NCBI GenBank assembly: GCA_028693055.1
Contig: JAQUWD010000023.1
Coordinates: 1-52,081, forward strand
Direction of reading: 5' to 3'
Source: Eubacteriales bacterium
GTDB lineage: Bacteria; Bacillota; Clostridia; Christensenellales; Aristaeellaceae
Length of the DNA stretch: 52,081 bases
This document shows positions 1-52,081 of the stretch, piece by piece (position 1 is the stretch's first letter; each line of letters opens with the position of its first letter). A program made the translations under genes and the position numbers. A model generated the notes under the pieces. That model ran no database searches and was not told where the DNA came from. It saw only the letters and a list, made by a program, of their open reading frames with translations.

Positions 1-226
1 CCTTTTTAATTCAACACATTACGCACATTAGCAAATAACAGAAACGCCTCAAAGTCTTACTGGAAAAGGCTTTGAGACTTACAAGTGTCAAACGTGGGAT
101 TATGGAAGGAAGCAATGCTTAAACTCCAAAATTCTACATGGGTTTCCCGTGGAATTATATGTAAAAAAAAGGAGTTGAGCCACTTTTCCAGCACCTTTTG
201 GAAGGCTTATGAAGGCGATGGCATTT
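1..226. other. Intergenic sequence left of addB, no recognised gene
   Basis: No ORF here resembles a known protein. The only structure I see is an imperfect stem-loop at 48-76 (CTCAAAG and CTTTGAG arms). The addB stop is at 227-229. In most Firmicutes addA would start at once downstream on the minus strand, but no addA-like start or helicase motif can be read in these 226 bases. Confidence 0.5.
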
Positions 227-3200
227 TCAAGGTTCCAGTTCATTTCGCATTTCGTCCATGGACATCTTGGGCAGTTCACGAAAGCGAGCGTCCGGGGCAG
301 TAAAATCGAAATGGCAAATCGAATGATAATCGCATAGCTCGCATGCAGCCCGCTGATCCTCCCGCGTTGGTAGTATCTCGGTCCGTCCACCATAAAGCTC
401 TCCGGCCAGCTGCGCGGCTACCTGCCGCGTATGCTCAATCAACGCATTCATCTGCTGCAGGCTGAGCGCCTTCGCATCCTTGCGCAGCTCTCCGCTTTTA
501 AGAAACACCGGAGGCAGCACGCAGGGCTCCTCGCCCCGGTCCATCGCCTCCAACACCTCCACCTCTGAAAGCGTAATTCCCTTGAGGCAAAAGGTTTTAC
601 GCAAAATATCCTCCACAACGTCCTGCACGTCGGTTTCGCTTTCCACCAAGGGGTCGGCTACATAGAAATAGAAGGCTCCCGCCGGTTTTCCACCCGGAAC
701 CGCATCGGTGCACACGCCTAAATACAACAGCAATTGCAGCTGCAGTCCCCACCAAGTACGCGCTGCATCCAGCGCCTGCGCCGAGGATTTGTAGTCGATC
801 ACCCGCAGGTAGACGCTGCCCTCATGCTCAAAGCGGTCAATGCGGTCGATGCGACCTCGCACCATCACCTCCCGGCCGTTAGGCAATTGCAGTACAATGG
901 GAGGCATGCCCTTTTCGTACCCAAAAGTCGCCTCGGTCTGGTCTAATTGAAAGCTGCCCGCCCGAAGCTGCCGCGTTAGCACCTCCGTAGCCCGGCATAC
1001 CGCGTCCTTCGCCAGCTCAAACCGCGCCTGACTTCGGTCCCCGTCTCCCATGGGGCCGTTCATCAAATCCTCAAGAAGCGGTTCAATCGCTTGCTCCGTC
1101 ATCTCCCGCACCCGCTGCGGCGGCACCTCCGGAAAGCCCGGCTCCCTTCGAGCCAAGCCCGCAAAGCCATTGAGCGCCGCATGATAGAAACTTCCCGTCT
1201 CAATGGGATCCACCTTCCATTCCCGCAGCACCTGGGGACGCAAGCCATAGGTTAAAAAGTGCTGGAAGGGGCACTGGGCAAATTGCTCCAATCGGCTGAC
1301 CGACAGTGTTTTGTCCCCAAACAACGCCCGGGCAGCATCCCCGTCGATGGGCTGAGCGCTGCCATCATACCGCAACGCCCTCAGCAGCCTCATGGCGGCT
1401 GGCGCTGTTACAGGATGGAGGGCCAGCTTTCGAAGCATTTCTTGCTGCTTTTGGGTCAAGGCGCTGCCGCCCATGCCGTCCATATGGGCGCGAAGCTGTA
1501 CGCTTAGCTCGCACAATGCCTGCGTCGCCGAATAGGGCAGCTGCTCCTCCGGTACTGGAGATTGAGGAAGGCTGTGAAACAGTTGATCTCGCAGGGTATT
1601 CAAAAGGGCCAACGGACGCAAAGCCGCCCCTTCGGTAGAGGTTTTGGCATAGCTCAGAAACAAAAGCTGTCTCGGCAGCGTCATCGCCCTTTTCAAATCC
1701 AGCTTTGCAAACAGCGAGCGGCTTTCATCCGTCAAGCCCAGAAAGCAGCCCGTTTTCTCTTGAGCGTCCGCGCGTTCCTCCGCGCTTAAGAGGCTTTGGG
1801 TGTCGCGCTTGAGCACCCCGTCGTTAAGCCCAAGCAGGAAAACAGCATCTATATTTTCCGCCAAGGAATGGCCCAGCGTGCCCACATGCAGCATATTGCT
1901 AGCTGGCGGCAGAGAAGCCAATGAAATGGCTGAAAATCCGCATTCCAGCCGGGTAGCCATATGGCTGAGGGGAATGCGGGTGCTGTCGCTCAGCCGCACC
2001 ATCTGATCAAAAAGGGATAGGATGCTCTGCCACACTTGGCTGTTTTGGTTTGCACGGGCAGCCATTCCATTTTTCAGCAGCCGCTCCTCCTCCTGGCACA
2101 GCCGTTCATACGCCCCTGTATCCCGCAGCAAATCAAACACCGCCGTCATCGACTGCGCGGCGTTTCTTGCCGCCACCAGAGCCGCTCTCGCCTTCATAAC
2201 CGGCTCCATCAGGCGGCGGCGCATTTCCTCGCAGCGCTCCGCTCGTTCCCGGTCGCCTCTGGTAAAAGGCTGAGTCCAGCGTTGACGATTGATGCCGCAG
2301 GTGTAAGCGTAGTTTTCCAGCTCGCAGCCTTCCTCAAAGCTCAGCGGAGCGTATCCGCTTTTGAGCATGCCCAGCACGTCGCGATTCTGATAGCCCTCCG
2401 CCGCCGCCCGCAGGGCGCAAAGCAAGTAGCGTACCAACCCGTGCGACGAGGCAGGCAGCTTCTGATCCGTATAAAAGGGAATGCCGCTATCCCGAAAAGC
2501 TACGGTAACCGCAAAGGCATATCCGTTTTGATCGGGATAAAGCACGGCGATGCGTTCAATGTCCATGCCGTCGCCCAGCAGCCGCAGAATCTGCCGCGTA
2601 ACGAGGGTCGCCTCCTCATAGGGGCTGAGCCCGCTATTGAGAAACACATTCCTTTGAGGATCGGTAAAAGGTTTTGGGCGTAAGGCATATAGGTTTTCAT
2701 CCAAGTAACGGATAGCTTGGGGCGCGTCAAGAGGCTCCCTCGGCAACGCCTGCTGCTTTGCCTCCAAGCCCGTTTCGTCCAGTAGCTTGAAAAACCGTCC
2801 AATTCCCTGACGAATGGGCAAAAAAAGCTCGCCGTCCGCTGCGCCTACCCCGTCGCATAGCAACGCCACGGTCAGGCTCTTGCACAAGGGGGCGGCGGCG
2901 CATAAAAATCGCATCAGTTGATCCGGCAGGGTATCAAAGCCGTAAACATAAAGATGTTTGCCGGAAAGATAGCCGCTTTGGGTAAGTCTTCCCGCCGCAT
3001 AGCTCATTTGATCCTCCGTATCACTGAAGCGAGCGGAAAGAATTTTTTCGTATTGCTCGTAAATCAAGCTTAAATCCCGAAGCTTTTCCTTTGTAATGCC
3101 CTCCGGCAATCCGTCGCAGTATTCTACCAACCCCTCCGGGGTCATACCGCCGCGCTTTAAATCGGTGATCAAGGCCGTGGCTTTTTCAATGAAGCCTGTG

Positions 3201-3529
3201 CGAGTGGAAAGCGCGCCGTAGTAGGTCAGCTTCTTTTCCAGCTTTTCTAACGACAAGCTGACAGCCATGCGTCTGCCGGCGGCCGCCAGCGGCTCACGTC
3301 CGTCTCGCCCGCCGGTTTCAAGCACTCGCTCATATAGCCGGGAAGGGCTGGTTACATCAATGGTAAAAAGCCCTTCCACCTTCAGGCTGGTCATCAGCTC
3401 CCGTTCCGCCTGCAAGGTCAGCTGCTCCGGAACCATCAGAATAGCGTTTTCTTCCCGGCGCTCCCCCAGCTCCTTGCATAGGGACGGGAATAGGCGGTGG
3501 GGTCGGGCGGTTAAAATACGAACAGCCAT
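227..3529 (-). CDS. addB: AddB, ATP-dependent helicase/nuclease subunit B
   Basis: This is the 1100-residue AddB/RexB subunit of the AddAB helicase-nuclease, which resects double-strand breaks and supplies 3' ends for RecA loading in the cytoplasm. The C-terminal RecB-type nuclease shows GRIDRID followed by VIDYKSS near residue 910. Four cysteines frame the domain as an iron-sulfur cluster: one in FAQCPFQHF near residue 753 and a C-x2-C-x5-C set at about 1063, 1066 and 1072, the arrangement typical of AddB. I chose the ATG at 3529 because GGGAGG lies 8 nt upstream; the in-frame ATG at 3559 has no such site and overlaps the -35 box of the divergent mnmE promoter. Length is normal. The expected partner addA is not adjacent downstream. 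Confidence 0.93.
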   Translation of the reverse strand: MAVRILTARPHRLFPSLCKELGERREENAILMVPEQLTLQAERELMTSLKVEGLFTIDVTSPSRLYERVLETGGRDGREPLAAAGRRMAVSLSLEKLEKKLTYYGALSTRTGFIEKATALITDLKRGGMTPEGLVEYCDGLPEGITKEKLRDLSLIYEQYEKILSARFSDTEDQMSYAAGRLTQSGYLSGKHLYVYGFDTLPDQLMRFLCAAAPLCKSLTVALLCDGVGAADGELFLPIRQGIGRFFKLLDETGLEAKQQALPREPLDAPQAIRYLDENLYALRPKPFTDPQRNVFLNSGLSPYEEATLVTRQILRLLGDGMDIERIAVLYPDQNGYAFAVTVAFRDSGIPFYTDQKLPASSHGLVRYLLCALRAAAEGYQNRDVLGMLKSGYAPLSFEEGCELENYAYTCGINRQRWTQPFTRGDRERAERCEEMRRRLMEPVMKARAALVAARNAAQSMTAVFDLLRDTGAYERLCQEEERLLKNGMAARANQNSQVWQSILSLFDQMVRLSDSTRIPLSHMATRLECGFSAISLASLPPASNMLHVGTLGHSLAENIDAVFLLGLNDGVLKRDTQSLLSAEERADAQEKTGCFLGLTDESRSLFAKLDLKRAMTLPRQLLFLSYAKTSTEGAALRPLALLNTLRDQLFHSLPQSPVPEEQLPYSATQALCELSVQLRAHMDGMGGSALTQKQQEMLRKLALHPVTAPAAMRLLRALRYDGSAQPIDGDAARALFGDKTLSVSRLEQFAQCPFQHFLTYGLRPQVLREWKVDPIETGSFYHAALNGFAGLARREPGFPEVPPQRVREMTEQAIEPLLEDLMNGPMGDGDRSQARFELAKDAVCRATEVLTRQLRAGSFQLDQTEATFGYEKGMPPIVLQLPNGREVMVRGRIDRIDRFEHEGSVYLRVIDYKSSAQALDAARTWWGLQLQLLLYLGVCTDAVPGGKPAGAFYFYVADPLVESETDVQDVVEDILRKTFCLKGITLSEVEVLEAMDRGEEPCVLPPVFLKSGELRKDAKALSLQQMNALIEHTRQVAAQLAGELYGGRTEILPTREDQRAACELCDYHSICHFDFTAPDARFRELPKMSMDEMRNELEP

Positions 3530-3553
3530 ATGCCTTGCCTCCCAAAAAGAAAT

Positions 3554-3582
3554 TTGCATGCCGGTTATCAGCGTGGTATGAT
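3554..3582 (+). promoter_or_regulatory. Promoter of mnmE
   Basis: TTGCAT (3554-3559), 17-bp spacer and TATGAT (3577-3582) give a good sigma-A type promoter about 35 nt before the mnmE start. It lies between the divergent addB and mnmE starts. Confidence 0.6.
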
Positions 3583-3615
3583 AGCCCTATTCACAGAAAA
3601 GGGGCGGATATTTGT

Positions 3616-4965
3616 ATGGCAGAACCAATCGTAGGCATTGCCACAGCGGCCGGAGAAGGCGGAATCGCCATCGTGCGCATGAGCGGCGAAGGCGTTGTGG
3701 AGCTTTTCCAGCAGGTTTTTGTCCCCAACCGACAGAAGCCGCCCTTTGAAAGTCATAAGCTGATGTATGGCCGCGTGATGGATGGCGATACGGTGCTGGA
3801 CGAAGCCATGGGGGTTGTCATGTACGCGCCCCACACCTACACCCGGGAGGATGTATGCGAGCTGCATACCCACGGCGGCGCGGCGGCGGCTGGGCTGACC
3901 GTCAAGCTGCTCCTGCGTCTTGGCGCGCGGGTCGCTCAAGCGGGCGAATTTACCCGCAGGGCCTTTATGAACGGGCGATTGGATTTATCCCAAGCCGAGG
4001 CTGTAATGGGGATTATCTCCGCCCAGTCAGCAGCGGCGCTCAAAGCGAGCCAGCGGCAGCTGCAAGGCGGTCAGAGCCGCTTTATCAAGGACTGTCAGCA
4101 GGAGCTGACCGGTTTGTTAGCCGGGCTGGAAGCCCATATTGATTATCCCGATGAAATTGATGAGGACGAGGCCTTAAGCGGCCTAGCCCATGGGCTAAGC
4201 CTATTAATCGACACGCTTTCCTCTGCCATTGACCGGCGAGGCTCCCGCATATTACGGGAAGGGCTACGCGTCGCGCTCTGCGGCAGACCCAACGCAGGCA
4301 AAAGCACGCTGTTTAACGCCCTGCTGGGAGAGGAGCGGGCCATTGTAACCGCTGTACCGGGCACCACTCGCGATGTGCTGGAGGGCTGCTTTTCCTTGGA
4401 TGGCGTGAACGTCTTTCTCTGCGATACTGCCGGATTACGGCAAAGCGACGACTTAGTGGAGCGCATCGGCGTGGAGCGTGCGGAGCAAACCCTTCGCCAA
4501 GCCGATGTGGCGCTATTGCTCATCGACGCGACGAAAGCTCCCGATCCTGCCGATCTGGCGCTTATGCAGCGAGAAATGCCTTGTCCCAGAGCGGTGCTGC
4601 TTAACAAGCAGGATGCGGGCGCCGCCTTCACCCCTGCCGACGCTCTGGCATTGGGAATCAAAGAACCTGTCTATTCCGTCGCCGCGCAAACCGGAGAAGG
4701 CCTATCGCAGGTATATGCGTTCCTACGTCAGTACCTGAACCTGCCAAAGCAGCTGGTGCTTACACAGGAACGCCACATGGAGCTAGCCGGTGATGCGCTG
4801 ACGCGCCTCCGACAGGCCCAAAGCGGGCTTACCGGCGGCGCGCCGCTGGATCTGGCTGCAATTGATCTCCACGAAGCGCTGTATTTACTGGGGCGTATCA
4901 CCGGCGACAGTGTGGACGAGCAGCTTTTAGATGATATTTTTTCTCGCTTCTGCGTTGGTAAGTAA
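3616..4965 (+). CDS. mnmE: MnmE (TrmE), tRNA modification GTPase
   Basis: MnmE works with MnmG to place the (carboxymethyl)aminomethyl group on wobble uridine 34 of certain tRNAs, using a formyl-folate derivative and GTP. The 449-residue protein has the N-terminal folate-binding domain (starts MAEPIVGIATAAGEG), a P-loop GRPNAGKS at 223-230, the TTRD switch, DTAGL and NKQD G motifs, and the C-terminal C-V-G-K (446-449) carrying the family's conserved cysteine. The ATG at 3616 matches the family N-terminus; the in-frame TTG at 3535 would add 27 unrelated residues. It is convergent with the barstar-like gene, with only 4 bp between the stops. Confidence 0.96.
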   Translation: MAEPIVGIATAAGEGGIAIVRMSGEGVVELFQQVFVPNRQKPPFESHKLMYGRVMDGDTVLDEAMGVVMYAPHTYTREDVCELHTHGGAAAAGLTVKLLLRLGARVAQAGEFTRRAFMNGRLDLSQAEAVMGIISAQSAAALKASQRQLQGGQSRFIKDCQQELTGLLAGLEAHIDYPDEIDEDEALSGLAHGLSLLIDTLSSAIDRRGSRILREGLRVALCGRPNAGKSTLFNALLGEERAIVTAVPGTTRDVLEGCFSLDGVNVFLCDTAGLRQSDDLVERIGVERAEQTLRQADVALLLIDATKAPDPADLALMQREMPCPRAVLLNKQDAGAAFTPADALALGIKEPVYSVAAQTGEGLSQVYAFLRQYLNLPKQLVLTQERHMELAGDALTRLRQAQSGLTGGAPLDLAAIDLHEALYLLGRITGDSVDEQLLDDIFSRFCVGK

Positions 4966-4969
4966 ATGA

Positions 4970-5245
4970 TTATGCCTCTTCCACACAAACGGTCAGATGA
5001 TAGTTTTCCTCGGCGGTTTCCTCAAAAACCCGACGAAGGCGGGGCATGTACTCCGCCATTTTGCCCTTTGGGTTTTTGGGCAGCATCAGCGTAATCTCGG
5101 TATCCGCCATTTCGCTGGCTAGCTCGTCGTGAAGCGCATCCAAATTAGCGCCGTAATAGAAGGGAAAGCCCAGCGCTTCCTTCAAATAACGATGCAGCGA
5201 AATTTTTTCCTCAAAGGGCGTAAGATCCAGCTTAATATGCAGCAT
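4970..5245 (-). CDS. Barstar-like ribonuclease inhibitor
   Basis: A 91-residue barstar-family protein, expected to stay in the cytoplasm and block the RNase encoded just upstream. The barnase-binding helix is recognisable: YYGANLDALHD at 30-40 aligns with YYGENLDALWD of barstar, so D36 and D40 match the barstar residues D35 and D39 that plug the RNase active site. The tryptophan of that helix is His39 here, and E76 is also kept. The gene lies 8 bp behind the barnase-like gene in the same operon, the usual toxin-then-inhibitor order. Function is inferred from these residues and from the pairing. Confidence 0.85.
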   Translation of the reverse strand: MLHIKLDLTPFEEKISLHRYLKEALGFPFYYGANLDALHDELASEMADTEITLMLPKNPKGKMAEYMPRLRRVFEETAEENYHLTVCVEEA

Positions 5246-5253
5246 TTTTCCTC

Positions 5254-5730
5254 CTACTTTTGCACAACGGTGATCCGGCGAAAGGTGTTGTAATGATCGT
5301 CGGTATAATAAATCAGTTCGTCATTGGAAAAAGCAATGCGCTCGCCCCCGCGGTAGCCGCCGTCAAAGTTGATATCGCATTCCGTCCATTTGCGTCCTTT
5401 GGCGGTGGGCAAGCTGCCCTCGTAATTGCCAAAGTAATCCCCGCCAATGGAGCAGCCCGGCGCAACCTCGTCCAAATTGCCCTTTCGATTGTTCCAGCCT
5501 AACTTTTCCGCTTCCTTTTTGGTGATAAAGTTATCCGGCAGACGCCCGTAGGTCGTCAGATAAACCGCGACCTCCTCCATGGACGTATAGGAGCCGTCCT
5601 CCACAACCTCGTAATCGGCTGCATTGACCTTGATGCTCTGCTCCTTTGCCTGAGCGGACAGGCATCCCCCCAGAAGCACCGTCAGTAGCGTCAACCATAG
5701 TAGCAAACGAGAAACCGTTTTTTTCATCAT
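5254..5730 (-). CDS. Secreted barnase-type (N1/T1) ribonuclease
   Basis: A 158-residue guanyl-specific RNase precursor. All catalytic residues of barnase are present with exact spacing: K71, E117, R127, R131 and H146 correspond to barnase K27, E73, R83, R87 and H102 (constant offset 44). The N-terminus is a signal peptide (MMKKTVSRLLLWLTLL). It may end at a lipobox-like LLGGC (Cys23) or at a signal peptidase I site SAQA/KE; I cannot decide whether the enzyme is released or membrane-tethered. Adjacent ATGs at 5730 and 5727 both serve. It lies 24 bp behind the PHP gene and 8 bp before the barstar-like gene, so the three probably form one transcript. Confidence 0.88.
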   Translation of the reverse strand: MMKKTVSRLLLWLTLLTVLLGGCLSAQAKEQSIKVNAADYEVVEDGSYTSMEEVAVYLTTYGRLPDNFITKKEAEKLGWNNRKGNLDEVAPGCSIGGDYFGNYEGSLPTAKGRKWTECDINFDGGYRGGERIAFSNDELIYYTDDHYNTFRRITVVQK

Positions 5731-5754
5731 GCCGTTCTGTCCCCCTTCATCTCT

Positions 5755-6633
5755 TTACAGAGCAATGGGATTGCTCCACGCGCTCTTCCCCTCATGGTCA
5801 ACCAGCTGCACCCGCACAAATGTCTCCGCGCCGCCCCCGGCAATAGAATAGCTCGCGTTCCGTATATCCTTCCCTGATAGGCAACGCCCCTGGGACCATA
5901 CCAAATTGCTATAAAAAACCACCATTTCTACCGGCGAGCATTGAACGCTGACCACGCCGTCCTCCACTGTGATTTGCTCAAAGCGAGGGCCTTGCGTGCA
6001 ATAGAACCTGCCCGCATCCATCGCGTCGATCAGGCTTTGCTGGCTCAGCTCCTCGGCTTGTACCATGGTATAGCTGTAACCCGCTTCCCCGGTATAGGTA
6101 TGGGAGTCGTCCGAAGCCACATAATTGTACAGCTTGCCATGGGCTGCCGCAACGTCCAAAATACCGGAGGAATCAGCCCTTGCGCCATTCCATGGCGTGC
6201 CTGAGAAGGTGTTGTAAATCTCAGCGGCGGTGGCGTTCCTCAAGCCGTTCAAGGTATCCGGGGTGTTCAGCGACCATGCCGGATGCGCCACAATAGCGCG
6301 TCCCCCATAGCGGCGCATGGCGTCAATGCATTGCTGCGGACCGATCAGCCATCCCTTGCTGGACATGAATTCCTCACTCATACCAAAGCCAACGATATGC
6401 AGCGCCTCAGCCGGAAGCATAAAATCCATTTCCATCCCCGGCAGCATAAGCATAGCGTCCATAAAATGCGCCTGCTCCGACAGCTTACGATGATCCGTAA
6501 TCACAAGGAAGTCGTGCCCCTGCGCCTGATAAATCTTCGCCACTTCCTCTGGGCTGTGTCTACCGTCGCTGCGGGTGCTGTGGCAGTGAAAATTACCTTT
6601 CCAAAAGGGCCGATCTTCCCAAAATAGGCGCAT
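5755..6633 (-). CDS. PHP-domain metal-dependent phosphoesterase
   Basis: A 292-residue cytoplasmic protein with polymerase-and-histidinol-phosphatase (PHP) metal ligands: NFHCHS (H16, H18), SDGRHS, VITDH (D47, H48), GMEMD near 68-71, AHPAW (H117) and a later SDDSH. Family members hydrolyse phosphoester bonds with a two- or three-metal centre; the substrate here is unknown. No signal peptide is seen. It is the first gene of a likely PHP - barnase - barstar operon and has its own strong promoter divergent from the next gene. A trp-RNA-phosphatase-like or nucleotide phosphatase role is possible but unproven. Confidence 0.8.
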   Translation of the reverse strand: MRLFWEDRPFWKGNFHCHSTRSDGRHSPEEVAKIYQAQGHDFLVITDHRKLSEQAHFMDAMLMLPGMEMDFMLPAEALHIVGFGMSEEFMSSKGWLIGPQQCIDAMRRYGGRAIVAHPAWSLNTPDTLNGLRNATAAEIYNTFSGTPWNGARADSSGILDVAAAHGKLYNYVASDDSHTYTGEAGYSYTMVQAEELSQQSLIDAMDAGRFYCTQGPRFEQITVEDGVVSVQCSPVEMVVFYSNLVWSQGRCLSGKDIRNASYSIAGGGAETFVRVQLVDHEGKSAWSNPIAL

Positions 6634-6671
6634 GCTTTGTTCATCCTTCCCATACTTTACACATCCGTCAA

Positions 6672-6733
6672 ATTATAGCCTTTCGCTGCCAGAATTGCAA
6701 GCGATTGCAAACAGGCCGTATTTGTGATAAGAT
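6672..6733. promoter_or_regulatory. Back-to-back divergent promoters of PHP and epimerase-like genes
   Basis: Minus strand: TTGCAA (6700-6695), 17-bp spacer, TATAAT (6677-6672). Plus strand: TTGCAA (6705-6710), 17-bp spacer, TAAGAT (6728-6733). The two -35 boxes are only 4 bp apart and both read TTGCAA, itself a palindrome, so a protein bound here would affect both genes. Confidence 0.65.
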
Positions 6734-6771
6734 AAGCTGATAATCGCGCCCTATGTCGATGGAGGTTTTTC

Positions 6772-7791
6772 ATGAAAGCATTATTTATTGGCGGCACGGG
6801 AACCATCAGTAGCTCCGTTTCTACTCGTTGCCTCAAACAGGGGTGGGATCTTACTTTGCTTACCCGCGGCGTGCACAACGCGCTAGCGCCGGAGGGTGCG
6901 AAGCTGTTGAAGGCCGACATTGCCGACGAAGCGGCGGTACGCGAGCTGATCAAGGAGGAACGCTACGACGTTGTGGCGGATTTCATTGCCTTTACCCCTG
7001 ATCAGGTAGAACGAGATATTCGTCTGTTCAGCAGCTGTACGTCTCAATACATCTTCATCAGCTCTGCCTCCGCCTATCAAAAGCCGTTAGCCGAGCCGTT
7101 GATTACAGAGGCAACGCCCCTTTATAATCCTTATTGGCAATACAGCAGAGATAAAATCGCCTGTGAAGAGGTGCTGATGCGGGCTCGGCGGGAGAGCGGC
7201 TTCCCCGTGACCATCATCCGCCCCAGCCATACCTACTGTGAACGCAGCATGCCCGTTGGGCTTCATGGTGCGGGCGGCAGCTTTGCGGTTTTGGAGCGCA
7301 TCCGTATGGGCCGAAAGATCATTATTCCGGGCGACGGCCTGACCTTATGGACGCTGACTCACAGCCGCGACTTTGCCAAGGGCTTCTGCGGCCTAATGGG
7401 CAATATCCACGCCATAGGCGAAAGCTACCAGATCATGGGAGACGAATGCCTCACTTGGAACCAAATACACCAATGCATTGCTAACGCGCTGGGCGTAAGG
7501 CTTAACGCTGTGCATATCGCCAGTGAAACGCTGGCGGCTCTCCATCCGGCTTGGGAAGGTCCCTTACTGGGTGACAAAAGCAACAATCTGATTTTCGATA
7601 CCACAAAGCTCAAGCGCGCGGTTCCGGACTTTCACGCCTCCACCCGTTTTGATCAGGGCGCACGGGAAATCGTCAGCTATATCTATAGCCATCCGGAATG
7701 TCAAAAGCTGGACTCTGATTTTGACGCATGGTGCGATCAGGTCATCGAACGGTATGAAGCCTTAACAGCCCAGCTTCCCGCTTTCCAATAA
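6772..7791 (+). CDS. NAD-dependent epimerase/dehydratase-like (extended SDR) protein
   Basis: A 339-residue extended short-chain dehydrogenase/reductase. The N-terminal Rossmann motif GGTGTIS begins at residue 7, followed by the usual acidic strand region. The catalytic YxxxK is best read in the YSRDK segment near residue 125, and IIRPSHTYCE resembles the RP-S-YG stretch of NAD-dependent epimerases of the CSP41/isoflavone-reductase-like branch. The substrate is probably a nucleotide sugar or other sugar derivative, which I cannot name. It has its own promoter and is followed after 33 bp by the VanZ-RDD gene, so they may be cotranscribed. Confidence 0.75.
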   Translation: MKALFIGGTGTISSSVSTRCLKQGWDLTLLTRGVHNALAPEGAKLLKADIADEAAVRELIKEERYDVVADFIAFTPDQVERDIRLFSSCTSQYIFISSASAYQKPLAEPLITEATPLYNPYWQYSRDKIACEEVLMRARRESGFPVTIIRPSHTYCERSMPVGLHGAGGSFAVLERIRMGRKIIIPGDGLTLWTLTHSRDFAKGFCGLMGNIHAIGESYQIMGDECLTWNQIHQCIANALGVRLNAVHIASETLAALHPAWEGPLLGDKSNNLIFDTTKLKRAVPDFHASTRFDQGAREIVSYIYSHPECQKLDSDFDAWCDQVIERYEALTAQLPAFQ

Positions 7792-7824
7792 TCAAAACAA
7801 AAAGACGAGGGTGTTTTCTTTTCT

Positions 7825-9015
7825 ATGAAGGCGTACATTGAACCCATACAGACTGCACTTCTGTTTTTTCCTCTGGTAGCGTTCTTGTTTACGTTGCCCT
7901 ATATGTTTCAGCAGTATAACTGCCATGGTTCCATTTTGGTTCTGCGTACTCTCATCGTCTACTCCTTCATTCTCTACTTAATTTGCGCCTACTTTCTCAC
8001 CATTCTTCCTTTGCCGGAGATTGAAAAGGTGCGTACCCTCACCAGCCCCACCATTCAGCTGGTGCCTTTTCGGGAGGCGGTGGAGCTTTTCCATAAGTAT
8101 TCCATTGTGTGGAACTCGCTTTCCAGCGTCAAGGCCTTTATCCTCAACCGGGATTTCTTCCAAATCGCCGCGAATATCGGCATGACCATTCCTTTCGGTA
8201 TTTATCTGGGATACTATTTCGGTGCAAGTCTCAAAAAGACAATCCTTTTATCCTTCTGCCTCAGCCTGCTGTTTGAGGTTACCCAATACACCGGCCTATT
8301 TTTCATCTACCCTCGCCCCTATCGGTTAGCCGACGTAGACGATTTAATTACCAATACCTTGGGCGGTTATATCGGCTATTTAATCTCGCCGCTGTTTCGG
8401 AAAATTCTTCCCTCCAAGGAGCGCATGGATCAAATCGCCTTTAAGCGCAGTCATCGCGTATCTGTTTTACGCAGACTCTTTGCAGCCGGGGTAGACTGCA
8501 TGCTGCTGTTGGTGGTGGCAACCATTTTGCTAGGCGTTCTGCCCACGCCGCTATCGGGCGACAACTCCATGTTCGATCAAATCGCCTTTCTTTTTGGCTT
8601 TTATACCGCCATGGTACTACTCTATTTCGGCGTGATCGAGTGGCTCTGTCAAGGACGCACCGTTGGCAAGCTGCTTGTCAGGATCAGGCTGGGTGATGTT
8701 CGTACCAGCGGTCGGCCAAAGCTGTGGCAATGCATCGTACGCTACGGTATCTTTTATCTGATCGTGATCCCAGCGCCGGTTATGGTGCTGGTCATCCTTT
8801 CACTGCAGGGCGGCAAGTCGAGTGGTAACTCCGTTTTAGCTATGATCGTCTGTCTCTTCCTGATGCTGGTTTTCATCGTCTTTTGCGTGGCTACCATCAT
8901 CATGTCCTTTTCCAAAGGAAACCAGCTGCCTCACGGCTGGCTGAGCAAGACTGAAAATTTCAGCACTTTGAAAAAAGGAAAAGCCGTCGCTTCCGTCCCA
9001 AAAGTGGAGGCGTAA
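7825..9015 (+). CDS. VanZ-RDD fusion membrane protein
   Basis: A 396-residue integral membrane protein. The first half (to about residue 210) is VanZ-like: hydrophobic segments around 10-30 and 40-60, then NIGMTIPFGIYLGY, LSLLFEVTQY and ADVDDLITNTLGGYIGY, hallmarks of the family. VanZ homologues are linked to teicoplanin or other envelope-stress tolerance. The second half is an RDD domain (RRLFAAGVDCMLL, then QGRTVGKLL), found in small membrane proteins of uncertain transport role. Such fusions are known in Firmicutes. A GAGGGTG ribosome site precedes the ATG. Its 3' end runs straight into the first terminator hairpin of the repeat region. Confidence 0.82.
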   Translation: MKAYIEPIQTALLFFPLVAFLFTLPYMFQQYNCHGSILVLRTLIVYSFILYLICAYFLTILPLPEIEKVRTLTSPTIQLVPFREAVELFHKYSIVWNSLSSVKAFILNRDFFQIAANIGMTIPFGIYLGYYFGASLKKTILLSFCLSLLFEVTQYTGLFFIYPRPYRLADVDDLITNTLGGYIGYLISPLFRKILPSKERMDQIAFKRSHRVSVLRRLFAAGVDCMLLLVVATILLGVLPTPLSGDNSMFDQIAFLFGFYTAMVLLYFGVIEWLCQGRTVGKLLVRIRLGDVRTSGRPKLWQCIVRYGIFYLIVIPAPVMVLVILSLQGGKSSGNSVLAMIVCLFLMLVFIVFCVATIIMSFSKGNQLPHGWLSKTENFSTLKKGKAVASVPKVEA

Positions 9016-9018
9016 AAA

Positions 9019-9042
9019 GGAGCAGAGCGTCAGCTCTGCTCC
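9019..9042. terminator. Terminator hairpin, copy 1 of 3 at the VanZ-RDD/udk junction
   Basis: Arms GGAGCAGAGC (9019-9028) and GCTCTGCTCC (9033-9042). On the minus strand it is followed by TTTTTA, so it keeps the T-tract expected of the udk terminator, although two repeat elements now separate it from udk. Confidence 0.75.
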
Positions 9043-9045
9043 TTC

Positions 9046-9203
9046 GACTGTCAACTCCCCTGAAGAGGGTGTCGAGGGAGCCCGCAGGCTTCCCTGACTG
9101 TATTCGTATCGACCGGCTTTGCCGGTCGGGCGGGCAGTTTGCGGCAAAGCCGCAAACACTACCCGTAACTGGCGAAAAAGCGCGTAGCACTTTTTTGACA
9201 CGC
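9046..9203 (+). repeat. Terminator-nested palindromic element, copy A (158 bp)
   Basis: Begins GACTGTC and ends GACACGC; the ends form an imperfect inverted repeat. Inside are GACCGGC-TTT-GCCGGTC, GTTTGCGGC-AAA-GCCGCAAAC and an A-rich/T-rich hairpin at the right end. No coding potential is evident: ORFs across it are open by chance because of its composition. It is flanked on both sides by the local terminator hairpin. Copies B, C and D are elsewhere in this window. Confidence 0.85.
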
Positions 9204-9206
9204 GCA

Positions 9207-9231
9207 GGAGCAGCGCGGTCAGCTCTGCTCC
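9207..9231. repeat. Terminator hairpin, copy 2 of 3 (between elements A and B)
   Basis: GGAGCAGCGC (9207-9216), loop GGTCA, GCTCTGCTCC (9222-9231). It is the same hairpin as copies 1 and 3 with one changed base in the left arm (G-C pairing partly lost), which suggests relaxed selection on the middle copy. Confidence 0.75.
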
Positions 9232-9234
9232 TGC

Positions 9235-9392
9235 GACTGTCGAACCTCTTTAAGAGGGTGTCGGGGAAGCCCGCAGGCTTCCCTGACCGTATTCGTATCG
9301 ACCGGCTTTGCCGGTCGGGCGGGCAGTTTGCGGCAAAGCCGCAAACTATACCCGTAACTGTTAAAAAAGCGCGTAGCACTTTTTTGACACGC
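9235..9392 (+). repeat. Terminator-nested palindromic element, copy B (158 bp)
   Basis: Tandem, same orientation as copy A, separated from it only by a terminator hairpin. Ends GACTGTC and GACACGC and the two central palindromes are conserved. Scattered substitutions relative to A (for example in the first 40 bp) show that the two are not a very recent duplication. Confidence 0.85.
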
Positions 9393-9395
9393 GAA

Positions 9396-9420
9396 GGAGC
9401 AGAGCGGTCAGCTCTGCTCC
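9396..9420 (-). terminator. Terminator hairpin, copy 3 of 3, overlapping the end of udk
   Basis: GGAGCAGAGC, loop GGTCA, GCTCTGCTCC. On the minus strand it encodes the last residues and stop of udk (stop at 9410-9408 lies in the loop). It has no T-tract of its own because an element follows; the T-tract is behind hairpin copy 1. Confidence 0.7.
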
Positions 9421-10025
9421 CCTTTTAATACATCCCTTACATAACCCGCCAGTATGCTCACAATTCGGGCGTTTTGCCCACCGTGAGCCACAATCACGTC
9501 GGCTAGATCGATATAATTCCGAATATGTTTATCGTACATTGGCTTTACCGTGGTCAGGTACTGAACGGAGATATTGTCAATATTCCGTCCGCGCTCGTTG
9601 ATATCGCGGGTAATGCGTCGCAAAAGGCAAATATCCGGCTCCACGCTCATGTACAGCTTTAAAAACATCAGCTCGCACAGACGTTCATCATAAAAAACAT
9701 GGATACCCTCGATGATCAAAACATCCGTCGGCTCGATAAGCTCCTCCGTATCGTCCCGGCGATGATGGGAATAGTCATAGCGCTTGCGGGTAATGGGCTT
9801 TCCGTCCATCAGGGTTTTGATATCCTGCAGGAATAAATCGTGATCAAATATTTCCGGCTCATCATAATTTAACTGGCAGCGTTCCTCAAAAGAAAGGCTC
9901 GGATGATCCCGATAATAGCAATCGTGGTTTATGACCGTTGCGTTCTTGCCAATGGCCCGGCACAATTCATCGGCTAAAGTGCTTTTTCCGCTGCCGCTTG
10001 CGCCGCAGATCCCGATCACCAGCAT
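9408..10025 (-). CDS. udk: Uridine kinase
   Basis: A 205-residue uridine/cytidine kinase that phosphorylates the nucleosides to UMP and CMP in pyrimidine salvage. It starts MLVIGICGASGSGKST with the P-loop GASGSGKST. The NHDCYYRD, NYDEPEIFDHD and TRKRYDYSHHRR stretches are typical of Udk, as is RRITRDINERGR in the lid region. Length matches the family (about 205-215). The final codons lie in the left arm of its own terminator hairpin. It is transcribed from a clear promoter divergent from the diguanylate cyclase gene. Confidence 0.95.
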   Translation of the reverse strand: MLVIGICGASGSGKSTLADELCRAIGKNATVINHDCYYRDHPSLSFEERCQLNYDEPEIFDHDLFLQDIKTLMDGKPITRKRYDYSHHRRDDTEELIEPTDVLIIEGIHVFYDERLCELMFLKLYMSVEPDICLLRRITRDINERGRNIDNISVQYLTTVKPMYDKHIRNYIDLADVIVAHGGQNARIVSILAGYVRDVLKGEQS

Positions 10026-10051
10026 GTAGCCATCCCCTTTTGTTTTTTCCT

Positions 10052-10080
10052 ACAATATACGAAAACGAAGCCCCTGTCAA
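10052..10080 (-). promoter_or_regulatory. Promoter of udk
   Basis: On the minus strand TTGACA (10080-10075), 17-bp spacer, TATTGT (10057-10052), about 25 nt from the udk start. Confidence 0.65.
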
Positions 10081-10106
10081 GCTCAAATGACCGCTTTGAA
10101 ATATGC

Positions 10107-10135
10107 GTGACAAACACACCCAATCATGCTATGAT
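10107..10135 (+). promoter_or_regulatory. Promoter of the diguanylate cyclase gene
   Basis: GTGACA (10107-10112), 17-bp spacer, TATGAT (10130-10135), 25 nt before the ATG at 10161, which has a strong AAGGAGG site. Confidence 0.6.
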
Positions 10136-10160
10136 ATGGGAATAAAAAGGAGGCGAAAAT

Positions 10161-12359
10161 ATGGAGCGCTTATCGCGCGTGCAAAAGCTGTGTTGCGCAA
10201 TAGCAGCGCTTGCTTCCGCCGTTGCTTTCATAGTCGTTTTGATCGTTTGCGGCTCTTTATACGCCTCTGACCCTGCTGATAGAGCCTATGGGCATCTAGC
10301 CCTTGAGGGCGTTTACACAAGTCAATTTAGCCCACAGCCTAAGCCAATCCCGGCAGACGGGCTGCTGGAATCTGGCAAAGAACAGACAACGCTACACTTT
10401 AACGGTCATTTCTCTTCCGACATTCCAGAAGGTCAGCTGTTTGTTTTTTACTTGGGTAACAGCTCTATTTCCATGGAAATCAACGGCGTACCCTTCATTC
10501 TTGGGAACCGCTCCACAGATCATTTTACCGCTCTGCGATCATCGGACAGCGCCTGGCAAATTTTCGTTTCTCCCGGCATTCGGGCCGACGATCAGGTTCG
10601 TATAGAACTGTCTCCGATCAAAAGCCATTATGCCTATAGCGACCAGCAGCTTTTCCTGACCCAGATGTATCGTGGCTATGCCTACCCTATCCTCGGCTCT
10701 CTTTTCGTCAAGGATCTGCCCGGTTTATTCTTTTCCGTAACCATTTTCTTTATGGGGCTGTCGACTGCAATCTATGCATTGTTTTTAGCTCGCTCAAAAA
10801 TAGGCTTCGGTCGTACCGTCCTGTCCTCCCTCCTTTGCATTTCCATTGGGTTATTATTCTTTACAGACCTCAATATTGTCGCCTTCGCTATTCCATACCG
10901 CGCCGTGTGCAATTCGCTCAAAATCCTGTCATTGTGCACCTTGATCACCTTTTTGCTGCTCTCCCTTGGTAAGCAATATAGCAAAGCAGGACGGAGCGTA
11001 TGCACCGCCGTCGGTATCCTACATTCGCTCTATGCGCTGACAACCGCGTTGTTGTGGCTGTTAGCGGACGTCGCTATCGAGCAATCCGCTTGGATTCCGC
11101 ATTTCTTATTGGCTCTCACCGTGCTGGCAATTGCTTTCGGGATTGGGGATGCATGGCGCCACCACAGCTATTCAGGGGCTCTTTGGGAGATGCTGTTCAG
11201 CGGTGGAATCATTATTCTTGGCATGATACTGGATTTTCTCACAATCTATCTGTCGTCTACATTCCAATCCCATTTCTTCCTCAAGATCAGCATCGTTCTT
11301 TATTCCGTTCTTGTGTGTACTCAATCCCTGCGGCACACACGCTCTTCCATCGACGAGAGCATACGGGTGCGTATGCTGGAGGCCCAGCATGCGCAGCTAG
11401 AGAAGGTTTGCAAGTATCAACAGCTAATCAGCGAAGCAACCATGGGCTTGTATGAAAGCATTCTGGAGGCTGACCTAACCCACGACTGCTTTGTGGGCGA
11501 AAACACCCAATACTATATCAATCGCTTCCACATTGATATAAGTACGCCCTATAGCCAAGCCGTCCGTATGATTGCAGCTGCTACCGTGCATGTCGAAGAT
11601 CGGCGCAAATACATTGAGATGCTGCACCCGTCCAACATACTCAAAGAATTTGCGCAAGGCAAAGAATCCATCACCTTCGTTTTCCGCACGCTCGCTCAGG
11701 ATGGCGACGTTTCCCACTGGATCCAAATCAACGGGCGGCTATTCTATTGGGAAGAGGATAAGAGCGTTCGTCTGGTGTTATTCCGCAAAAACATCGATAG
11801 TGAGAAGCAGCGTGAGGTCACGCTGCAGCAGCTAGCGATTCACGACAGCCTTACAGGCTTGTTAAACAAGGCGGCTTTCGAAACACGGGCGGCAATCGTC
11901 GTCAAAGAAACGCTACCCAATGATTATGTGGCCTTGTTTATTATCGACGTGGACTATTTTAAAACGGTCAACGATCAATACGGTCATCCCTTAGGCGACC
12001 GTGCGCTACAGGCGTTTTCAGGCGTTCTGCATCAGCAGTTCCGCAGTGTGGACCTAACCGGACGCATTGGCGGAGATGAGTTTGCCGTCATGATGCGCTG
12101 CAAATATGTGGCTGTCATCCGTAAAAAGGCAGAAAAGCTCCACGAAGCGCTAGATATGCAGTTGGAGGAGGACGGCAAGGAAATTCATTTAACCGCCAGC
12201 ATCGGCGTCTCCATCTGCAAGCCCATGAACACTGATTATTCAGCCTTGTTCCAGCAGGCAGACGATGCGCTGTATATCGCAAAAACCCAAGGCCGCAACA
12301 CCTATCATCTATCCGCTGACTCTCAAAATTTACAGCTGTCCCCGGAAGAGAAGCATTAG
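10161..12359 (+). CDS. Membrane-bound diguanylate cyclase (GGDEF protein)
   Basis: A 732-residue sensor enzyme expected to make c-di-GMP from GTP. An N-terminal membrane segment (about 10-35) is followed by an extracytoplasmic domain to about residue 180, then a run of hydrophobic segments between about 185 and 390 (7TM-DISM-like layout). Next come a short coiled region, a PAS-like stretch (about 405-545) and the GGDEF domain from about 565. GGDEF itself is at 637-641, so the enzyme should be active. RSVD at 628-631, five residues upstream, matches the RxxD inhibitory site, so feedback by c-di-GMP is likely. The extracytoplasmic ligand is unknown. No EAL domain or partner phosphodiesterase is in the window. 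Confidence 0.9.
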   Translation: MERLSRVQKLCCAIAALASAVAFIVVLIVCGSLYASDPADRAYGHLALEGVYTSQFSPQPKPIPADGLLESGKEQTTLHFNGHFSSDIPEGQLFVFYLGNSSISMEINGVPFILGNRSTDHFTALRSSDSAWQIFVSPGIRADDQVRIELSPIKSHYAYSDQQLFLTQMYRGYAYPILGSLFVKDLPGLFFSVTIFFMGLSTAIYALFLARSKIGFGRTVLSSLLCISIGLLFFTDLNIVAFAIPYRAVCNSLKILSLCTLITFLLLSLGKQYSKAGRSVCTAVGILHSLYALTTALLWLLADVAIEQSAWIPHFLLALTVLAIAFGIGDAWRHHSYSGALWEMLFSGGIIILGMILDFLTIYLSSTFQSHFFLKISIVLYSVLVCTQSLRHTRSSIDESIRVRMLEAQHAQLEKVCKYQQLISEATMGLYESILEADLTHDCFVGENTQYYINRFHIDISTPYSQAVRMIAAATVHVEDRRKYIEMLHPSNILKEFAQGKESITFVFRTLAQDGDVSHWIQINGRLFYWEEDKSVRLVLFRKNIDSEKQREVTLQQLAIHDSLTGLLNKAAFETRAAIVVKETLPNDYVALFIIDVDYFKTVNDQYGHPLGDRALQAFSGVLHQQFRSVDLTGRIGGDEFAVMMRCKYVAVIRKKAEKLHEALDMQLEEDGKEIHLTASIGVSICKPMNTDYSALFQQADDALYIAKTQGRNTYHLSADSQNLQLSPEEKH

Positions 12360-12410
12360 GACGGGGTTTCCCCGCTCTTCCATTTACAGGCATGCTTCTC
12401 ACCATTTAAA

Positions 12411-12435
12411 AATACCCGCCTATCCGGCGGGTATT
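12411..12435. terminator. Terminator hairpin, left copy, flanking element C
   Basis: AATACCCGCC, loop TATCC, GGCGGGTATT. On the minus strand it is followed by a T-rich run (TTTTTAAA), giving an intrinsic terminator for the DUF362 operon. It is identical over 25 bp to the hairpin at 12599-12623. Confidence 0.8.
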
Positions 12436-12596
12436 GACTGTCGAAAAACTCCCTTAAGAGGGTGTCGGGGGAGCCCGCAGGCTACCCTGACTATATTCGT
12501 ATCGACCGGCTTTGCCGGTCGGGCGGGCAGTTTGCGGCAAAGCCGCAAACATTACCCGTAACTGGCGAAAAAGCGCGTAGCGCTTTTTTGACACGC
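12436..12596 (+). repeat. Terminator-nested palindromic element, copy C (161 bp)
   Basis: GACTGTC to GACACGC, inserted exactly between two identical 25-bp terminator hairpins. By direct comparison copy C and copy D (30716-30876, opposite strand) differ at about one position, so at least one has moved or been converted recently. Internal palindromes are as in copy A, and the right-end hairpin AAAAAGCGC-GTA-GCGCTTTTT is perfect here. Confidence 0.88.
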
Positions 12597-12598
12597 TG

Positions 12599-12623
12599 AA
12601 TACCCGCCTATCCGGCGGGTATT
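12599..12623. terminator. Terminator hairpin, right copy, flanking element C
   Basis: Same 25-bp hairpin as 12411-12435. On the plus strand it is followed by TTTTC, so it can end transcripts from the diguanylate cyclase side. It lies 10 bp behind the DUF362 stop on the other strand. Confidence 0.8.
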
Positions 12624-12632
12624 TTCAGCTTC

Positions 12633-13763
12633 TTACATCCGAATCAGCTCATATTCCCGAGTGCCCAAGCCGATCTTCTCAGCGTGAGCCAAGCAGCTTT
12701 CCCATTCCGACTCCGGCGTGGAATTGCGGAAATGATCATGCAAGTCCTGAAAACCGGGGGTTTTTAAATGGTCGCTGAGCTGGCTGTTAGGCATCGGCTC
12801 CGTTTTTTTGCACGCGTCCACGCAGGCTTGATCCAAGGCTAGCGGATCAAGGGACGCGAACATGCCGATATTGGGCAAAATTGGCGCGTCGTTCTCGCAA
12901 TGGCAGTCGCAGTTGGGGGACACATCCACCACAAGAGAGATGTGGAAGCAGGGGCGGCCGTCCACCACAGCCTTGGCATACTCCGCCATACGGCAGTTGA
13001 GCAATGCAGCCGCAGTGGGATCCTCAAAATCGATAGCGTCAAAGTTGCACGCGCCTACGCAGCGTCCGCAGCCCACGCAATGCTCCTTGTCCACGGTCAT
13101 TTTCTTCGCCTTTTCATCAAAGACCAAGCCGCCGTTGGCGCATTCCTTTTGGCAGATGCGGCAGCCCCGGCAATGATCGGTAATGATGTAGGCCTTACCG
13201 CTGTTGTGCTGATCCTTCTTGCCCGCCCGGGAGCCGCAGCCCATGCCGATGTTCTTGATGGTGCCGCCAAAGCCGGTCATTTCGTGACCCTTAAAATGAG
13301 TCAGGCTGATGAAAACGTCCGCGTCCATCACCGCCCGGCCGATTTTCGCCTTTTGAATATACTCTCCGCCTACCACGGGAACCTCCACGTCGTCCGTGCC
13401 CTTCAAGCCGTCGCCAATCAGCACGGGGCATCCCGCGCTTAAGGGAGTAAAGCCGTTCTCCCACGCGCAGTAGAGATGCTCCAAGGCGTTTTTACGACTG
13501 CCGGGATAGAGAGTATTGCAATCGGTCAGGAAGGGATGCCCACCCAGCTCGTTAATCACGTCCGCTACTGCTTTTGCATAGTTGGGGCGCAGAAAGCTGA
13601 TATTGCCCAGCTCCCCAAAATGCATCTTAATCGCCACTAGTTTGTTTTCCATATCGATCTGCCCAATTCCAGCCTTGCGGATCAGATTTTTTAGTTTTCC
13701 GGGCAGCCCCTCCCCAAAAGCCTTCGTCCGAAAATCAGTGAAGTAAACCTTTGCCTTTTCCAT
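12633..13763 (-). CDS. DUF362-domain protein with two [4Fe-4S] ferredoxin motifs
   Basis: A 376-residue cytoplasmic iron-sulfur protein. The N-terminal two thirds match the DUF362 family (MHFGELGNISFLRP, then SLTHFKGHEMTGFGGTIKN). A bacterial ferredoxin insert carries two complete clusters: C198-x2-C201-x2-C204-x3-C208 and C229-x2-C232-x2-C235-x3-C239. The family's reaction is not established; electron transfer coupled to a metabolic enzyme is a reasonable guess. It begins 16 bp after the stop of the giant surface protein on the same strand with a GGGGG ribosome site, so the two are likely cotranscribed. Transcription probably ends at the hairpins around element C. Confidence 0.85.
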   Translation of the reverse strand: MEKAKVYFTDFRTKAFGEGLPGKLKNLIRKAGIGQIDMENKLVAIKMHFGELGNISFLRPNYAKAVADVINELGGHPFLTDCNTLYPGSRKNALEHLYCAWENGFTPLSAGCPVLIGDGLKGTDDVEVPVVGGEYIQKAKIGRAVMDADVFISLTHFKGHEMTGFGGTIKNIGMGCGSRAGKKDQHNSGKAYIITDHCRGCRICQKECANGGLVFDEKAKKMTVDKEHCVGCGRCVGACNFDAIDFEDPTAAALLNCRMAEYAKAVVDGRPCFHISLVVDVSPNCDCHCENDAPILPNIGMFASLDPLALDQACVDACKKTEPMPNSQLSDHLKTPGFQDLHDHFRNSTPESEWESCLAHAEKIGLGTREYELIRM

Positions 13764-13779
13764 AAAAATACCCCCTATT

Positions 13780-16700
13780 TTATTTCATCAGTTCTTGAAT
13801 TTGTTGATACTTGTCATTGCTAACCGTCCAGTTTCTCAGCTCCGGCTCCGATATCACAGCCGGTTTTTCCTGTCCGTCCAGCAAAACGTAGCCCAGATTG
13901 TAATCCATGTTGCTGCTGGCGCTTTCCAAGGAAAACTCGTCGCTGGACGCTTTGCCGCCATCGCCGGAGGTAAGGCAGCTGGAGATAATCCTCAGGCCTT
14001 CAACCGGGGTAGTGGGCGTTAGCTCCGGGTATGCCTCCGCCATTAGCGTATAGCTGCCGGGATAAACCGCATCGAAAAGGTAATAGCCAAAGGCGTCGCT
14101 TTCCGTCTCGTACACCGTCTCGCCGTTTTGGACCAGCATCAGCTTTACACCGGGTATCATCGGCTCGCCGCCGTCGATCAAGCCGTTTCCATTCTCATCC
14201 AGCCATATCTGATCGCCCAGCTTGGCGGGCTTGATATAGAGAATATTTTGTGAAAGCATATGCTTGGCCATCTTCACCGTAAAGGGATCGCTTTGTCCAA
14301 CGCCGTTCTGCTCGCTTACGATGATCGATTCGTCCTTGTCAAAATTCTCGTCGTTAGGCCGCACAAAAATCATACCGTTCGGCAGCTGAGCCTTGACAAG
14401 ATAATCGTTCGGCCACAGCCCGTCAAAACGATAAGCACCGTCCGCTCCCGTTACGGTGGACTGCATCGCCTCTGTACCGCCAGCAGCCCAAAGGGTGACG
14501 GTTACACCCTCAACCGGGGTGCGCTGCCCCGCCTCCACCAGCGTTAACGTTCCGCCTACGCTGGTCTCGGACACCAATCCGGTGGAAAGGCCCGTAAGCT
14601 GCTGCCCTTCCTCAACGCGTATGCCTGTCTGCCGCATGGAGCCGTCATAGGTAAAGGTGGAGGCTTGGTCCTCCGCCGGCTTCGACTGACTGGGCAAATC
14701 GAAGGAAACCGTATAGGCGCCGGGCCGCACGTTTTCAAACAAGAATCCGTCGGCGTTGGTTTGCACCGACGCAGCCGTCATGCCCGTGCTTTCATCCGTC
14801 AGCCGCAGGGAGATACCGGCCATCAACGCCTCGTCCTTTTGCTGCTTACCATCCTTATTCTCGTCCAGCCAAACTACCCCGGCGATGCTAGCGGGCTTGA
14901 CTGCGCCGATTTGCTTCGCCATGCGATTGGTAAGCGTGCTCCACGGGCAGGGCAGCGTCTGACTGTTAACCGTGCCGAAGTTCAACGCTTCCTCGTCCAG
15001 CCCAGCGCTGAAAATGTATCCGTCAGGCAGTGTGACCGTAAGCTGATAGGAAGAAGGTCTAAGCTCCATAAGGCTGAAAGCGCCGTCGCTTTCGGTCTTT
15101 GCCGTTTTTTCCTCCGCATTGGAGCCGCTGGGCGTAAGGGTCAGCACCGCGCCGGAAAGAGCCTTTTCCTCCGCATCCTGCACACCGTTGGCGTTCGCGT
15201 CTTTAAACACCACGCCTTGGAAGCTTCCCAGCGTCACAGCGCCGGCCAACGGGCACTCATAGCCTTCGCCCATCGCCACGCCAAAGGAGGCGGTTACGGT
15301 TTCTCTCCCCTCATTCGCCACCGTATTTCCACCGGGGGTTACCCGCGCCATTTCCGTATGCTCCGGTAATTGGTAAGTTAGCGTATAGTTGCCGGGCATA
15401 ACACCATCAAAGAAATAGGTTCCGTCCTGTTCCACAGAACGGGTTAAATCAATTTCTCCATCCTCCGATAGCAGGCGCACGCTTGCGCCATCCATTCCCG
15501 CCTCGCCGTCGCTCCACAGCCCGTCGTCGTTTAGGTCATGAAAAAGTCGACCCGTTACGGTTGAAGCGGGAAGCATGCCCGCATTGATATTCTGGAGGGT
15601 CTGCCCCATCGCGATGCTGATAGCGGCGGTCACGCCATAATCATCGATCAGCTCCACCACATGGTTTCCGCCCGCTTCCTCGGGACGCAGACGGGTAAAG
15701 CCGTTGCCTTGGATTCTGCGCACCTTCACAATATAGGTGCCGGGCATGATCCCCTCCAAGGTATAAGTCCCGGCGCTATTGGTACGCCCCTTCAAAAGCT
15801 CATTTCCGTTTTCGTCCGTCAGTACTACCTCGATGCCGGAAAAAAGCTTTTCGCCGCTATCCAGCCGACCATTATAATTGGTATCCTGAAATACGCTTCC
15901 TTGGATGGTCGCGCCCCTCGCCACGCCGATCAGCGCGTTCGCTTCAGCGCCGCTCAGGATGGTAATGGGCTGAATGGTATTCTCTCGGCGGCTTCCCCGC
16001 TGCTCAAACAAATTCGCCAAGTCGCCTCCCGTAGCCGGTACCGTAGCAAAAATGCTGCCGTCGCTTGGCAAAATCGCCCGCAGACGATAATCGCCGCTCC
16101 GCAGGTTTTCCAGCCTGAACGCGCCGTTTTCATCCGTCTGGGTTTTCCCCATGGAATCGCCGCTGCTAATTTTGATTGCTTCTACGGTAACCCCGGCATA
16201 ACCCGGTTCGCCCTCGTCATAATATCCGTTATCGTTGAGGTCGAAAAACGCCGTACCGACAAGCACGCCGTTTTGCACGACGCCGACGTTTTTATCCGTG
16301 ACCGTTTCCTCGTTCTTTATCGAAAATTCTCGAGTAACCACCGAACCGGAGAACACGCTGCGCAGATCTCCGCCAGTTTTGGAGTAGCGCGCATACAGCA
16401 TGCCTTCCGGCAGAACGGCGCTGAACAGGTAGCGGTCATTCGGCAAGCCGTTAAAGGTATACAGCCCGGTCTCGTCGGTGATCAGTTCAAACACTCTGCC
16501 GCTCTTCTGCCCCTCCAGCCTAAGCAGCACGCCGGCTACGCCGGGCTCGGTTTCATCCATAACGCCGTCGTTGTTGATGTCCTCGAAAACCTTGCCGCTA
16601 AAGGATGCAGCCTTCACCATCCCTGCACCGGCCTTTAAGCTTTCGCCGCCGACAAGCGTGATTGACTCACAAGCCAAAGAGGCGTTCTCGGAGGCGGCCA

Positions 16701-17697
16701 CGCTGCTATCCGTCCCTTTGACCGTAAAGCCGTAACCGGTAGGCGCGTTCACCTGCATAGTATAGCTGCCCGGACGAATGCCGGTAAGCGTCAGCTCGCC
16801 ATTGCTATCCGTGGTTCCGCTGCTCAGGCTTTCCTGCTCGTCCATCACATTCACCTGAACCCCGGCGACTCCTTGCTCCCCTCCATCGCGCGCACCATTA
16901 GCATTGCTATCGACAAATGCGGTAAAAAGCAAAGCTGCCGGCTTTTGCAGGCTGATATCCGCCAAGCCGTCGCTGCCCGCCGTCTCGGATAGCTCGATCA
17001 TCGAGCCGCAGGTAAGCGTGCCTTCGTACCCCGCGCCCTCGCCAACCGTGGTGTTGCCAACGGCGGCGGCGTAAAAATCTGCCGTATCCGACCTTGCACA
17101 AATCCGAAAGTGTCCCGCTCCAATCCGCAAAAAGGAGTAGCGACCATATTCATCCGTCTGGGCGCTGGCAATCTCCTGCCACTGGTCATCCTGCTGCTGT
17201 TGTAATATAACCTGCACACCGCTCATCAGCGGCTCGCCTTCCTCCCAGCGAAGGCTACCGTTCTCATCTGCATAAGCGCAGCCCGTGATACCGTTAAACG
17301 TCAGAAATCCAAAGTCAGGCAGTTGGGTAATCTCGCCGTCCTTCACCGATACGGTCATCCATACCATATCGCCCTGCTGGGTAATCTGCCACTGAGAATC
17401 CTCTGAAAGCTCCGTATTCTCCGGCAGAGGAGCGTAAACGCTATACTCTCCGGCAGGCAGTCCTAAAAAAGCAAAGCTTCCATCCTCCGCCACTGCGGCG
17501 CTCTGCTGCAAATCAGCCGACGCCAATGCAACTTGTGCGCCTTTTTCCAGCGTCGACGGCGCTCCCATGATGCTGCCTGTGGCGGTTGCGGCGCTTTCAG
17601 TCGTCTCTCCCAGCGCCGATATTGGCAGAATGCACAGCATCAGCACGAAAATCATCATTCCAAAGGCTTTTCTTCTATTTTGCGCGGTTAAGCTCAT
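13780..17697 (-). CDS. Large secreted SdrD B-like / Cna-B repeat surface protein
   Basis: A 1305-residue exported protein. A signal peptide (about 1-31, hydrophobic MMIFVLMLCILPISALG) is followed by about ten beta-sandwich repeats of SdrD-B/Cna-B type. At least eight carry a calcium-loop-like D-x-N-x-N/D-G-x-x-D-x-x-E motif (for example DSNANGARDGGE, DINNDGVMDETE, DLNDNGYYDEGE, DENGNGLIDGGE), and repeats end in G-x-Y-x-h segments. Such proteins form stiff stalks. No LPXTG, transmembrane anchor or cell-wall-binding repeat is visible at the C-terminus (ends QIQELMK), so how it is held at the surface is unclear. The ATG at 17697 is chosen for its GGAGGAG site 8 nt upstream; an ATG 10 codons earlier lacks one. 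Confidence 0.88.
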   Translation of the reverse strand: MSLTAQNRRKAFGMMIFVLMLCILPISALGETTESAATATGSIMGAPSTLEKGAQVALASADLQQSAAVAEDGSFAFLGLPAGEYSVYAPLPENTELSEDSQWQITQQGDMVWMTVSVKDGEITQLPDFGFLTFNGITGCAYADENGSLRWEEGEPLMSGVQVILQQQQDDQWQEIASAQTDEYGRYSFLRIGAGHFRICARSDTADFYAAAVGNTTVGEGAGYEGTLTCGSMIELSETAGSDGLADISLQKPAALLFTAFVDSNANGARDGGEQGVAGVQVNVMDEQESLSSGTTDSNGELTLTGIRPGSYTMQVNAPTGYGFTVKGTDSSVAASENASLACESITLVGGESLKAGAGMVKAASFSGKVFEDINNDGVMDETEPGVAGVLLRLEGQKSGRVFELITDETGLYTFNGLPNDRYLFSAVLPEGMLYARYSKTGGDLRSVFSGSVVTREFSIKNEETVTDKNVGVVQNGVLVGTAFFDLNDNGYYDEGEPGYAGVTVEAIKISSGDSMGKTQTDENGAFRLENLRSGDYRLRAILPSDGSIFATVPATGGDLANLFEQRGSRRENTIQPITILSGAEANALIGVARGATIQGSVFQDTNYNGRLDSGEKLFSGIEVVLTDENGNELLKGRTNSAGTYTLEGIMPGTYIVKVRRIQGNGFTRLRPEEAGGNHVVELIDDYGVTAAISIAMGQTLQNINAGMLPASTVTGRLFHDLNDDGLWSDGEAGMDGASVRLLSEDGEIDLTRSVEQDGTYFFDGVMPGNYTLTYQLPEHTEMARVTPGGNTVANEGRETVTASFGVAMGEGYECPLAGAVTLGSFQGVVFKDANANGVQDAEEKALSGAVLTLTPSGSNAEEKTAKTESDGAFSLMELRPSSYQLTVTLPDGYIFSAGLDEEALNFGTVNSQTLPCPWSTLTNRMAKQIGAVKPASIAGVVWLDENKDGKQQKDEALMAGISLRLTDESTGMTAASVQTNADGFLFENVRPGAYTVSFDLPSQSKPAEDQASTFTYDGSMRQTGIRVEEGQQLTGLSTGLVSETSVGGTLTLVEAGQRTPVEGVTVTLWAAGGTEAMQSTVTGADGAYRFDGLWPNDYLVKAQLPNGMIFVRPNDENFDKDESIIVSEQNGVGQSDPFTVKMAKHMLSQNILYIKPAKLGDQIWLDENGNGLIDGGEPMIPGVKLMLVQNGETVYETESDAFGYYLFDAVYPGSYTLMAEAYPELTPTTPVEGLRIISSCLTSGDGGKASSDEFSLESASSNMDYNLGYVLLDGQEKPAVISEPELRNWTVSNDKYQQIQELMK

Positions 17698-17742
17698 TCT
17701 ACTACTCCTCCGCAAATTAAAATACATAAAACACCATTATCA

Positions 17743-17771
17743 ATACTAAATCATCCCCTTCTCTTTGTCAA
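17743..17771 (-). promoter_or_regulatory. Promoter of the SdrD-B protein / DUF362 operon
   Basis: On the minus strand TTGACA (17771-17766), 17-bp spacer, TAGTAT (17748-17743), about 45 nt before the chosen start. Confidence 0.6.
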
Positions 17772-17812
17772 TCAATAGAACGGATTGATGGTGGATTGTG
17801 ACACAAGTAACA

Positions 17813-17840
17813 TTGACACCTTGACTGAGCATGATATAAT
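17813..17840 (+). promoter_or_regulatory. Promoter of the degV gene
   Basis: TTGACA (17813-17818), 16-bp spacer, consensus TATAAT (17835-17840), followed by GAGGAGGAGAG and the ATG at 17878. Confidence 0.7.
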
Positions 17841-17877
17841 AAAGGCATCTTTACAAGCATAGCGAGGAGGAGAGCCC

Positions 17878-18744
17878 ATGGCAGAGGAACGCAAAATCAT
17901 GATCGTGACGGATTCCTCCTGTGATTTAAGCGACGAACAGCTCGCTAAATACGGCATCCGTATGATCTCCCTGCGGGTGGTTTGTCAAAACGCCGAATAT
18001 CGCGATCGCGTCGATATTCAGGAGGATGAGCTATACGCGCTTTTGGAGAAGGAACTTCCCAAAACCAGTCTGCCTTTACCCGAGGACGTCAGCTCCCTTT
18101 ATGAGCAAATCATTGCGGACGGCTATACGGACGTTCTTCACTTTTCCATTTCATCAGGTCTTAGCGGCACCTATAATATGGTACGCATGATTACCGAGGA
18201 TTTTTCAGATCGGCTGAATATCCGGGTAGTGGACTCTAAAACCCTATCCACAGGCCTTGGCATGATGGTGCTGGAAGCCGCCCGCGCGCTAGAAAAAGGC
18301 GCGGCTCCCGACGAAGCGGTAGAAGCCGCGCTGACCGTGCGCAAGAATCAATTGGGCATGTTCGTCATCCGGACGCTGGAATATCTCCGCAAGGGCGGAC
18401 GAATCGGCATGGTAGAAGGCGTGGTGGGCAGTATTTTGCAAATCAAGCCCATCATCTTTGTCAACGACGACGGGATTTATCAGACGTTGGCAAAGGCGCG
18501 CGGCTTCAAAAACGCCATCGACACCATGCTACAGGAAGCCAAGCGCTTTTTAGGCGCCGACAAGGTGAACCTGAGCGTGGTCAACGGTCGCGCCCCCGAA
18601 GACGCGGCGGCTTTGATGGAACGCGTAAAGTCAGAGGTTGACGTACAGGAAGGGGCTTTTATCGCTCAGGTCAGCCCTGTCTTGGCCATCCATACGGGGC
18701 CTGGTCTGCTGGGCATTGTTGCCAACAGGGTGGTAAAGGCCTGA
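17878..18744 (+). CDS. DegV-family fatty-acid-binding protein
   Basis: A 288-residue cytoplasmic protein. DegV/FakB-type proteins hold a fatty acid in a buried tunnel, and FakB members present it to the kinase FakA. Visible family marks are the N-terminal IMIVTDSSCDLS, the HFSISSGLSGTYN motif near residue 87-99, RVVDSKTLSTGLGM and the C-terminal HTGPGLLGI. No fakA-like kinase is in the window, so the FakB role is inference. The last 25 codons overlap, on the other strand, the 3' end of the Cys/Pro-rich gene. Confidence 0.92.
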   Translation: MAEERKIMIVTDSSCDLSDEQLAKYGIRMISLRVVCQNAEYRDRVDIQEDELYALLEKELPKTSLPLPEDVSSLYEQIIADGYTDVLHFSISSGLSGTYNMVRMITEDFSDRLNIRVVDSKTLSTGLGMMVLEAARALEKGAAPDEAVEAALTVRKNQLGMFVIRTLEYLRKGGRIGMVEGVVGSILQIKPIIFVNDDGIYQTLAKARGFKNAIDTMLQEAKRFLGADKVNLSVVNGRAPEDAAALMERVKSEVDVQEGAFIAQVSPVLAIHTGPGLLGIVANRVVKA

Positions 18745-19732
18745 CGGGCTGAGGATATAACGGCAAATCGGGGCATGGGGGTTCCGGCTTATGCATCATG
18801 CAGGGTTCGGGGCGCAGAAGGTATACCTCCAGCTTCACCTCCAGCCGCACCTCAAAGGTTTCATCCTCCGAGCAGCATTCGGCGCAAAGAAGCCGTACGC
18901 AAGGCACTACGAAGATACTGTTCTTCCAGCATTCCGATATCGGGCAGGCGGGCTTTAGGCTGATTTCCGCCTCCACCATTGAGGTTGCTTCATAGAGTTT
19001 CCCACGGCAATCCCTTACCTGACAGCATACGGGAATACATACGCGAAGATGAAGCCGGGTATCCGGCCCGTGGCTTTCCAGCGGCGTCCACCAAGGTTGG
19101 GCGCCGCTTTGCTGTACCATCAGCAAAGTAAAGGGCGGCTCGGCGCAGCAGGGCAGGCCTTCCAGCTTCAACGCCGTGCACAGATTCGGAATCACTCGCC
19201 GCTCGCATGCAATGATTTTTTGCAGCAGCACACTTTCCATGCGTGGGCGAACCGGCTTACAGCGGCAGCCCTCCTCGGGTCTGGGCTTGGGTGGCGGGCA
19301 ATGATGGTCGCAGGGCATGGTCTTGGGTGGCAGGCATGGCCGCGGCTTAGGCGGCTTAGGCGGGGGGCAGGGCCGCGGTCTGGGCGGATCGCAGGGCTCC
19401 GGCTTCGAGCACGGGCAGGGATGCTCTGGCTGATGACAGGGCTGCGGTCTAGGTCGGTCGCAGGGATCGGGCTTCGGGCACGGGCAGGGGCGCTCGGGCT
19501 GATGACAGGGCTGCGGTCTAGGCCGGTCGCAGGGATCGTGCTTCGGGCACGGGCAAGGCTGCTCCGGCTGACAGCAGGGTTCGGGGATTTTGCACGGGCA
19601 GGGCTCCGGCTTTGGGCGCGGCGGCGGGCAATAGGGTGCTGTCACCGGCCCGCAGGGATCCCAGCACTCCGTTTCGCAACGCCGTTTCTCTCTATCAGCG
19701 CACTCATGGCAGTCACAGGGGGGATGATGCAT
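18671..19732 (-). CDS. Cysteine- and proline-rich protein with three 23-residue repeats, unknown function
   Basis: A 353-residue protein I do not recognise. The first 160 residues are almost all Pro, Cys, Lys, Arg and His, with three 23-residue repeats at about 56-78, 79-101 and 102-124 (each with PCPC then KPDPCD/RPRPQPC). The rest (from about 164) looks folded, with beta-rich segments such as LRVCIPVCCQVRD and NSIFVVPCVRLLCAECC. No signal peptide is present. A spore-coat or exosporium-like cross-linked protein, or a metal-binding protein, is conceivable but not shown. The start is supported by GGAGG before the ATG. The last 25 codons overlap degV, so the true C-terminus may once have been shorter. 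Confidence 0.7.
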   Translation of the reverse strand: MHHPPCDCHECADREKRRCETECWDPCGPVTAPYCPPPRPKPEPCPCKIPEPCCQPEQPCPCPKHDPCDRPRPQPCHQPERPCPCPKPDPCDRPRPQPCHQPEHPCPCSKPEPCDPPRPRPCPPPKPPKPRPCLPPKTMPCDHHCPPPKPRPEEGCRCKPVRPRMESVLLQKIIACERRVIPNLCTALKLEGLPCCAEPPFTLLMVQQSGAQPWWTPLESHGPDTRLHLRVCIPVCCQVRDCRGKLYEATSMVEAEISLKPACPISECWKNSIFVVPCVRLLCAECCSEDETFEVRLEVKLEVYLLRPEPCMMHKPEPPCPDLPLYPQPVRPLPPCWQQCPADQAPYGWPRQG

Positions 19733-19760
19733 TGCTATTCCTCCAATCTATTGACAATAC

Positions 19761-19801
19761 AAAAAGATGGTTTGACAGCGTGTTTCTCCTGTCAAACCAT
19801 C
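19761..19801 (-). terminator. Intrinsic terminator of the lepA-MBL operon
   Basis: Arms GATGGTTTGACAG (19766-19778) and CTGTCAAACCATC (19789-19801). Reading the minus strand, TTTTT follows (19765-19761). It lies 27 bp behind the metallo-beta-lactamase gene and just upstream of the Cys/Pro-rich gene. Confidence 0.85.
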
Positions 19802-19828
19802 CTATGCTTTTTCCCTATTCCCGTGCGG

Positions 19829-20683
19829 CTATTTTAAATTGATCTCTTCAGCCGTGGCGTTTCCGGCCCGCAGAGTGATCAATATACCGATATCCGCATC
19901 CTGCGTAATGGCTACCCCGGAATGCGCCTCCCAAAGCCGAGCCAGCACGCCTTCATCCGGGGTGCTGGGGCGCTCCTCCGAGCTGGTGGAGATAATCGAC
20001 CACTGTGGCTGCACCGCCTGTACCAGCGCACCGCCGGTCGCGTCGGCTCCTCCGTGATGAGCCACCTTCAACACTACCGCTTGCGGAATCAATCCCTTTT
20101 CCAGCAGCTCGTTTTCTTCCGTCAGCTCCATATCTCCGGTCAGCAGCACGTTGCCCTCAGGGGTTTGCCAATCCATCACCAACGAATTATTATTTTCATC
20201 CTCTTGGTCCAGCGTCAGCGGGCCCAGCACCTGAAGCATGCTTTTCCCCGCCTCGATCTGGTCGCCAGCCCGGAGCCACGTGATCTCCATCCCGTTCTTT
20301 TCAGCGGCTTCATAAACGGGATGGTCCTCTAAGCTAGCATCGCTATACAGTGCGCCCGCGTAGATGCGAGCCACCTCGATATCGCTTTTCAAAAGCTTTT
20401 TGAGTCCGCCCACATGATCCTGATCCGTATGGGTAATGATTACGCCGTCCAGCCGGGAGACCTGATAAATCGCCAACACCTGTTCCAGCTGATCATAGCT
20501 CTGCTTCGCGCCGGTATCCACAAGATAGCGCTGCTCGTCCACCATCAGCAGGATTGCGTCCGCCTTACCTACGTTGATAAACAGTGCCTGCACCGTACTT
20601 TCCCCGCTGGCGGGCTGCAACGTCCCCGTGCAGCCAAGGAGTACGCCTATCAAGCAAGCCAACATTTTTCGGCAGATTTTCAT
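19829..20683 (-). CDS. Exported ComEC-like metallo-beta-lactamase-fold lipoprotein
   Basis: A 284-residue precursor. The N-terminus is a lipoprotein signal (LIGVLLGC, lipobox Cys about residue 18). The rest is the metallo-beta-lactamase fold of the ComEC/Rec2 C-terminal type: LFINVGKADAILL, DTG, the metal site HTDQDHVGG (HxDxDH), LLTGDM and VAHHGG. Free-standing homologues are predicted extracytoplasmic hydrolases or nucleases; the substrate is unknown. The ATG at 20683 is favoured because GGAGG lies 7 nt upstream; the in-frame GTG at 20689 overlaps that site. It follows lepA by about 37 bp on the same strand. Confidence 0.85.
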   Translation of the reverse strand: MKICRKMLACLIGVLLGCTGTLQPASGESTVQALFINVGKADAILLMVDEQRYLVDTGAKQSYDQLEQVLAIYQVSRLDGVIITHTDQDHVGGLKKLLKSDIEVARIYAGALYSDASLEDHPVYEAAEKNGMEITWLRAGDQIEAGKSMLQVLGPLTLDQEDENNNSLVMDWQTPEGNVLLTGDMELTEENELLEKGLIPQAVVLKVAHHGGADATGGALVQAVQPQWSIISTSSEERPSTPDEGVLARLWEAHSGVAITQDADIGILITLRAGNATAEEINLK

Positions 20684-20720
20684 CCTCACACCTCCGTTTC
20701 GGAACAGTGCTTTCCCGCGC

Positions 20721-22556
20721 CTATTTATCGTCCATTTTAAGCACCGCTAAGAATGCCTCGCTAGGCACCTCCACCGTGCCAAACTGCCGCATGCGCTTCT
20801 TGCCTTCCTTCTGCTTTTCCAGCAATTTTTTCTTACGGGTAATATCGCCGCCATAGCATTTAGCCAGCACATCCTTACGCATGGCCTTCACCGTTTCCCG
20901 GGCGATTACTTTACCGCCGATCGCCGCTTGGATGGGAATCTCAAACAACTGGCGAGGGATAACGTCCTTCAATTTCTCCGCGATATTTCTTCCCCTTGCA
21001 TAGGCCTTTTCTCGATGGACGATAATGGAAAACGCGTCGCACACATCCCCGTTAAGCAGTATATCCAGCTTCACCAGATCGCTTTCCATATAGCCCTTTA
21101 GTTCGTAGTCGAAGCTTGCGTACCCGCGGCTACGGCTCTTGACCTGATCGAAGAATTCATAGATGATTTCATTCAGCGGAATTTCGTAAATCAGCTTAAC
21201 CCTTGCGCCCTCGTACTGCATATCGATAAACACGCCCCGTTTATCCACGGCGATATCCATCATTGCGCCCACGAACTCCTGCGGCGTATAAATAGTCGCC
21301 GTGACGTAGGGCTCCTCCATATGCTCGATTTCTCCTATGGGAGGCAGATTGGACGGGTTATCGATATCAACCTCCACACCATCCAGCTTAAACACATGAT
21401 AAATAACGCTGGGGGCGGTGGTGACCAAGTCCAGATCGAATTCTCTTTCCAGCCGTTGCTGGATAATCTCCATATGCAGCAATCCCAGAAAGCCGCATCG
21501 AAAGCCATAGCCCAGCGCCACTGAGGTTTCCGGGTCAAAGGACAGGGACGCGTCGTTCATCCTCAGCTTTTCCAGCGCTTCCTTCAAGTTATCATAATCC
21601 GCGCCATCCGCCGGGTAGATACCGCAGAACACCATGGGCGTGACCTTACGGTAGCCGGGCAGCGGCTCCTCTGCGGGACGGTTCGCGTCCGTGATCGTAT
21701 CGCCCACTCTTGTATCGCCCACATCCTTAATCGACGCTGCGATATAGCCCACATCGCCGGGAAACAGCTCGTCGCACGGGAAATATCCCGGCTTAAACAC
21801 GCCGACTTCCACAATGTCAAACTCGCTACCGGACTGCATCAGCCGCATCCGCATGCCCGGCCTTACCGTGCCGTCCATGACCCTCACAAAGCAAATTGCG
21901 CCCTTATAATTATCATAATACGCGTCGAAGATCAGTGCTCTCAGCGGCGCGGTTTCATCCCCCTTAGGCGGCGGCATCAGCTTGACCACGGCTTCCAGCA
22001 CTTCCTCGCAATGAAGCCCCGTCTTTGCAGAAATCATCGGCGCTTCACTGGCGTCCAGCCCTATTACATCCTCGATTTCCTTTTTTACCTCTTCGGGCTG
22101 CGCGCTGGGCAGATCAATCTTATTGATCACCGGCACCGTTTCCAAGTTATGCTCCAATGCCATATACACATTGGCCAACGTTTGCGCCTCGATGCCCTGA
22201 GTCGCGTCCACCACCAGCAGCGCGCCCTCGCACGCCGCCAGCGCCCGGCTGACTTCATAGCTAAAGTCCACATGGCCCGGCGTATCAATCAAATTCAACT
22301 CGTAAACTTCGCCGTCCTTCGCCTGATACTGCATCCGCACGGCTTTACTCTTAATCGTAATGCCCCGTTCCCGCTCCAGCTCCATGGAGTCCAAAATTTG
22401 CTCCACCATCTGCCTTTGCTCGAACACGCCCGTCATTTCCAGCAACCGATCCGCCAGTGTGCTTTTACCGTGATCAATATGTGCGATGATACAAAAATTC
22501 CGTATATGGGAAAGCCTTTCCTCGTGCAACTGGAATTCCTCCATCGTTCTGTTCAA
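20721..22556 (-). CDS. lepA: Elongation factor 4 (LepA) GTPase
   Basis: A 611-residue ribosome-associated GTPase that back-translocates or remodels stalled ribosomes. G1 [10 protein letters not shown]3 DTPGH with VDFSYEV, and G4 NKIDLP are intact; the C-terminal LepA-specific domain is seen in [14 protein letters not shown] and [22 protein letters not shown]. The start is not clear-cut: TTG at 22556 and ATG at 22544 are both possible, neither with a strong ribosome site; the family N-terminus fits either. It is followed by the MBL lipoprotein gene in the same operon. Its promoter touches the edge of a repeat array. Confidence 0.96.
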
Positions 22557-22576
22557 CTACGTTTCCACGCTTCCCT

Positions 22577-22605
22577 ATCATACCGTCTTTCCCCAAAAAA
22601 ATCAA
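22577..22605 (-). promoter_or_regulatory. Promoter of lepA, -35 box at the repeat edge
   Basis: On the minus strand TTGATT (22605-22600), 17-bp spacer, TATGAT (22582-22577). The -35 box ends exactly where the 100-bp repeat array begins (22606). Confidence 0.65.
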
Positions 22606-23003
22606 GCAGGGGCAGTGCCCCTGCACCCCGGACTGCTGTGGCAGGGGATGGGATGAAATCGCCCCACGACGGAGGGTCGCGGGGCTTCTGCGATGGGGTT
22701 TTACGCAGGGGCAGTGCCCCTGCAACCTGGACTGCTGCGGCAAGGGGTGGGGTGGGAATCGCCCCGCGACAGAGGGTCGCGGGGCTTCTGCGATGGGGTT
22801 TTACGCAGGGGCAGTGCCCCTGCAACCCGGACTGCTGCGGCAGGGAGTGGGGTAGAAATCGCCCCGCGACGGAGGGTCGCGGGGCTTCTGCGATGGGGTT
22901 TTACGCAGGGGCAGTGCCCCTGCAACCCGGACTGCTGCGGCAGAGGATGGGATGAAAATCGCCCCGCGACGGAAGGTCGCGGGGCTTCTGCGATGGGGTT
23001 TTT
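22606..23003. repeat. Array of four 100-bp GC-rich tandem repeats
   Basis: Units start at 22606, 22705, 22805 and 22905. Each has a 19-bp palindrome GCAGGGGCA-G-TGCCCCTGC, a middle segment with GGACTGCTG, an inverted repeat GCCCCGCGAC-GGAGG-GTCGCGGGGC and a tail TTCTGCGATGGGGTTTT. The unit length is not a multiple of three, yet long ORFs cross the array in several frames; these are composition artefacts. A single related copy lies at 26842-26938. The stretch holds no gene. Confidence 0.88.
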
Positions 23004-23032
23004 GTAAGATGGTATCCTACGATAGGTGGTAT

Positions 23033-23088
23033 AAAAAATGGGTCAAGGGCGTTAGCCCTTGTCAGGGTGCAGGGGCGGAAGCCCCTGC
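23033..23088 (-). terminator. Double-hairpin terminator of icd
   Basis: Reading the minus strand after the icd stop: hairpin GCAGGGGCTTCCGCCCCTGC (23088-23069), then CAAGGGCTAACGCCCTTG (23061-23044), then ACCCATTTTTT. Similar short hairpins recur at 27464-27484 and 51465-51500. Confidence 0.75.
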
Positions 23089-23094
23089 TAATGC

Positions 23095-24291
23095 TTAGGC
23101 TAGCTTTTGCGCAATCGCGTCTAAGAAGCCCTCGCTGCTGACTACCTTCGCCTGACCGTTATAGAGTAGCGCCAAATCCTTGGTCATCACGCCGCCCTCG
23201 ATGGTGTCGATGGAGGCTTTTTCCACTTTGTCGGCAAAGGCGCACAGCTCGGGCAGTTGATCTAGCTCGCCCCGCTTGCGTAGCGCCCCTGTCCATGCAA
23301 AAAGCGTTGCCATAGAGTTCGTGCTGGTTTCCTCGCCGCGAAGATGCTTATAATAATGCTGCGTTACTGTGCCGTGCGCAGCTTCGTACTCATACTGACC
23401 ATGAGGGGATACCAGCACGCTGGTCATCATAGCCAAACTGCCGAAGGCTGTGGCGATCATGTCGCTCATCACATCGCCGTCATAGTTTTTCAACGCCCAG
23501 ATAAAGCCGCCCTCACTGCGAATCACACGTGCTACCGCATCGTCCACCAACGTGTAGAAATAGCTAAGCCCGGCCTTAGCAAAGGCTTCCTTATACTCCG
23601 TTTCATACAGCTCGGCAAAGATATCCTTGAAATGATGATCGTATATTTTCGAGATGGTATCCTTCGTGGAGAACCACAAGTCCTGATGTACATCCAGCGC
23701 GTATTGGAAGCAGCTTCGGGCAAAAGAGGTAATGCTTTCATCCGTGTTATAAAGCCCTTGTACGATGCCGCTGCCCTTGAAATCCATGATGGTTTGGCTA
23801 GTCACCTGACCGTTTTCGTCGGTAAAGCGCAGCTCCGCTTTACCAGCGCCCGGCACTCGGTATTCCGTATCCTTATAGACGTCGCCATAGGCATGACGGG
23901 CTAAAATGATCGGCTTCTTCCAATTGCGCACGAAGGGCTCTACACCCTTGACCAAAATAGGCGCGCGGAAAACAGTTCCGTCCATAATAGCGCGAATGGT
24001 GCCGTTAGGGCTTTTCCACATCTGCTTAAGGTGATATTCCTCCACCCGCTGAGCATTGGGCGTGATGGTGGCGCATTTAACCGCCACGCCGTACTGAAGA
24101 GCCGCGTTGGCGCTATCTACCGTTACCTGGTCATTGGTACGATCTCGGTTTTCCAAGCCGAGATCGTAGTACTCAGTTTTCAAATCCACATAGGGCAGCA
24201 GCAGTTTTTCCTTAATCATGGCCCACAAAATGCGGGTCATTTCATCGCCGTCCATTTCTACCAGCGGCGTTTTCATTTGGATTTTTGCCAT
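23095..24291 (-). CDS. icd: NADP-dependent isocitrate dehydrogenase (eukaryote-like type)
   Basis: A 398-residue enzyme converting isocitrate to 2-oxoglutarate and CO2 with NADP+, supplying glutamate precursors and NADPH. It belongs to the subfamily that includes mitochondrial/cytosolic IDHs: [13 protein letters not shown] near the start, [17 protein letters not shown] for substrate binding, YDGDVMSDM and [10 protein letters not shown] late in the protein. I chose ATG 24291 ([18 protein letters not shown]), which fits family length and follows an AAGGAAGGG site; an ORF extension of 22 codons upstream is not family-like. It is monocistronic with its own double hairpin. Confidence 0.95.
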
Positions 24292-24430
24292 GGATGAGTT
24301 ACCCTTCCTTTCCCTGATAAGGTGCTGTGGTTCATTGTACCGGGTTATCCTACCCAATGCAAGCGCTTATACAGCAAAAGAACAGGAATCCATCATCATG
24401 CTGCTGCCCCAAGCTAACAATCATTACCCT

Positions 24431-26023
24431 TTAGCTCTTTTCTCCAAGTATCGCCTTCAAATCCTCTTCAGGCGTTGTTACAGGCGCAATATGATACCTT
24501 TGTGCAAGGTATTCCAGCACGTTCGGGGAGAGAAACGCCGGCAGCGTCGGGCCCAGACGAATGTTCTGGATTCCCAAATGCAGCAGTGTCAGCAGGATAC
24601 AAACAGCCTTCTGCTCATACCATGAAAGGATCATGGATAGCGGCAGCTCATTCACCCCGCAGCCGAAGGCTTCAGCCAATGCTATCGCCACCCGAATTGC
24701 ACTATATGCATCGTTGCACTGGCCCATATCCATCAGTCGTGGCAAACCGCCAATTGTCCCTAGCTCAAGGTCGTTAAAACGATATTTACCGCACGCCAGT
24801 GTAAGAACAACCGTATCCTTAGGCGTTTGCTTCACAAATTCTGTAAAATAGTTCCGACCCGGGCGTGCGCCGTCACAGCCGCCGACAAGGAAAAATCTTT
24901 TAATCGCACCCGTTTTGACCGCGTCTATCACACGCTCGGCAACGGACAGCACCGCATCGTGACCAAAGCCTGTGGTTACCGTTTTACCGCCGTTGATTCC
25001 GGTCATTTGGCGATCCTCGGCATAGCCGCCCAAGGCAAGCGCCTTCTGAATAACGGGCGTGAAATCCTTATCCTCGCCAATATGTGTAACGCCCGGATAG
25101 GAAACCAGCTCCGTCGTAAATACGCGATCCGAATAGCTGACCTTTGGCGGCATCAGGCAATTGGTGGTAAAAAGAATCGGCGCTGGAAGATCCGCGAACT
25201 CGTTTTGCTGGTTTTGCCACGCCGTGCCAAAATTGCCCTTGAGATGCGGATATTGATGAAGCGCTGGATATCCGTGTGCCGGAAGCATTTCGCCATGGGT
25301 ATAAACCTGAATTCCTTTGCCTGCGGTTTGCTCGAGGAGCAGCTTTAAATCATACAAATCATGGCCCGATATTACGATAAACGGGCCTTTTTCTGCCTTC
25401 ATCGACACCTCGGTCGGCACAGGCGCGCCATACGTCTCGGTATTAGCTTGGTCCAGCAGCGCCATGCATTTGAGATTTATCTCTCCAACCTCAAGCACCA
25501 CAGGGAGCAGCTCGTTCATGCCCCAATCCTTCATCCCAATCGCCGAAAGCGCCTTATAGAAAAACCGGTTCACCTCGTTATCGCTATACCCAAGAGCCAT
25601 CGCGTGATACGCGTAAGCCGCCATCCCTCGAATCCCAAACAAAATCAAGGATTTCAGTGAACGGACGTCCTCGTCGGCTTGCCACACTTCCTCCATATTA
25701 AAGTTTGGCTCGCGCACCTCGGAAGAGGCCGACACTCTTTCATCTTCTGCACAAACGCGGTTGAGCAGCACCGTTAAAGTTTCATTATTAAAGTTTACAT
25801 TGGTGACCGAAGAAAAGAGCCCGTCAAGAACAACTCGATTCGTCGCTTCGGTAACCATGCCCCAATTTTTCTCAGCAGTGTGGGCAAGCTTAACCAGCGC
25901 ACCGGTTAACTGATCCTGCAGTCTAGCGGTATCCGCCTTTTTTCCACAAATCCCCGCCTGACCGGTGCATCCCGTGCAACCGGCGGTTTGTTCGCATTGA
26001 AAGCAAAACATCTGATTACTCAT
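24431..26023 (-). CDS. hcp: Hybrid cluster protein (hydroxylamine reductase / NO detoxification)
   Basis: A 530-residue Hcp. The protein holds a standard iron-sulfur cluster and the unique Fe-S-O hybrid cluster, and reduces NO or hydroxylamine under anaerobic nitrosative stress. N-terminal cysteines are C7-x2-C10-x8-C19-x6-C26 (MFCFQCEQTAGCTGCTGQAGIC). Later hybrid-cluster ligand regions can be recognised in FTTNCLMPP, VGGCDGARPGRNYFTEF, LACGKYRFN and DMGQCNDAYSA. Length is typical. It lies 14 bp after a ferredoxin-type gene, its probable electron donor, in the same operon. Confidence 0.95.
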   Translation of the reverse strand: MSNQMFCFQCEQTAGCTGCTGQAGICGKKADTARLQDQLTGALVKLAHTAEKNWGMVTEATNRVVLDGLFSSVTNVNFNNETLTVLLNRVCAEDERVSASSEVREPNFNMEEVWQADEDVRSLKSLILFGIRGMAAYAYHAMALGYSDNEVNRFFYKALSAIGMKDWGMNELLPVVLEVGEINLKCMALLDQANTETYGAPVPTEVSMKAEKGPFIVISGHDLYDLKLLLEQTAGKGIQVYTHGEMLPAHGYPALHQYPHLKGNFGTAWQNQQNEFADLPAPILFTTNCLMPPKVSYSDRVFTTELVSYPGVTHIGEDKDFTPVIQKALALGGYAEDRQMTGINGGKTVTTGFGHDAVLSVAERVIDAVKTGAIKRFFLVGGCDGARPGRNYFTEFVKQTPKDTVVLTLACGKYRFNDLELGTIGGLPRLMDMGQCNDAYSAIRVAIALAEAFGCGVNELPLSMILSWYEQKAVCILLTLLHLGIQNIRLGPTLPAFLSPNVLEYLAQRYHIAPVTTPEEDLKAILGEKS

Positions 26024-26037
26024 ACTCTTTCTCTCCC

Positions 26038-26739
26038 CTATTCAATCATTCTGCCATCCGTCGATATGGTTACAACTCTCCATGGTATAAACTTCCCGCT
26101 TGCCTGAAGTGCGCGCTTGGCGGCGTTTTCCAGCCCGCCGCAGCAGGGCACCTCCATACGGACGATCATTACGCTCTTGACATTATTCTCCGCGATTATC
26201 CGCGTGAGTTTCTCCGCATAGTCCCCCTCGTCCAGCTTCGGGCACCCGATCAGCGTTATGTGATCGCGGATGAACTCGTTATGGAAGTTACCATAGGCAT
26301 ACGCCGTACAATCTGCGGCAATAAGCAGCTTCGCACCGTCAAAGTAAGCCGCATTTACCGGCGCCAACTTAATCTGCACCGGCCATTGGGACAGCTGGCT
26401 ATTCGTTTTACCCACCTTTTCTTCGTGTTCTTCACCGTTTTCGCGGCGGATTGTCTTGGAATGCGTTCCGGGGCAGCCGCACGGCAAGTCCCCATGCTTT
26501 TTAGATGCTTTGGACGCTTTAACCGCCGCTTCATTATAGGCGGGAGCCTCCCGCTCTTCAAAGGAAATCGCGTTTGTCGGGCAAGCCGGGAGGCAATCGC
26601 CCAACCCGTCACAATAATCCTCCCGCATCAGCTTCGCCTTACCATTCACCATTCCGATAGCTCCCTCATGGCAAGCCGCCGCACATGCGCCGCATCCATT
26701 ACAAAGCGTTTCATCAATTCTAATGATTTTACGTTTCAT
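26038..26739 (-). CDS. Ferredoxin-type protein of the hcp operon
   Basis: A 233-residue iron-sulfur protein that probably delivers electrons to Hcp. One canonical cluster motif is present (C13-x2-C16-x2-C19-x3-C23); the second has only three cysteines (C43, C49, C53; DYCDGLGDCLPACP), as is common in these hcp-linked ferredoxins. The C-terminal half has a further Cys-containing stretch (VPCCGGLEN) and an Asp-rich region. The ATG at 26739 is favoured by AAAGGATGGG 5-9 nt upstream; a TTG six codons earlier lies inside that site. It is the first gene of the operon behind a palindrome at 26826-26841. Confidence 0.88.
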   Translation of the reverse strand: MKRKIIRIDETLCNGCGACAAACHEGAIGMVNGKAKLMREDYCDGLGDCLPACPTNAISFEEREAPAYNEAAVKASKASKKHGDLPCGCPGTHSKTIRRENGEEHEEKVGKTNSQLSQWPVQIKLAPVNAAYFDGAKLLIAADCTAYAYGNFHNEFIRDHITLIGCPKLDEGDYAEKLTRIIAENNVKSVMIVRMEVPCCGGLENAAKRALQASGKFIPWRVVTISTDGRMIE

Positions 26740-26798
26740 AAAATCCCATCCTTTCAACTCTACAACCTTATCCCGCCGCTTTCATCTTCGGCATCCCA

Positions 26799-26841
26799 AT
26801 CATACTCTATTCCATCTCAAAAGTATGTTGAAAAATCAACA
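26799..26841 (-). promoter_or_regulatory. Crp/Fnr-type (HcpR-like) operator and -10 box of ferredoxin-hcp
   Basis: Perfect inverted repeat TGTTGA-AAAA-TCAACA at 26826-26841 and, on the minus strand, a TATGAT -10 box at 26804-26799. The palindrome centre is 29.5 bp upstream of the -10 box, which places it near -41.5, the class II activator position; there is no good -35 box. hcp-ferredoxin operons are known targets of the Crp/Fnr-family regulator HcpR. Confidence 0.6.
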
Positions 26842-26938
26842 GCAGGGGCAGTGCCCCTGCACCCCGGACTGCCCGCTTTAGCGGGCAGGGGTAGTGGGGT
26901 GGAATCGCCCCGCGACGGAGGGTCGCGGGGCTTTTGCG
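26842..26938. repeat. Solo copy of the 100-bp repeat with an extra hairpin
   Basis: Same left palindrome GCAGGGGCAGTGCCCCTGC and the right inverted repeat GCCCCGCGAC/GTCGCGGGGC as the 22606-23003 array. The middle part differs by an added palindrome CTGCCCGC-TTTA-GCGGGCAG (26869-26888). It abuts the hcp operator with no gap. Confidence 0.8.
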
Positions 26939-26996
26939 TGGTTAGGTATTCGCTAACTGGAAAAACAGCAGTCATTTAGTCCATTGATCAAACCTG

Positions 26997-27407
26997 CCCC
27001 TGCTATCCCCTCCCCACCAAACCCACGTTTTTCCCCAACCCTCCCGCCGCTCCCCAACAGCGGCGATAGCGAGGGAGGCCAAAAGCCCCGCTCGTTTTGA
27101 AGGAGGATGAAGGGGCGCATGGGAGGCGGAAGCCCCTTCATGTCCCCGCCAAACTTCCATCGCCTCCCGAATAGCCTATTCCATTCATCACCCCCTGCCA
27201 TCCCCTCCCCGCCAAACCCGCGCTCTTTCCCCATTCTCCCGCCGCTCCCCAACAGCGGCGATAGCGAGGGAGGCCAAAAGCCCCGCTCGTTTTGAAGGAG
27301 GATGAAGGGGCGCGTGGGAGGCGGAAGCCCTCCATGTCCCTACCCAACTCCCATCGCCTCCCGAATAGCGCCCCGCCTCCTTCAAAACGGGCAATTTGGG
27401 CTTTTGG
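26997..27407. repeat. Two tandem ~195-bp repeats plus an inverted partial copy
   Basis: Units run about 26997-27175 and 27192-27369 (offset 194-195 bp) and share CCGCTCCCCAACAGCGGCG, a GGCCAAAAGCCCCGCTCG segment, TTTTGAAGGAGGATGAAGGG and CATCGCCTCCCGAATAGC. At 27373-27407 an imperfect inverted copy of the GGCCAAAAGCC...GAAGGAGG segment follows. Long ORFs crossing it on both strands are of low complexity (Ser, Pro, Arg, Gly rich) and are not credible. The region 26842-27490 contains no gene. Confidence 0.8.
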
Positions 27408-27431
27408 CTGTACGAGCGTGCCGCAGCTTTC

Positions 27432-27484
27432 TGTTTCTCTTTCCGGAAAGAGAAAAACGGGGTCAAGGGGCGTTAGCGCCCTTG
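27432..27484. repeat. Two adjacent short hairpins before tcdA
   Basis: TTTCTCTTTC-CGGAAAGAGAAA-type palindrome (27432-27455) and CAAGGGGCGTTAGCGCCCTTG (27464-27484). The second resembles the icd terminator hairpin. No T-tract follows on the plus strand. Confidence 0.55.
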
Positions 27485-27496
27485 CGTCCTCCCCCC

Positions 27497-27526
27497 TTGA
27501 CCATTCGCATTCATTTTAGGTATGAT
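27497..27526 (+). promoter_or_regulatory. Promoter of tcdA
   Basis: TTGACC (27497-27502), 18-bp spacer, TATGAT (27521-27526), 33 nt before the ATG at 27560. Confidence 0.6.
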
Positions 27527-27559
27527 AGACAGGAATCAATCCTTAAAGGAGCGCTTACC

Positions 27560-28285
27560 ATGACGCTGGAGGAAGAACGACTAAACCGCACAGCGCTGCT
27601 GCTCACGCCAGAGCAAATGAAGCAGTTAAAGCAATCCCACATCATACTATTCGGCTTAGGCGGGGTAGGTAGCTTTGCTGCGGAAGCACTGGCTAGAGTG
27701 GGCGTAGGCCATCTGACCATCGTGGATAACGATACGGTGGCTCCCTCTAACCTGAATCGCCAGCTTCCAGCACTTTCAACCACTGTCGGCCAAAAAAAAA
27801 CTGACATTATGGAACAACGCCTGCAAAACGCTGCGCCAGGTATCCAAATTACTGCTGTGGACGCGTTCTATCTGCCGGAAGCGCCGGTGGAAATCCCCTC
27901 GGACTGCTCCATGGTGCTGGACGCGATCGACACGGTATCAGCCAAGCTCCATCTGGCTCAAGTCTGTAAAGAACGCGGCATTCCGCTGGTGTCCTGTATG
28001 GGGATGGGCAATCGGCTAAATCCTACGCTGATCCGCATCGGAGATATTTTTGAAACCAATAACTGTCCCCTGTGCAAGGTCATGCGGCGAGAGCTGCGAA
28101 AAAGAAATATACCCGCCCTTCGCTGCGTTTACTCGCTGGAACAAGCTCGTAAGCCGCTGCCGGTAGAAAACGCAGAGCAAAAAAGCACAGGCCGTACGGC
28201 GCCCGGCTCCGTGTCCTTTGTGCCGTCAATAGCCGGGCTTTATATGGCTTATGAAGCAGTACGAACGCTTTGTGGGCTGGAATAG
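27560..28285 (+). CDS. tcdA: TcdA-like tRNA threonylcarbamoyladenosine dehydratase (ThiF/MoeB family)
   Basis: A 241-residue E1-like adenylating enzyme. TcdA (CsdL/YgdL) cyclises t6A at position 37 of tRNAs to ct6A using ATP. It shows the nucleotide-binding GLGGVGSFAAEALARVGVG, the DNDTVAPSNLNRQ motif, DAIDTVSAK, the C-P-L-C pair and VPSIAGLYMAYEAV near the end, all typical of the subfamily. The ATG at 27560 follows AAAGGAG; upstream ORF sequence belongs to the repeat region. A general MoeB/ThiF role is less likely because no sulfur-carrier gene is nearby. Confidence 0.88.
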   Translation: MTLEEERLNRTALLLTPEQMKQLKQSHIILFGLGGVGSFAAEALARVGVGHLTIVDNDTVAPSNLNRQLPALSTTVGQKKTDIMEQRLQNAAPGIQITAVDAFYLPEAPVEIPSDCSMVLDAIDTVSAKLHLAQVCKERGIPLVSCMGMGNRLNPTLIRIGDIFETNNCPLCKVMRRELRKRNIPALRCVYSLEQARKPLPVENAEQKSTGRTAPGSVSFVPSIAGLYMAYEAVRTLCGLE

Positions 28286-28403
28286 CAAACCAAGGCAAAG
28301 CCTCTACATCCATGGCTACAAAAAAGAGGGGGTGAACGACATCGAGACAAGACCCGCATCTCCAAACACTATCTACTTTTTATGAAGAAAGGATCGAATT
28401 AAG

Positions 28404-28955
28404 ATGAAAAAAAGAATTTCTCTTCTGTTAGCGCTTCTGTTACTACTTCCCTTTTCCTTTGCTCTGTCACAGAGCGGCAGCCTTACCCTTGAACAAGCGA
28501 AAACAGCAGCCCTGCAAGCGGCGGGGCTGAGCACGCAAGAAGTAAGCATCCTAAAGGCTTGCCCGGAGCAGGACGACGGCTACGATGTCTATGAAATAAC
28601 GCTACTCTCCGGCGATCAGTGGATCGAGCTGACGATCGATTGCGCTACCGGCAGGGTAGTGGATCAGGATACGGAACGCATGAAAAATCCATCTGCTTTT
28701 TTGGAAGCGAATAACAACGCCGCAACCGGGGCTTATATTGGGTTGGAAGCCGCTGTTGCCGCGACGCTGACGCAAGCCCAGCTTCAAAAGGAGCAAACCG
28801 AAGACCTGTACGCTTGGGTCGACGAGGAGGATGACATGCCCGTTTATCAAGTGCGCTTCACTTATGACAATCAGCTTTATGAAAGCCATGTTAATGCTGT
28901 AAATGGAAAAGTGGAAGAAAAGAATCTGCTGCAAATGTTGGAGTCAGACCGTTAG
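28404..28955 (+). CDS. Exported PepSY-domain protein
   Basis: A 183-residue protein with a signal peptide (MKKRISLLLALLLLLPFSFALS) and two PepSY-like repeats: about 27-100 (LEQAKTAALQAAG ... YEITLLSGDQWIELTIDCATGRV) and about 108-180 (LEAAVAATLTQAQL ... YQVRFTYDNQLYESHVNAVNGKV). PepSY domains are found as inhibitors of secreted peptidases and as regulators at the cell surface. No peptidase gene is adjacent, so the target is unknown. A GAAAGGATCG site precedes the ATG. Confidence 0.8.
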   Translation: MKKRISLLLALLLLLPFSFALSQSGSLTLEQAKTAALQAAGLSTQEVSILKACPEQDDGYDVYEITLLSGDQWIELTIDCATGRVVDQDTERMKNPSAFLEANNNAATGAYIGLEAAVAATLTQAQLQKEQTEDLYAWVDEEDDMPVYQVRFTYDNQLYESHVNAVNGKVEEKNLLQMLESDR

Positions 28956-28996
28956 TTTTACCACTTTTTGCAGCGTTTCTTTTTCGTCTGTCAGCC

Positions 28997-29025
28997 TTGA
29001 CGAACCATACGCCGTTTGTTACAAT
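28997..29025 (+). promoter_or_regulatory. Promoter of pyrG
   Basis: TTGACG (28997-29002), 17-bp spacer, TACAAT (29020-29025). The leader is only about 35 nt, too short for the CTP-sensing attenuator known in some Gram-positive pyrG leaders. Confidence 0.7.
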
Positions 29026-29065
29026 GAAGAACGTTTGATAATTTTAAGGAGGTACAGGGATTTTC

Positions 29066-30676
29066 ATGGATACAAAATTTATTTTTGTTACAGGCGGCGT
29101 GGTTTCTTCGTTGGGAAAGGGCATTACCGCGGCGTCGTTAGGTCGCCTGCTCAAAAGTCGGGGGCTTAGGGTCTCCATCCAAAAATTTGACCCTTACCTG
29201 AATGTTGACCCCGGCACCATGAATCCCTACCAGCACGGGGAGGTTTTCGTCACCGATGACGGCGCGGAAACCGATCTGGATTTGGGCCATTACGAGCGCT
29301 TTGTAGATGAGAATCTAACGCAAGCCAGCAATGTAACCAGCGGTCGCGTGTATAAAACGGTTATTGATCGCGAGCGCCGGGGCGAATATTTGGGCGCGAC
29401 CATTCAGGTCATTCCCCATATCACCAACGAAATCAAGAAAAACATTCTAGCCGTATCCCGTACGGAGAACGCGCCTGACGTGGTTATTACCGAAATCGGC
29501 GGCACGGTAGGCGATATCGAAAGCCTGCCCTTCTTGGAAGCCATCCGTCAAATGCGCGCGGAGGTGGGCCGTGAAAACTGCCTGTACCTCCACGTTACCT
29601 TGGTGCCCTACCTCAACGCGGCGGGAGAGCTGAAAACCAAGCCCACTCAGCATAGCGTACGGGATTTGTGCTCCATCGGCATCGCGCCGGATATTCTGGT
29701 CTGCCGCGCGGATCACGAGCTTCCCTACGAGGTGCGATCCAAAATCGGTATGTTCTGCAATCTACCGGTGGAACGGGTTTTCCAAAACCTGAACGCCCGT
29801 AGCCTGTACGAGGTACCCTTGCTTTTGCACCGAGAGCATCTGGATGACGAGGTGCTCAAGCTGCTGGGCATTCCCGCCAAGGACGCCGATCTGACCGAAT
29901 GGACCCAAATGGTGGAGCGGCAGCTGCAGAGTGAAAAAACCGTAACCGTCTCTCTGGTGGGGAAATACGTAGAACTTCCCGACGCTTACCTGAGCGTAGT
30001 GGAGGCCTTAACCCACGGCGGCATCTTCCACGGTGTGAAAGTGAATATAAAGTGGATTCCCGCAGAGGACGTAACCGCTGAGAACGTGGAAAGCATGTTG
30101 GCTGGAACAGACGGTCTGGTGGTACCCGGCGGCTTTGGTAGCCGGGGACTGGATGGAAAAATGGCAGCCATTCAATATGCTCGGGAAAACGGTCTGCCCT
30201 TCTTGGGGCTTTGCCTTGGCATGCAAATGGCAGTGATCGAATTTGCCCGTCACGTGCTAGATCTTCGGGACGCCCACACCTCCGAGGTGGACCCCCATAC
30301 CACCTATCCCGTCATTGATTTGATGAAGGATCAGGATTTGGAGAATCTAGGCGGCACCATGCGCCTTGGCAAATACCGTTGCCAGCTGGCTCCGGGAACC
30401 AAAAGCGAAAAAGCATATAACACCACGGAAATATGGGAGCGTCATCGTCACCGCTACGAGTTTAACAATGCCTATCTGGATCGCTTTGTGGCAGGCGGCA
30501 TGATCATCGCAGGACGGAATCCCGACCGAAACCTCGTGGAAATCGTGGAGATTCCCAACCACCCCTTCTTCGTTGGCGTGCAGTTCCACCCGGAGCTGAA
30601 AAGCCGCCCCAATCGTCCTCATCCTCTGTTTAGAGATTTTGTGGGCGCTGTGGTCAAGCACGGAGAAAACGCATAA
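29066..30676 (+). CDS. pyrG: CTP synthase
   Basis: A 536-residue enzyme making CTP from UTP, ATP and glutamine. The N-terminal amidoligase has [22 protein letters not shown] and [15 protein letters not shown]; the C-terminal class I glutaminase has the nucleophile Cys383 in GLCLGMQ and the HPE of [10 protein letters not shown]. Length is standard. A GGAGG site precedes the ATG. Its terminator hairpin starts 12 bp after the stop and is the first of three similar hairpins that bracket a repeat element and a two-gene cassette. Confidence 0.97.
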
Positions 30677-30687
30677 AATATTCATCA

Positions 30688-30711
30688 GCATCCCGGTCAA
30701 AACCGGGATGC
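30688..30711. terminator. pyrG terminator hairpin, copy 1
   Basis: GCATCCCGG, loop TCAAAA, CCGGGATGC, followed by only TT before element D begins. Identical to the hairpin at 30881-30904. Confidence 0.8.
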
Positions 30712-30715
30712 TTCA

Positions 30716-30876
30716 GCGTGTCAAAAAAGCGCTACGCGCTTTTTCGCCAGTTACGGGTACTGTTTGCGGCTTTGCCGCAAACTGCCCGCCCGACCGGCAA
30801 AGCCGGTCGATACGAATATAGTCAGGGTAGCCTGCGGGCTCCCCCGACACCCTCTTAAGGGAGTTTTTCGACAGTC
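30716..30876 (-). repeat. Terminator-nested palindromic element, copy D (161 bp)
   Basis: Inverse orientation relative to copies A-C: reading the minus strand, GACTGTC at 30876 to GACACGC at 30716. It differs from copy C at about one base. It lies between two identical pyrG terminator hairpins. Confidence 0.88.
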
Positions 30877-30880
30877 TGCA

Positions 30881-30909
30881 GCATCCCGGTCAAAACCGGG
30901 ATGCTTTTT
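30881..30909 (+). terminator. pyrG terminator hairpin, copy 2, with T-tract
   Basis: GCATCCCGG, loop TCAAAA, CCGGGATGC, then TTTTTG. Together with copy 1 it shows that the intact terminator was split by element D with the stem duplicated. Confidence 0.82.
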
Positions 30910-30921
30910 GTTTGAGTGTTT

Positions 30922-31272
30922 TTAATTCTCACTTTGATCGTTATTCCATAGAAACACCCGACAAGCAACCTTCATTTCACGACATTTTCGAATAACAAAA
31001 GCTGTTCCACGAGATTTTCCGTCCCAAAATGCTAATACTAAATCAGCATTTTCGATAATTGAAATATTCCGCTTTAATGGAGCCGCACGTCCATATCTTG
31101 CATAGTCAGGCAAATACTCTGTATACATAAATTGCTTGCGCAATGCGTAATTACGCGCGGAGGTATCAATGCCGTATGCGCCACCTGATATGATTTCGGT
31201 GACGCCATTTGGTAAATATTTGCCCAAATCGCTTATGCTCAAACACCTTGATCCGATTATAGCAACTCTCAT
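30922..31272 (-). CDS. SLOG-fold (DUF2493/YspA-like) protein
   Basis: A 116-residue protein of the SLOG (SMF/DprA-LOG) superfamily. It shows the N-terminal AIIGSR, the glycine-rich SGGAYGIDTSAR and the later LAFWDGKSRGTAF segment, the features that bind nucleotide-like ligands. Relatives occur in phage, plasmid and defence-linked gene sets, but a function for this one cannot be given. The gene is more AT-rich than its surroundings, diverges from the small ribbon-helix-helix gene and lies between two pyrG-type hairpins, which suggests acquisition as a cassette. Confidence 0.7.
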   Translation of the reverse strand: MRVAIIGSRCLSISDLGKYLPNGVTEIISGGAYGIDTSARNYALRKQFMYTEYLPDYARYGRAAPLKRNISIIENADLVLAFWDGKSRGTAFVIRKCREMKVACRVFLWNNDQSEN

Positions 31273-31376
31273 ACATGATTTCCCCCAATATTTTTAATAC
31301 TTGAATTAAGTATATTTCAGACACTTTATATCAAAATATACTTAAAATCAACTTATTAAATAATTGGAGGCCACCA

Positions 31377-31568
31377 ATGGAGAAGGATAAGCACCTTGGT
31401 TTGCATATCGACAGCAAGTTGCACGCAAAGCTGAAGTATGTTGCCGAGTATGATGGTCGTTCCGCATCGGGAGAGGTATTATATCTGCTGCGCAGATATA
31501 TAGCCGACTTTGAGACGCAGCATGGCGAGATTAAATGTAGGGTTGAAGATAAAAAAGTAGAATCCTAA
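31377..31568 (+). CDS. Small ribbon-helix-helix (Arc/CopG-like) protein
   Basis: A 63-residue protein with an Arc/MetJ-type layout: a short beta segment (KHLGLHIDSKLHAKLKYVAEYDGRSASGEVLYLLRRYI) followed by helices, of the kind that bind DNA as dimers. It could repress its own cassette or act as an antitoxin; no toxin is seen beside it. TTGGAGG lies 6-8 nt before the ATG. It is divergent from the SLOG gene and ends just before a third pyrG-type hairpin. Confidence 0.68.
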   Translation: MEKDKHLGLHIDSKLHAKLKYVAEYDGRSASGEVLYLLRRYIADFETQHGEIKCRVEDKKVES

Positions 31569-31582
31569 AGCACTATTCATCA

Positions 31583-31613
31583 GCATCCCGGTTTTTGACC
31601 GGGATGCTTTTTT
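31583..31613 (+). terminator. Third pyrG-type terminator hairpin, after the RHH gene
   Basis: GCATCCCGG (31583-31591), loop TTTTTGA, CCGGGATGC (31599-31607), then TTTTTTC. The 19 nt TATTCATCAGCATCCCGGT are shared with the first pyrG hairpin (30679-30697), but the loop reads as the reverse complement of that loop. Confidence 0.8.
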
Positions 31614-31669
31614 CATCCATAGCTTCGCCCAAAAGCCTCATTTAAAACATCAAAAATACAGAAATGCAA

Positions 31670-31699
31670 TTGATTTCCAAGACAGTGTTACAGTATGAT
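31670..31699 (+). promoter_or_regulatory. Promoter of the TAXI-TRAP operon
   Basis: TTGATT (31670-31675), 18-bp spacer, TATGAT (31694-31699), 44 nt before the ATG at 31743. Confidence 0.55.
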
Positions 31700-31742
31700 A
31701 AAGGCATCGTATTTTAACCATGCTGAAAGGAAGTTGATTCTG

Positions 31743-32690
31743 ATGAAGAAATTTGTTTCTCTAGTCTTGGCTGTCATGCTAGTCTTATGTGCGGTTCCCG
31801 CCTTGGCGACCACCTATCTGGGCTTAGCTACCGGCGGCACCACCGGCACCTATTACGCCTTGGGCGGCGACATTGCCGCTCTTTGGATGGCAAAGATAGC
31901 CGATTTGGACGTGACCGCGCAAACCACGGGCGGCTCCAAGGCTAACATCATCCTCATTAACGAGGGCGACGCGGAGCTGGGCACCGTTCAAAACGACGTA
32001 ATGTCCTACGCCTATGCCGGCGATCAGGATTTCTTTGAAGGTCAGGTCATTGACAGCTTTGTGGCTATTGGCGCACTGTATCCCGAACTAGTGCAGATCG
32101 TGGTAGGCGCGGACAGCGATATCAAGACCATTGCCGATTTGAAGGACAAGTCCGTATCCATCGGTGCGGTAGGCTCCGGCGTGTATTTTAACGCCATTCA
32201 GATTCTGGGCAACGCCGGTCTTACGCTGGACGATGTAAACGAGCAGTACCTTTCCTTCGACGAAAGCGCCACCGCTTTCCAGAACAACCAAGTAGACGCT
32301 TTCTTCATCACCGCCGGCTTGCCCAACACCTCCATCGTTGAGGTGGCTAACAAACGCAACGTGCGGCTGCTGGGCTTGGATGAAGCGGATATGGCCAAGC
32401 TGATGGAGACCTATGCCTACTACACCCCCGTTACCGTAGCGGCCGGAACCTATAACGGTATGGACGCAGACGTGACCGTGCCCGCCGTCAGCGCCGTGCT
32501 GATCTGCTCCAAGGATTTGGACGAGGATATGGTATACAACCTGACCAAAACCCTTTATGAGGATACCGCCGAGCTGAGCCACGCCAAGAAGAGCGAAATC
32601 AGCGCGGAAAACGCCGTGAAGGGCATTCCCGTTCCCTTCCATCCCGGCGCGGAAAAATACTTTGTTGAGAAAGGTCTGCTGACCAAGTAA
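31743..32690 (+). CDS. TAXI-family TRAP transporter solute-binding protein
   Basis: A 315-residue exported binding protein of the TAXI (TRAP-associated extracytoplasmic immunogenic) family, which captures a solute for a sodium- or proton-driven TRAP permease. A signal peptide (MKKFVSLVLAVMLVLCAVPALA) precedes GLATGGTTGTYYALGGD, the diagnostic TAXI start; SIGAVGSGVYFNA and DAFFITAGLPN are also typical. Cys16 is not in a lipobox context, so the protein seems to be cleaved by signal peptidase I. TAXI ligands are often glutamate or other dicarboxylic amino acids, but the substrate here is unknown. The fused permease gene follows 24 bp downstream. Confidence 0.92.
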   Translation: MKKFVSLVLAVMLVLCAVPALATTYLGLATGGTTGTYYALGGDIAALWMAKIADLDVTAQTTGGSKANIILINEGDAELGTVQNDVMSYAYAGDQDFFEGQVIDSFVAIGALYPELVQIVVGADSDIKTIADLKDKSVSIGAVGSGVYFNAIQILGNAGLTLDDVNEQYLSFDESATAFQNNQVDAFFITAGLPNTSIVEVANKRNVRLLGLDEADMAKLMETYAYYTPVTVAAGTYNGMDADVTVPAVSAVLICSKDLDEDMVYNLTKTLYEDTAELSHAKKSEISAENAVKGIPVPFHPGAEKYFVEKGLLTK

Positions 32691-32714
32691 TTCATTTTAG
32701 GAGTGAACACTGTA

Positions 32715-34787
32715 ATGAGCGAGCCCATATTCTCCGATAACGTGGAGCGTGTGGACGAGCGAGAAATCAATGCGATCATGTCCAAATATGACCGTGAAAG
32801 CGCATACCGCACTCTGACAGACTATCGGGGCCTGATCATCAGCGCGGTATGCGTGTTATTCTCTCTCCTCCAGCTTTATTCCACATGGTTTATCATTCCC
32901 TCTACCCATATGCGCCCGCTGCATTTAGGCGTGGTGCTGGCGCTATCCTTTCTTCTGTATCCAGCCAGACGAAAATCTCCGAAGAATACGTTGCCATGGT
33001 ATGATGTGGCGCTGGCGCTGCTGAGCTTTGCTTGTTTTATGTACCCGGTGATCTTTTTTGAGACCATCGCCAAGCAAATGTCCTATCAGACGTACCAAAT
33101 CGTGATCGGCGTGGTGGGAATCCTTCTGTTGATGGAAGGCTGCCGCCGGGTGGTTGGATTGCCGATTGTGATCATTGCCACCGTATTCATCCTCATCGGT
33201 TTTTTTGGCAAATATATGCCCGGCTTTCTTTCCAACCGTGGCTTCTCCGTTAAAAATCTAGTCAAGCACTTGTTTTACACGCAAGAGGGCGTATTTGGAA
33301 CGCCTATTGGGGCCAGCTCCACCTTTATCTTCCTGTTCATCCTCTTTGGCGCATTCCTCGAAAAAACAGGGGTTGGAGAGTTCTTCATCGACCTGAGCAA
33401 CGCTGTGGCCGGAAGCCGTCGCGGCGGACCTGCCAAAGTTGCTGTTTTAACCAGCGCGTTAGAGGGCACCGTTTCTGGCAGCTCGGTTGCCAATACGGTG
33501 GGCTCCGGCAGCTTCACCATTCCCATGATGAAGAATTTGGGCTATCGCCCGGAATTCGCTGCGGCGGTTGAAGCGGCGGCTTCCACCGGCGGACAGATTA
33601 TGCCTCCCGTCATGGGCGCGGCGGCCTTCCTGATGGCAGAAACCGTGGGCATCCCCTATTCGGACATCGTAAAGGCGGCCATCATCCCGGCGCTATTGTA
33701 CTTTGCCGGTATTTACATCATCACCGACTTAGAAGCGAAAAAGCGCGGGCTTGTGGGCATGAGCAAGGAAAACCTTCCTAAGCTTGGCAAGATCATGGTC
33801 GAACGGGGCTACCTCATTCTACCCCTGATTGCCATCATCTACATTCTAGGCGCGGGCTTCACCTACTCCATTGCGCCGTTGGTTGGTATTCTCTGCGCCG
33901 TGCTGGGCGGCTACTGCAAGACCTTTGTGGATTGGTGCCTGCGCAAAAAGCAAGGAAAAACCACTCAGGAAGTGCTTAAAGAAAGCAGCGCCATGCGCCC
34001 CCGTGACTACCTAAAGGCGCTGGAGGGCGGCGCACGTTCCATTTTAGGCGTAGCATTGGCTTGCGGCGTAGCGGGAATCATCGCGGGCATGATTACGTTG
34101 ACGGGCATTGGCTTGAAGATGGGCGCTGGGCTTACCCAGCTAGCCGGTGGAAGCATTTACCTGTTACTGATCTTCACCATGCTGGCATCCATTTTACTGG
34201 GCATGGGCGTGCCTACAACCGCTAACTACCTTATTACCTCCACCATCATGGCCCCCGTCGTTGCCAAGGCTCTCATCGGAACGCCGGGTCTGGACACGGT
34301 ATATCAGGGACTGGCGGCCTTGGGCGCTGGCTACGAGCTGCTGCCCGCTCACCTGTTTACCTTCTACTTTGGCATTATCGCCGATATTACGCCGCCGGTA
34401 GCCCTAGCAGCCATGGCTGGCGCAGCCATTGCCAAATCCAATCCACTCAAAACGGGTGTGGAAGCCTCCCGGCTGGCTATCGCGGCGTTCTTGGTGCCAT
34501 ATATGTTCGTGTTTGCCCCGGAAATGCTCATGCTAAACGCTCATTGGTACGAGGTGCTATTGATCGTTATCACGGCGCTGTTGGGCATGTTCGGCGTTGG
34601 TATGGCTGTGGAGCGCTATTGGGGAAGTAAGCTCAACCTGCTCCAGACCTTGATGGCGCTGGTCGGCGGCTTGCTGCTGATTAAGCCCGGTCTGCAAACG
34701 GATGTTATGGGATTGGCGTTGATCGGCGGCGTGCTGGTATGGCAGCATTTTCAGAATAAGGCGAAAACCCAAAGGGTTGAGGCGTAA
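32715..34787 (+). CDS. TRAP transporter fused permease (DctQM type)
   Basis: A 690-residue membrane protein joining the small DctQ-like and the large DctM-like permease domains, as usual for TAXI systems. Hydrophobic segments fill most of the sequence; family marks are SGSSVANTVGSGSFTIPMM, STGGQIMPPVMGAAAFLMAE and GMGVPTTANYLITSTIMAP. ATG 32715 is chosen because AGGAG ends 11 nt before it; the in-frame GTG at 32703 overlaps that site. It works with the TAXI binding protein just upstream. The transcript ends at a long terminator hairpin. Confidence 0.93.
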   Translation: MSEPIFSDNVERVDEREINAIMSKYDRESAYRTLTDYRGLIISAVCVLFSLLQLYSTWFIIPSTHMRPLHLGVVLALSFLLYPARRKSPKNTLPWYDVALALLSFACFMYPVIFFETIAKQMSYQTYQIVIGVVGILLLMEGCRRVVGLPIVIIATVFILIGFFGKYMPGFLSNRGFSVKNLVKHLFYTQEGVFGTPIGASSTFIFLFILFGAFLEKTGVGEFFIDLSNAVAGSRRGGPAKVAVLTSALEGTVSGSSVANTVGSGSFTIPMMKNLGYRPEFAAAVEAAASTGGQIMPPVMGAAAFLMAETVGIPYSDIVKAAIIPALLYFAGIYIITDLEAKKRGLVGMSKENLPKLGKIMVERGYLILPLIAIIYILGAGFTYSIAPLVGILCAVLGGYCKTFVDWCLRKKQGKTTQEVLKESSAMRPRDYLKALEGGARSILGVALACGVAGIIAGMITLTGIGLKMGAGLTQLAGGSIYLLLIFTMLASILLGMGVPTTANYLITSTIMAPVVAKALIGTPGLDTVYQGLAALGAGYELLPAHLFTFYFGIIADITPPVALAAMAGAAIAKSNPLKTGVEASRLAIAAFLVPYMFVFAPEMLMLNAHWYEVLLIVITALLGMFGVGMAVERYWGSKLNLLQTLMALVGGLLLIKPGLQTDVMGLALIGGVLVWQHFQNKAKTQRVEA

Positions 34788-34821
34788 TACAAATCTCTGC
34801 TTAAACAACAAACACCGAGTC

Positions 34822-34872
34822 ATAGCGAAGGGTCTGTAGCATGTACGCTACAGACCCTTCGCTATATTTTTC
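34822..34872 (+). terminator. Terminator of the TAXI-TRAP operon
   Basis: A 19-bp perfect stem (34822-34840 with 34847-34865) and 6-nt loop, then ATTTTTCT. The stem sequence includes GCGAAGGGTCTGTAGC. It lies between convergent TRAP and livF genes; the T-tract favours the plus direction. Confidence 0.88.
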
Positions 34873-34903
34873 TACAACCATTGTCTGAGGAAAACAATCG
34901 CCC

Positions 34904-35626
34904 TTATTTTTTATTGCTCTTCCCCAAATAGGCTTCCTGCACGCTTTTGCTTTGCAATAGCTCCTCACCCGAACCGCTTAAGATAATAGAGCCAGTTTCC
35001 ATCACAAAGCCGTAATCAGCGGCGTGAAGGGCAGCGTTGGCGTTTTGCTCAATCAGCAAAATGGTGATACCCGATTGACGCAGCTGCGCGATGATGGAAA
35101 AAATGTCCTTCACCACCAGAGGAGCCAATCCCAAGCTGGGCTCATCCATCATGATTAGCTTCGGCTTTGTCATCATCGCGCGTCCCACAGCCAGCATCTG
35201 CTGCTCGCCTCCGCTTAGCGTACCCGCCAGCTGCCAGCTGCGCTCCTGAAGCCGGGGAAATAGTGAATAGATATAGTCAACATCCTTCAGAATCTGTTCT
35301 GTATCCTTGCGCAGGTACGCGCCGATTTTTAAGTTCTCCAGCACCGTCAAATTGGCGAATACTCGCCTTCCCTCCGGCACCAGCGCAATGCCCCGCTCCA
35401 CAGTTTTTTGAGTGTCTAGCTTGGTAATTTCCTCACCGTTGTAGAAAATAGAACCGCTCTTCACCGGCACAAGCCCGGTAATGGCTCGCAAAGTGGTGGA
35501 CTTACCCGCGCCGTTCGCGCCGATCAGCGTGACAATCTGGCCCTCGTTTACGTCAAAGGAGATCCCCTTCAATGCCTCAATGCCGCCGTAGCTGACCACC
35601 AGATCCTTAATTTCCAGCATGCTCAT
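34904..35626 (-). CDS. livF: LIV-type ABC transporter ATPase LivF
   Basis: A 240-residue ABC ATPase, one of two that energise uptake by the LivHM permease. Walker A GANGAGKST near residue 36, Q-loop region, signature LSGGEQQMLAVGRAMM, Walker B LIMMDEPSLGLAP and an H-loop (LLIEQNANAALH) are all intact. The start overlaps the livG stop by 4 bp. It is the last gene of the operon. The binding-protein family covers branched-chain amino acids, other amino acids and urea; the substrate is not settled. Confidence 0.94.
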   Translation of the reverse strand: MSMLEIKDLVVSYGGIEALKGISFDVNEGQIVTLIGANGAGKSTTLRAITGLVPVKSGSIFYNGEEITKLDTQKTVERGIALVPEGRRVFANLTVLENLKIGAYLRKDTEQILKDVDYIYSLFPRLQERSWQLAGTLSGGEQQMLAVGRAMMTKPKLIMMDEPSLGLAPLVVKDIFSIIAQLRQSGITILLIEQNANAALHAADYGFVMETGSIILSGSGEELLQSKSVQEAYLGKSNKK

Positions 35627-36462
35627 TCTTCGTCCACCCCCAGATAAGCCGCGATAACGTCCGGGTTGCTCTGCACCATTTCCGGCGTGCCGTCGGCGAT
35701 TAAGCGGCCAAAATCAAGCACATAGATACGATCGCTAATGTCCATGACCAGATTCATATGATGCTCGATCAGGAATACCGTCAGCTTAAAATCTTCTTTG
35801 ATCTTGCGGATAAAGTCGCTTAACTCGTCGGTTTCCTGCGGGTTCATACCGGCGGCGGGTTCGTCCAGCAGCAAGAGTCTTGGCTCGGTAGCCAACGCTC
35901 GGGCAATTTCCAGATAGCGCTGCTTGCCGTATGGGAGGGAGGTGGCGTTTTCGTTGGCAAGCTCTTCCATACCTAGCATTTCTAGTAGATCTAGCGTTTC
36001 CTGCCGGATGCGGCGCTCCTCGTGAAGGTTTAGGTGCAGCGCAGAGGAAAGAAGCCCGGCCTTTAGGCGCATGTGCCGCGCCACCAGTACGTTTTCCAGC
36101 ACCGTCATGCCCTTGAACAGCCGAATATTCTGGAAGGTGCGGGCAACGCCCATTTCGGTGATACGATCCGGCGTGTTGCTGACAAGGCGGCTGTACTCGC
36201 CGATATGGGTGCCTGCATACAGCTTCTTCATTTTACCGGTGGGATGGCCTTGGGCAATGATCTTGCCCCGAAGCTTCACATTGCCGTTGGTAGGCGCATA
36301 TACGCCGGTAATGACGTTAAAGGCAGTGGTTTTGCCCGCGCCGTTGGGACCGATCAACGCGACGATCTCTCCCTTGTCTACGTACATGCTGAGGCTGTCA
36401 ACAGCCACCACGCCGCCAAATTGCATGGTGACGTTGTCCAGCTCTAAAACGCGCTCGTTCAT
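35623..36462 (-). CDS. livG: LIV-type ABC transporter ATPase LivG
   Basis: A 279-residue ABC ATPase partner of LivF. Walker A GPNGAGKTTAFN, the LivG-typical insert (ARTFQNIRLFKGMTVLENVLVARH), a signature written LPYGKQRYLEIARAL as usual in this subfamily, Walker B LLLLDEPAAGMNP and LIEHHMNLVMDISDR are present. The stop overlaps the livF start and the start overlaps livM by 4 bp (ATGA-type junctions), so translation is likely coupled. Confidence 0.94.
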   Translation of the reverse strand: MNERVLELDNVTMQFGGVVAVDSLSMYVDKGEIVALIGPNGAGKTTAFNVITGVYAPTNGNVKLRGKIIAQGHPTGKMKKLYAGTHIGEYSRLVSNTPDRITEMGVARTFQNIRLFKGMTVLENVLVARHMRLKAGLLSSALHLNLHEERRIRQETLDLLEMLGMEELANENATSLPYGKQRYLEIARALATEPRLLLLDEPAAGMNPQETDELSDFIRKIKEDFKLTVFLIEHHMNLVMDISDRIYVLDFGRLIADGTPEMVQSNPDVIAAYLGVDEE

Positions 36463-37598
36463 TTCATCTCCCCCTTTGCCGCCTTTGGCTTTCTTCTAAA
36501 AAGGTCAGGCAGCTCTCGCTTACCCATAATACCTTGGCGGAAGAACAGCACAACGATCATAATGATGACGGAAAAGACCACCAGCCGGAAGCCATTGCGC
36601 AGCAAAGGCATCTTCCATGTACCGATATACTGCTCCTGATCCATAAACCGCAGCCACCATTCGGAGCACGCGACAAATAGGAAGGAGCTTAAGCAGCTGC
36701 CCGTTACCGAGCCGATACCACCGATGACCACAATCAGTAAAATCTCGTAGGTCATGGCGGAGGTAAAGCTTTTCGCCTGAACGGAGTTGGAGTACATTGC
36801 CAGCATCGCGCCGCCAATGCCTGCAAAAAAGGAACTGATGCAGAAGGCGTATTGCTTGTGACGAGCCAGATTGATGCCCATAGCCTCGGCGGCGGTTTCA
36901 TCGTCGCGGATGGACATGAAGGCTCGGCCATAGCTGGAATGGATCAGCGCCACGATCAGCGCGATACATACCCCGGCGATCACAAAGGGAACCAACGTCG
37001 ATAGATAGAGCGTTACCTCTCCGTTGGCATTTTTGATGTTGAAATCATTGAAGGTGGGAAACAGCCGCAGCATGTTGGAGCCATTGGTCAGGCTGCCCAG
37101 CTTATCCCATTGAAAGATCGAACGAATGATTTCGGCAAAGCCCAGCGTGGCAATCGCCAGATAGTCGCTCTTGAGCCGCAGCACCGGCAGCCCGACTAAA
37201 AAGGCAAAAATAGCCGCGAACACGCCCGCGAGGATCAGCGCCGGAATAATAGGCATGGCAAACTGCACGATGCCGCCGTTATAGTACTGGTAAACCGAGG
37301 CGCGCTGGGCGACGGGGATGGTCAACACGCCGTAGGTATATGCGCCGATCAGCATAAAGCCTGCCTGACCCAGAGAGAACAGCCCGGTAAAGCCGTTGAG
37401 CAGGTTCATAGACACGGCGACCAGCGCATAGGTCGCGCCTTTTTTCAGCACCGTAAACAACATGGAGGTAGCGGGGATGGTCTGCTCGGCAATGAACACG
37501 CCCGCATAGATCAGCACAATGATAAGCGCTGTCCACAGCTTGCCGGAATCCACGCTTTTTTGGGGCTGCTGTATCGGATTTACTTGTTTTGTCATCAT
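36459..37598 (-). CDS. livM: LIV-type ABC transporter permease LivM
   Basis: A 379-residue inner-membrane permease of the branched-chain amino acid type. Many hydrophobic segments are seen, with the family stretches NLLNGFTGLFSLGQAGFMLIGAY, DYLAIATLGFAEIIRS and the EAA-like loop GRAFMSIRDDETAAEAMGINLARHKQYAF. Several starts are possible (GTG 37604, ATG 37598, ATG 37595); GAGGTGA just upstream fits the ATGs best. It begins a few bases after livH. Confidence 0.92.
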   Translation of the reverse strand: MMTKQVNPIQQPQKSVDSGKLWTALIIVLIYAGVFIAEQTIPATSMLFTVLKKGATYALVAVSMNLLNGFTGLFSLGQAGFMLIGAYTYGVLTIPVAQRASVYQYYNGGIVQFAMPIIPALILAGVFAAIFAFLVGLPVLRLKSDYLAIATLGFAEIIRSIFQWDKLGSLTNGSNMLRLFPTFNDFNIKNANGEVTLYLSTLVPFVIAGVCIALIVALIHSSYGRAFMSIRDDETAAEAMGINLARHKQYAFCISSFFAGIGGAMLAMYSNSVQAKSFTSAMTYEILLIVVIGGIGSVTGSCLSSFLFVACSEWWLRFMDQEQYIGTWKMPLLRNGFRLVVFSVIIMIVVLFFRQGIMGKRELPDLFRRKPKAAKGEMK

Positions 37599-37605
37599 GC
37601 TCACC

Positions 37606-38529
37606 TCACACCTTATCCGTGGTTTTTTCGCCGAACAGGCCGGTCGGCTTTACGATTAGAATGACGATTAGCAGCGCAAAGGTGAACGCATCGGAGAAGG
37701 TGGTCAAACCCAGCATCTGGGTGGTGATTCCCGCCTTGAGCAGAATAATATCCAGCCCCTTGATCAGGTTTTCACAAATACCGATGATAAACGCGCCAAC
37801 CACCGCGCCGGGAATGCTGCCGATCCCTCCAAAAACAGCGGCCACAAAGGCTTTAAGGCCGGGCATGGCGCCAGAGGTTTGGATAACGGTGGTGTAGTTT
37901 GAAAAGTACAGAATAGATCCCACGCCCGCCAAAAAGGAGCCGATAACGAACGTGATGGAAATGACGGAATTGATTTTAATCCCCATCAGCTGACTGGTTT
38001 CAAAATCTTTACTGACAGCGCGCATAGCCATACCGATCTTGGTATGGTTGATGAGCAGCACCAGCAAAATGACCAGCACGAGGGTAAGCACCGGCGTGAT
38101 CACAGTTACCATACGGGTAGTCGCGCCGAAAATAGTTACGGATTCGGATATAAAGGGAATAACAGGATAGAACTGGTTCAGGCCGCCGGTGATGTATAAG
38201 ACCAGATTTTGAAGCGTGTAGCTAACGCCGATGGCCGAGATCATAATGGACATTCTAGGCGCGGTGCGCAAAGGCTTGTAGGCCATGCGTTCAATCAGAA
38301 AACCGATAAGAGCGGTCAGGACTAAAACCAGCGGAATGGTTACGTACAGGGGCAGGCCGCTGGAGGAAATGTAAACCATCAAAATACCCGCAACCATGAA
38401 TACATCGCCGTGAGCAAAGTTTATCAAGCGCAGAATGCCATAGACCATGGTATAGCCAATGGCGATCAACGCATACTGTCCGCCGACGGAGATGCCGGAA
38501 AGCAGGTATGGGAGCACGGTGCTGAGCAT
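37606..38529 (-). CDS. livH: LIV-type ABC transporter permease LivH
   Basis: A 307-residue permease, partner of LivM. Family motifs are GISVGGQYALIAIGYTMVYGILRLINFAHGDVFMVAG at the N-terminus and GMAMRAVSKDFETSQLMGIKIN in the cytoplasmic coupling loop. Eight or so hydrophobic segments are apparent. AAGGAGG precedes the ATG. It is separated from the binding-protein gene by a strong hairpin. Confidence 0.93.
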   Translation of the reverse strand: MLSTVLPYLLSGISVGGQYALIAIGYTMVYGILRLINFAHGDVFMVAGILMVYISSSGLPLYVTIPLVLVLTALIGFLIERMAYKPLRTAPRMSIMISAIGVSYTLQNLVLYITGGLNQFYPVIPFISESVTIFGATTRMVTVITPVLTLVLVILLVLLINHTKIGMAMRAVSKDFETSQLMGIKINSVISITFVIGSFLAGVGSILYFSNYTTVIQTSGAMPGLKAFVAAVFGGIGSIPGAVVGAFIIGICENLIKGLDIILLKAGITTQMLGLTTFSDAFTFALLIVILIVKPTGLFGEKTTDKV

Positions 38530-38550
38530 GAGGGGAAAGCCTCCTTAATG

Positions 38551-38586
38551 ACGATTGCGGGGTGGGACAAAGCCCACCCCGCAATC
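38551..38586 (-). other. Intercistronic hairpin between the LIV binding protein and livH
   Basis: A 15-bp perfect stem: CGATTGCGGGGTGGG (38551-38565) and its complement at 38572-38586, loop 6 nt. No T-tract follows on the minus strand, so it is more likely an RNA-stabilising or partial-attenuation hairpin that keeps binding-protein mRNA in excess over the permease part. Confidence 0.7.
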
Positions 38587-38620
38587 GTTGTCTAAACGAA
38601 TGGGTCAAAGCATTGCGTGA

Positions 38621-39781
38621 TTACTCAACGCTCTGTACGGTCACAAAGTCCCATGCGCCGGTTTCGGTATTGGCGGTTTTGATGTAGGCGGTGTCGCGGA
38701 TCGCATCGCCGGTTTCAGCGCTGAAAGCGATGGAGCCGGATACGCCGTCATAGGTGACAGCCCACAGCGCTTCGTTGACTGCTTTGGAATCGGTGGTACC
38801 GGCGGCCTTCAAAGCCTCCAGTGCGACAAAGTAAGCGTCGTAGCCCATGGCAGACACAGCGGCTACCATATCGTTGCCGCCGTTATTGGTCAGTGCGGCG
38901 GAGTTCTCGTTCATCCAAGCCTTGATGCCGGAGTCGAAGTCGGCGTTGCCGCCCTCCTGATAGAAGGTGCTGACAAGAACCTTCACGCTGGTGCCCTTGG
39001 CGGATTCCACAACCTTGTTGCTGTCCCAGGTATCGCCGCCCATCAGGGGGAAGGCGACGTTCAGAGCAGCGGCCTGATTGATGATCTGGGTGGAATAAGC
39101 GATGGAGCAGGGAGCGAAGAAGACCTGCGCTCCAGCGGCATTGGCAGTGTTGAGGTAAGAGGTGAAGTCACTGTTGCCGGTGGGGAAGGTTTCGGAGATC
39201 ACAGTGCCGCCCAGTGCCTGGAAGGCTTCCTGGAAGTAGTGGGCCAGACCCACATCATAGTCGTTGCCAAGCTCGGCCAAGCAGTAAGCGGTGGTGGCCC
39301 CCAGCTCTTTGAAAGCGTAGTTGGCCAAAACCGTGCCTTGGAAAGGATCCAAGAAGCAGATGCGGAAGTAATGGGTATTGCCCATGGTTACCTGAGGATT
39401 GGTGCAGGTAACGCCGATGGCGGGGATACCTGCCTCTGCGAAGTAGGGGGAACCGGCAATGGATACGCCGGAGCCGTAGGAACCCAGTACGACGCTGACG
39501 CCCTCGCTGACCAGCTGCTGAGCGGCGGAGGGAGCCTTGTCTGCAGAGGAGCCGTTATCGGCGTAGACCAGTTCTACATTATAAGTAGTACCGCCGATTT
39601 CAACGGTGGGGCAGATGCTGTTGGCATACTGCATGCCCAGCATTTCCTGTTTTCCACCAGCGCCGCTGTCGCCAGAGGCAGGCTCGAAAACGCCGATTTT
39701 AACCACGTTTGCGGTTTCAGCCATGGCAAACGCGGGAACAATCATCAGAACAGCCAGAAGGATCGCTAAGATCTTTTTCAT
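38621..39781 (-). CDS. livK: LIV-type ABC transporter substrate-binding protein
   Basis: A 386-residue exported binding protein of the Leu/Ile/Val type (type I periplasmic-binding fold). A signal peptide (MKKILAILLAVLMIVPAFAMA) is followed by KIGVFEPASGDSGAGGKQEMLGMQYA, then SVVLGSYGSGVSIAG and a GNDYDVG-type hinge. It contains no lipobox cysteine. It is the first gene of the operon, ahead of livHMGF. Its ligand may be a branched-chain or other amino acid. Confidence 0.9.
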   Translation of the reverse strand: MKKILAILLAVLMIVPAFAMAETANVVKIGVFEPASGDSGAGGKQEMLGMQYANSICPTVEIGGTTYNVELVYADNGSSADKAPSAAQQLVSEGVSVVLGSYGSGVSIAGSPYFAEAGIPAIGVTCTNPQVTMGNTHYFRICFLDPFQGTVLANYAFKELGATTAYCLAELGNDYDVGLAHYFQEAFQALGGTVISETFPTGNSDFTSYLNTANAAGAQVFFAPCSIAYSTQIINQAAALNVAFPLMGGDTWDSNKVVESAKGTSVKVLVSTFYQEGGNADFDSGIKAWMNENSAALTNNGGNDMVAAVSAMGYDAYFVALEALKAAGTTDSKAVNEALWAVTYDGVSGSIAFSAETGDAIRDTAYIKTANTETGAWDFVTVQSVE

Positions 39782-40102
39782 GGGGGATTCCTCCTAAAAT
39801 ATGAAATTGGTGAACGTCGTTTTCCATTTTTGATTATATGCTTTACCACGTTAAAACGCAAGAAGATCAGCGGTAAAATGCATAAGAAAAACAAAAGCAT
39901 CCAAGCCTTGCGATTCATTGCTTTTTGACGACGCGTGATCGCCAAAGAAGAGCGCAAACCGCTTTTCCCGCTTGACTGGACGGCGAAGAGCGAGGTACAA
40001 TGCATCTCGTTACAAACCTTGGCGTTTGAACGCTTCAAGGCCTGTTGCAGCTGGAAGCGGCTTCCGCCGCGTTCCAAATGAAGGATGGGAGGATAACAGA
40101 TC
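39782..40102. promoter_or_regulatory. Divergent control region between the LIV and TrpXYZ-like operons
   Basis: About 320 bp with no gene. Minus strand: TATAAT (39837-39832) with TTGCGT (39861-39856), 18 bp apart, fits the LIV promoter. Plus strand: TTGACT (39972-39977), 18-bp spacer, TACAAT (39996-40001) fits the promoter of the next operon. Its leader of about 95 nt can form two hairpins, one with GGAAGCGGC and GCCGCGTTCC arms at about 40050-40073. I recognise no known riboswitch. Confidence 0.6.
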
Positions 40103-41053
40103 ATGAAGAAATTACTCGCATTGGTACTGGTACTCGCAATGGCATTGTGCTCCACCGCCGCCTTGGCAGAGGGCAAAACCTATACGGTTGGCATTTGCCA
40201 GCTGATCACCCACGACGCGCTGGACGCGGCCACTCAGGGCTTTATGGACGCATTGACGGCTGAACTGGGCGACGCGGTCACCTTCGACGTGCAGAACGCC
40301 GCCGGAGACTCCAACACCTGCTCCACCATCGCCAACACCTTCGTTTCCGCCGGTGTTGACCTAATTCTAGCCAACGCGACCCCCGCGCTCCAAGCCGCTT
40401 CCGCGGCTACCGCCGACATCCCCGTTCTAGGCACCTCCGTTACCGAATACGGCGTGGCGCTGGGCATTGACGGCTTCAACGGCACGGTTGGCGGCAACGT
40501 ATCCGGCACCTCCGACTTGGCCCCGCTGGATCAGCAGGCAGCCATGGTAAAGGAGCTGTTCCCCGACGCGAAAACCGTCGGCTTAATCTACTGCTCCGCC
40601 GAGGCTAACAGCCAATATCAGGTAGACACGGTAAAAACCGAGCTGGAAGCGCTGGGCTATACCTGCACGCTGTATCCCTTCGCCGATTCCAACGACGTTG
40701 CGGCTGTCACCCAGTCCGCCTGCGACGCCTCCGACGTGCTCTATGTGCCTACAGACAACACGGTAGCTGCTAATACCGGCATTCTCGACAACATCTGCCA
40801 GCCCGCAGGAAAATCGATCATCGCCGGTGAGGAAGGCATTTGCAAGGGCTGCGGCGTGGCGACCTTGTCTATCAGCTACTACGATCTGGGCGTAACCACC
40901 GGTAAAATGGCGGCGCAGATTCTGACCGGCGAGGCGGATATCTCCACCATGCCCGTGGCTTATGCCGAAAACTTCACCCCCAAGTATAATGCCGCAATCT
41001 GCGAGGCATTGGGTGTAGAGATTCCCGAAACCTACACCGCCATCGAAGAGTAA
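40103..41053 (+). CDS. ABC transporter substrate-binding protein, TrpX-like (PF04392 type)
   Basis: A 316-residue exported binding protein. It has a signal peptide (MKKLLALVLVLAMALCSTAALA), then YTVGICQLITHDALDAATQGFMDAL, the usual start of this family (family members in Streptococcus bind tryptophan or related aromatic ligands). NATPALQAA, VTEYG and PTDNTV segments fit the fold. Cys16 is not in a good lipobox. It heads a three-gene operon with the permease and ATPase below. The ligand is unknown; it could be an aromatic amino acid or a nucleoside-like compound. Confidence 0.88.
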   Translation: MKKLLALVLVLAMALCSTAALAEGKTYTVGICQLITHDALDAATQGFMDALTAELGDAVTFDVQNAAGDSNTCSTIANTFVSAGVDLILANATPALQAASAATADIPVLGTSVTEYGVALGIDGFNGTVGGNVSGTSDLAPLDQQAAMVKELFPDAKTVGLIYCSAEANSQYQVDTVKTELEALGYTCTLYPFADSNDVAAVTQSACDASDVLYVPTDNTVAANTGILDNICQPAGKSIIAGEEGICKGCGVATLSISYYDLGVTTGKMAAQILTGEADISTMPVAYAENFTPKYNAAICEALGVEIPETYTAIEE

Positions 41054-41072
41054 GCGCATATCATCCGTCTTT

Positions 41073-41125
41073 CGGAGGGGTACCCCAAGGGGCCGCATCA
41101 GCGCGCCGCGAGAGGTACCCCTTCG
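41073..41125 (+). other. Intercistronic hairpin after the TrpX-like gene
   Basis: A 12-bp stem CGGAGGGGTACC (41073-41084) with GGTACCCCTTCG (41114-41125), one G-U pair, with inner secondary structure in the 29-nt loop. Like the LIV hairpin it lies between binding protein and permease and has no T-tract. Confidence 0.6.
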
Positions 41126-41167
41126 GTTGCGTATCACCCCTGACCGAAACATACGGAGGAATCGAAA

Positions 41168-42109
41168 GTGACAAGCTTTTTAAACGCTTTGCCGGGCGCC
41201 ATTTCCCAAGGCCTGATATGGGGCATTATGGCCATCGGCGTATATATCACCTATAAATTATTGGATATTGCCGATCTGACGGTAGACGGTTCCTTCTGCA
41301 CGGGCGGCGCGGTGTGCGTAATGCTCATTGCCGCGGGCTGGAACGTATGGCCGGCCATGCTGGTCGCGTTAATCGCGGGCATGCTGGCGGGCATGGTTAC
41401 GGGGCTTTTGCATACCTCTTGCGGCATACCGGCCATTTTAGCCGGTATTCTTACCCAGCTTGGGCTGTGGTCGGTCAATCTTGCCATCATGGGCATGAAG
41501 GCCAATCAATCCCTCAACGTAAACAAGTTTGATCTACTGGTCTCCCTGCGGTATTTGCAGGAGGTGGGTAAGGGCGTTCGCCCCTTCTGGCAGCATCCCA
41601 TCTTTCTCGTAGGTCTTTTCACCATCGCTATCGTTGCCATTCTATATTGGTTCTTTGGCACGGAGCTGGGCTCCTCGCTGCGCTCCACAGGCGCGAATCC
41701 CAATATGTCCCGGGCTCAGGGAATCAACACCAACTTCGCCAAGGTGCTGGGCTTGGTCATTTCCAACGGCATGGTTGCCCTGTCCGGCGCACTTTTGTCC
41801 CAATACCAAAGCTTCGCGGATATCAACATGGGCCGTGGCGCAATCGTCATCGGTCTGGCGGCGGTCATCATCGGCGAGGTGGTTTTCGGCAAGCTATTCC
41901 GCAACTTCGGCTTGAAGCTGCTAGCCGTGTCCATCGGCTCCATCATTTATTATGTGGTTATTCAAGCGGTTATCAGCCTGAGCGGCATTAACTCCAATTA
42001 TCTAAAGCTGCTTTCAGCGGTTATTGTCGCCATCTTCTTGGCGGTGCCCTACTGGAAGAGCCGTCACTTTACCAAGCCCATGAAGCGGGGAGGAACCACC
42101 CATGCTTGA
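41168..42109 (+). CDS. ABC transporter permease, TrpY-like (BPD_transp_2 family)
   Basis: A 313-residue permease with eight or more hydrophobic segments; the N-terminus GAISQGLIWGIMAIGVYITYKLLDIADLTVDGSF and the loop LRSTGANPNMSRAQGINTNFAKVLGLVISN match the uncharacterised-ABC permease family found with PF04392 proteins. The start codon is GTG at 41168 with GGAGG about 8 nt upstream. It overlaps the ATPase gene by 8 bp. Confidence 0.88.
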   Translation: MTSFLNALPGAISQGLIWGIMAIGVYITYKLLDIADLTVDGSFCTGGAVCVMLIAAGWNVWPAMLVALIAGMLAGMVTGLLHTSCGIPAILAGILTQLGLWSVNLAIMGMKANQSLNVNKFDLLVSLRYLQEVGKGVRPFWQHPIFLVGLFTIAIVAILYWFFGTELGSSLRSTGANPNMSRAQGINTNFAKVLGLVISNGMVALSGALLSQYQSFADINMGRGAIVIGLAAVIIGEVVFGKLFRNFGLKLLAVSIGSIIYYVVIQAVISLSGINSNYLKLLSAVIVAIFLAVPYWKSRHFTKPMKRGGTTHA

Positions 42110-42896
42110 GATCAAAAATGCCTACAAAACCTTTAATCCGGGCACGGTGAACGAGAAAACCGCGCTAAACGGCCTATCCCTGACCATCAACGACGGTGAA
42201 TTTATCACAGTAATCGGCGGCAACGGCGCGGGAAAGTCTACGCTGCTAAACGCCGTTGCCGGGGTTTGGCTGGTAGACGAGGGCTCCATCACCATCGACG
42301 GAACCGACGTAACCCGCCTGCCGGAGCATAAACGGGCTAAATATATCGGCCGGGTCTTTCAGGACCCGATGATGGGCACGGCTGCAACCATGCAGATTGA
42401 GGAAAACCTCGCGTTAGCTATGCGTCGGGGCAAACGCCGTACCTTACGCGCCGGTATTACCGCTGCGGAGCGAGAGCAGTATAAGGACATGCTCAAAATA
42501 TTAGAGCTAGGCTTGGAGGATCGCCTGACCGCCAAGGTTGGGCTATTATCCGGTGGGCAGCGTCAAGCGTTGACCTTGCTGATGGCAACGCTACAAAAGC
42601 CCAAGCTGCTGCTATTGGACGAGCATACCGCTGCTCTTGATCCCAAAACCGCCGCAAAGGTGCTGGACGCGACGGAAAAAATCGTCCAGAAGGATCATCT
42701 AACCACGCTGATGATTACCCACAATATGCGGGACGCGATCAGCCATGGCGGCCGCCTGATTATGATGTATGAGGGCCGAGTGGCGGTGGATATTTCCGGC
42801 GAGGAAAAGCTGCGCCTGACGGTGGAGGATCTGCTGCAAATGTTCGAAAAAGCGAGCGGACAAATGATTGCCAGTGATCGCATGCTGCTGGGGTAA
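42102..42896 (+). CDS. ABC transporter ATPase, TrpZ-like
   Basis: A 264-residue ABC ATPase of the same system. Walker A GGNGAGKSTLLN near residue 39, signature LLSGGQRQALTLLMA, Walker B KLLLLDEHTAALDP (with His in place of Pro, as common in this family) and switch MITHNMRDA. It overlaps the permease gene, so the two are probably translationally coupled. A hairpin with the TetR-gene promoter in it follows. Confidence 0.9.
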   Translation: MLEIKNAYKTFNPGTVNEKTALNGLSLTINDGEFITVIGGNGAGKSTLLNAVAGVWLVDEGSITIDGTDVTRLPEHKRAKYIGRVFQDPMMGTAATMQIEENLALAMRRGKRRTLRAGITAAEREQYKDMLKILELGLEDRLTAKVGLLSGGQRQALTLLMATLQKPKLLLLDEHTAALDPKTAAKVLDATEKIVQKDHLTTLMITHNMRDAISHGGRLIMMYEGRVAVDISGEEKLRLTVEDLLQMFEKASGQMIASDRMLLG

Positions 42897-42930
42897 CAGG
42901 CGCACACAACGTTATATAAAAGGTTTCTAT

Positions 42931-42970
42931 CAAAAGGAAAAGGTTGTCTATTGACAGCCTTTTCCTTTTG
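42931..42970 (+). terminator. Terminator of the TrpXYZ-like operon
   Basis: An 18-bp stem (CAAAAGGAAAAGGTTGTC with GACAGCCTTTTCCTTTTG) and TATT loop. It has no long T-tract beyond the stem but the right arm is T-rich. The -35 box of the next promoter lies in its right arm. Confidence 0.7.
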
Positions 42971-42995
42971 CATTACAATAACGTTGTTATACAAC
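42951..42995 (+). promoter_or_regulatory. Promoter and putative operator of the TetR gene
   Basis: TTGACA (42951-42956), 17-bp spacer, TACAAT (42974-42979). ATAACGTTGT (42978-42987) overlaps the -10 box and continues into GTTGT-TAT-ACAAC, a near-perfect palindrome (42983-42995). The reverse complement of the same ten-base core (ACAACGTTAT) occurs at 42906-42915. These are candidate sites for autoregulation by the TetR protein. Confidence 0.65.
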
Positions 42996-43020
42996 ACAGT
43001 TATTTAAAGGAGGTACACCT

Positions 43021-43527
43021 ATGCCGCCAAAAGCGCAAATAACCGCCGAGCAAATCCTCAACGCGGCGTATGAACTGGTGCGAAACGAAGGAGTGGAGCA
43101 CTTGACCGCCAGAGCGCTAGCCAAGAAGCTGAACTGCTCCACACAGCCCATCTATTTATCCTTTCAGGATATGAACGGCTTAAAAAGCGCGCTGACGGAG
43201 AAAGCCCTGAGCGTACTGCAATCCTACATGCAAAAAAACACCGCAGAAAACCAATCGCCTCTGCTAAGCAAAATGCTGGGATACGTCCAATTCGCCAATG
43301 AGGAAAGGCAGCTATATCGACTTATTTTTTCTTCGGGAAATCTCAAGCTGGATAAAACGCAAGCCATCATTGCAGAGAATGACGAGCTGGGCCTAAACCT
43401 ACTCGTCTACGCCCACGGAATCATTATGATGAAATCCTTTGGTACGCTTACCATCGAATGGGAGCAGCTAAAAAAAATGATTGTGAAGGCATATAAACAT
43501 TTTTTGTCCCCTCTAAAGTCCGAATAA
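43021..43527 (+). CDS. TetR-family transcriptional regulator
   Basis: A 168-residue repressor. The N-terminal helix-turn-helix is clear: ITAEQILNAAYELVRNEGVEHLTARALAKKLNCSTQPIY (about 7-45). The C-terminal part is ligand-binding and not assignable. A strong AAGGAGG site precedes the ATG. It probably controls its own promoter and the condensation-domain gene 16 bp downstream. The effector is unknown. Confidence 0.88.
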   Translation: MPPKAQITAEQILNAAYELVRNEGVEHLTARALAKKLNCSTQPIYLSFQDMNGLKSALTEKALSVLQSYMQKNTAENQSPLLSKMLGYVQFANEERQLYRLIFSSGNLKLDKTQAIIAENDELGLNLLVYAHGIIMMKSFGTLTIEWEQLKKMIVKAYKHFLSPLKSE

Positions 43528-43543
43528 ATGCTAGGAGGTACCT

Positions 43544-44773
43544 ATGGAAAGGCAGTATGTCCGCTCGGAGCGCGCCCATTTGATGTGCCCACAGATGCAC
43601 TTTGGAATTTTTTGTACAATCTCCCTCCGTTATGACGAGCAAAAGCTGCTCCAAACGCTAGATACTTTGGCAGAGGCTCATCCCTTTTTGAAGTGCCTTA
43701 TCGCGGATGACGAGAACGGCAGTCCCTTTTACAGCGTCCAAGCCCAGTCCCAGATTCGTTTAAACGTGAGTAAAAGCCCGCAAAGAATGAGCGAGGATTA
43801 TCAGGCGCTTTCCACGATGGGCTGGAACGTGTATACGGATGGATTGCTTCAAGTCATCGTCTATCCCGGCGACGACGGCTTTGATATTCTATGGGTTGCT
43901 CATCATTTGCTTTGCGACGGGCGAGGTCTGCTTTCGCTGGTGCAATCCTTCGCGGACTGCTACGGCAAAGGAAGCAAACCGGTCTATGTGGAGGAGCGCC
44001 TGCTGCAATCCATGGACGACCTTCCCAAGGGAAGCAACCTGCCATGGATTAGTCGTTTGATCATTGAACAGGCGAACCGACGTTGGAAAGAGGAAAAGCA
44101 AAAGGTCCACTATTCGGAGTATCAAGCCTTTGAAAAGAATTACAACCAGCAAAAAAGGCTGGATATCCAAATAGAGCGCAAATCCCCACAGGAGCTTGCC
44201 AAGCTAGTCGAACAATGCCACGAAAGCGGCGTTTCCCTCAACGATTATCTGGTTGCGCAGATGATGCTGAAGCACTCTACCAAAAAGGTAATCATCGCTG
44301 CGGATATCCGAGAGGATCTTACGCTAAATCGCGAAGGAAGCCTTGGAAATTTCTCCACCGCGTTCAGCGTTACCTGTAAAGCAGCCGGCGACGATTGTGT
44401 TAAGTTGGCCAAGCATGTTGCCCGCCAAACGAAAGCATGCTTACAAGCGCCCCGCAAAAAGCTGCTGGTGCTGGCCTGCTATTTCCGCATGAACCCCGAG
44501 CTGATGGATGCGGTTGCGATTTCGACGCTGGGCGGCTATCCCAGCAAAGCCGGATTGTTTGTAGGAACCAATTTGTTTGGCTATCAGTCGGGTACGGGCT
44601 ACAGCTTATCGAACCTTGGTAAAATCACAAGCGACATACTCTTGCAGGCTGTGTTTATCCCAGCGGCTTCTCCGGCCAATCAAGAAAATATAGGCGTTCT
44701 CACCGTCAATGATAGGATGTCCGTTTGTACCGTCCGGCCAATCAGAACAAAAGAAAAGGAACACGAACAATGA
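43544..44773 (+). CDS. Condensation-domain / acyltransferase-like protein
   Basis: A 409-residue member of the CoA-dependent acyltransferase (condensation, C-domain) superfamily. The catalytic motif HHxxxDG is at 120-126 (HHLLCDG). A stretch near 290-300 (GSLGNFSTAFSVT) resembles the conserved second-half motif. Stand-alone C-domain proteins acylate alcohols, amines or polyketide-type acceptors; no carrier protein, NRPS or PKS is nearby. It follows the TetR gene by 16 bp and overlaps the next gene by 4 bp (ATGA), so it is part of a TetR-controlled unit. Confidence 0.75.
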   Translation: MERQYVRSERAHLMCPQMHFGIFCTISLRYDEQKLLQTLDTLAEAHPFLKCLIADDENGSPFYSVQAQSQIRLNVSKSPQRMSEDYQALSTMGWNVYTDGLLQVIVYPGDDGFDILWVAHHLLCDGRGLLSLVQSFADCYGKGSKPVYVEERLLQSMDDLPKGSNLPWISRLIIEQANRRWKEEKQKVHYSEYQAFEKNYNQQKRLDIQIERKSPQELAKLVEQCHESGVSLNDYLVAQMMLKHSTKKVIIAADIREDLTLNREGSLGNFSTAFSVTCKAAGDDCVKLAKHVARQTKACLQAPRKKLLVLACYFRMNPELMDAVAISTLGGYPSKAGLFVGTNLFGYQSGTGYSLSNLGKITSDILLQAVFIPAASPANQENIGVLTVNDRMSVCTVRPIRTKEKEHEQ

Positions 44774-47700
44774 AAATAATCCCTACCCTCAATTTCGCTG
44801 GGCAATGCCGGGAAGCTATTCAAACCTATGCTCAGGCCTTTGGTGGAAGCATCAGCTGCATGATTACCTATGCCGAAGCAAATGATCCGGCATACATGCC
44901 CTTGCTAAAGGATAACGAGAAGGATTATCTGTATCACGCTGAGCTTATTTTAGGCACGCAACGAATCATTATGAGCGACCATGTGGATATCCAATTTCAA
45001 ACCTGCTACTCCAACTTTCTGACCATCTTCTATGACGACAAGGAAGAAGTAGAAAAGGCCTATGCGCTCCTGAAAGAAGGCAGCAAAACGATCTATCCTA
45101 TCGGCGGTTCCAAGGTTAATATTCCATTACCCGGCGACATGGTGAGTATCGGAATTGATTTGGATGGCACCTTCTATTTTGGCATTGGAAAAGATATCAC
45201 CCCCAGCAAACTGGATTGGAAAAACGCGGATTTAAAGGCGCGTAAGGAATTTCAAGACGACCTAGCCAAAAGAAACGCTTCTACCAAGCTAGCGATTGAC
45301 CATAAAACGATCGGTAAGGAAATACTCAGTGAAAAAAAGCAGTGCTTTGAATCCGCTAACATGTCTTTTACCCCTTACGCTTGCGCCATGCTCCAATGGC
45401 AGCGCAAAAGTAACCGTGCTTCCGGCGGAGTAACGCTAGGAATGCAAATTGAATTTAAGTATGAAGCAGAACAGGTGTTGTGGGAGGAGGGACTGCCCTG
45501 TTACATCGGTCTTGATTTTAGCATCAGCGCACATTTTGCCGATACGCTAGGCTTCAGCTGTGACGCCCCTGGTACAGACCCCAAGACTTGGTTCCGTAAA
45601 CCGGAAATCTCCAAAGATACCGGCCTCATGCTGAATATTCACACAGAAATTGGATTGACGGCAGGCTGCGGCGTTCCGCGAATCTTGTATGTCGCTATTC
45701 GCGGATATGCATTTATGGACTTTACCATCAACGTGGGCGTACAAAGTAGACTACAGGCAGAAATAGGCGCAGGCGTTCAATTGAAAGCAAAGTTTATTCT
45801 ATTCTCGTGGTCAAAGACGCTATATAAATACACCTATACCTTGTTTGACACCGGCAGCGTTCAAAACGCATTGATGAATACCGGATTACAGCAGGCAAGC
45901 CAAGGGAGCTCATCGCCCATCCTTACCATGGCGCAAATCAACTCTACCACGGAATCGTTACTATTAGGCGGCGGCGTGATACAGGGCGCACAGAATTATG
46001 GACAGTATCCGCAGCAGATGCAGACAATCAGCGATGAGTTAAGCTCTCTTGACGAAAACATTCGCATCCTCAAAATTAGAAATCGTCTGCTTGGTTTTTG
46101 GATCGCCAATGTTCAACTGGAAAACGGCGATGTGCGTCCCCGGTTACTGTGGGTCAACCTGCTTGACGGCACGAAGCACGGGCTTGTAGGAACCATTCCA
46201 GATAATGAATATGTCTACGATTTTGATATTGACTGCGGCTCTTACGAAGCGCTAGGGGCTGACCCGGCCAACAATTTCGGCAGCGACGTTATTGGCGTGG
46301 CGGTGGTTAGCGGCACACGGGACGGCGTGAAGGAAAACCCGACAGAGGAGGAGCGAACCGCACAGCTAACCCTTGCCAACAGCCAAAAGCGCTGGTACAC
46401 CGGCACAATGGTTTGGGAAAACGAGGTTTGGCCCCAAGCGATCAGAACCGACTTTTGGCAGTCCTGCATCGATACGGATAACGAAGTGGGCAACTTTGTC
46501 ATGCCGCGAGTCAAAATGCTTACCCAACCTTATGGATCCGGAGCAGATATGATTTTGTATACTGCCGGATGTCTGCGCGACGAGGACGACGGATATTATA
46601 CCCTTATTACCGCAGCTCCAAAGAAAGCCAACCAACTCCTGTACAAGAACCAATTCTATTTCACGCTCAACGAAGACAAGGCGATGCTTGTAGAAGACAT
46701 GGCGCTTTACGATGCGTTGACGGTTTGGTCCAAGAAAAAGGGCAGCGCGAACCAATATGCGCCGCCTATAGTACTGTTGGCGCGAAACAGCGCAGACCAA
46801 AAGGATGCAGAAATCACAATGCTCGTACAGATGGGCGCAAATCAGTATAATGAGCTCGTTTCGTATGAGGGCAACATTTCTACCATGACGCCGCTGAACG
46901 TTGCCCAGCCGAATCGAACCAACCAGCAAACAGAGGGCTTGCTCTTTTTGGAGGCAGACACAAGCAGCGACGGCAGCCTGCTAAAAGCAATCTTTTGTCA
47001 GATATCAAACGATGCTAAAATTAGCAAGATCAGTCCGGCTATCAGAAGCTTTGGCATACTGGTGAGCGCCGACAGATTATCCACATGCACCTTCTTTATC
47101 GGAGATGAAGCCCAGGACAACAAACATCTTTATGCCTATTGGCCCCAGTCCTCGGATCCATCCTCTGAAGAACCCACGGATCCATCAAAGAAGCATGAGG
47201 CGAATTACCGTGTCAGAGCATGCATGATCGACTGGAAAAACAAGCTGGCCTCCCAGCCCTTCACATTGCTACAATTGACCTCGCTTCCGCTTCGGTGCTA
47301 TTTGATGGATTATCACACCTCGAAATCTTATCTTGTTCCGGATGGATATTTCCTCACCAGCCCAGCAGATGATCACTCCAAATATTCTCTGGTCAATTTC
47401 CGGTTTACCCCGACGCTATCCGTTTCCATGGGCGCCGTTACCATAGATAAGCCGGTGATAACAGCCGGCGATCCCCTTACGTTGACCCTCACGGTAACCA
47501 ATACCGGATCCATGGTGGTAGATTCCTTTGATATCATGGCAACCTTTAGCTCTTCTCATAGGGGCGGCGGTGATTTCAAGCTTACCGTCAACGCGAAGGA
47601 ACCGTTGAGCAACGCCATCCAGCATCTATCCAATGGCATCGTTGAGCGTCAAAGCGGCTTTCGCTCGCTTTTCCGCATTCCCAACCTATGCGACGATCTA

Positions 47701-48879
47701 ATCGATAGCAATGTCAAGGTCACGGAAATCCAATATGCCAATGGCGGAATGATGGGCGTAAGCTCCTCCGACACTCAATTAAACGGCTTCCTGCCCGGTA
47801 CAACGCAAACCTTTCAGGCGACGATTACCTCTGTCCCAACCAATTGGAAGGGTAACTACAGCATGACAACAAAGCTGTTAAGCGTAAGCGGTTCCTTTAG
47901 CCTGAACACCATGAGTAATGAAAGGGCAATGTCCTCCACGATGGCATCCGGCGAACAGCCGCCTTACTACATCGCCTATACAGCCGATGCAGATACCGGG
48001 GACACCACCCGCACAGAGTACTATGTGGACGCTAACGGCAACGCACAGAAGCGCACACTCCCCCAAGAGGCCAACACAATCGGCGTATACCGTTACAACA
48101 TGAAGGATGGTCAGCGTATGGATGAAGCAACGGTGCCGCTTGTCAACAACGACCTTACGCTAAACGGCGGTATCGTATCGTTCGATACCAAACCCTACGC
48201 CTCTTTGTTCCTAAGCAACTATGTGAATACCAGCAATGAAGCCACCAAGGACGCGCCCATATTGGTTGCCACCATTGAAGACGATGGGCAAGAAATCGAA
48301 ACCTACCGTCGAGAATTTGAACTGCATGTGCATGACGCTTTCGGTTATATGACGCAGCTACCGCTACAAACCCTTACCGGCGGACGCGGCTACGAAGAAA
48401 TTAAGCTATCCGTTATCAGTGACAATGCAAAGTTTGACGAGTTTGATACTCATGATAATACTTTGACATTGCATGCAATTACCAGCTTTTCCTTCCTGAA
48501 GCAGCCCCAGTCCGTTACCGTGTACGACGGCGAGACAGCCACGCTATCGGTTGAGGTGAGCGATTCCAACGGCCCGTTCACCTATCAATGGCAGGTTCGC
48601 TATCCAGATGGAACATGGCGCAATGTGCCGGGGGCGACCAGCCCGACCCTCAGCATCCCTAACGCAACCCAGGGAATGAGTGGACGAGTCTATTGGTGCG
48701 TGGTTTATGACAGTAGTTTAGCCGGTCGCTCTTCTTCCGAAGCGACGTTAAACGTCTTGGCTGTGCCCAACGTACCTGTTACAGGAGACAGCTTCCCATT
48801 GTTTGCAATCCTCGTGCTTTTATGCGCTAGTGCGCTGACGATGCTGCTTTTCTTAAAGCAACGGAACAAAATGATGTAA
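44770..48879 (+). CDS. Chimera: VOC/PhnB-like N-terminus fused to a large cell-wall surface protein
   Basis: A 1369-residue ORF. Residues 1 to about 111 match the VOC/PhnB-type dioxygenase-like family (starts MKIIPTLNFAGQCREAIQTYAQAFGG). From about residue 112 the sequence is unrelated: beta-rich, secreted-type sequence, with an Ig-like domain at about 1250-1335 (QPQSVTVYDGETATLSV...YTYQWQV...YWCVVYD) and a sortase-like sorting signal at the end: VPVTGD, a hydrophobic stretch and KQRNKMM. No signal peptide exists, so as written the surface part could not be exported. The VOC domain is short of its usual C-terminal third. The junction is near 45100-45115. An in-frame deletion joining two genes, or an assembly error, would explain it. 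Confidence 0.7.
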   Translation: MKIIPTLNFAGQCREAIQTYAQAFGGSISCMITYAEANDPAYMPLLKDNEKDYLYHAELILGTQRIIMSDHVDIQFQTCYSNFLTIFYDDKEEVEKAYALLKEGSKTIYPIGGSKVNIPLPGDMVSIGIDLDGTFYFGIGKDITPSKLDWKNADLKARKEFQDDLAKRNASTKLAIDHKTIGKEILSEKKQCFESANMSFTPYACAMLQWQRKSNRASGGVTLGMQIEFKYEAEQVLWEEGLPCYIGLDFSISAHFADTLGFSCDAPGTDPKTWFRKPEISKDTGLMLNIHTEIGLTAGCGVPRILYVAIRGYAFMDFTINVGVQSRLQAEIGAGVQLKAKFILFSWSKTLYKYTYTLFDTGSVQNALMNTGLQQASQGSSSPILTMAQINSTTESLLLGGGVIQGAQNYGQYPQQMQTISDELSSLDENIRILKIRNRLLGFWIANVQLENGDVRPRLLWVNLLDGTKHGLVGTIPDNEYVYDFDIDCGSYEALGADPANNFGSDVIGVAVVSGTRDGVKENPTEEERTAQLTLANSQKRWYTGTMVWENEVWPQAIRTDFWQSCIDTDNEVGNFVMPRVKMLTQPYGSGADMILYTAGCLRDEDDGYYTLITAAPKKANQLLYKNQFYFTLNEDKAMLVEDMALYDALTVWSKKKGSANQYAPPIVLLARNSADQKDAEITMLVQMGANQYNELVSYEGNISTMTPLNVAQPNRTNQQTEGLLFLEADTSSDGSLLKAIFCQISNDAKISKISPAIRSFGILVSADRLSTCTFFIGDEAQDNKHLYAYWPQSSDPSSEEPTDPSKKHEANYRVRACMIDWKNKLASQPFTLLQLTSLPLRCYLMDYHTSKSYLVPDGYFLTSPADDHSKYSLVNFRFTPTLSVSMGAVTIDKPVITAGDPLTLTLTVTNTGSMVVDSFDIMATFSSSHRGGGDFKLTVNAKEPLSNAIQHLSNGIVERQSGFRSLFRIPNLCDDLIDSNVKVTEIQYANGGMMGVSSSDTQLNGFLPGTTQTFQATITSVPTNWKGNYSMTTKLLSVSGSFSLNTMSNERAMSSTMASGEQPPYYIAYTADADTGDTTRTEYYVDANGNAQKRTLPQEANTIGVYRYNMKDGQRMDEATVPLVNNDLTLNGGIVSFDTKPYASLFLSNYVNTSNEATKDAPILVATIEDDGQEIETYRREFELHVHDAFGYMTQLPLQTLTGGRGYEEIKLSVISDNAKFDEFDTHDNTLTLHAITSFSFLKQPQSVTVYDGETATLSVEVSDSNGPFTYQWQVRYPDGTWRNVPGATSPTLSIPNATQGMSGRVYWCVVYDSSLAGRSSSEATLNVLAVPNVPVTGDSFPLFAILVLLCASALTMLLFLKQRNKMM

Positions 48880-48902
48880 AATAGATTTCCGAACATGGAT
48901 TC

Positions 48903-48936
48903 AACAAAAGCCGTCAAACAATCGACGGCTTTTGTT
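48903..48936 (+). terminator. Terminator after the chimeric surface-protein gene
   Basis: AACAAAAGCCGTC (48903-48915), 8-nt loop, GACGGCTTTTGTT (48924-48936). The T-rich right arm serves as T-tract; GTCTTTC follows. Confidence 0.7.
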
Positions 48937-48958
48937 GTCTTTCAGCCCAAGAACATAG

Positions 48959-49186
48959 CTCACAGGTCTTATCGTTTTCATCCATCGCTTTGCATTCCTA
49001 GGCGGCCTGTTTTTAGTTGCCACAGGGGATGAGAAGGACGCCGCAGACCTAAACGAAACCGTGGATTGCATGATGAAATGGATTGAGCGTAGCGAGGTTT
49101 TTGAATACGGAGATTTTCCCAAAAGCGGAATGTGCAACATGGCAAATCCCGACGGTAAAATTGACGAAATGCTGGGAATCTCATAG
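48959..49186 (+). pseudogene. 3' remnant of a flavodoxin/NAD(P)H-reductase-like gene
   Basis: An open frame of 75 codons with no start codon, ending TAG at 49184-49186. It reads GGLFLVATGDEKDAADLNETV, then WIERSEVFEYGDFPKSGMC. This resembles the C-terminal part of flavodoxin-fold NAD(P)H-dependent FMN reductases (assignment weak). An in-frame TAG lies at 48956. The rest of 48880-49250 holds the terminator and nothing else I recognise. Confidence 0.45.
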
Positions 49187-49250
49187 CAGCAAATTTTTCT
49201 GCCGCTAAAGCTACGCCCAAAACGAAGCAAAGCTTAAGAAAGGTGTTACT

Positions 49251-49832
49251 ATGCTTTTAGATTTACTCAAGAAAAGATATAGCTGCAGGCAGTTTTCCCA
49301 AAGGAAAATCGATCCAAAAACCATTGACTATATTCTGGAATGCGGAAGGTTGTCCCCCTCGGGCGGAAACGAGCAACCATGGAAATTCGGAGTGATAACG
49401 GACCCCGCTATCATCCAGCAAATCGCCCAAGCAGCAAGCGTGAACGTTCCCCAAAAATGGATTGCAACTGCGCCCCTTATCATTGTTTTGTGCACGCAGC
49501 TATTTGACTGCGCTAACGATGAGCTTGGCTTGCATCGTTTTCCTTCTGTTCATGAACAGCTGCAGCACATGGACAGAGCCCTTTACTCCATCGTCAACAT
49601 GGAAGAGCATCAGACAAAAATACCCGGAGAACATATGGTGTTGGCAGCTCTTGAGCAGGGCGTCTATTCCACATGGATCTCCAGCGTCGATTGCGAGAAG
49701 GTCGGCGAGTTGTTAGGGCTAAAGGGATATCTTGCGACCAATGTGCTCGCGTTTGGCTATCCTGAAAAAAATAGAAGCGTAACCTCCAAAAAAGGAAAGG
49801 ACAGCATCCTCTTTTTCAACCATTTCACTTAA
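49251..49832 (+). CDS. Nitroreductase-family flavoprotein
   Basis: A 193-residue FMN-dependent oxidoreductase. The N-terminal KKRYSCRQFSQRKIDPKTIDYILECGRLSPSGGNEQPWKF holds the R-S-R-x-F and SG/PSGGNxQPW-type FMN contacts. GEHMVLAALEQGVYSTWISSV and LAFGYPEK are later family marks. Members reduce nitro-compounds, flavins or enones with NAD(P)H; the substrate is unknown. A GAAAGGTG site precedes the ATG. Confidence 0.88.
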   Translation: MLLDLLKKRYSCRQFSQRKIDPKTIDYILECGRLSPSGGNEQPWKFGVITDPAIIQQIAQAASVNVPQKWIATAPLIIVLCTQLFDCANDELGLHRFPSVHEQLQHMDRALYSIVNMEEHQTKIPGEHMVLAALEQGVYSTWISSVDCEKVGELLGLKGYLATNVLAFGYPEKNRSVTSKKGKDSILFFNHFT

Positions 49833-49884
49833 GAGCCCCATCTTCTTCGCAACCATACCTCTACAAACTTTCGCACAAAAGTTA

Positions 49885-49915
49885 TTGACTTGGAGTTAAC
49901 TTCAAGTGCTATACT
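49885..49915 (+). promoter_or_regulatory. MerR-type promoter of the aldo/keto reductase gene
   Basis: TTGACT (49885-49890), 19-bp spacer, TATACT (49910-49915). The spacer carries an imperfect palindrome ACTTGGAGTTAACTTCAAGT (49888-49907). A 19-bp spacer with a CTTGGAGT-type dyad is the hallmark of promoters twisted by MerR-family activators. No merR gene is in the window. Confidence 0.82.
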
Positions 49916-49957
49916 GAAAGCACCCCATGGACAACCATCCAAATAGGAGGACAGAAT

Positions 49958-50920
49958 ATGAAGTACACAGCCCTTGGAAATTCTGGAATTCAAGTTTCTA
50001 GCTTTTGTTTAGGCTGTATGAGCTTCGGCGACCCCGCCAGCCAAATGCACGCTTGGACGCTGAACCCTCAGCAGACAGACGACATTGTCGCCCATGCCTT
50101 GGATTTGGGCATTACCTTTTTCGATACCGCCAATACCTACTCCGCGGGAACCAGCGAGGAATACTTGGGGCAGGCAATCAAAAACCATACCACCCGAGAC
50201 CGTGTAGTCTTAGCGTCTAAGGTGTACTTTAACGAAGGCCACCTTTCCAAGGCGGCGATTGAGCGGGAGATCAACGGCACCCTTTCCCGGCTGGGAACAG
50301 ACTACCTAGACCTGTATATCATTCATCGTTTTGATTATACAACGCCTATTGAGGAAACCATGGCGGCTTTGGACGGTCTGGTAAAGGCTGGAAAGGTACG
50401 CGCACTGGGCGCATCAGCCATGTATGGCTATCAATTTCACAACATGCAGTTCTGCGCGGAGAAAAACGGATTAACGCCCTTCGTTTCCATGCAAAATCAT
50501 TACAACCTGCTGTATCGAGAGGATGAAAGAGAGCTCATCCCCCTGTGCGAACAGATGAACGTAGCGCGTACTCCCTATAGTCCGCTGGCGGCGGGGCGGC
50601 TCAGCCGTCTGGAATGGAAGGCCAATACCCTGCGCAGCCAGACTGACAAGACTGCCGTATCTAAATACGACAGCACCGAGCAGCAGGACTCCGTTATCGT
50701 AGCACGGGTTGACGAGCTGGCAAAGAAGCATGGAGCTACCATGACGCAGATCGCATTGGCTTGGCATTTTGTTAAAGGCGTAGCCTCCCCCATCATCGGC
50801 GCAACAAAGCAGCAATATTTGGACGATGCTGTAGGCGCGTTAGCAATCAACCTGACCGCCGAGGAAGTCAACTATCTGGAGGAATGCTATCTACCCCACA
50901 AAATCGTCGGGGCCATCTAA
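49958..50920 (+). CDS. Aldo/keto reductase
   Basis: A 320-residue NADPH-dependent oxidoreductase. The family signature is visible: GNSGIQVSSFCLGCMSFG at the N-terminus, D..N.Y tetrad parts in FDTANTYSAGTSEEYLG (Asp, Tyr) and VLASKVYF (Lys), LDLYIIHRFDY (His region), and SPIIGATKQQYLDDAV near the C-terminus. It resembles YajO/YhdN-type reductases that reduce aldehydes and ketones. Control by a MerR-type activator fits a response to toxic aldehydes or related electrophiles. It is convergent with the GNAT gene with a 4-bp stop overlap. Confidence 0.92.
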   Translation: MKYTALGNSGIQVSSFCLGCMSFGDPASQMHAWTLNPQQTDDIVAHALDLGITFFDTANTYSAGTSEEYLGQAIKNHTTRDRVVLASKVYFNEGHLSKAAIEREINGTLSRLGTDYLDLYIIHRFDYTTPIEETMAALDGLVKAGKVRALGASAMYGYQFHNMQFCAEKNGLTPFVSMQNHYNLLYREDERELIPLCEQMNVARTPYSPLAAGRLSRLEWKANTLRSQTDKTAVSKYDSTEQQDSVIVARVDELAKKHGATMTQIALAWHFVKGVASPIIGATKQQYLDDAVGALAINLTAEEVNYLEECYLPHKIVGAI

Positions 50921-51426
50921 AGCACAGTCGGCCGGAACACTGGACGATAGCAGTAATCAAGATAATCGCCAGAAAAGCTGTCTGCACCGCTATTCGTTCT
51001 TCTTTGCTGTAGCTCAAAGCCTACGCTTTCGTACATTCTCTGTGCAGGCAGAAGGTTGCCGCTGGTGGTAACGAGAATCCTTTGCGGGTGCAGCATCAGG
51101 ATTCGGCTTACTGCCTCCCGCAGCTGTGCGCTACCAAAGCCTTTGTATTTCTGGCTTGTCACTATACAGTTATGGCCGATTTCCACATGATCAGGCAGCC
51201 GTCTTGGGTCCCATGAGGCTAAGCCAATGGGCTGGCCGTTAAGCGTTGAAATAAAGCCATAACGATCCGCAATTTCTGGATGGTCATAGAAGAATGCGTC
51301 AAAGTCGTACCAGTCCCTTTGCCAATGCTCTGCGCATCTAGGATCAAAGGCATATCCGTCAATCAGCAGCTTTGCGAGTGTTCCGCGGGGAAAAGCTGTA
51401 ACTCTTTCAAACGTAAGCAAGGTCAT
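50917..51426 (-). CDS. GNAT-family N-acetyltransferase
   Basis: A 169-residue acetyltransferase. Acetyl-CoA-binding motif A is VTSQKYKGFGSAQLREAVSRIL (QKYKGFGSAQL resembles Q-x-x-G-x-G/A); ILVTTSGNLLPAQRMYESVGFEL is motif B. Substrate unknown. Start choice is uncertain: ATG 51426 has AGGAGAG very close, TTG 51420 (better spaced) or ATG 51441 are alternatives. The stop overlaps the aldo/keto reductase stop on the other strand by 3-4 bp. Confidence 0.82.
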   Translation of the reverse strand: MTLLTFERVTAFPRGTLAKLLIDGYAFDPRCAEHWQRDWYDFDAFFYDHPEIADRYGFISTLNGQPIGLASWDPRRLPDHVEIGHNCIVTSQKYKGFGSAQLREAVSRILMLHPQRILVTTSGNLLPAQRMYESVGFELQQRRTNSGADSFSGDYLDYCYRPVFRPTVL

Positions 51427-51464
51427 CTCTCCTACAAGCATATTTTTTGGGGGGAAATCAACGA

Positions 51465-51500
51465 AGGGTCAGGGGCTTTCGCCCTTGACCCTTCGTTGCT
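51465..51500. repeat. Strong hairpin between the GNAT gene and the last gene
   Basis: Long stem-loop with arms CGAAGGGTCAGGGGC and its near-complement GCCCTTGACCCTTCG around a TTTC loop. No T-tract follows on either strand. The core GGTCAGGGGC/GCCCTTGACC matches the short hairpins at 23044 and 27464. Confidence 0.65.
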
Positions 51501-51510
51501 AAAAGCCATG

Positions 51511-52081
51511 CTAGAATTCATTAACCGCGCTTAACAGCTCTGCCGGTGCAAAGGGGAACGTAAGCACCCCCGCTACCTCTCCGGCTAGAATCCCAGCTTG
51601 TACATAGAACACCAGATTACCATCCTCGTCCATGTAAAAATCCGTCTCTGGACTGAACGTATCTTCCAATGTCTTTTCATCGACGCTATCCAAAAAATCT
51701 CCGTCTACATTCGCCATTTGCGTTTGAATGATTTCCCACACCAGCCGATAAACCAGCTGTTCAGCCGTGCCTTTTTCATCGCCCGCTTCATCGTTGGGCT
51801 GTTCTAACCCGATGACCTGTGAAAGGCTAATGATCTGCCCTGCATATACCCCATCCCGAGCGAAGGTTGTAGCGGATACGCTTTCGCTTTCCCCATTTCC
51901 CTCGAACTGCCGGGAGGTGAGCAATACGCTCAGATAGCGCTCATCGTTATGAGTAATCTGGTAGCCGATCTCCTGATAGGCGGGAGGCGTTCCCTCTTCC
52001 CGGGGGAGCTCATCCTCCTCCACAGTCGAGCGGAACACAACGGTATCCTGCGCAACGCTTTGATAATAGGCGTTAATGGCT
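51511..52081 (-). CDS. RsiV/DUF3298-like protein, 3' part (5' end beyond the window)
   Basis: An open frame running off the window end; 189 codons are present. The reading starts (from the edge) AINAYYQSVAQDTVVFRST; then YQEIGYQITHNDERYLSVLLTSRQFEGNGESE, the DUF4163/DUF3298 layout of RsiV-type anti-sigma or related secreted proteins. The C-terminus has DFYMDEDGNLVFYVQAGILAGEVAGVLTFPFAPAELLSAVNEF, like the DUF3298 core. A GTG at 52038 would be an internal start and is not favoured. Whether there is a membrane anchor cannot be seen. Confidence 0.75.
   Translation of the reverse strand, partial: AINAYYQSVAQDTVVFRSTVEEDELPREEGTPPAYQEIGYQITHNDERYLSVLLTSRQFEGNGESESVSATTFARDGVYAGQIISLSQVIGLEQPNDEAGDEKGTAEQLVYRLVWEIIQTQMANVDGDFLDSVDEKTLEDTFSPETDFYMDEDGNLVFYVQAGILAGEVAGVLTFPFAPAELLSAVNEF

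Follow-up and report, generated by a model that had tools for sequence, protein, structure and literature searches.

Duplication of whole target hairpins around IS1182-type elements and a MITE family, and the likely origin of a hairpin-element array behind udk

The question raised by the DNA behind udk in a 52,081-nt stretch of a Christensenellales genome (contig JAQUWD010000023.1; this whole stretch is called here the window) is why a hairpin of the host locus should occur there in three copies, alternating with two copies of a palindromic element. A sequence-only reading of the window had described the order hairpin, element A, hairpin, element B, hairpin, and had held that simple tandem duplication does not explain a host hairpin duplicated with each element. 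The layout was confirmed by inspection of the sequence, by a tandem repeat search and by folding: a 189-nt tandem of 2.1 copies with 91% matches spans 9017-9420, and consists of three hairpins alternating with two palindrome-rich element copies. The features of the array are the following.

9014-9018, minus strand: T-tract of the udk terminator, seen as an A-run on the plus strand, left of hairpin 1 (read from the sequence)
9017-9044, no strand: hairpin 1 (H1), copy of the host terminator with a 12-bp stem and a 4-nt loop (folding and stem search)
9044-9205, plus strand: element A, a MITE copy with changed outer end bases (copy alignment; the span 9043-9206 is also used)
9203-9235 (core 9207-9231), no strand: hairpin 2 (H2), copy of the host terminator with one changed base, its stem reaching into the ends of A and B
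9233-9394, plus strand: element B, a MITE copy, sister of A (copy alignment and tree)
9396-9420, no strand: hairpin 3 (H3), copy of the host terminator with the udk stop codon in its loop, followed by a plus-strand T-tract (sequence, folding and stem search)
9408-10025, minus strand: udk open reading frame, 205 aa, with orthologues in the genus (name taken over from the sequence-only reading, without a family search)

Both arms are common to H1 and H3 (GGAGCAGAGC / GCTCTGCTCC), and H2 shows one change relative to them, located in its left arm, as had been read; to this it can be added that the H1 loop is one G shorter. The udk stop codon (9408-9410) lies inside the H3 loop and the minus-strand T-tract (9014-9018) behind H1, again in agreement with the earlier description. 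The pairing of H2 extends outward (CGCAGG...CCTGCG, 9203-9235), with outer pairs that enter the element ends and that differ from the equivalent bases beside H1 and H3, which are T and A; this would follow if the hairpin arms were kept matched. Folding of the stretches with H1, H2 and H3 as single-stranded DNA gave -14.6, -15.7 and -12.5 kcal/mol, with z-scores of -7.2, -4.3 and -4.3, respectively. Since a plus-strand T-tract (CCTTTT) is located behind H3, the ancestral hairpin was probably the terminator of both convergent genes. Other tandem arrays of the window are found at 22606-23002 (4 x 100 bp), 26997-27369 (about 2 x 195 bp) and 19368-19621 (69-bp units).

Two other copies of the element lie in the window, with the same hairpin-element-hairpin layout as in the udk array and with different hairpin sequences.

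12411-12435, no strand: left hairpin of the second MITE locus (stem search)
12434-12598, plus strand: MITE copy, locus L011 (genome search and copy alignment)
12599-12623, no strand: right hairpin of the second MITE locus, identical to 12411-12435 (stem search)
30687-30713, no strand: hairpin of the third MITE locus (stem search)
30714-30878, minus strand: MITE copy, locus L010 (genome search and copy alignment)
30880-30906, no strand: second hairpin copy of the third MITE locus, identical to 30687-30713 (stem search)

A search of the own genome with a 164-letter query returned at least 44 places, at least 42 of them covering 122 to 164 letters, and two of the 44 listed being short self-palindrome matches; this count is a lower bound, as 40 of 77 candidates were scored. 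A pattern search for the right end revealed further copies: seven additional places were fetched, of which six were used and the seventh, L057, was without element, and 49 MITE hits were collected in total. The element is about 165 nt long, multicopy, without a transposase gene and associated with a target duplication, so that it answers to the description of a MITE. Its ends are CAGACTGTCGAAAAA and, inverted, CAGCGTGTCAAAAAA. No Rfam match at the gathering threshold was obtained for the MITE in the window, and six sub-threshold matches appeared in five loci, the best with 32.9 bits versus a cut-off of 114. The interior (window 9043-9206 together with the relatives L068, L076, L077, L080 and L083) contains four hairpins; among 13 sequences, 17 of the 49 predicted pairs show changes of both partners in one sequence or more. 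In the five relatives this core, perhaps a structured RNA or an older family of repeats, occurs, by eye, without terminal repeats or hairpin duplication.

The flanks of the copies were compared by an ungapped test in those 41 copies for which both ends and 50-nt flanks could be located, leaving out eight of the 49 hits with an end not located or beyond the contig edge. A direct repeat of the flanks (score of at least 12) was present in 26 of the 41 copies versus 2 of 1640 mismatched left-right pairs, and the flanking hairpin sequence was locus-specific. Fifteen copies fail this test, among them element A, because its hairpins differ by a 1-nt loop indel; element B passes. One of the 26 passing, L046, has a repeat of 12 nt and no hairpin. 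When the test was rerun without boundary slack, again 26 copies passed, with the dyad exactly central in 20 and repeat lengths of 12 to 44 nt. More than 20 MITE loci with a single copy show the hairpin-element-hairpin layout with unrelated hairpins. The hairpin can thus be assigned to the host locus, as the sequence-only reading had maintained. It had also proposed a genome search for elements between matching hairpins, in which most loci turned out to be flanked by a doubled, locus-specific hairpin, and it had named two contrary outcomes (unrelated flanks at other loci, or hairpins identical at all loci), neither of which occurred.

The same picture was obtained with related MITEs of two other genomes of the genus, G006 and G008, which are 74-88% identical over the matched parts and have ends such as CAGACTGTCAAAAAA...GACAAACTG: the locus-specific hairpin is doubled, by eye, at each of the 7 loci for which both flanks were available, two of them apparently going back to a single shared insertion. 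In 16 of the 26 own-genome loci with a repeat (L023, L013, L015 and others) the two hairpin copies are no longer identical, and in L023 a compensatory A-T to G-C change distinguishes them, which suggests that both copies may be under continued selection or subject to arm-to-arm correction. At two own-genome loci, L020 (contig C71) and L021 (contig C48), a common left flank of about 60 nt is unlike the hairpin on the right side, so the left host junction seems to have been replaced by another repeat.

Concerning autonomous relatives, the same-genus genome G002 contains an IS1182-type element with ends of the MITE kind and a hairpin at each side, the two hairpins being different. Its longest open stretch was used as a tblastn query and led to 80 named loci. 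The ends were chosen on the terminal-repeat match alone, the flanks being ignored, after a stricter pattern had recovered 22 of the 80 loci. This gave 46 loci with both ends and flanks, and the other 34 were dropped (no end pair, or a flank too short); the 18-nt ends of the 46 agree at 11-17 positions, 11 being the acceptance threshold. The ends CAGnCTGTC(R)AAAA(A) are common to the autonomous relatives, including the G002 element and a fragment in G001, and to the MITE (CAGACTGTCGAAAAA / CAGCGTGTCAAAAAA). Seven proteins were run against the IS1182 model NF033551: five full-length transposases (L159, L260, L262, L236 and L257) scored 375-487 bits (cut-off 270), and for the partial stretches of L192 and L093 it was the best match, below the cut-off; the remaining autonomous loci are known from tblastn only. 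In an alignment of 17 transposases D145 and D273 are invariant and E400 nearly invariant, and we take these residues to be the DDE triad. A structure model based on the 17 sequences (pLDDT 80.4) yielded weak RNase-H-like fold matches only, none at an E value of 0.001 or better, and was uninformative as to how the target is recognised; no solved structure related to the transposase by sequence was found at E values up to 1.

In the autonomous set the relationship between duplication and hairpin could be quantified. A direct repeat of 20-39 bp was present in 31 of the 46 complete copies versus 2 of 2070 mismatched pairs, with 30 distinct duplications among the 31, L146 and L147 being the same insertion. 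The duplication was centred on the hairpin dyad, with zero offset, in 30 of the 31, and its length was accounted for by the hairpin span also in 30, in 25 of them exactly and without offset. It ended in T in every case and began with A in 26, and the right hairpin copy was followed by a T-rich stretch (at least 4 T in 6 nt) in 25. A hairpin adjoined both ends in 44 of the 46 copies by a lax criterion, which is met by 17% of random positions; by a strict one (a perfect stem of at least 7 pairs within 1 nt of the IS end), hairpins were found at 33 left ends, 35 right ends and both ends of 31 copies, versus 116 of 12429 random positions (0.9%). The element ends themselves contain subterminal palindromes (score of at least 8) in 40 left and 38 right ends of the 46, versus 0.3% of 920 internal 50-mers, and these may help recognition or supply terminators.

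The duplication extends over Clostridia, Bacilli, a Fusobacteriaceae bin and a Providencia plasmid. It was seen in 11 of the 11 copies found in Chakrabartyella piscis, the genome of which is complete, one with a 1-nt indel and two with identical flanks. Among relatives on plasmids and phages (Bacillaceae, Acetoanaerobium, Enterococcus, Streptococcus phages and Providencia), 11 of the 19 loci examined had repeats of 18-30 bp at either end; those of L237 and L263 lie one or two bases off the hairpin centre, and L229, L231, L233, L234, L239, L259, L261 and L264 have no duplication. Concerning the genome of the window itself (assembly 94.6% complete), no close autonomous partner for the MITE was found in it. 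The element with the full IS1182 transposase of this genome (26% identity to the query) was considered as partner and rejected, since its ends differ (GGGGCTGTCTCAAAA); no hairpin was seen by eye beside it. In the same genome (L067:1-290, contig C51), the left end of a MITE copy is directly adjoined by an IS1182-type end that carries this other terminal repeat (GGGGCTGTCTCAAAA, also present in L053).

A more direct view of the insertion was given by empty sites. Empty plasmids exist for two related insertions, that of Enterococcus faecium (L262) and that of Providencia (L260). The empty records (L266 for the former; L267 and L268 for the latter) contain one hairpin with A- and T-tracts, and the filled sites contain two; when the flanks of the filled sites are joined across a single hairpin copy, they align across the empty site, as inspected in the full alignments with L266 and L267. 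The records L265 and L269 carry the element and were left out. The presence of one hairpin in empty sites and of two in filled ones indicates that insertion duplicates the host hairpin. So, the empty site with one hairpin and T-tract that the sequence-only reading had predicted was met for these two insertions, but not at udk, where no true empty site was found among sister species because their flanks have diverged. The udk end was located by motif in 13 of 15 sister loci, five of which have, by eye, one unrelated hairpin behind the stop codon, and no alignable flanks behind udk were seen among these loci. In one of the sister species (L243, genome G006) udk is closely followed by another element, one end of which is like CAGGCTGTTGACAAAG. 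When phages were searched with the flanks of phiJH1301-3 for an empty site, no record besides phiJH1301-3 itself covered 80% of either flank.

Another point to be considered is that strict duplication was absent in 15 of the 46 autonomous copies. One of them, L166, has a duplication with a 1-nt indel. The remaining 14 have a hairpin on each side in 12 cases by the lax criterion and in 7 by the strict one, but the two hairpins are different; L183 and L201 are the copies without a hairpin on each side. Judged from record titles, 13 of the 14 are uncultured or metagenome-bin records. Duplication was found in 15 of 16 isolate loci versus 17 of 30 loci of uncultured or bin records (p 0.016), 10 of the 16 isolate loci coming from one genome and not being independent. 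This concentration is suggestive only, and points to recombination between copies or misassembly, which is the likely origin of the misfits. That the two ends of one element were joined to two separate hairpins is a possible, though less likely, reading of the same copies. In ISEfa7 none of the 4 records, which comprise two distinct left junctions, had a doubled hairpin.

If a single insertion yields hairpin-element-hairpin, it has to be explained how the udk locus came to have two elements. A tree of 39 aligned copies pairs A with B as closest relatives (FastTree support 0.94). They have six departures from the consensus in common, three of which are absent from the rest of the 39 copies, among them a change at the left outer end, and the outer ends are altered in both. 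In plain identity A does not stand nearer to B (0.901) than to the commonest copies (0.909), and the sister relation is therefore based on the changes that the two share. Two sisters (support 0.92), with 11 changes in common, also make up the second double locus, L039. From this comparison of copies, the array is most likely the product of one insertion with hairpin duplication, followed by tandem duplication of element plus hairpin. The sister relation makes the second repeat better understood as this later step than as an independent insertion of B into a hairpin copy made by A. The latter reading has in its favour that every insertion yields another target and that the ends of B sit at the hairpin as expected; the six common changes, three of them exclusive, speak against it, and we regard it as unlikely. 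If A had hopped locally, into its own flank, the sister relation would also be accounted for, but more steps are required. Tandem duplication of a host segment containing hairpin and element, without any transposition, is a much more improbable account. It finds support in the 189-nt tandem and in the sister pairs A/B and L039, which make a tandem step probable here, but it is refuted as a full explanation by the empty sites with one hairpin and by the layout of the more than 20 single-copy MITE loci and of the autonomous IS copies, and stands for the second copy only. The earlier argument on tandem duplication thus holds for the layout as a whole and not for the second copy, for which a tandem step is likely; similarly, insertion does duplicate the hairpin, but this need not have happened separately for A and for B, as they are sisters.

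Taken together, hairpin-duplicating transposition of the IS1182 type, with MITE relatives and a later tandem step, is in our opinion the probable explanation of the window locus. The elements of the window would be MITEs, that is, non-autonomous relatives of IS1182-family elements with ends CAGnCTGTC(R)AAAA, presumably moved by a related IS1182 transposase. The enzyme would take as target a palindrome, usually the hairpin of an intrinsic terminator, whatever its sequence, and, as a DDE transposase, would join the element 3' ends to it, each one being attached, on its own strand, to the 5' foot of the palindrome. A whole palindrome would then separate the two cuts, and gap repair would leave a full hairpin copy on each side, so that the target sets how long the duplication is (20-39 bp in the autonomous set). 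At udk, one insertion would have given hairpin-A-hairpin, and a tandem duplication, possibly between the flanking hairpins, the present array. The dyad symmetry of the duplications and the match between repeat length and hairpin are what cutting at the feet of a palindrome predicts, and not what a fixed ruler would. The target may be cut as a cruciform or extruded hairpin, possibly with a role of supercoiling in the targeting, and termination may be kept after insertion. A broader proposal, about which we are evenly divided, is that a widespread branch of the IS1182 family cuts the strands of an extruded palindrome, one at each foot, the stagger being the palindrome itself. Insertion into a terminator would then be nearly harmless, because a hairpin is retained at each flank and subterminal palindromes are present in the element ends themselves, and hairpin-element arrays could grow, because each insertion adds one target copy.

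The alternatives to this mechanism differ widely in plausibility. The one that deserves most attention, possible if somewhat less favoured, keeps the same transposase and lets the hairpin be recognised as single-stranded DNA (for instance, on the lagging strand), or as linear duplex with a protein ruler, instead of as a cruciform. Dyad symmetry alone cannot separate a cruciform from two single-strand hairpins, and the copies with different hairpins at the two ends fit an attack of the ends on separate hairpins; as for the ruler, a fixed one does not explain duplications of 20-39 bp that track hairpin size. Small palindromic elements at intergenic sites also bring to mind REP/RAYT, IS200/IS605 or IS110/IS1111 elements, which target palindromes as well; REP/RAYT and IS200/IS605 depend on an HUH Y1 transposase, and none of these families is known for long target duplications. 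The duplications here are long and the tested relatives with matching ends encode IS1182 transposases, which places the window elements outside REP/RAYT and IS200/IS605 and makes kinship with any of these groups very improbable. Less credible than any other reading is that the hairpins belong to the element and travel along with it. The hairpin beside both ends in 44 of 46 located copies (lax criterion) is what it would predict, but there are 30 distinct sequences among 31, mismatched pairs do not match, and the hairpin is present in the empty sites, which refutes it.

Concerning known systems, the IS1182-family elements IS1272 and TnSha1 of staphylococci have stem-loop targets, often terminators, without sequence consensus, and their insertion is reported, in the parts of the sources considered, to delete or replace the stem-loop without target duplication (PMC5678879, PMC4923244). 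In contrast, the stem-loop is kept whole and doubled here, and no replacement of the IS1272 type was found in the two insertions compared in filled and empty form. Beside the IS1272 replacement, figure 13 of PMC5678879 draws duplication of the whole hairpin as a hypothetical pathway b, to which the mechanism proposed here would correspond. For ISCbo5/ISbma2, of the same family in Clostridium, all insertion sites but one are gene-end hairpins, likely transcription stop signals, and the text on ISCbo5 uses the phrase 'surrounding hairpin' (PMC3098183); a duplication of the hairpin is not stated in the parts considered, the string 'duplicat' being absent from the main text. The direct repeats of 2 to 60 bp listed by ISfinder for the IS1182 family, as quoted in PMC7335449, are consistent with duplications of palindrome size; the part of that article considered gives no link to target structure. 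Bacterial MITEs are described as short, palindromic, intergenic and without coding capacity (PMC10969869), traits in which the window MITE resembles them; IS1182 and hairpin are absent from the main text of that article. Whole-hairpin duplication as an observation was not found in the open-licence literature searched, in the parts considered, which included PMC5678879, PMC4923244, PMC3098183, PMC7335449, PMC11708052 and PMC10969869. In IS1562, as annotated in Streptococcus phage Javan87, a 26-bp hairpin is duplicated around the element.

The targeting of terminator hairpins by the IS1182 family is thus already published for IS1272 and ISCbo5 and is not claimed as new. What is added is the symmetrical duplication of the whole hairpin, the empty sites and a MITE family that behaves alike. 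An earlier statement of the duplication could be contained in the 2006 genome paper on C. novyi-NT, cited for ISCbo5, the abstract of which reportedly claims a new type of transposition that may be hairpin duplication. It is usually the transposase that is held to determine the length of a target duplication; in the present elements this length changes with the target, and the duplication is symmetric about the dyad, which makes the question of cruciform cutting by transposases directly testable. A simple reason is also offered for the location of such elements at gene ends, and annotators may find in paired terminators the mark of an insertion. With respect to the family as a whole, IS1272, which replaces the hairpin, becomes linked to members of the same family that duplicate it.
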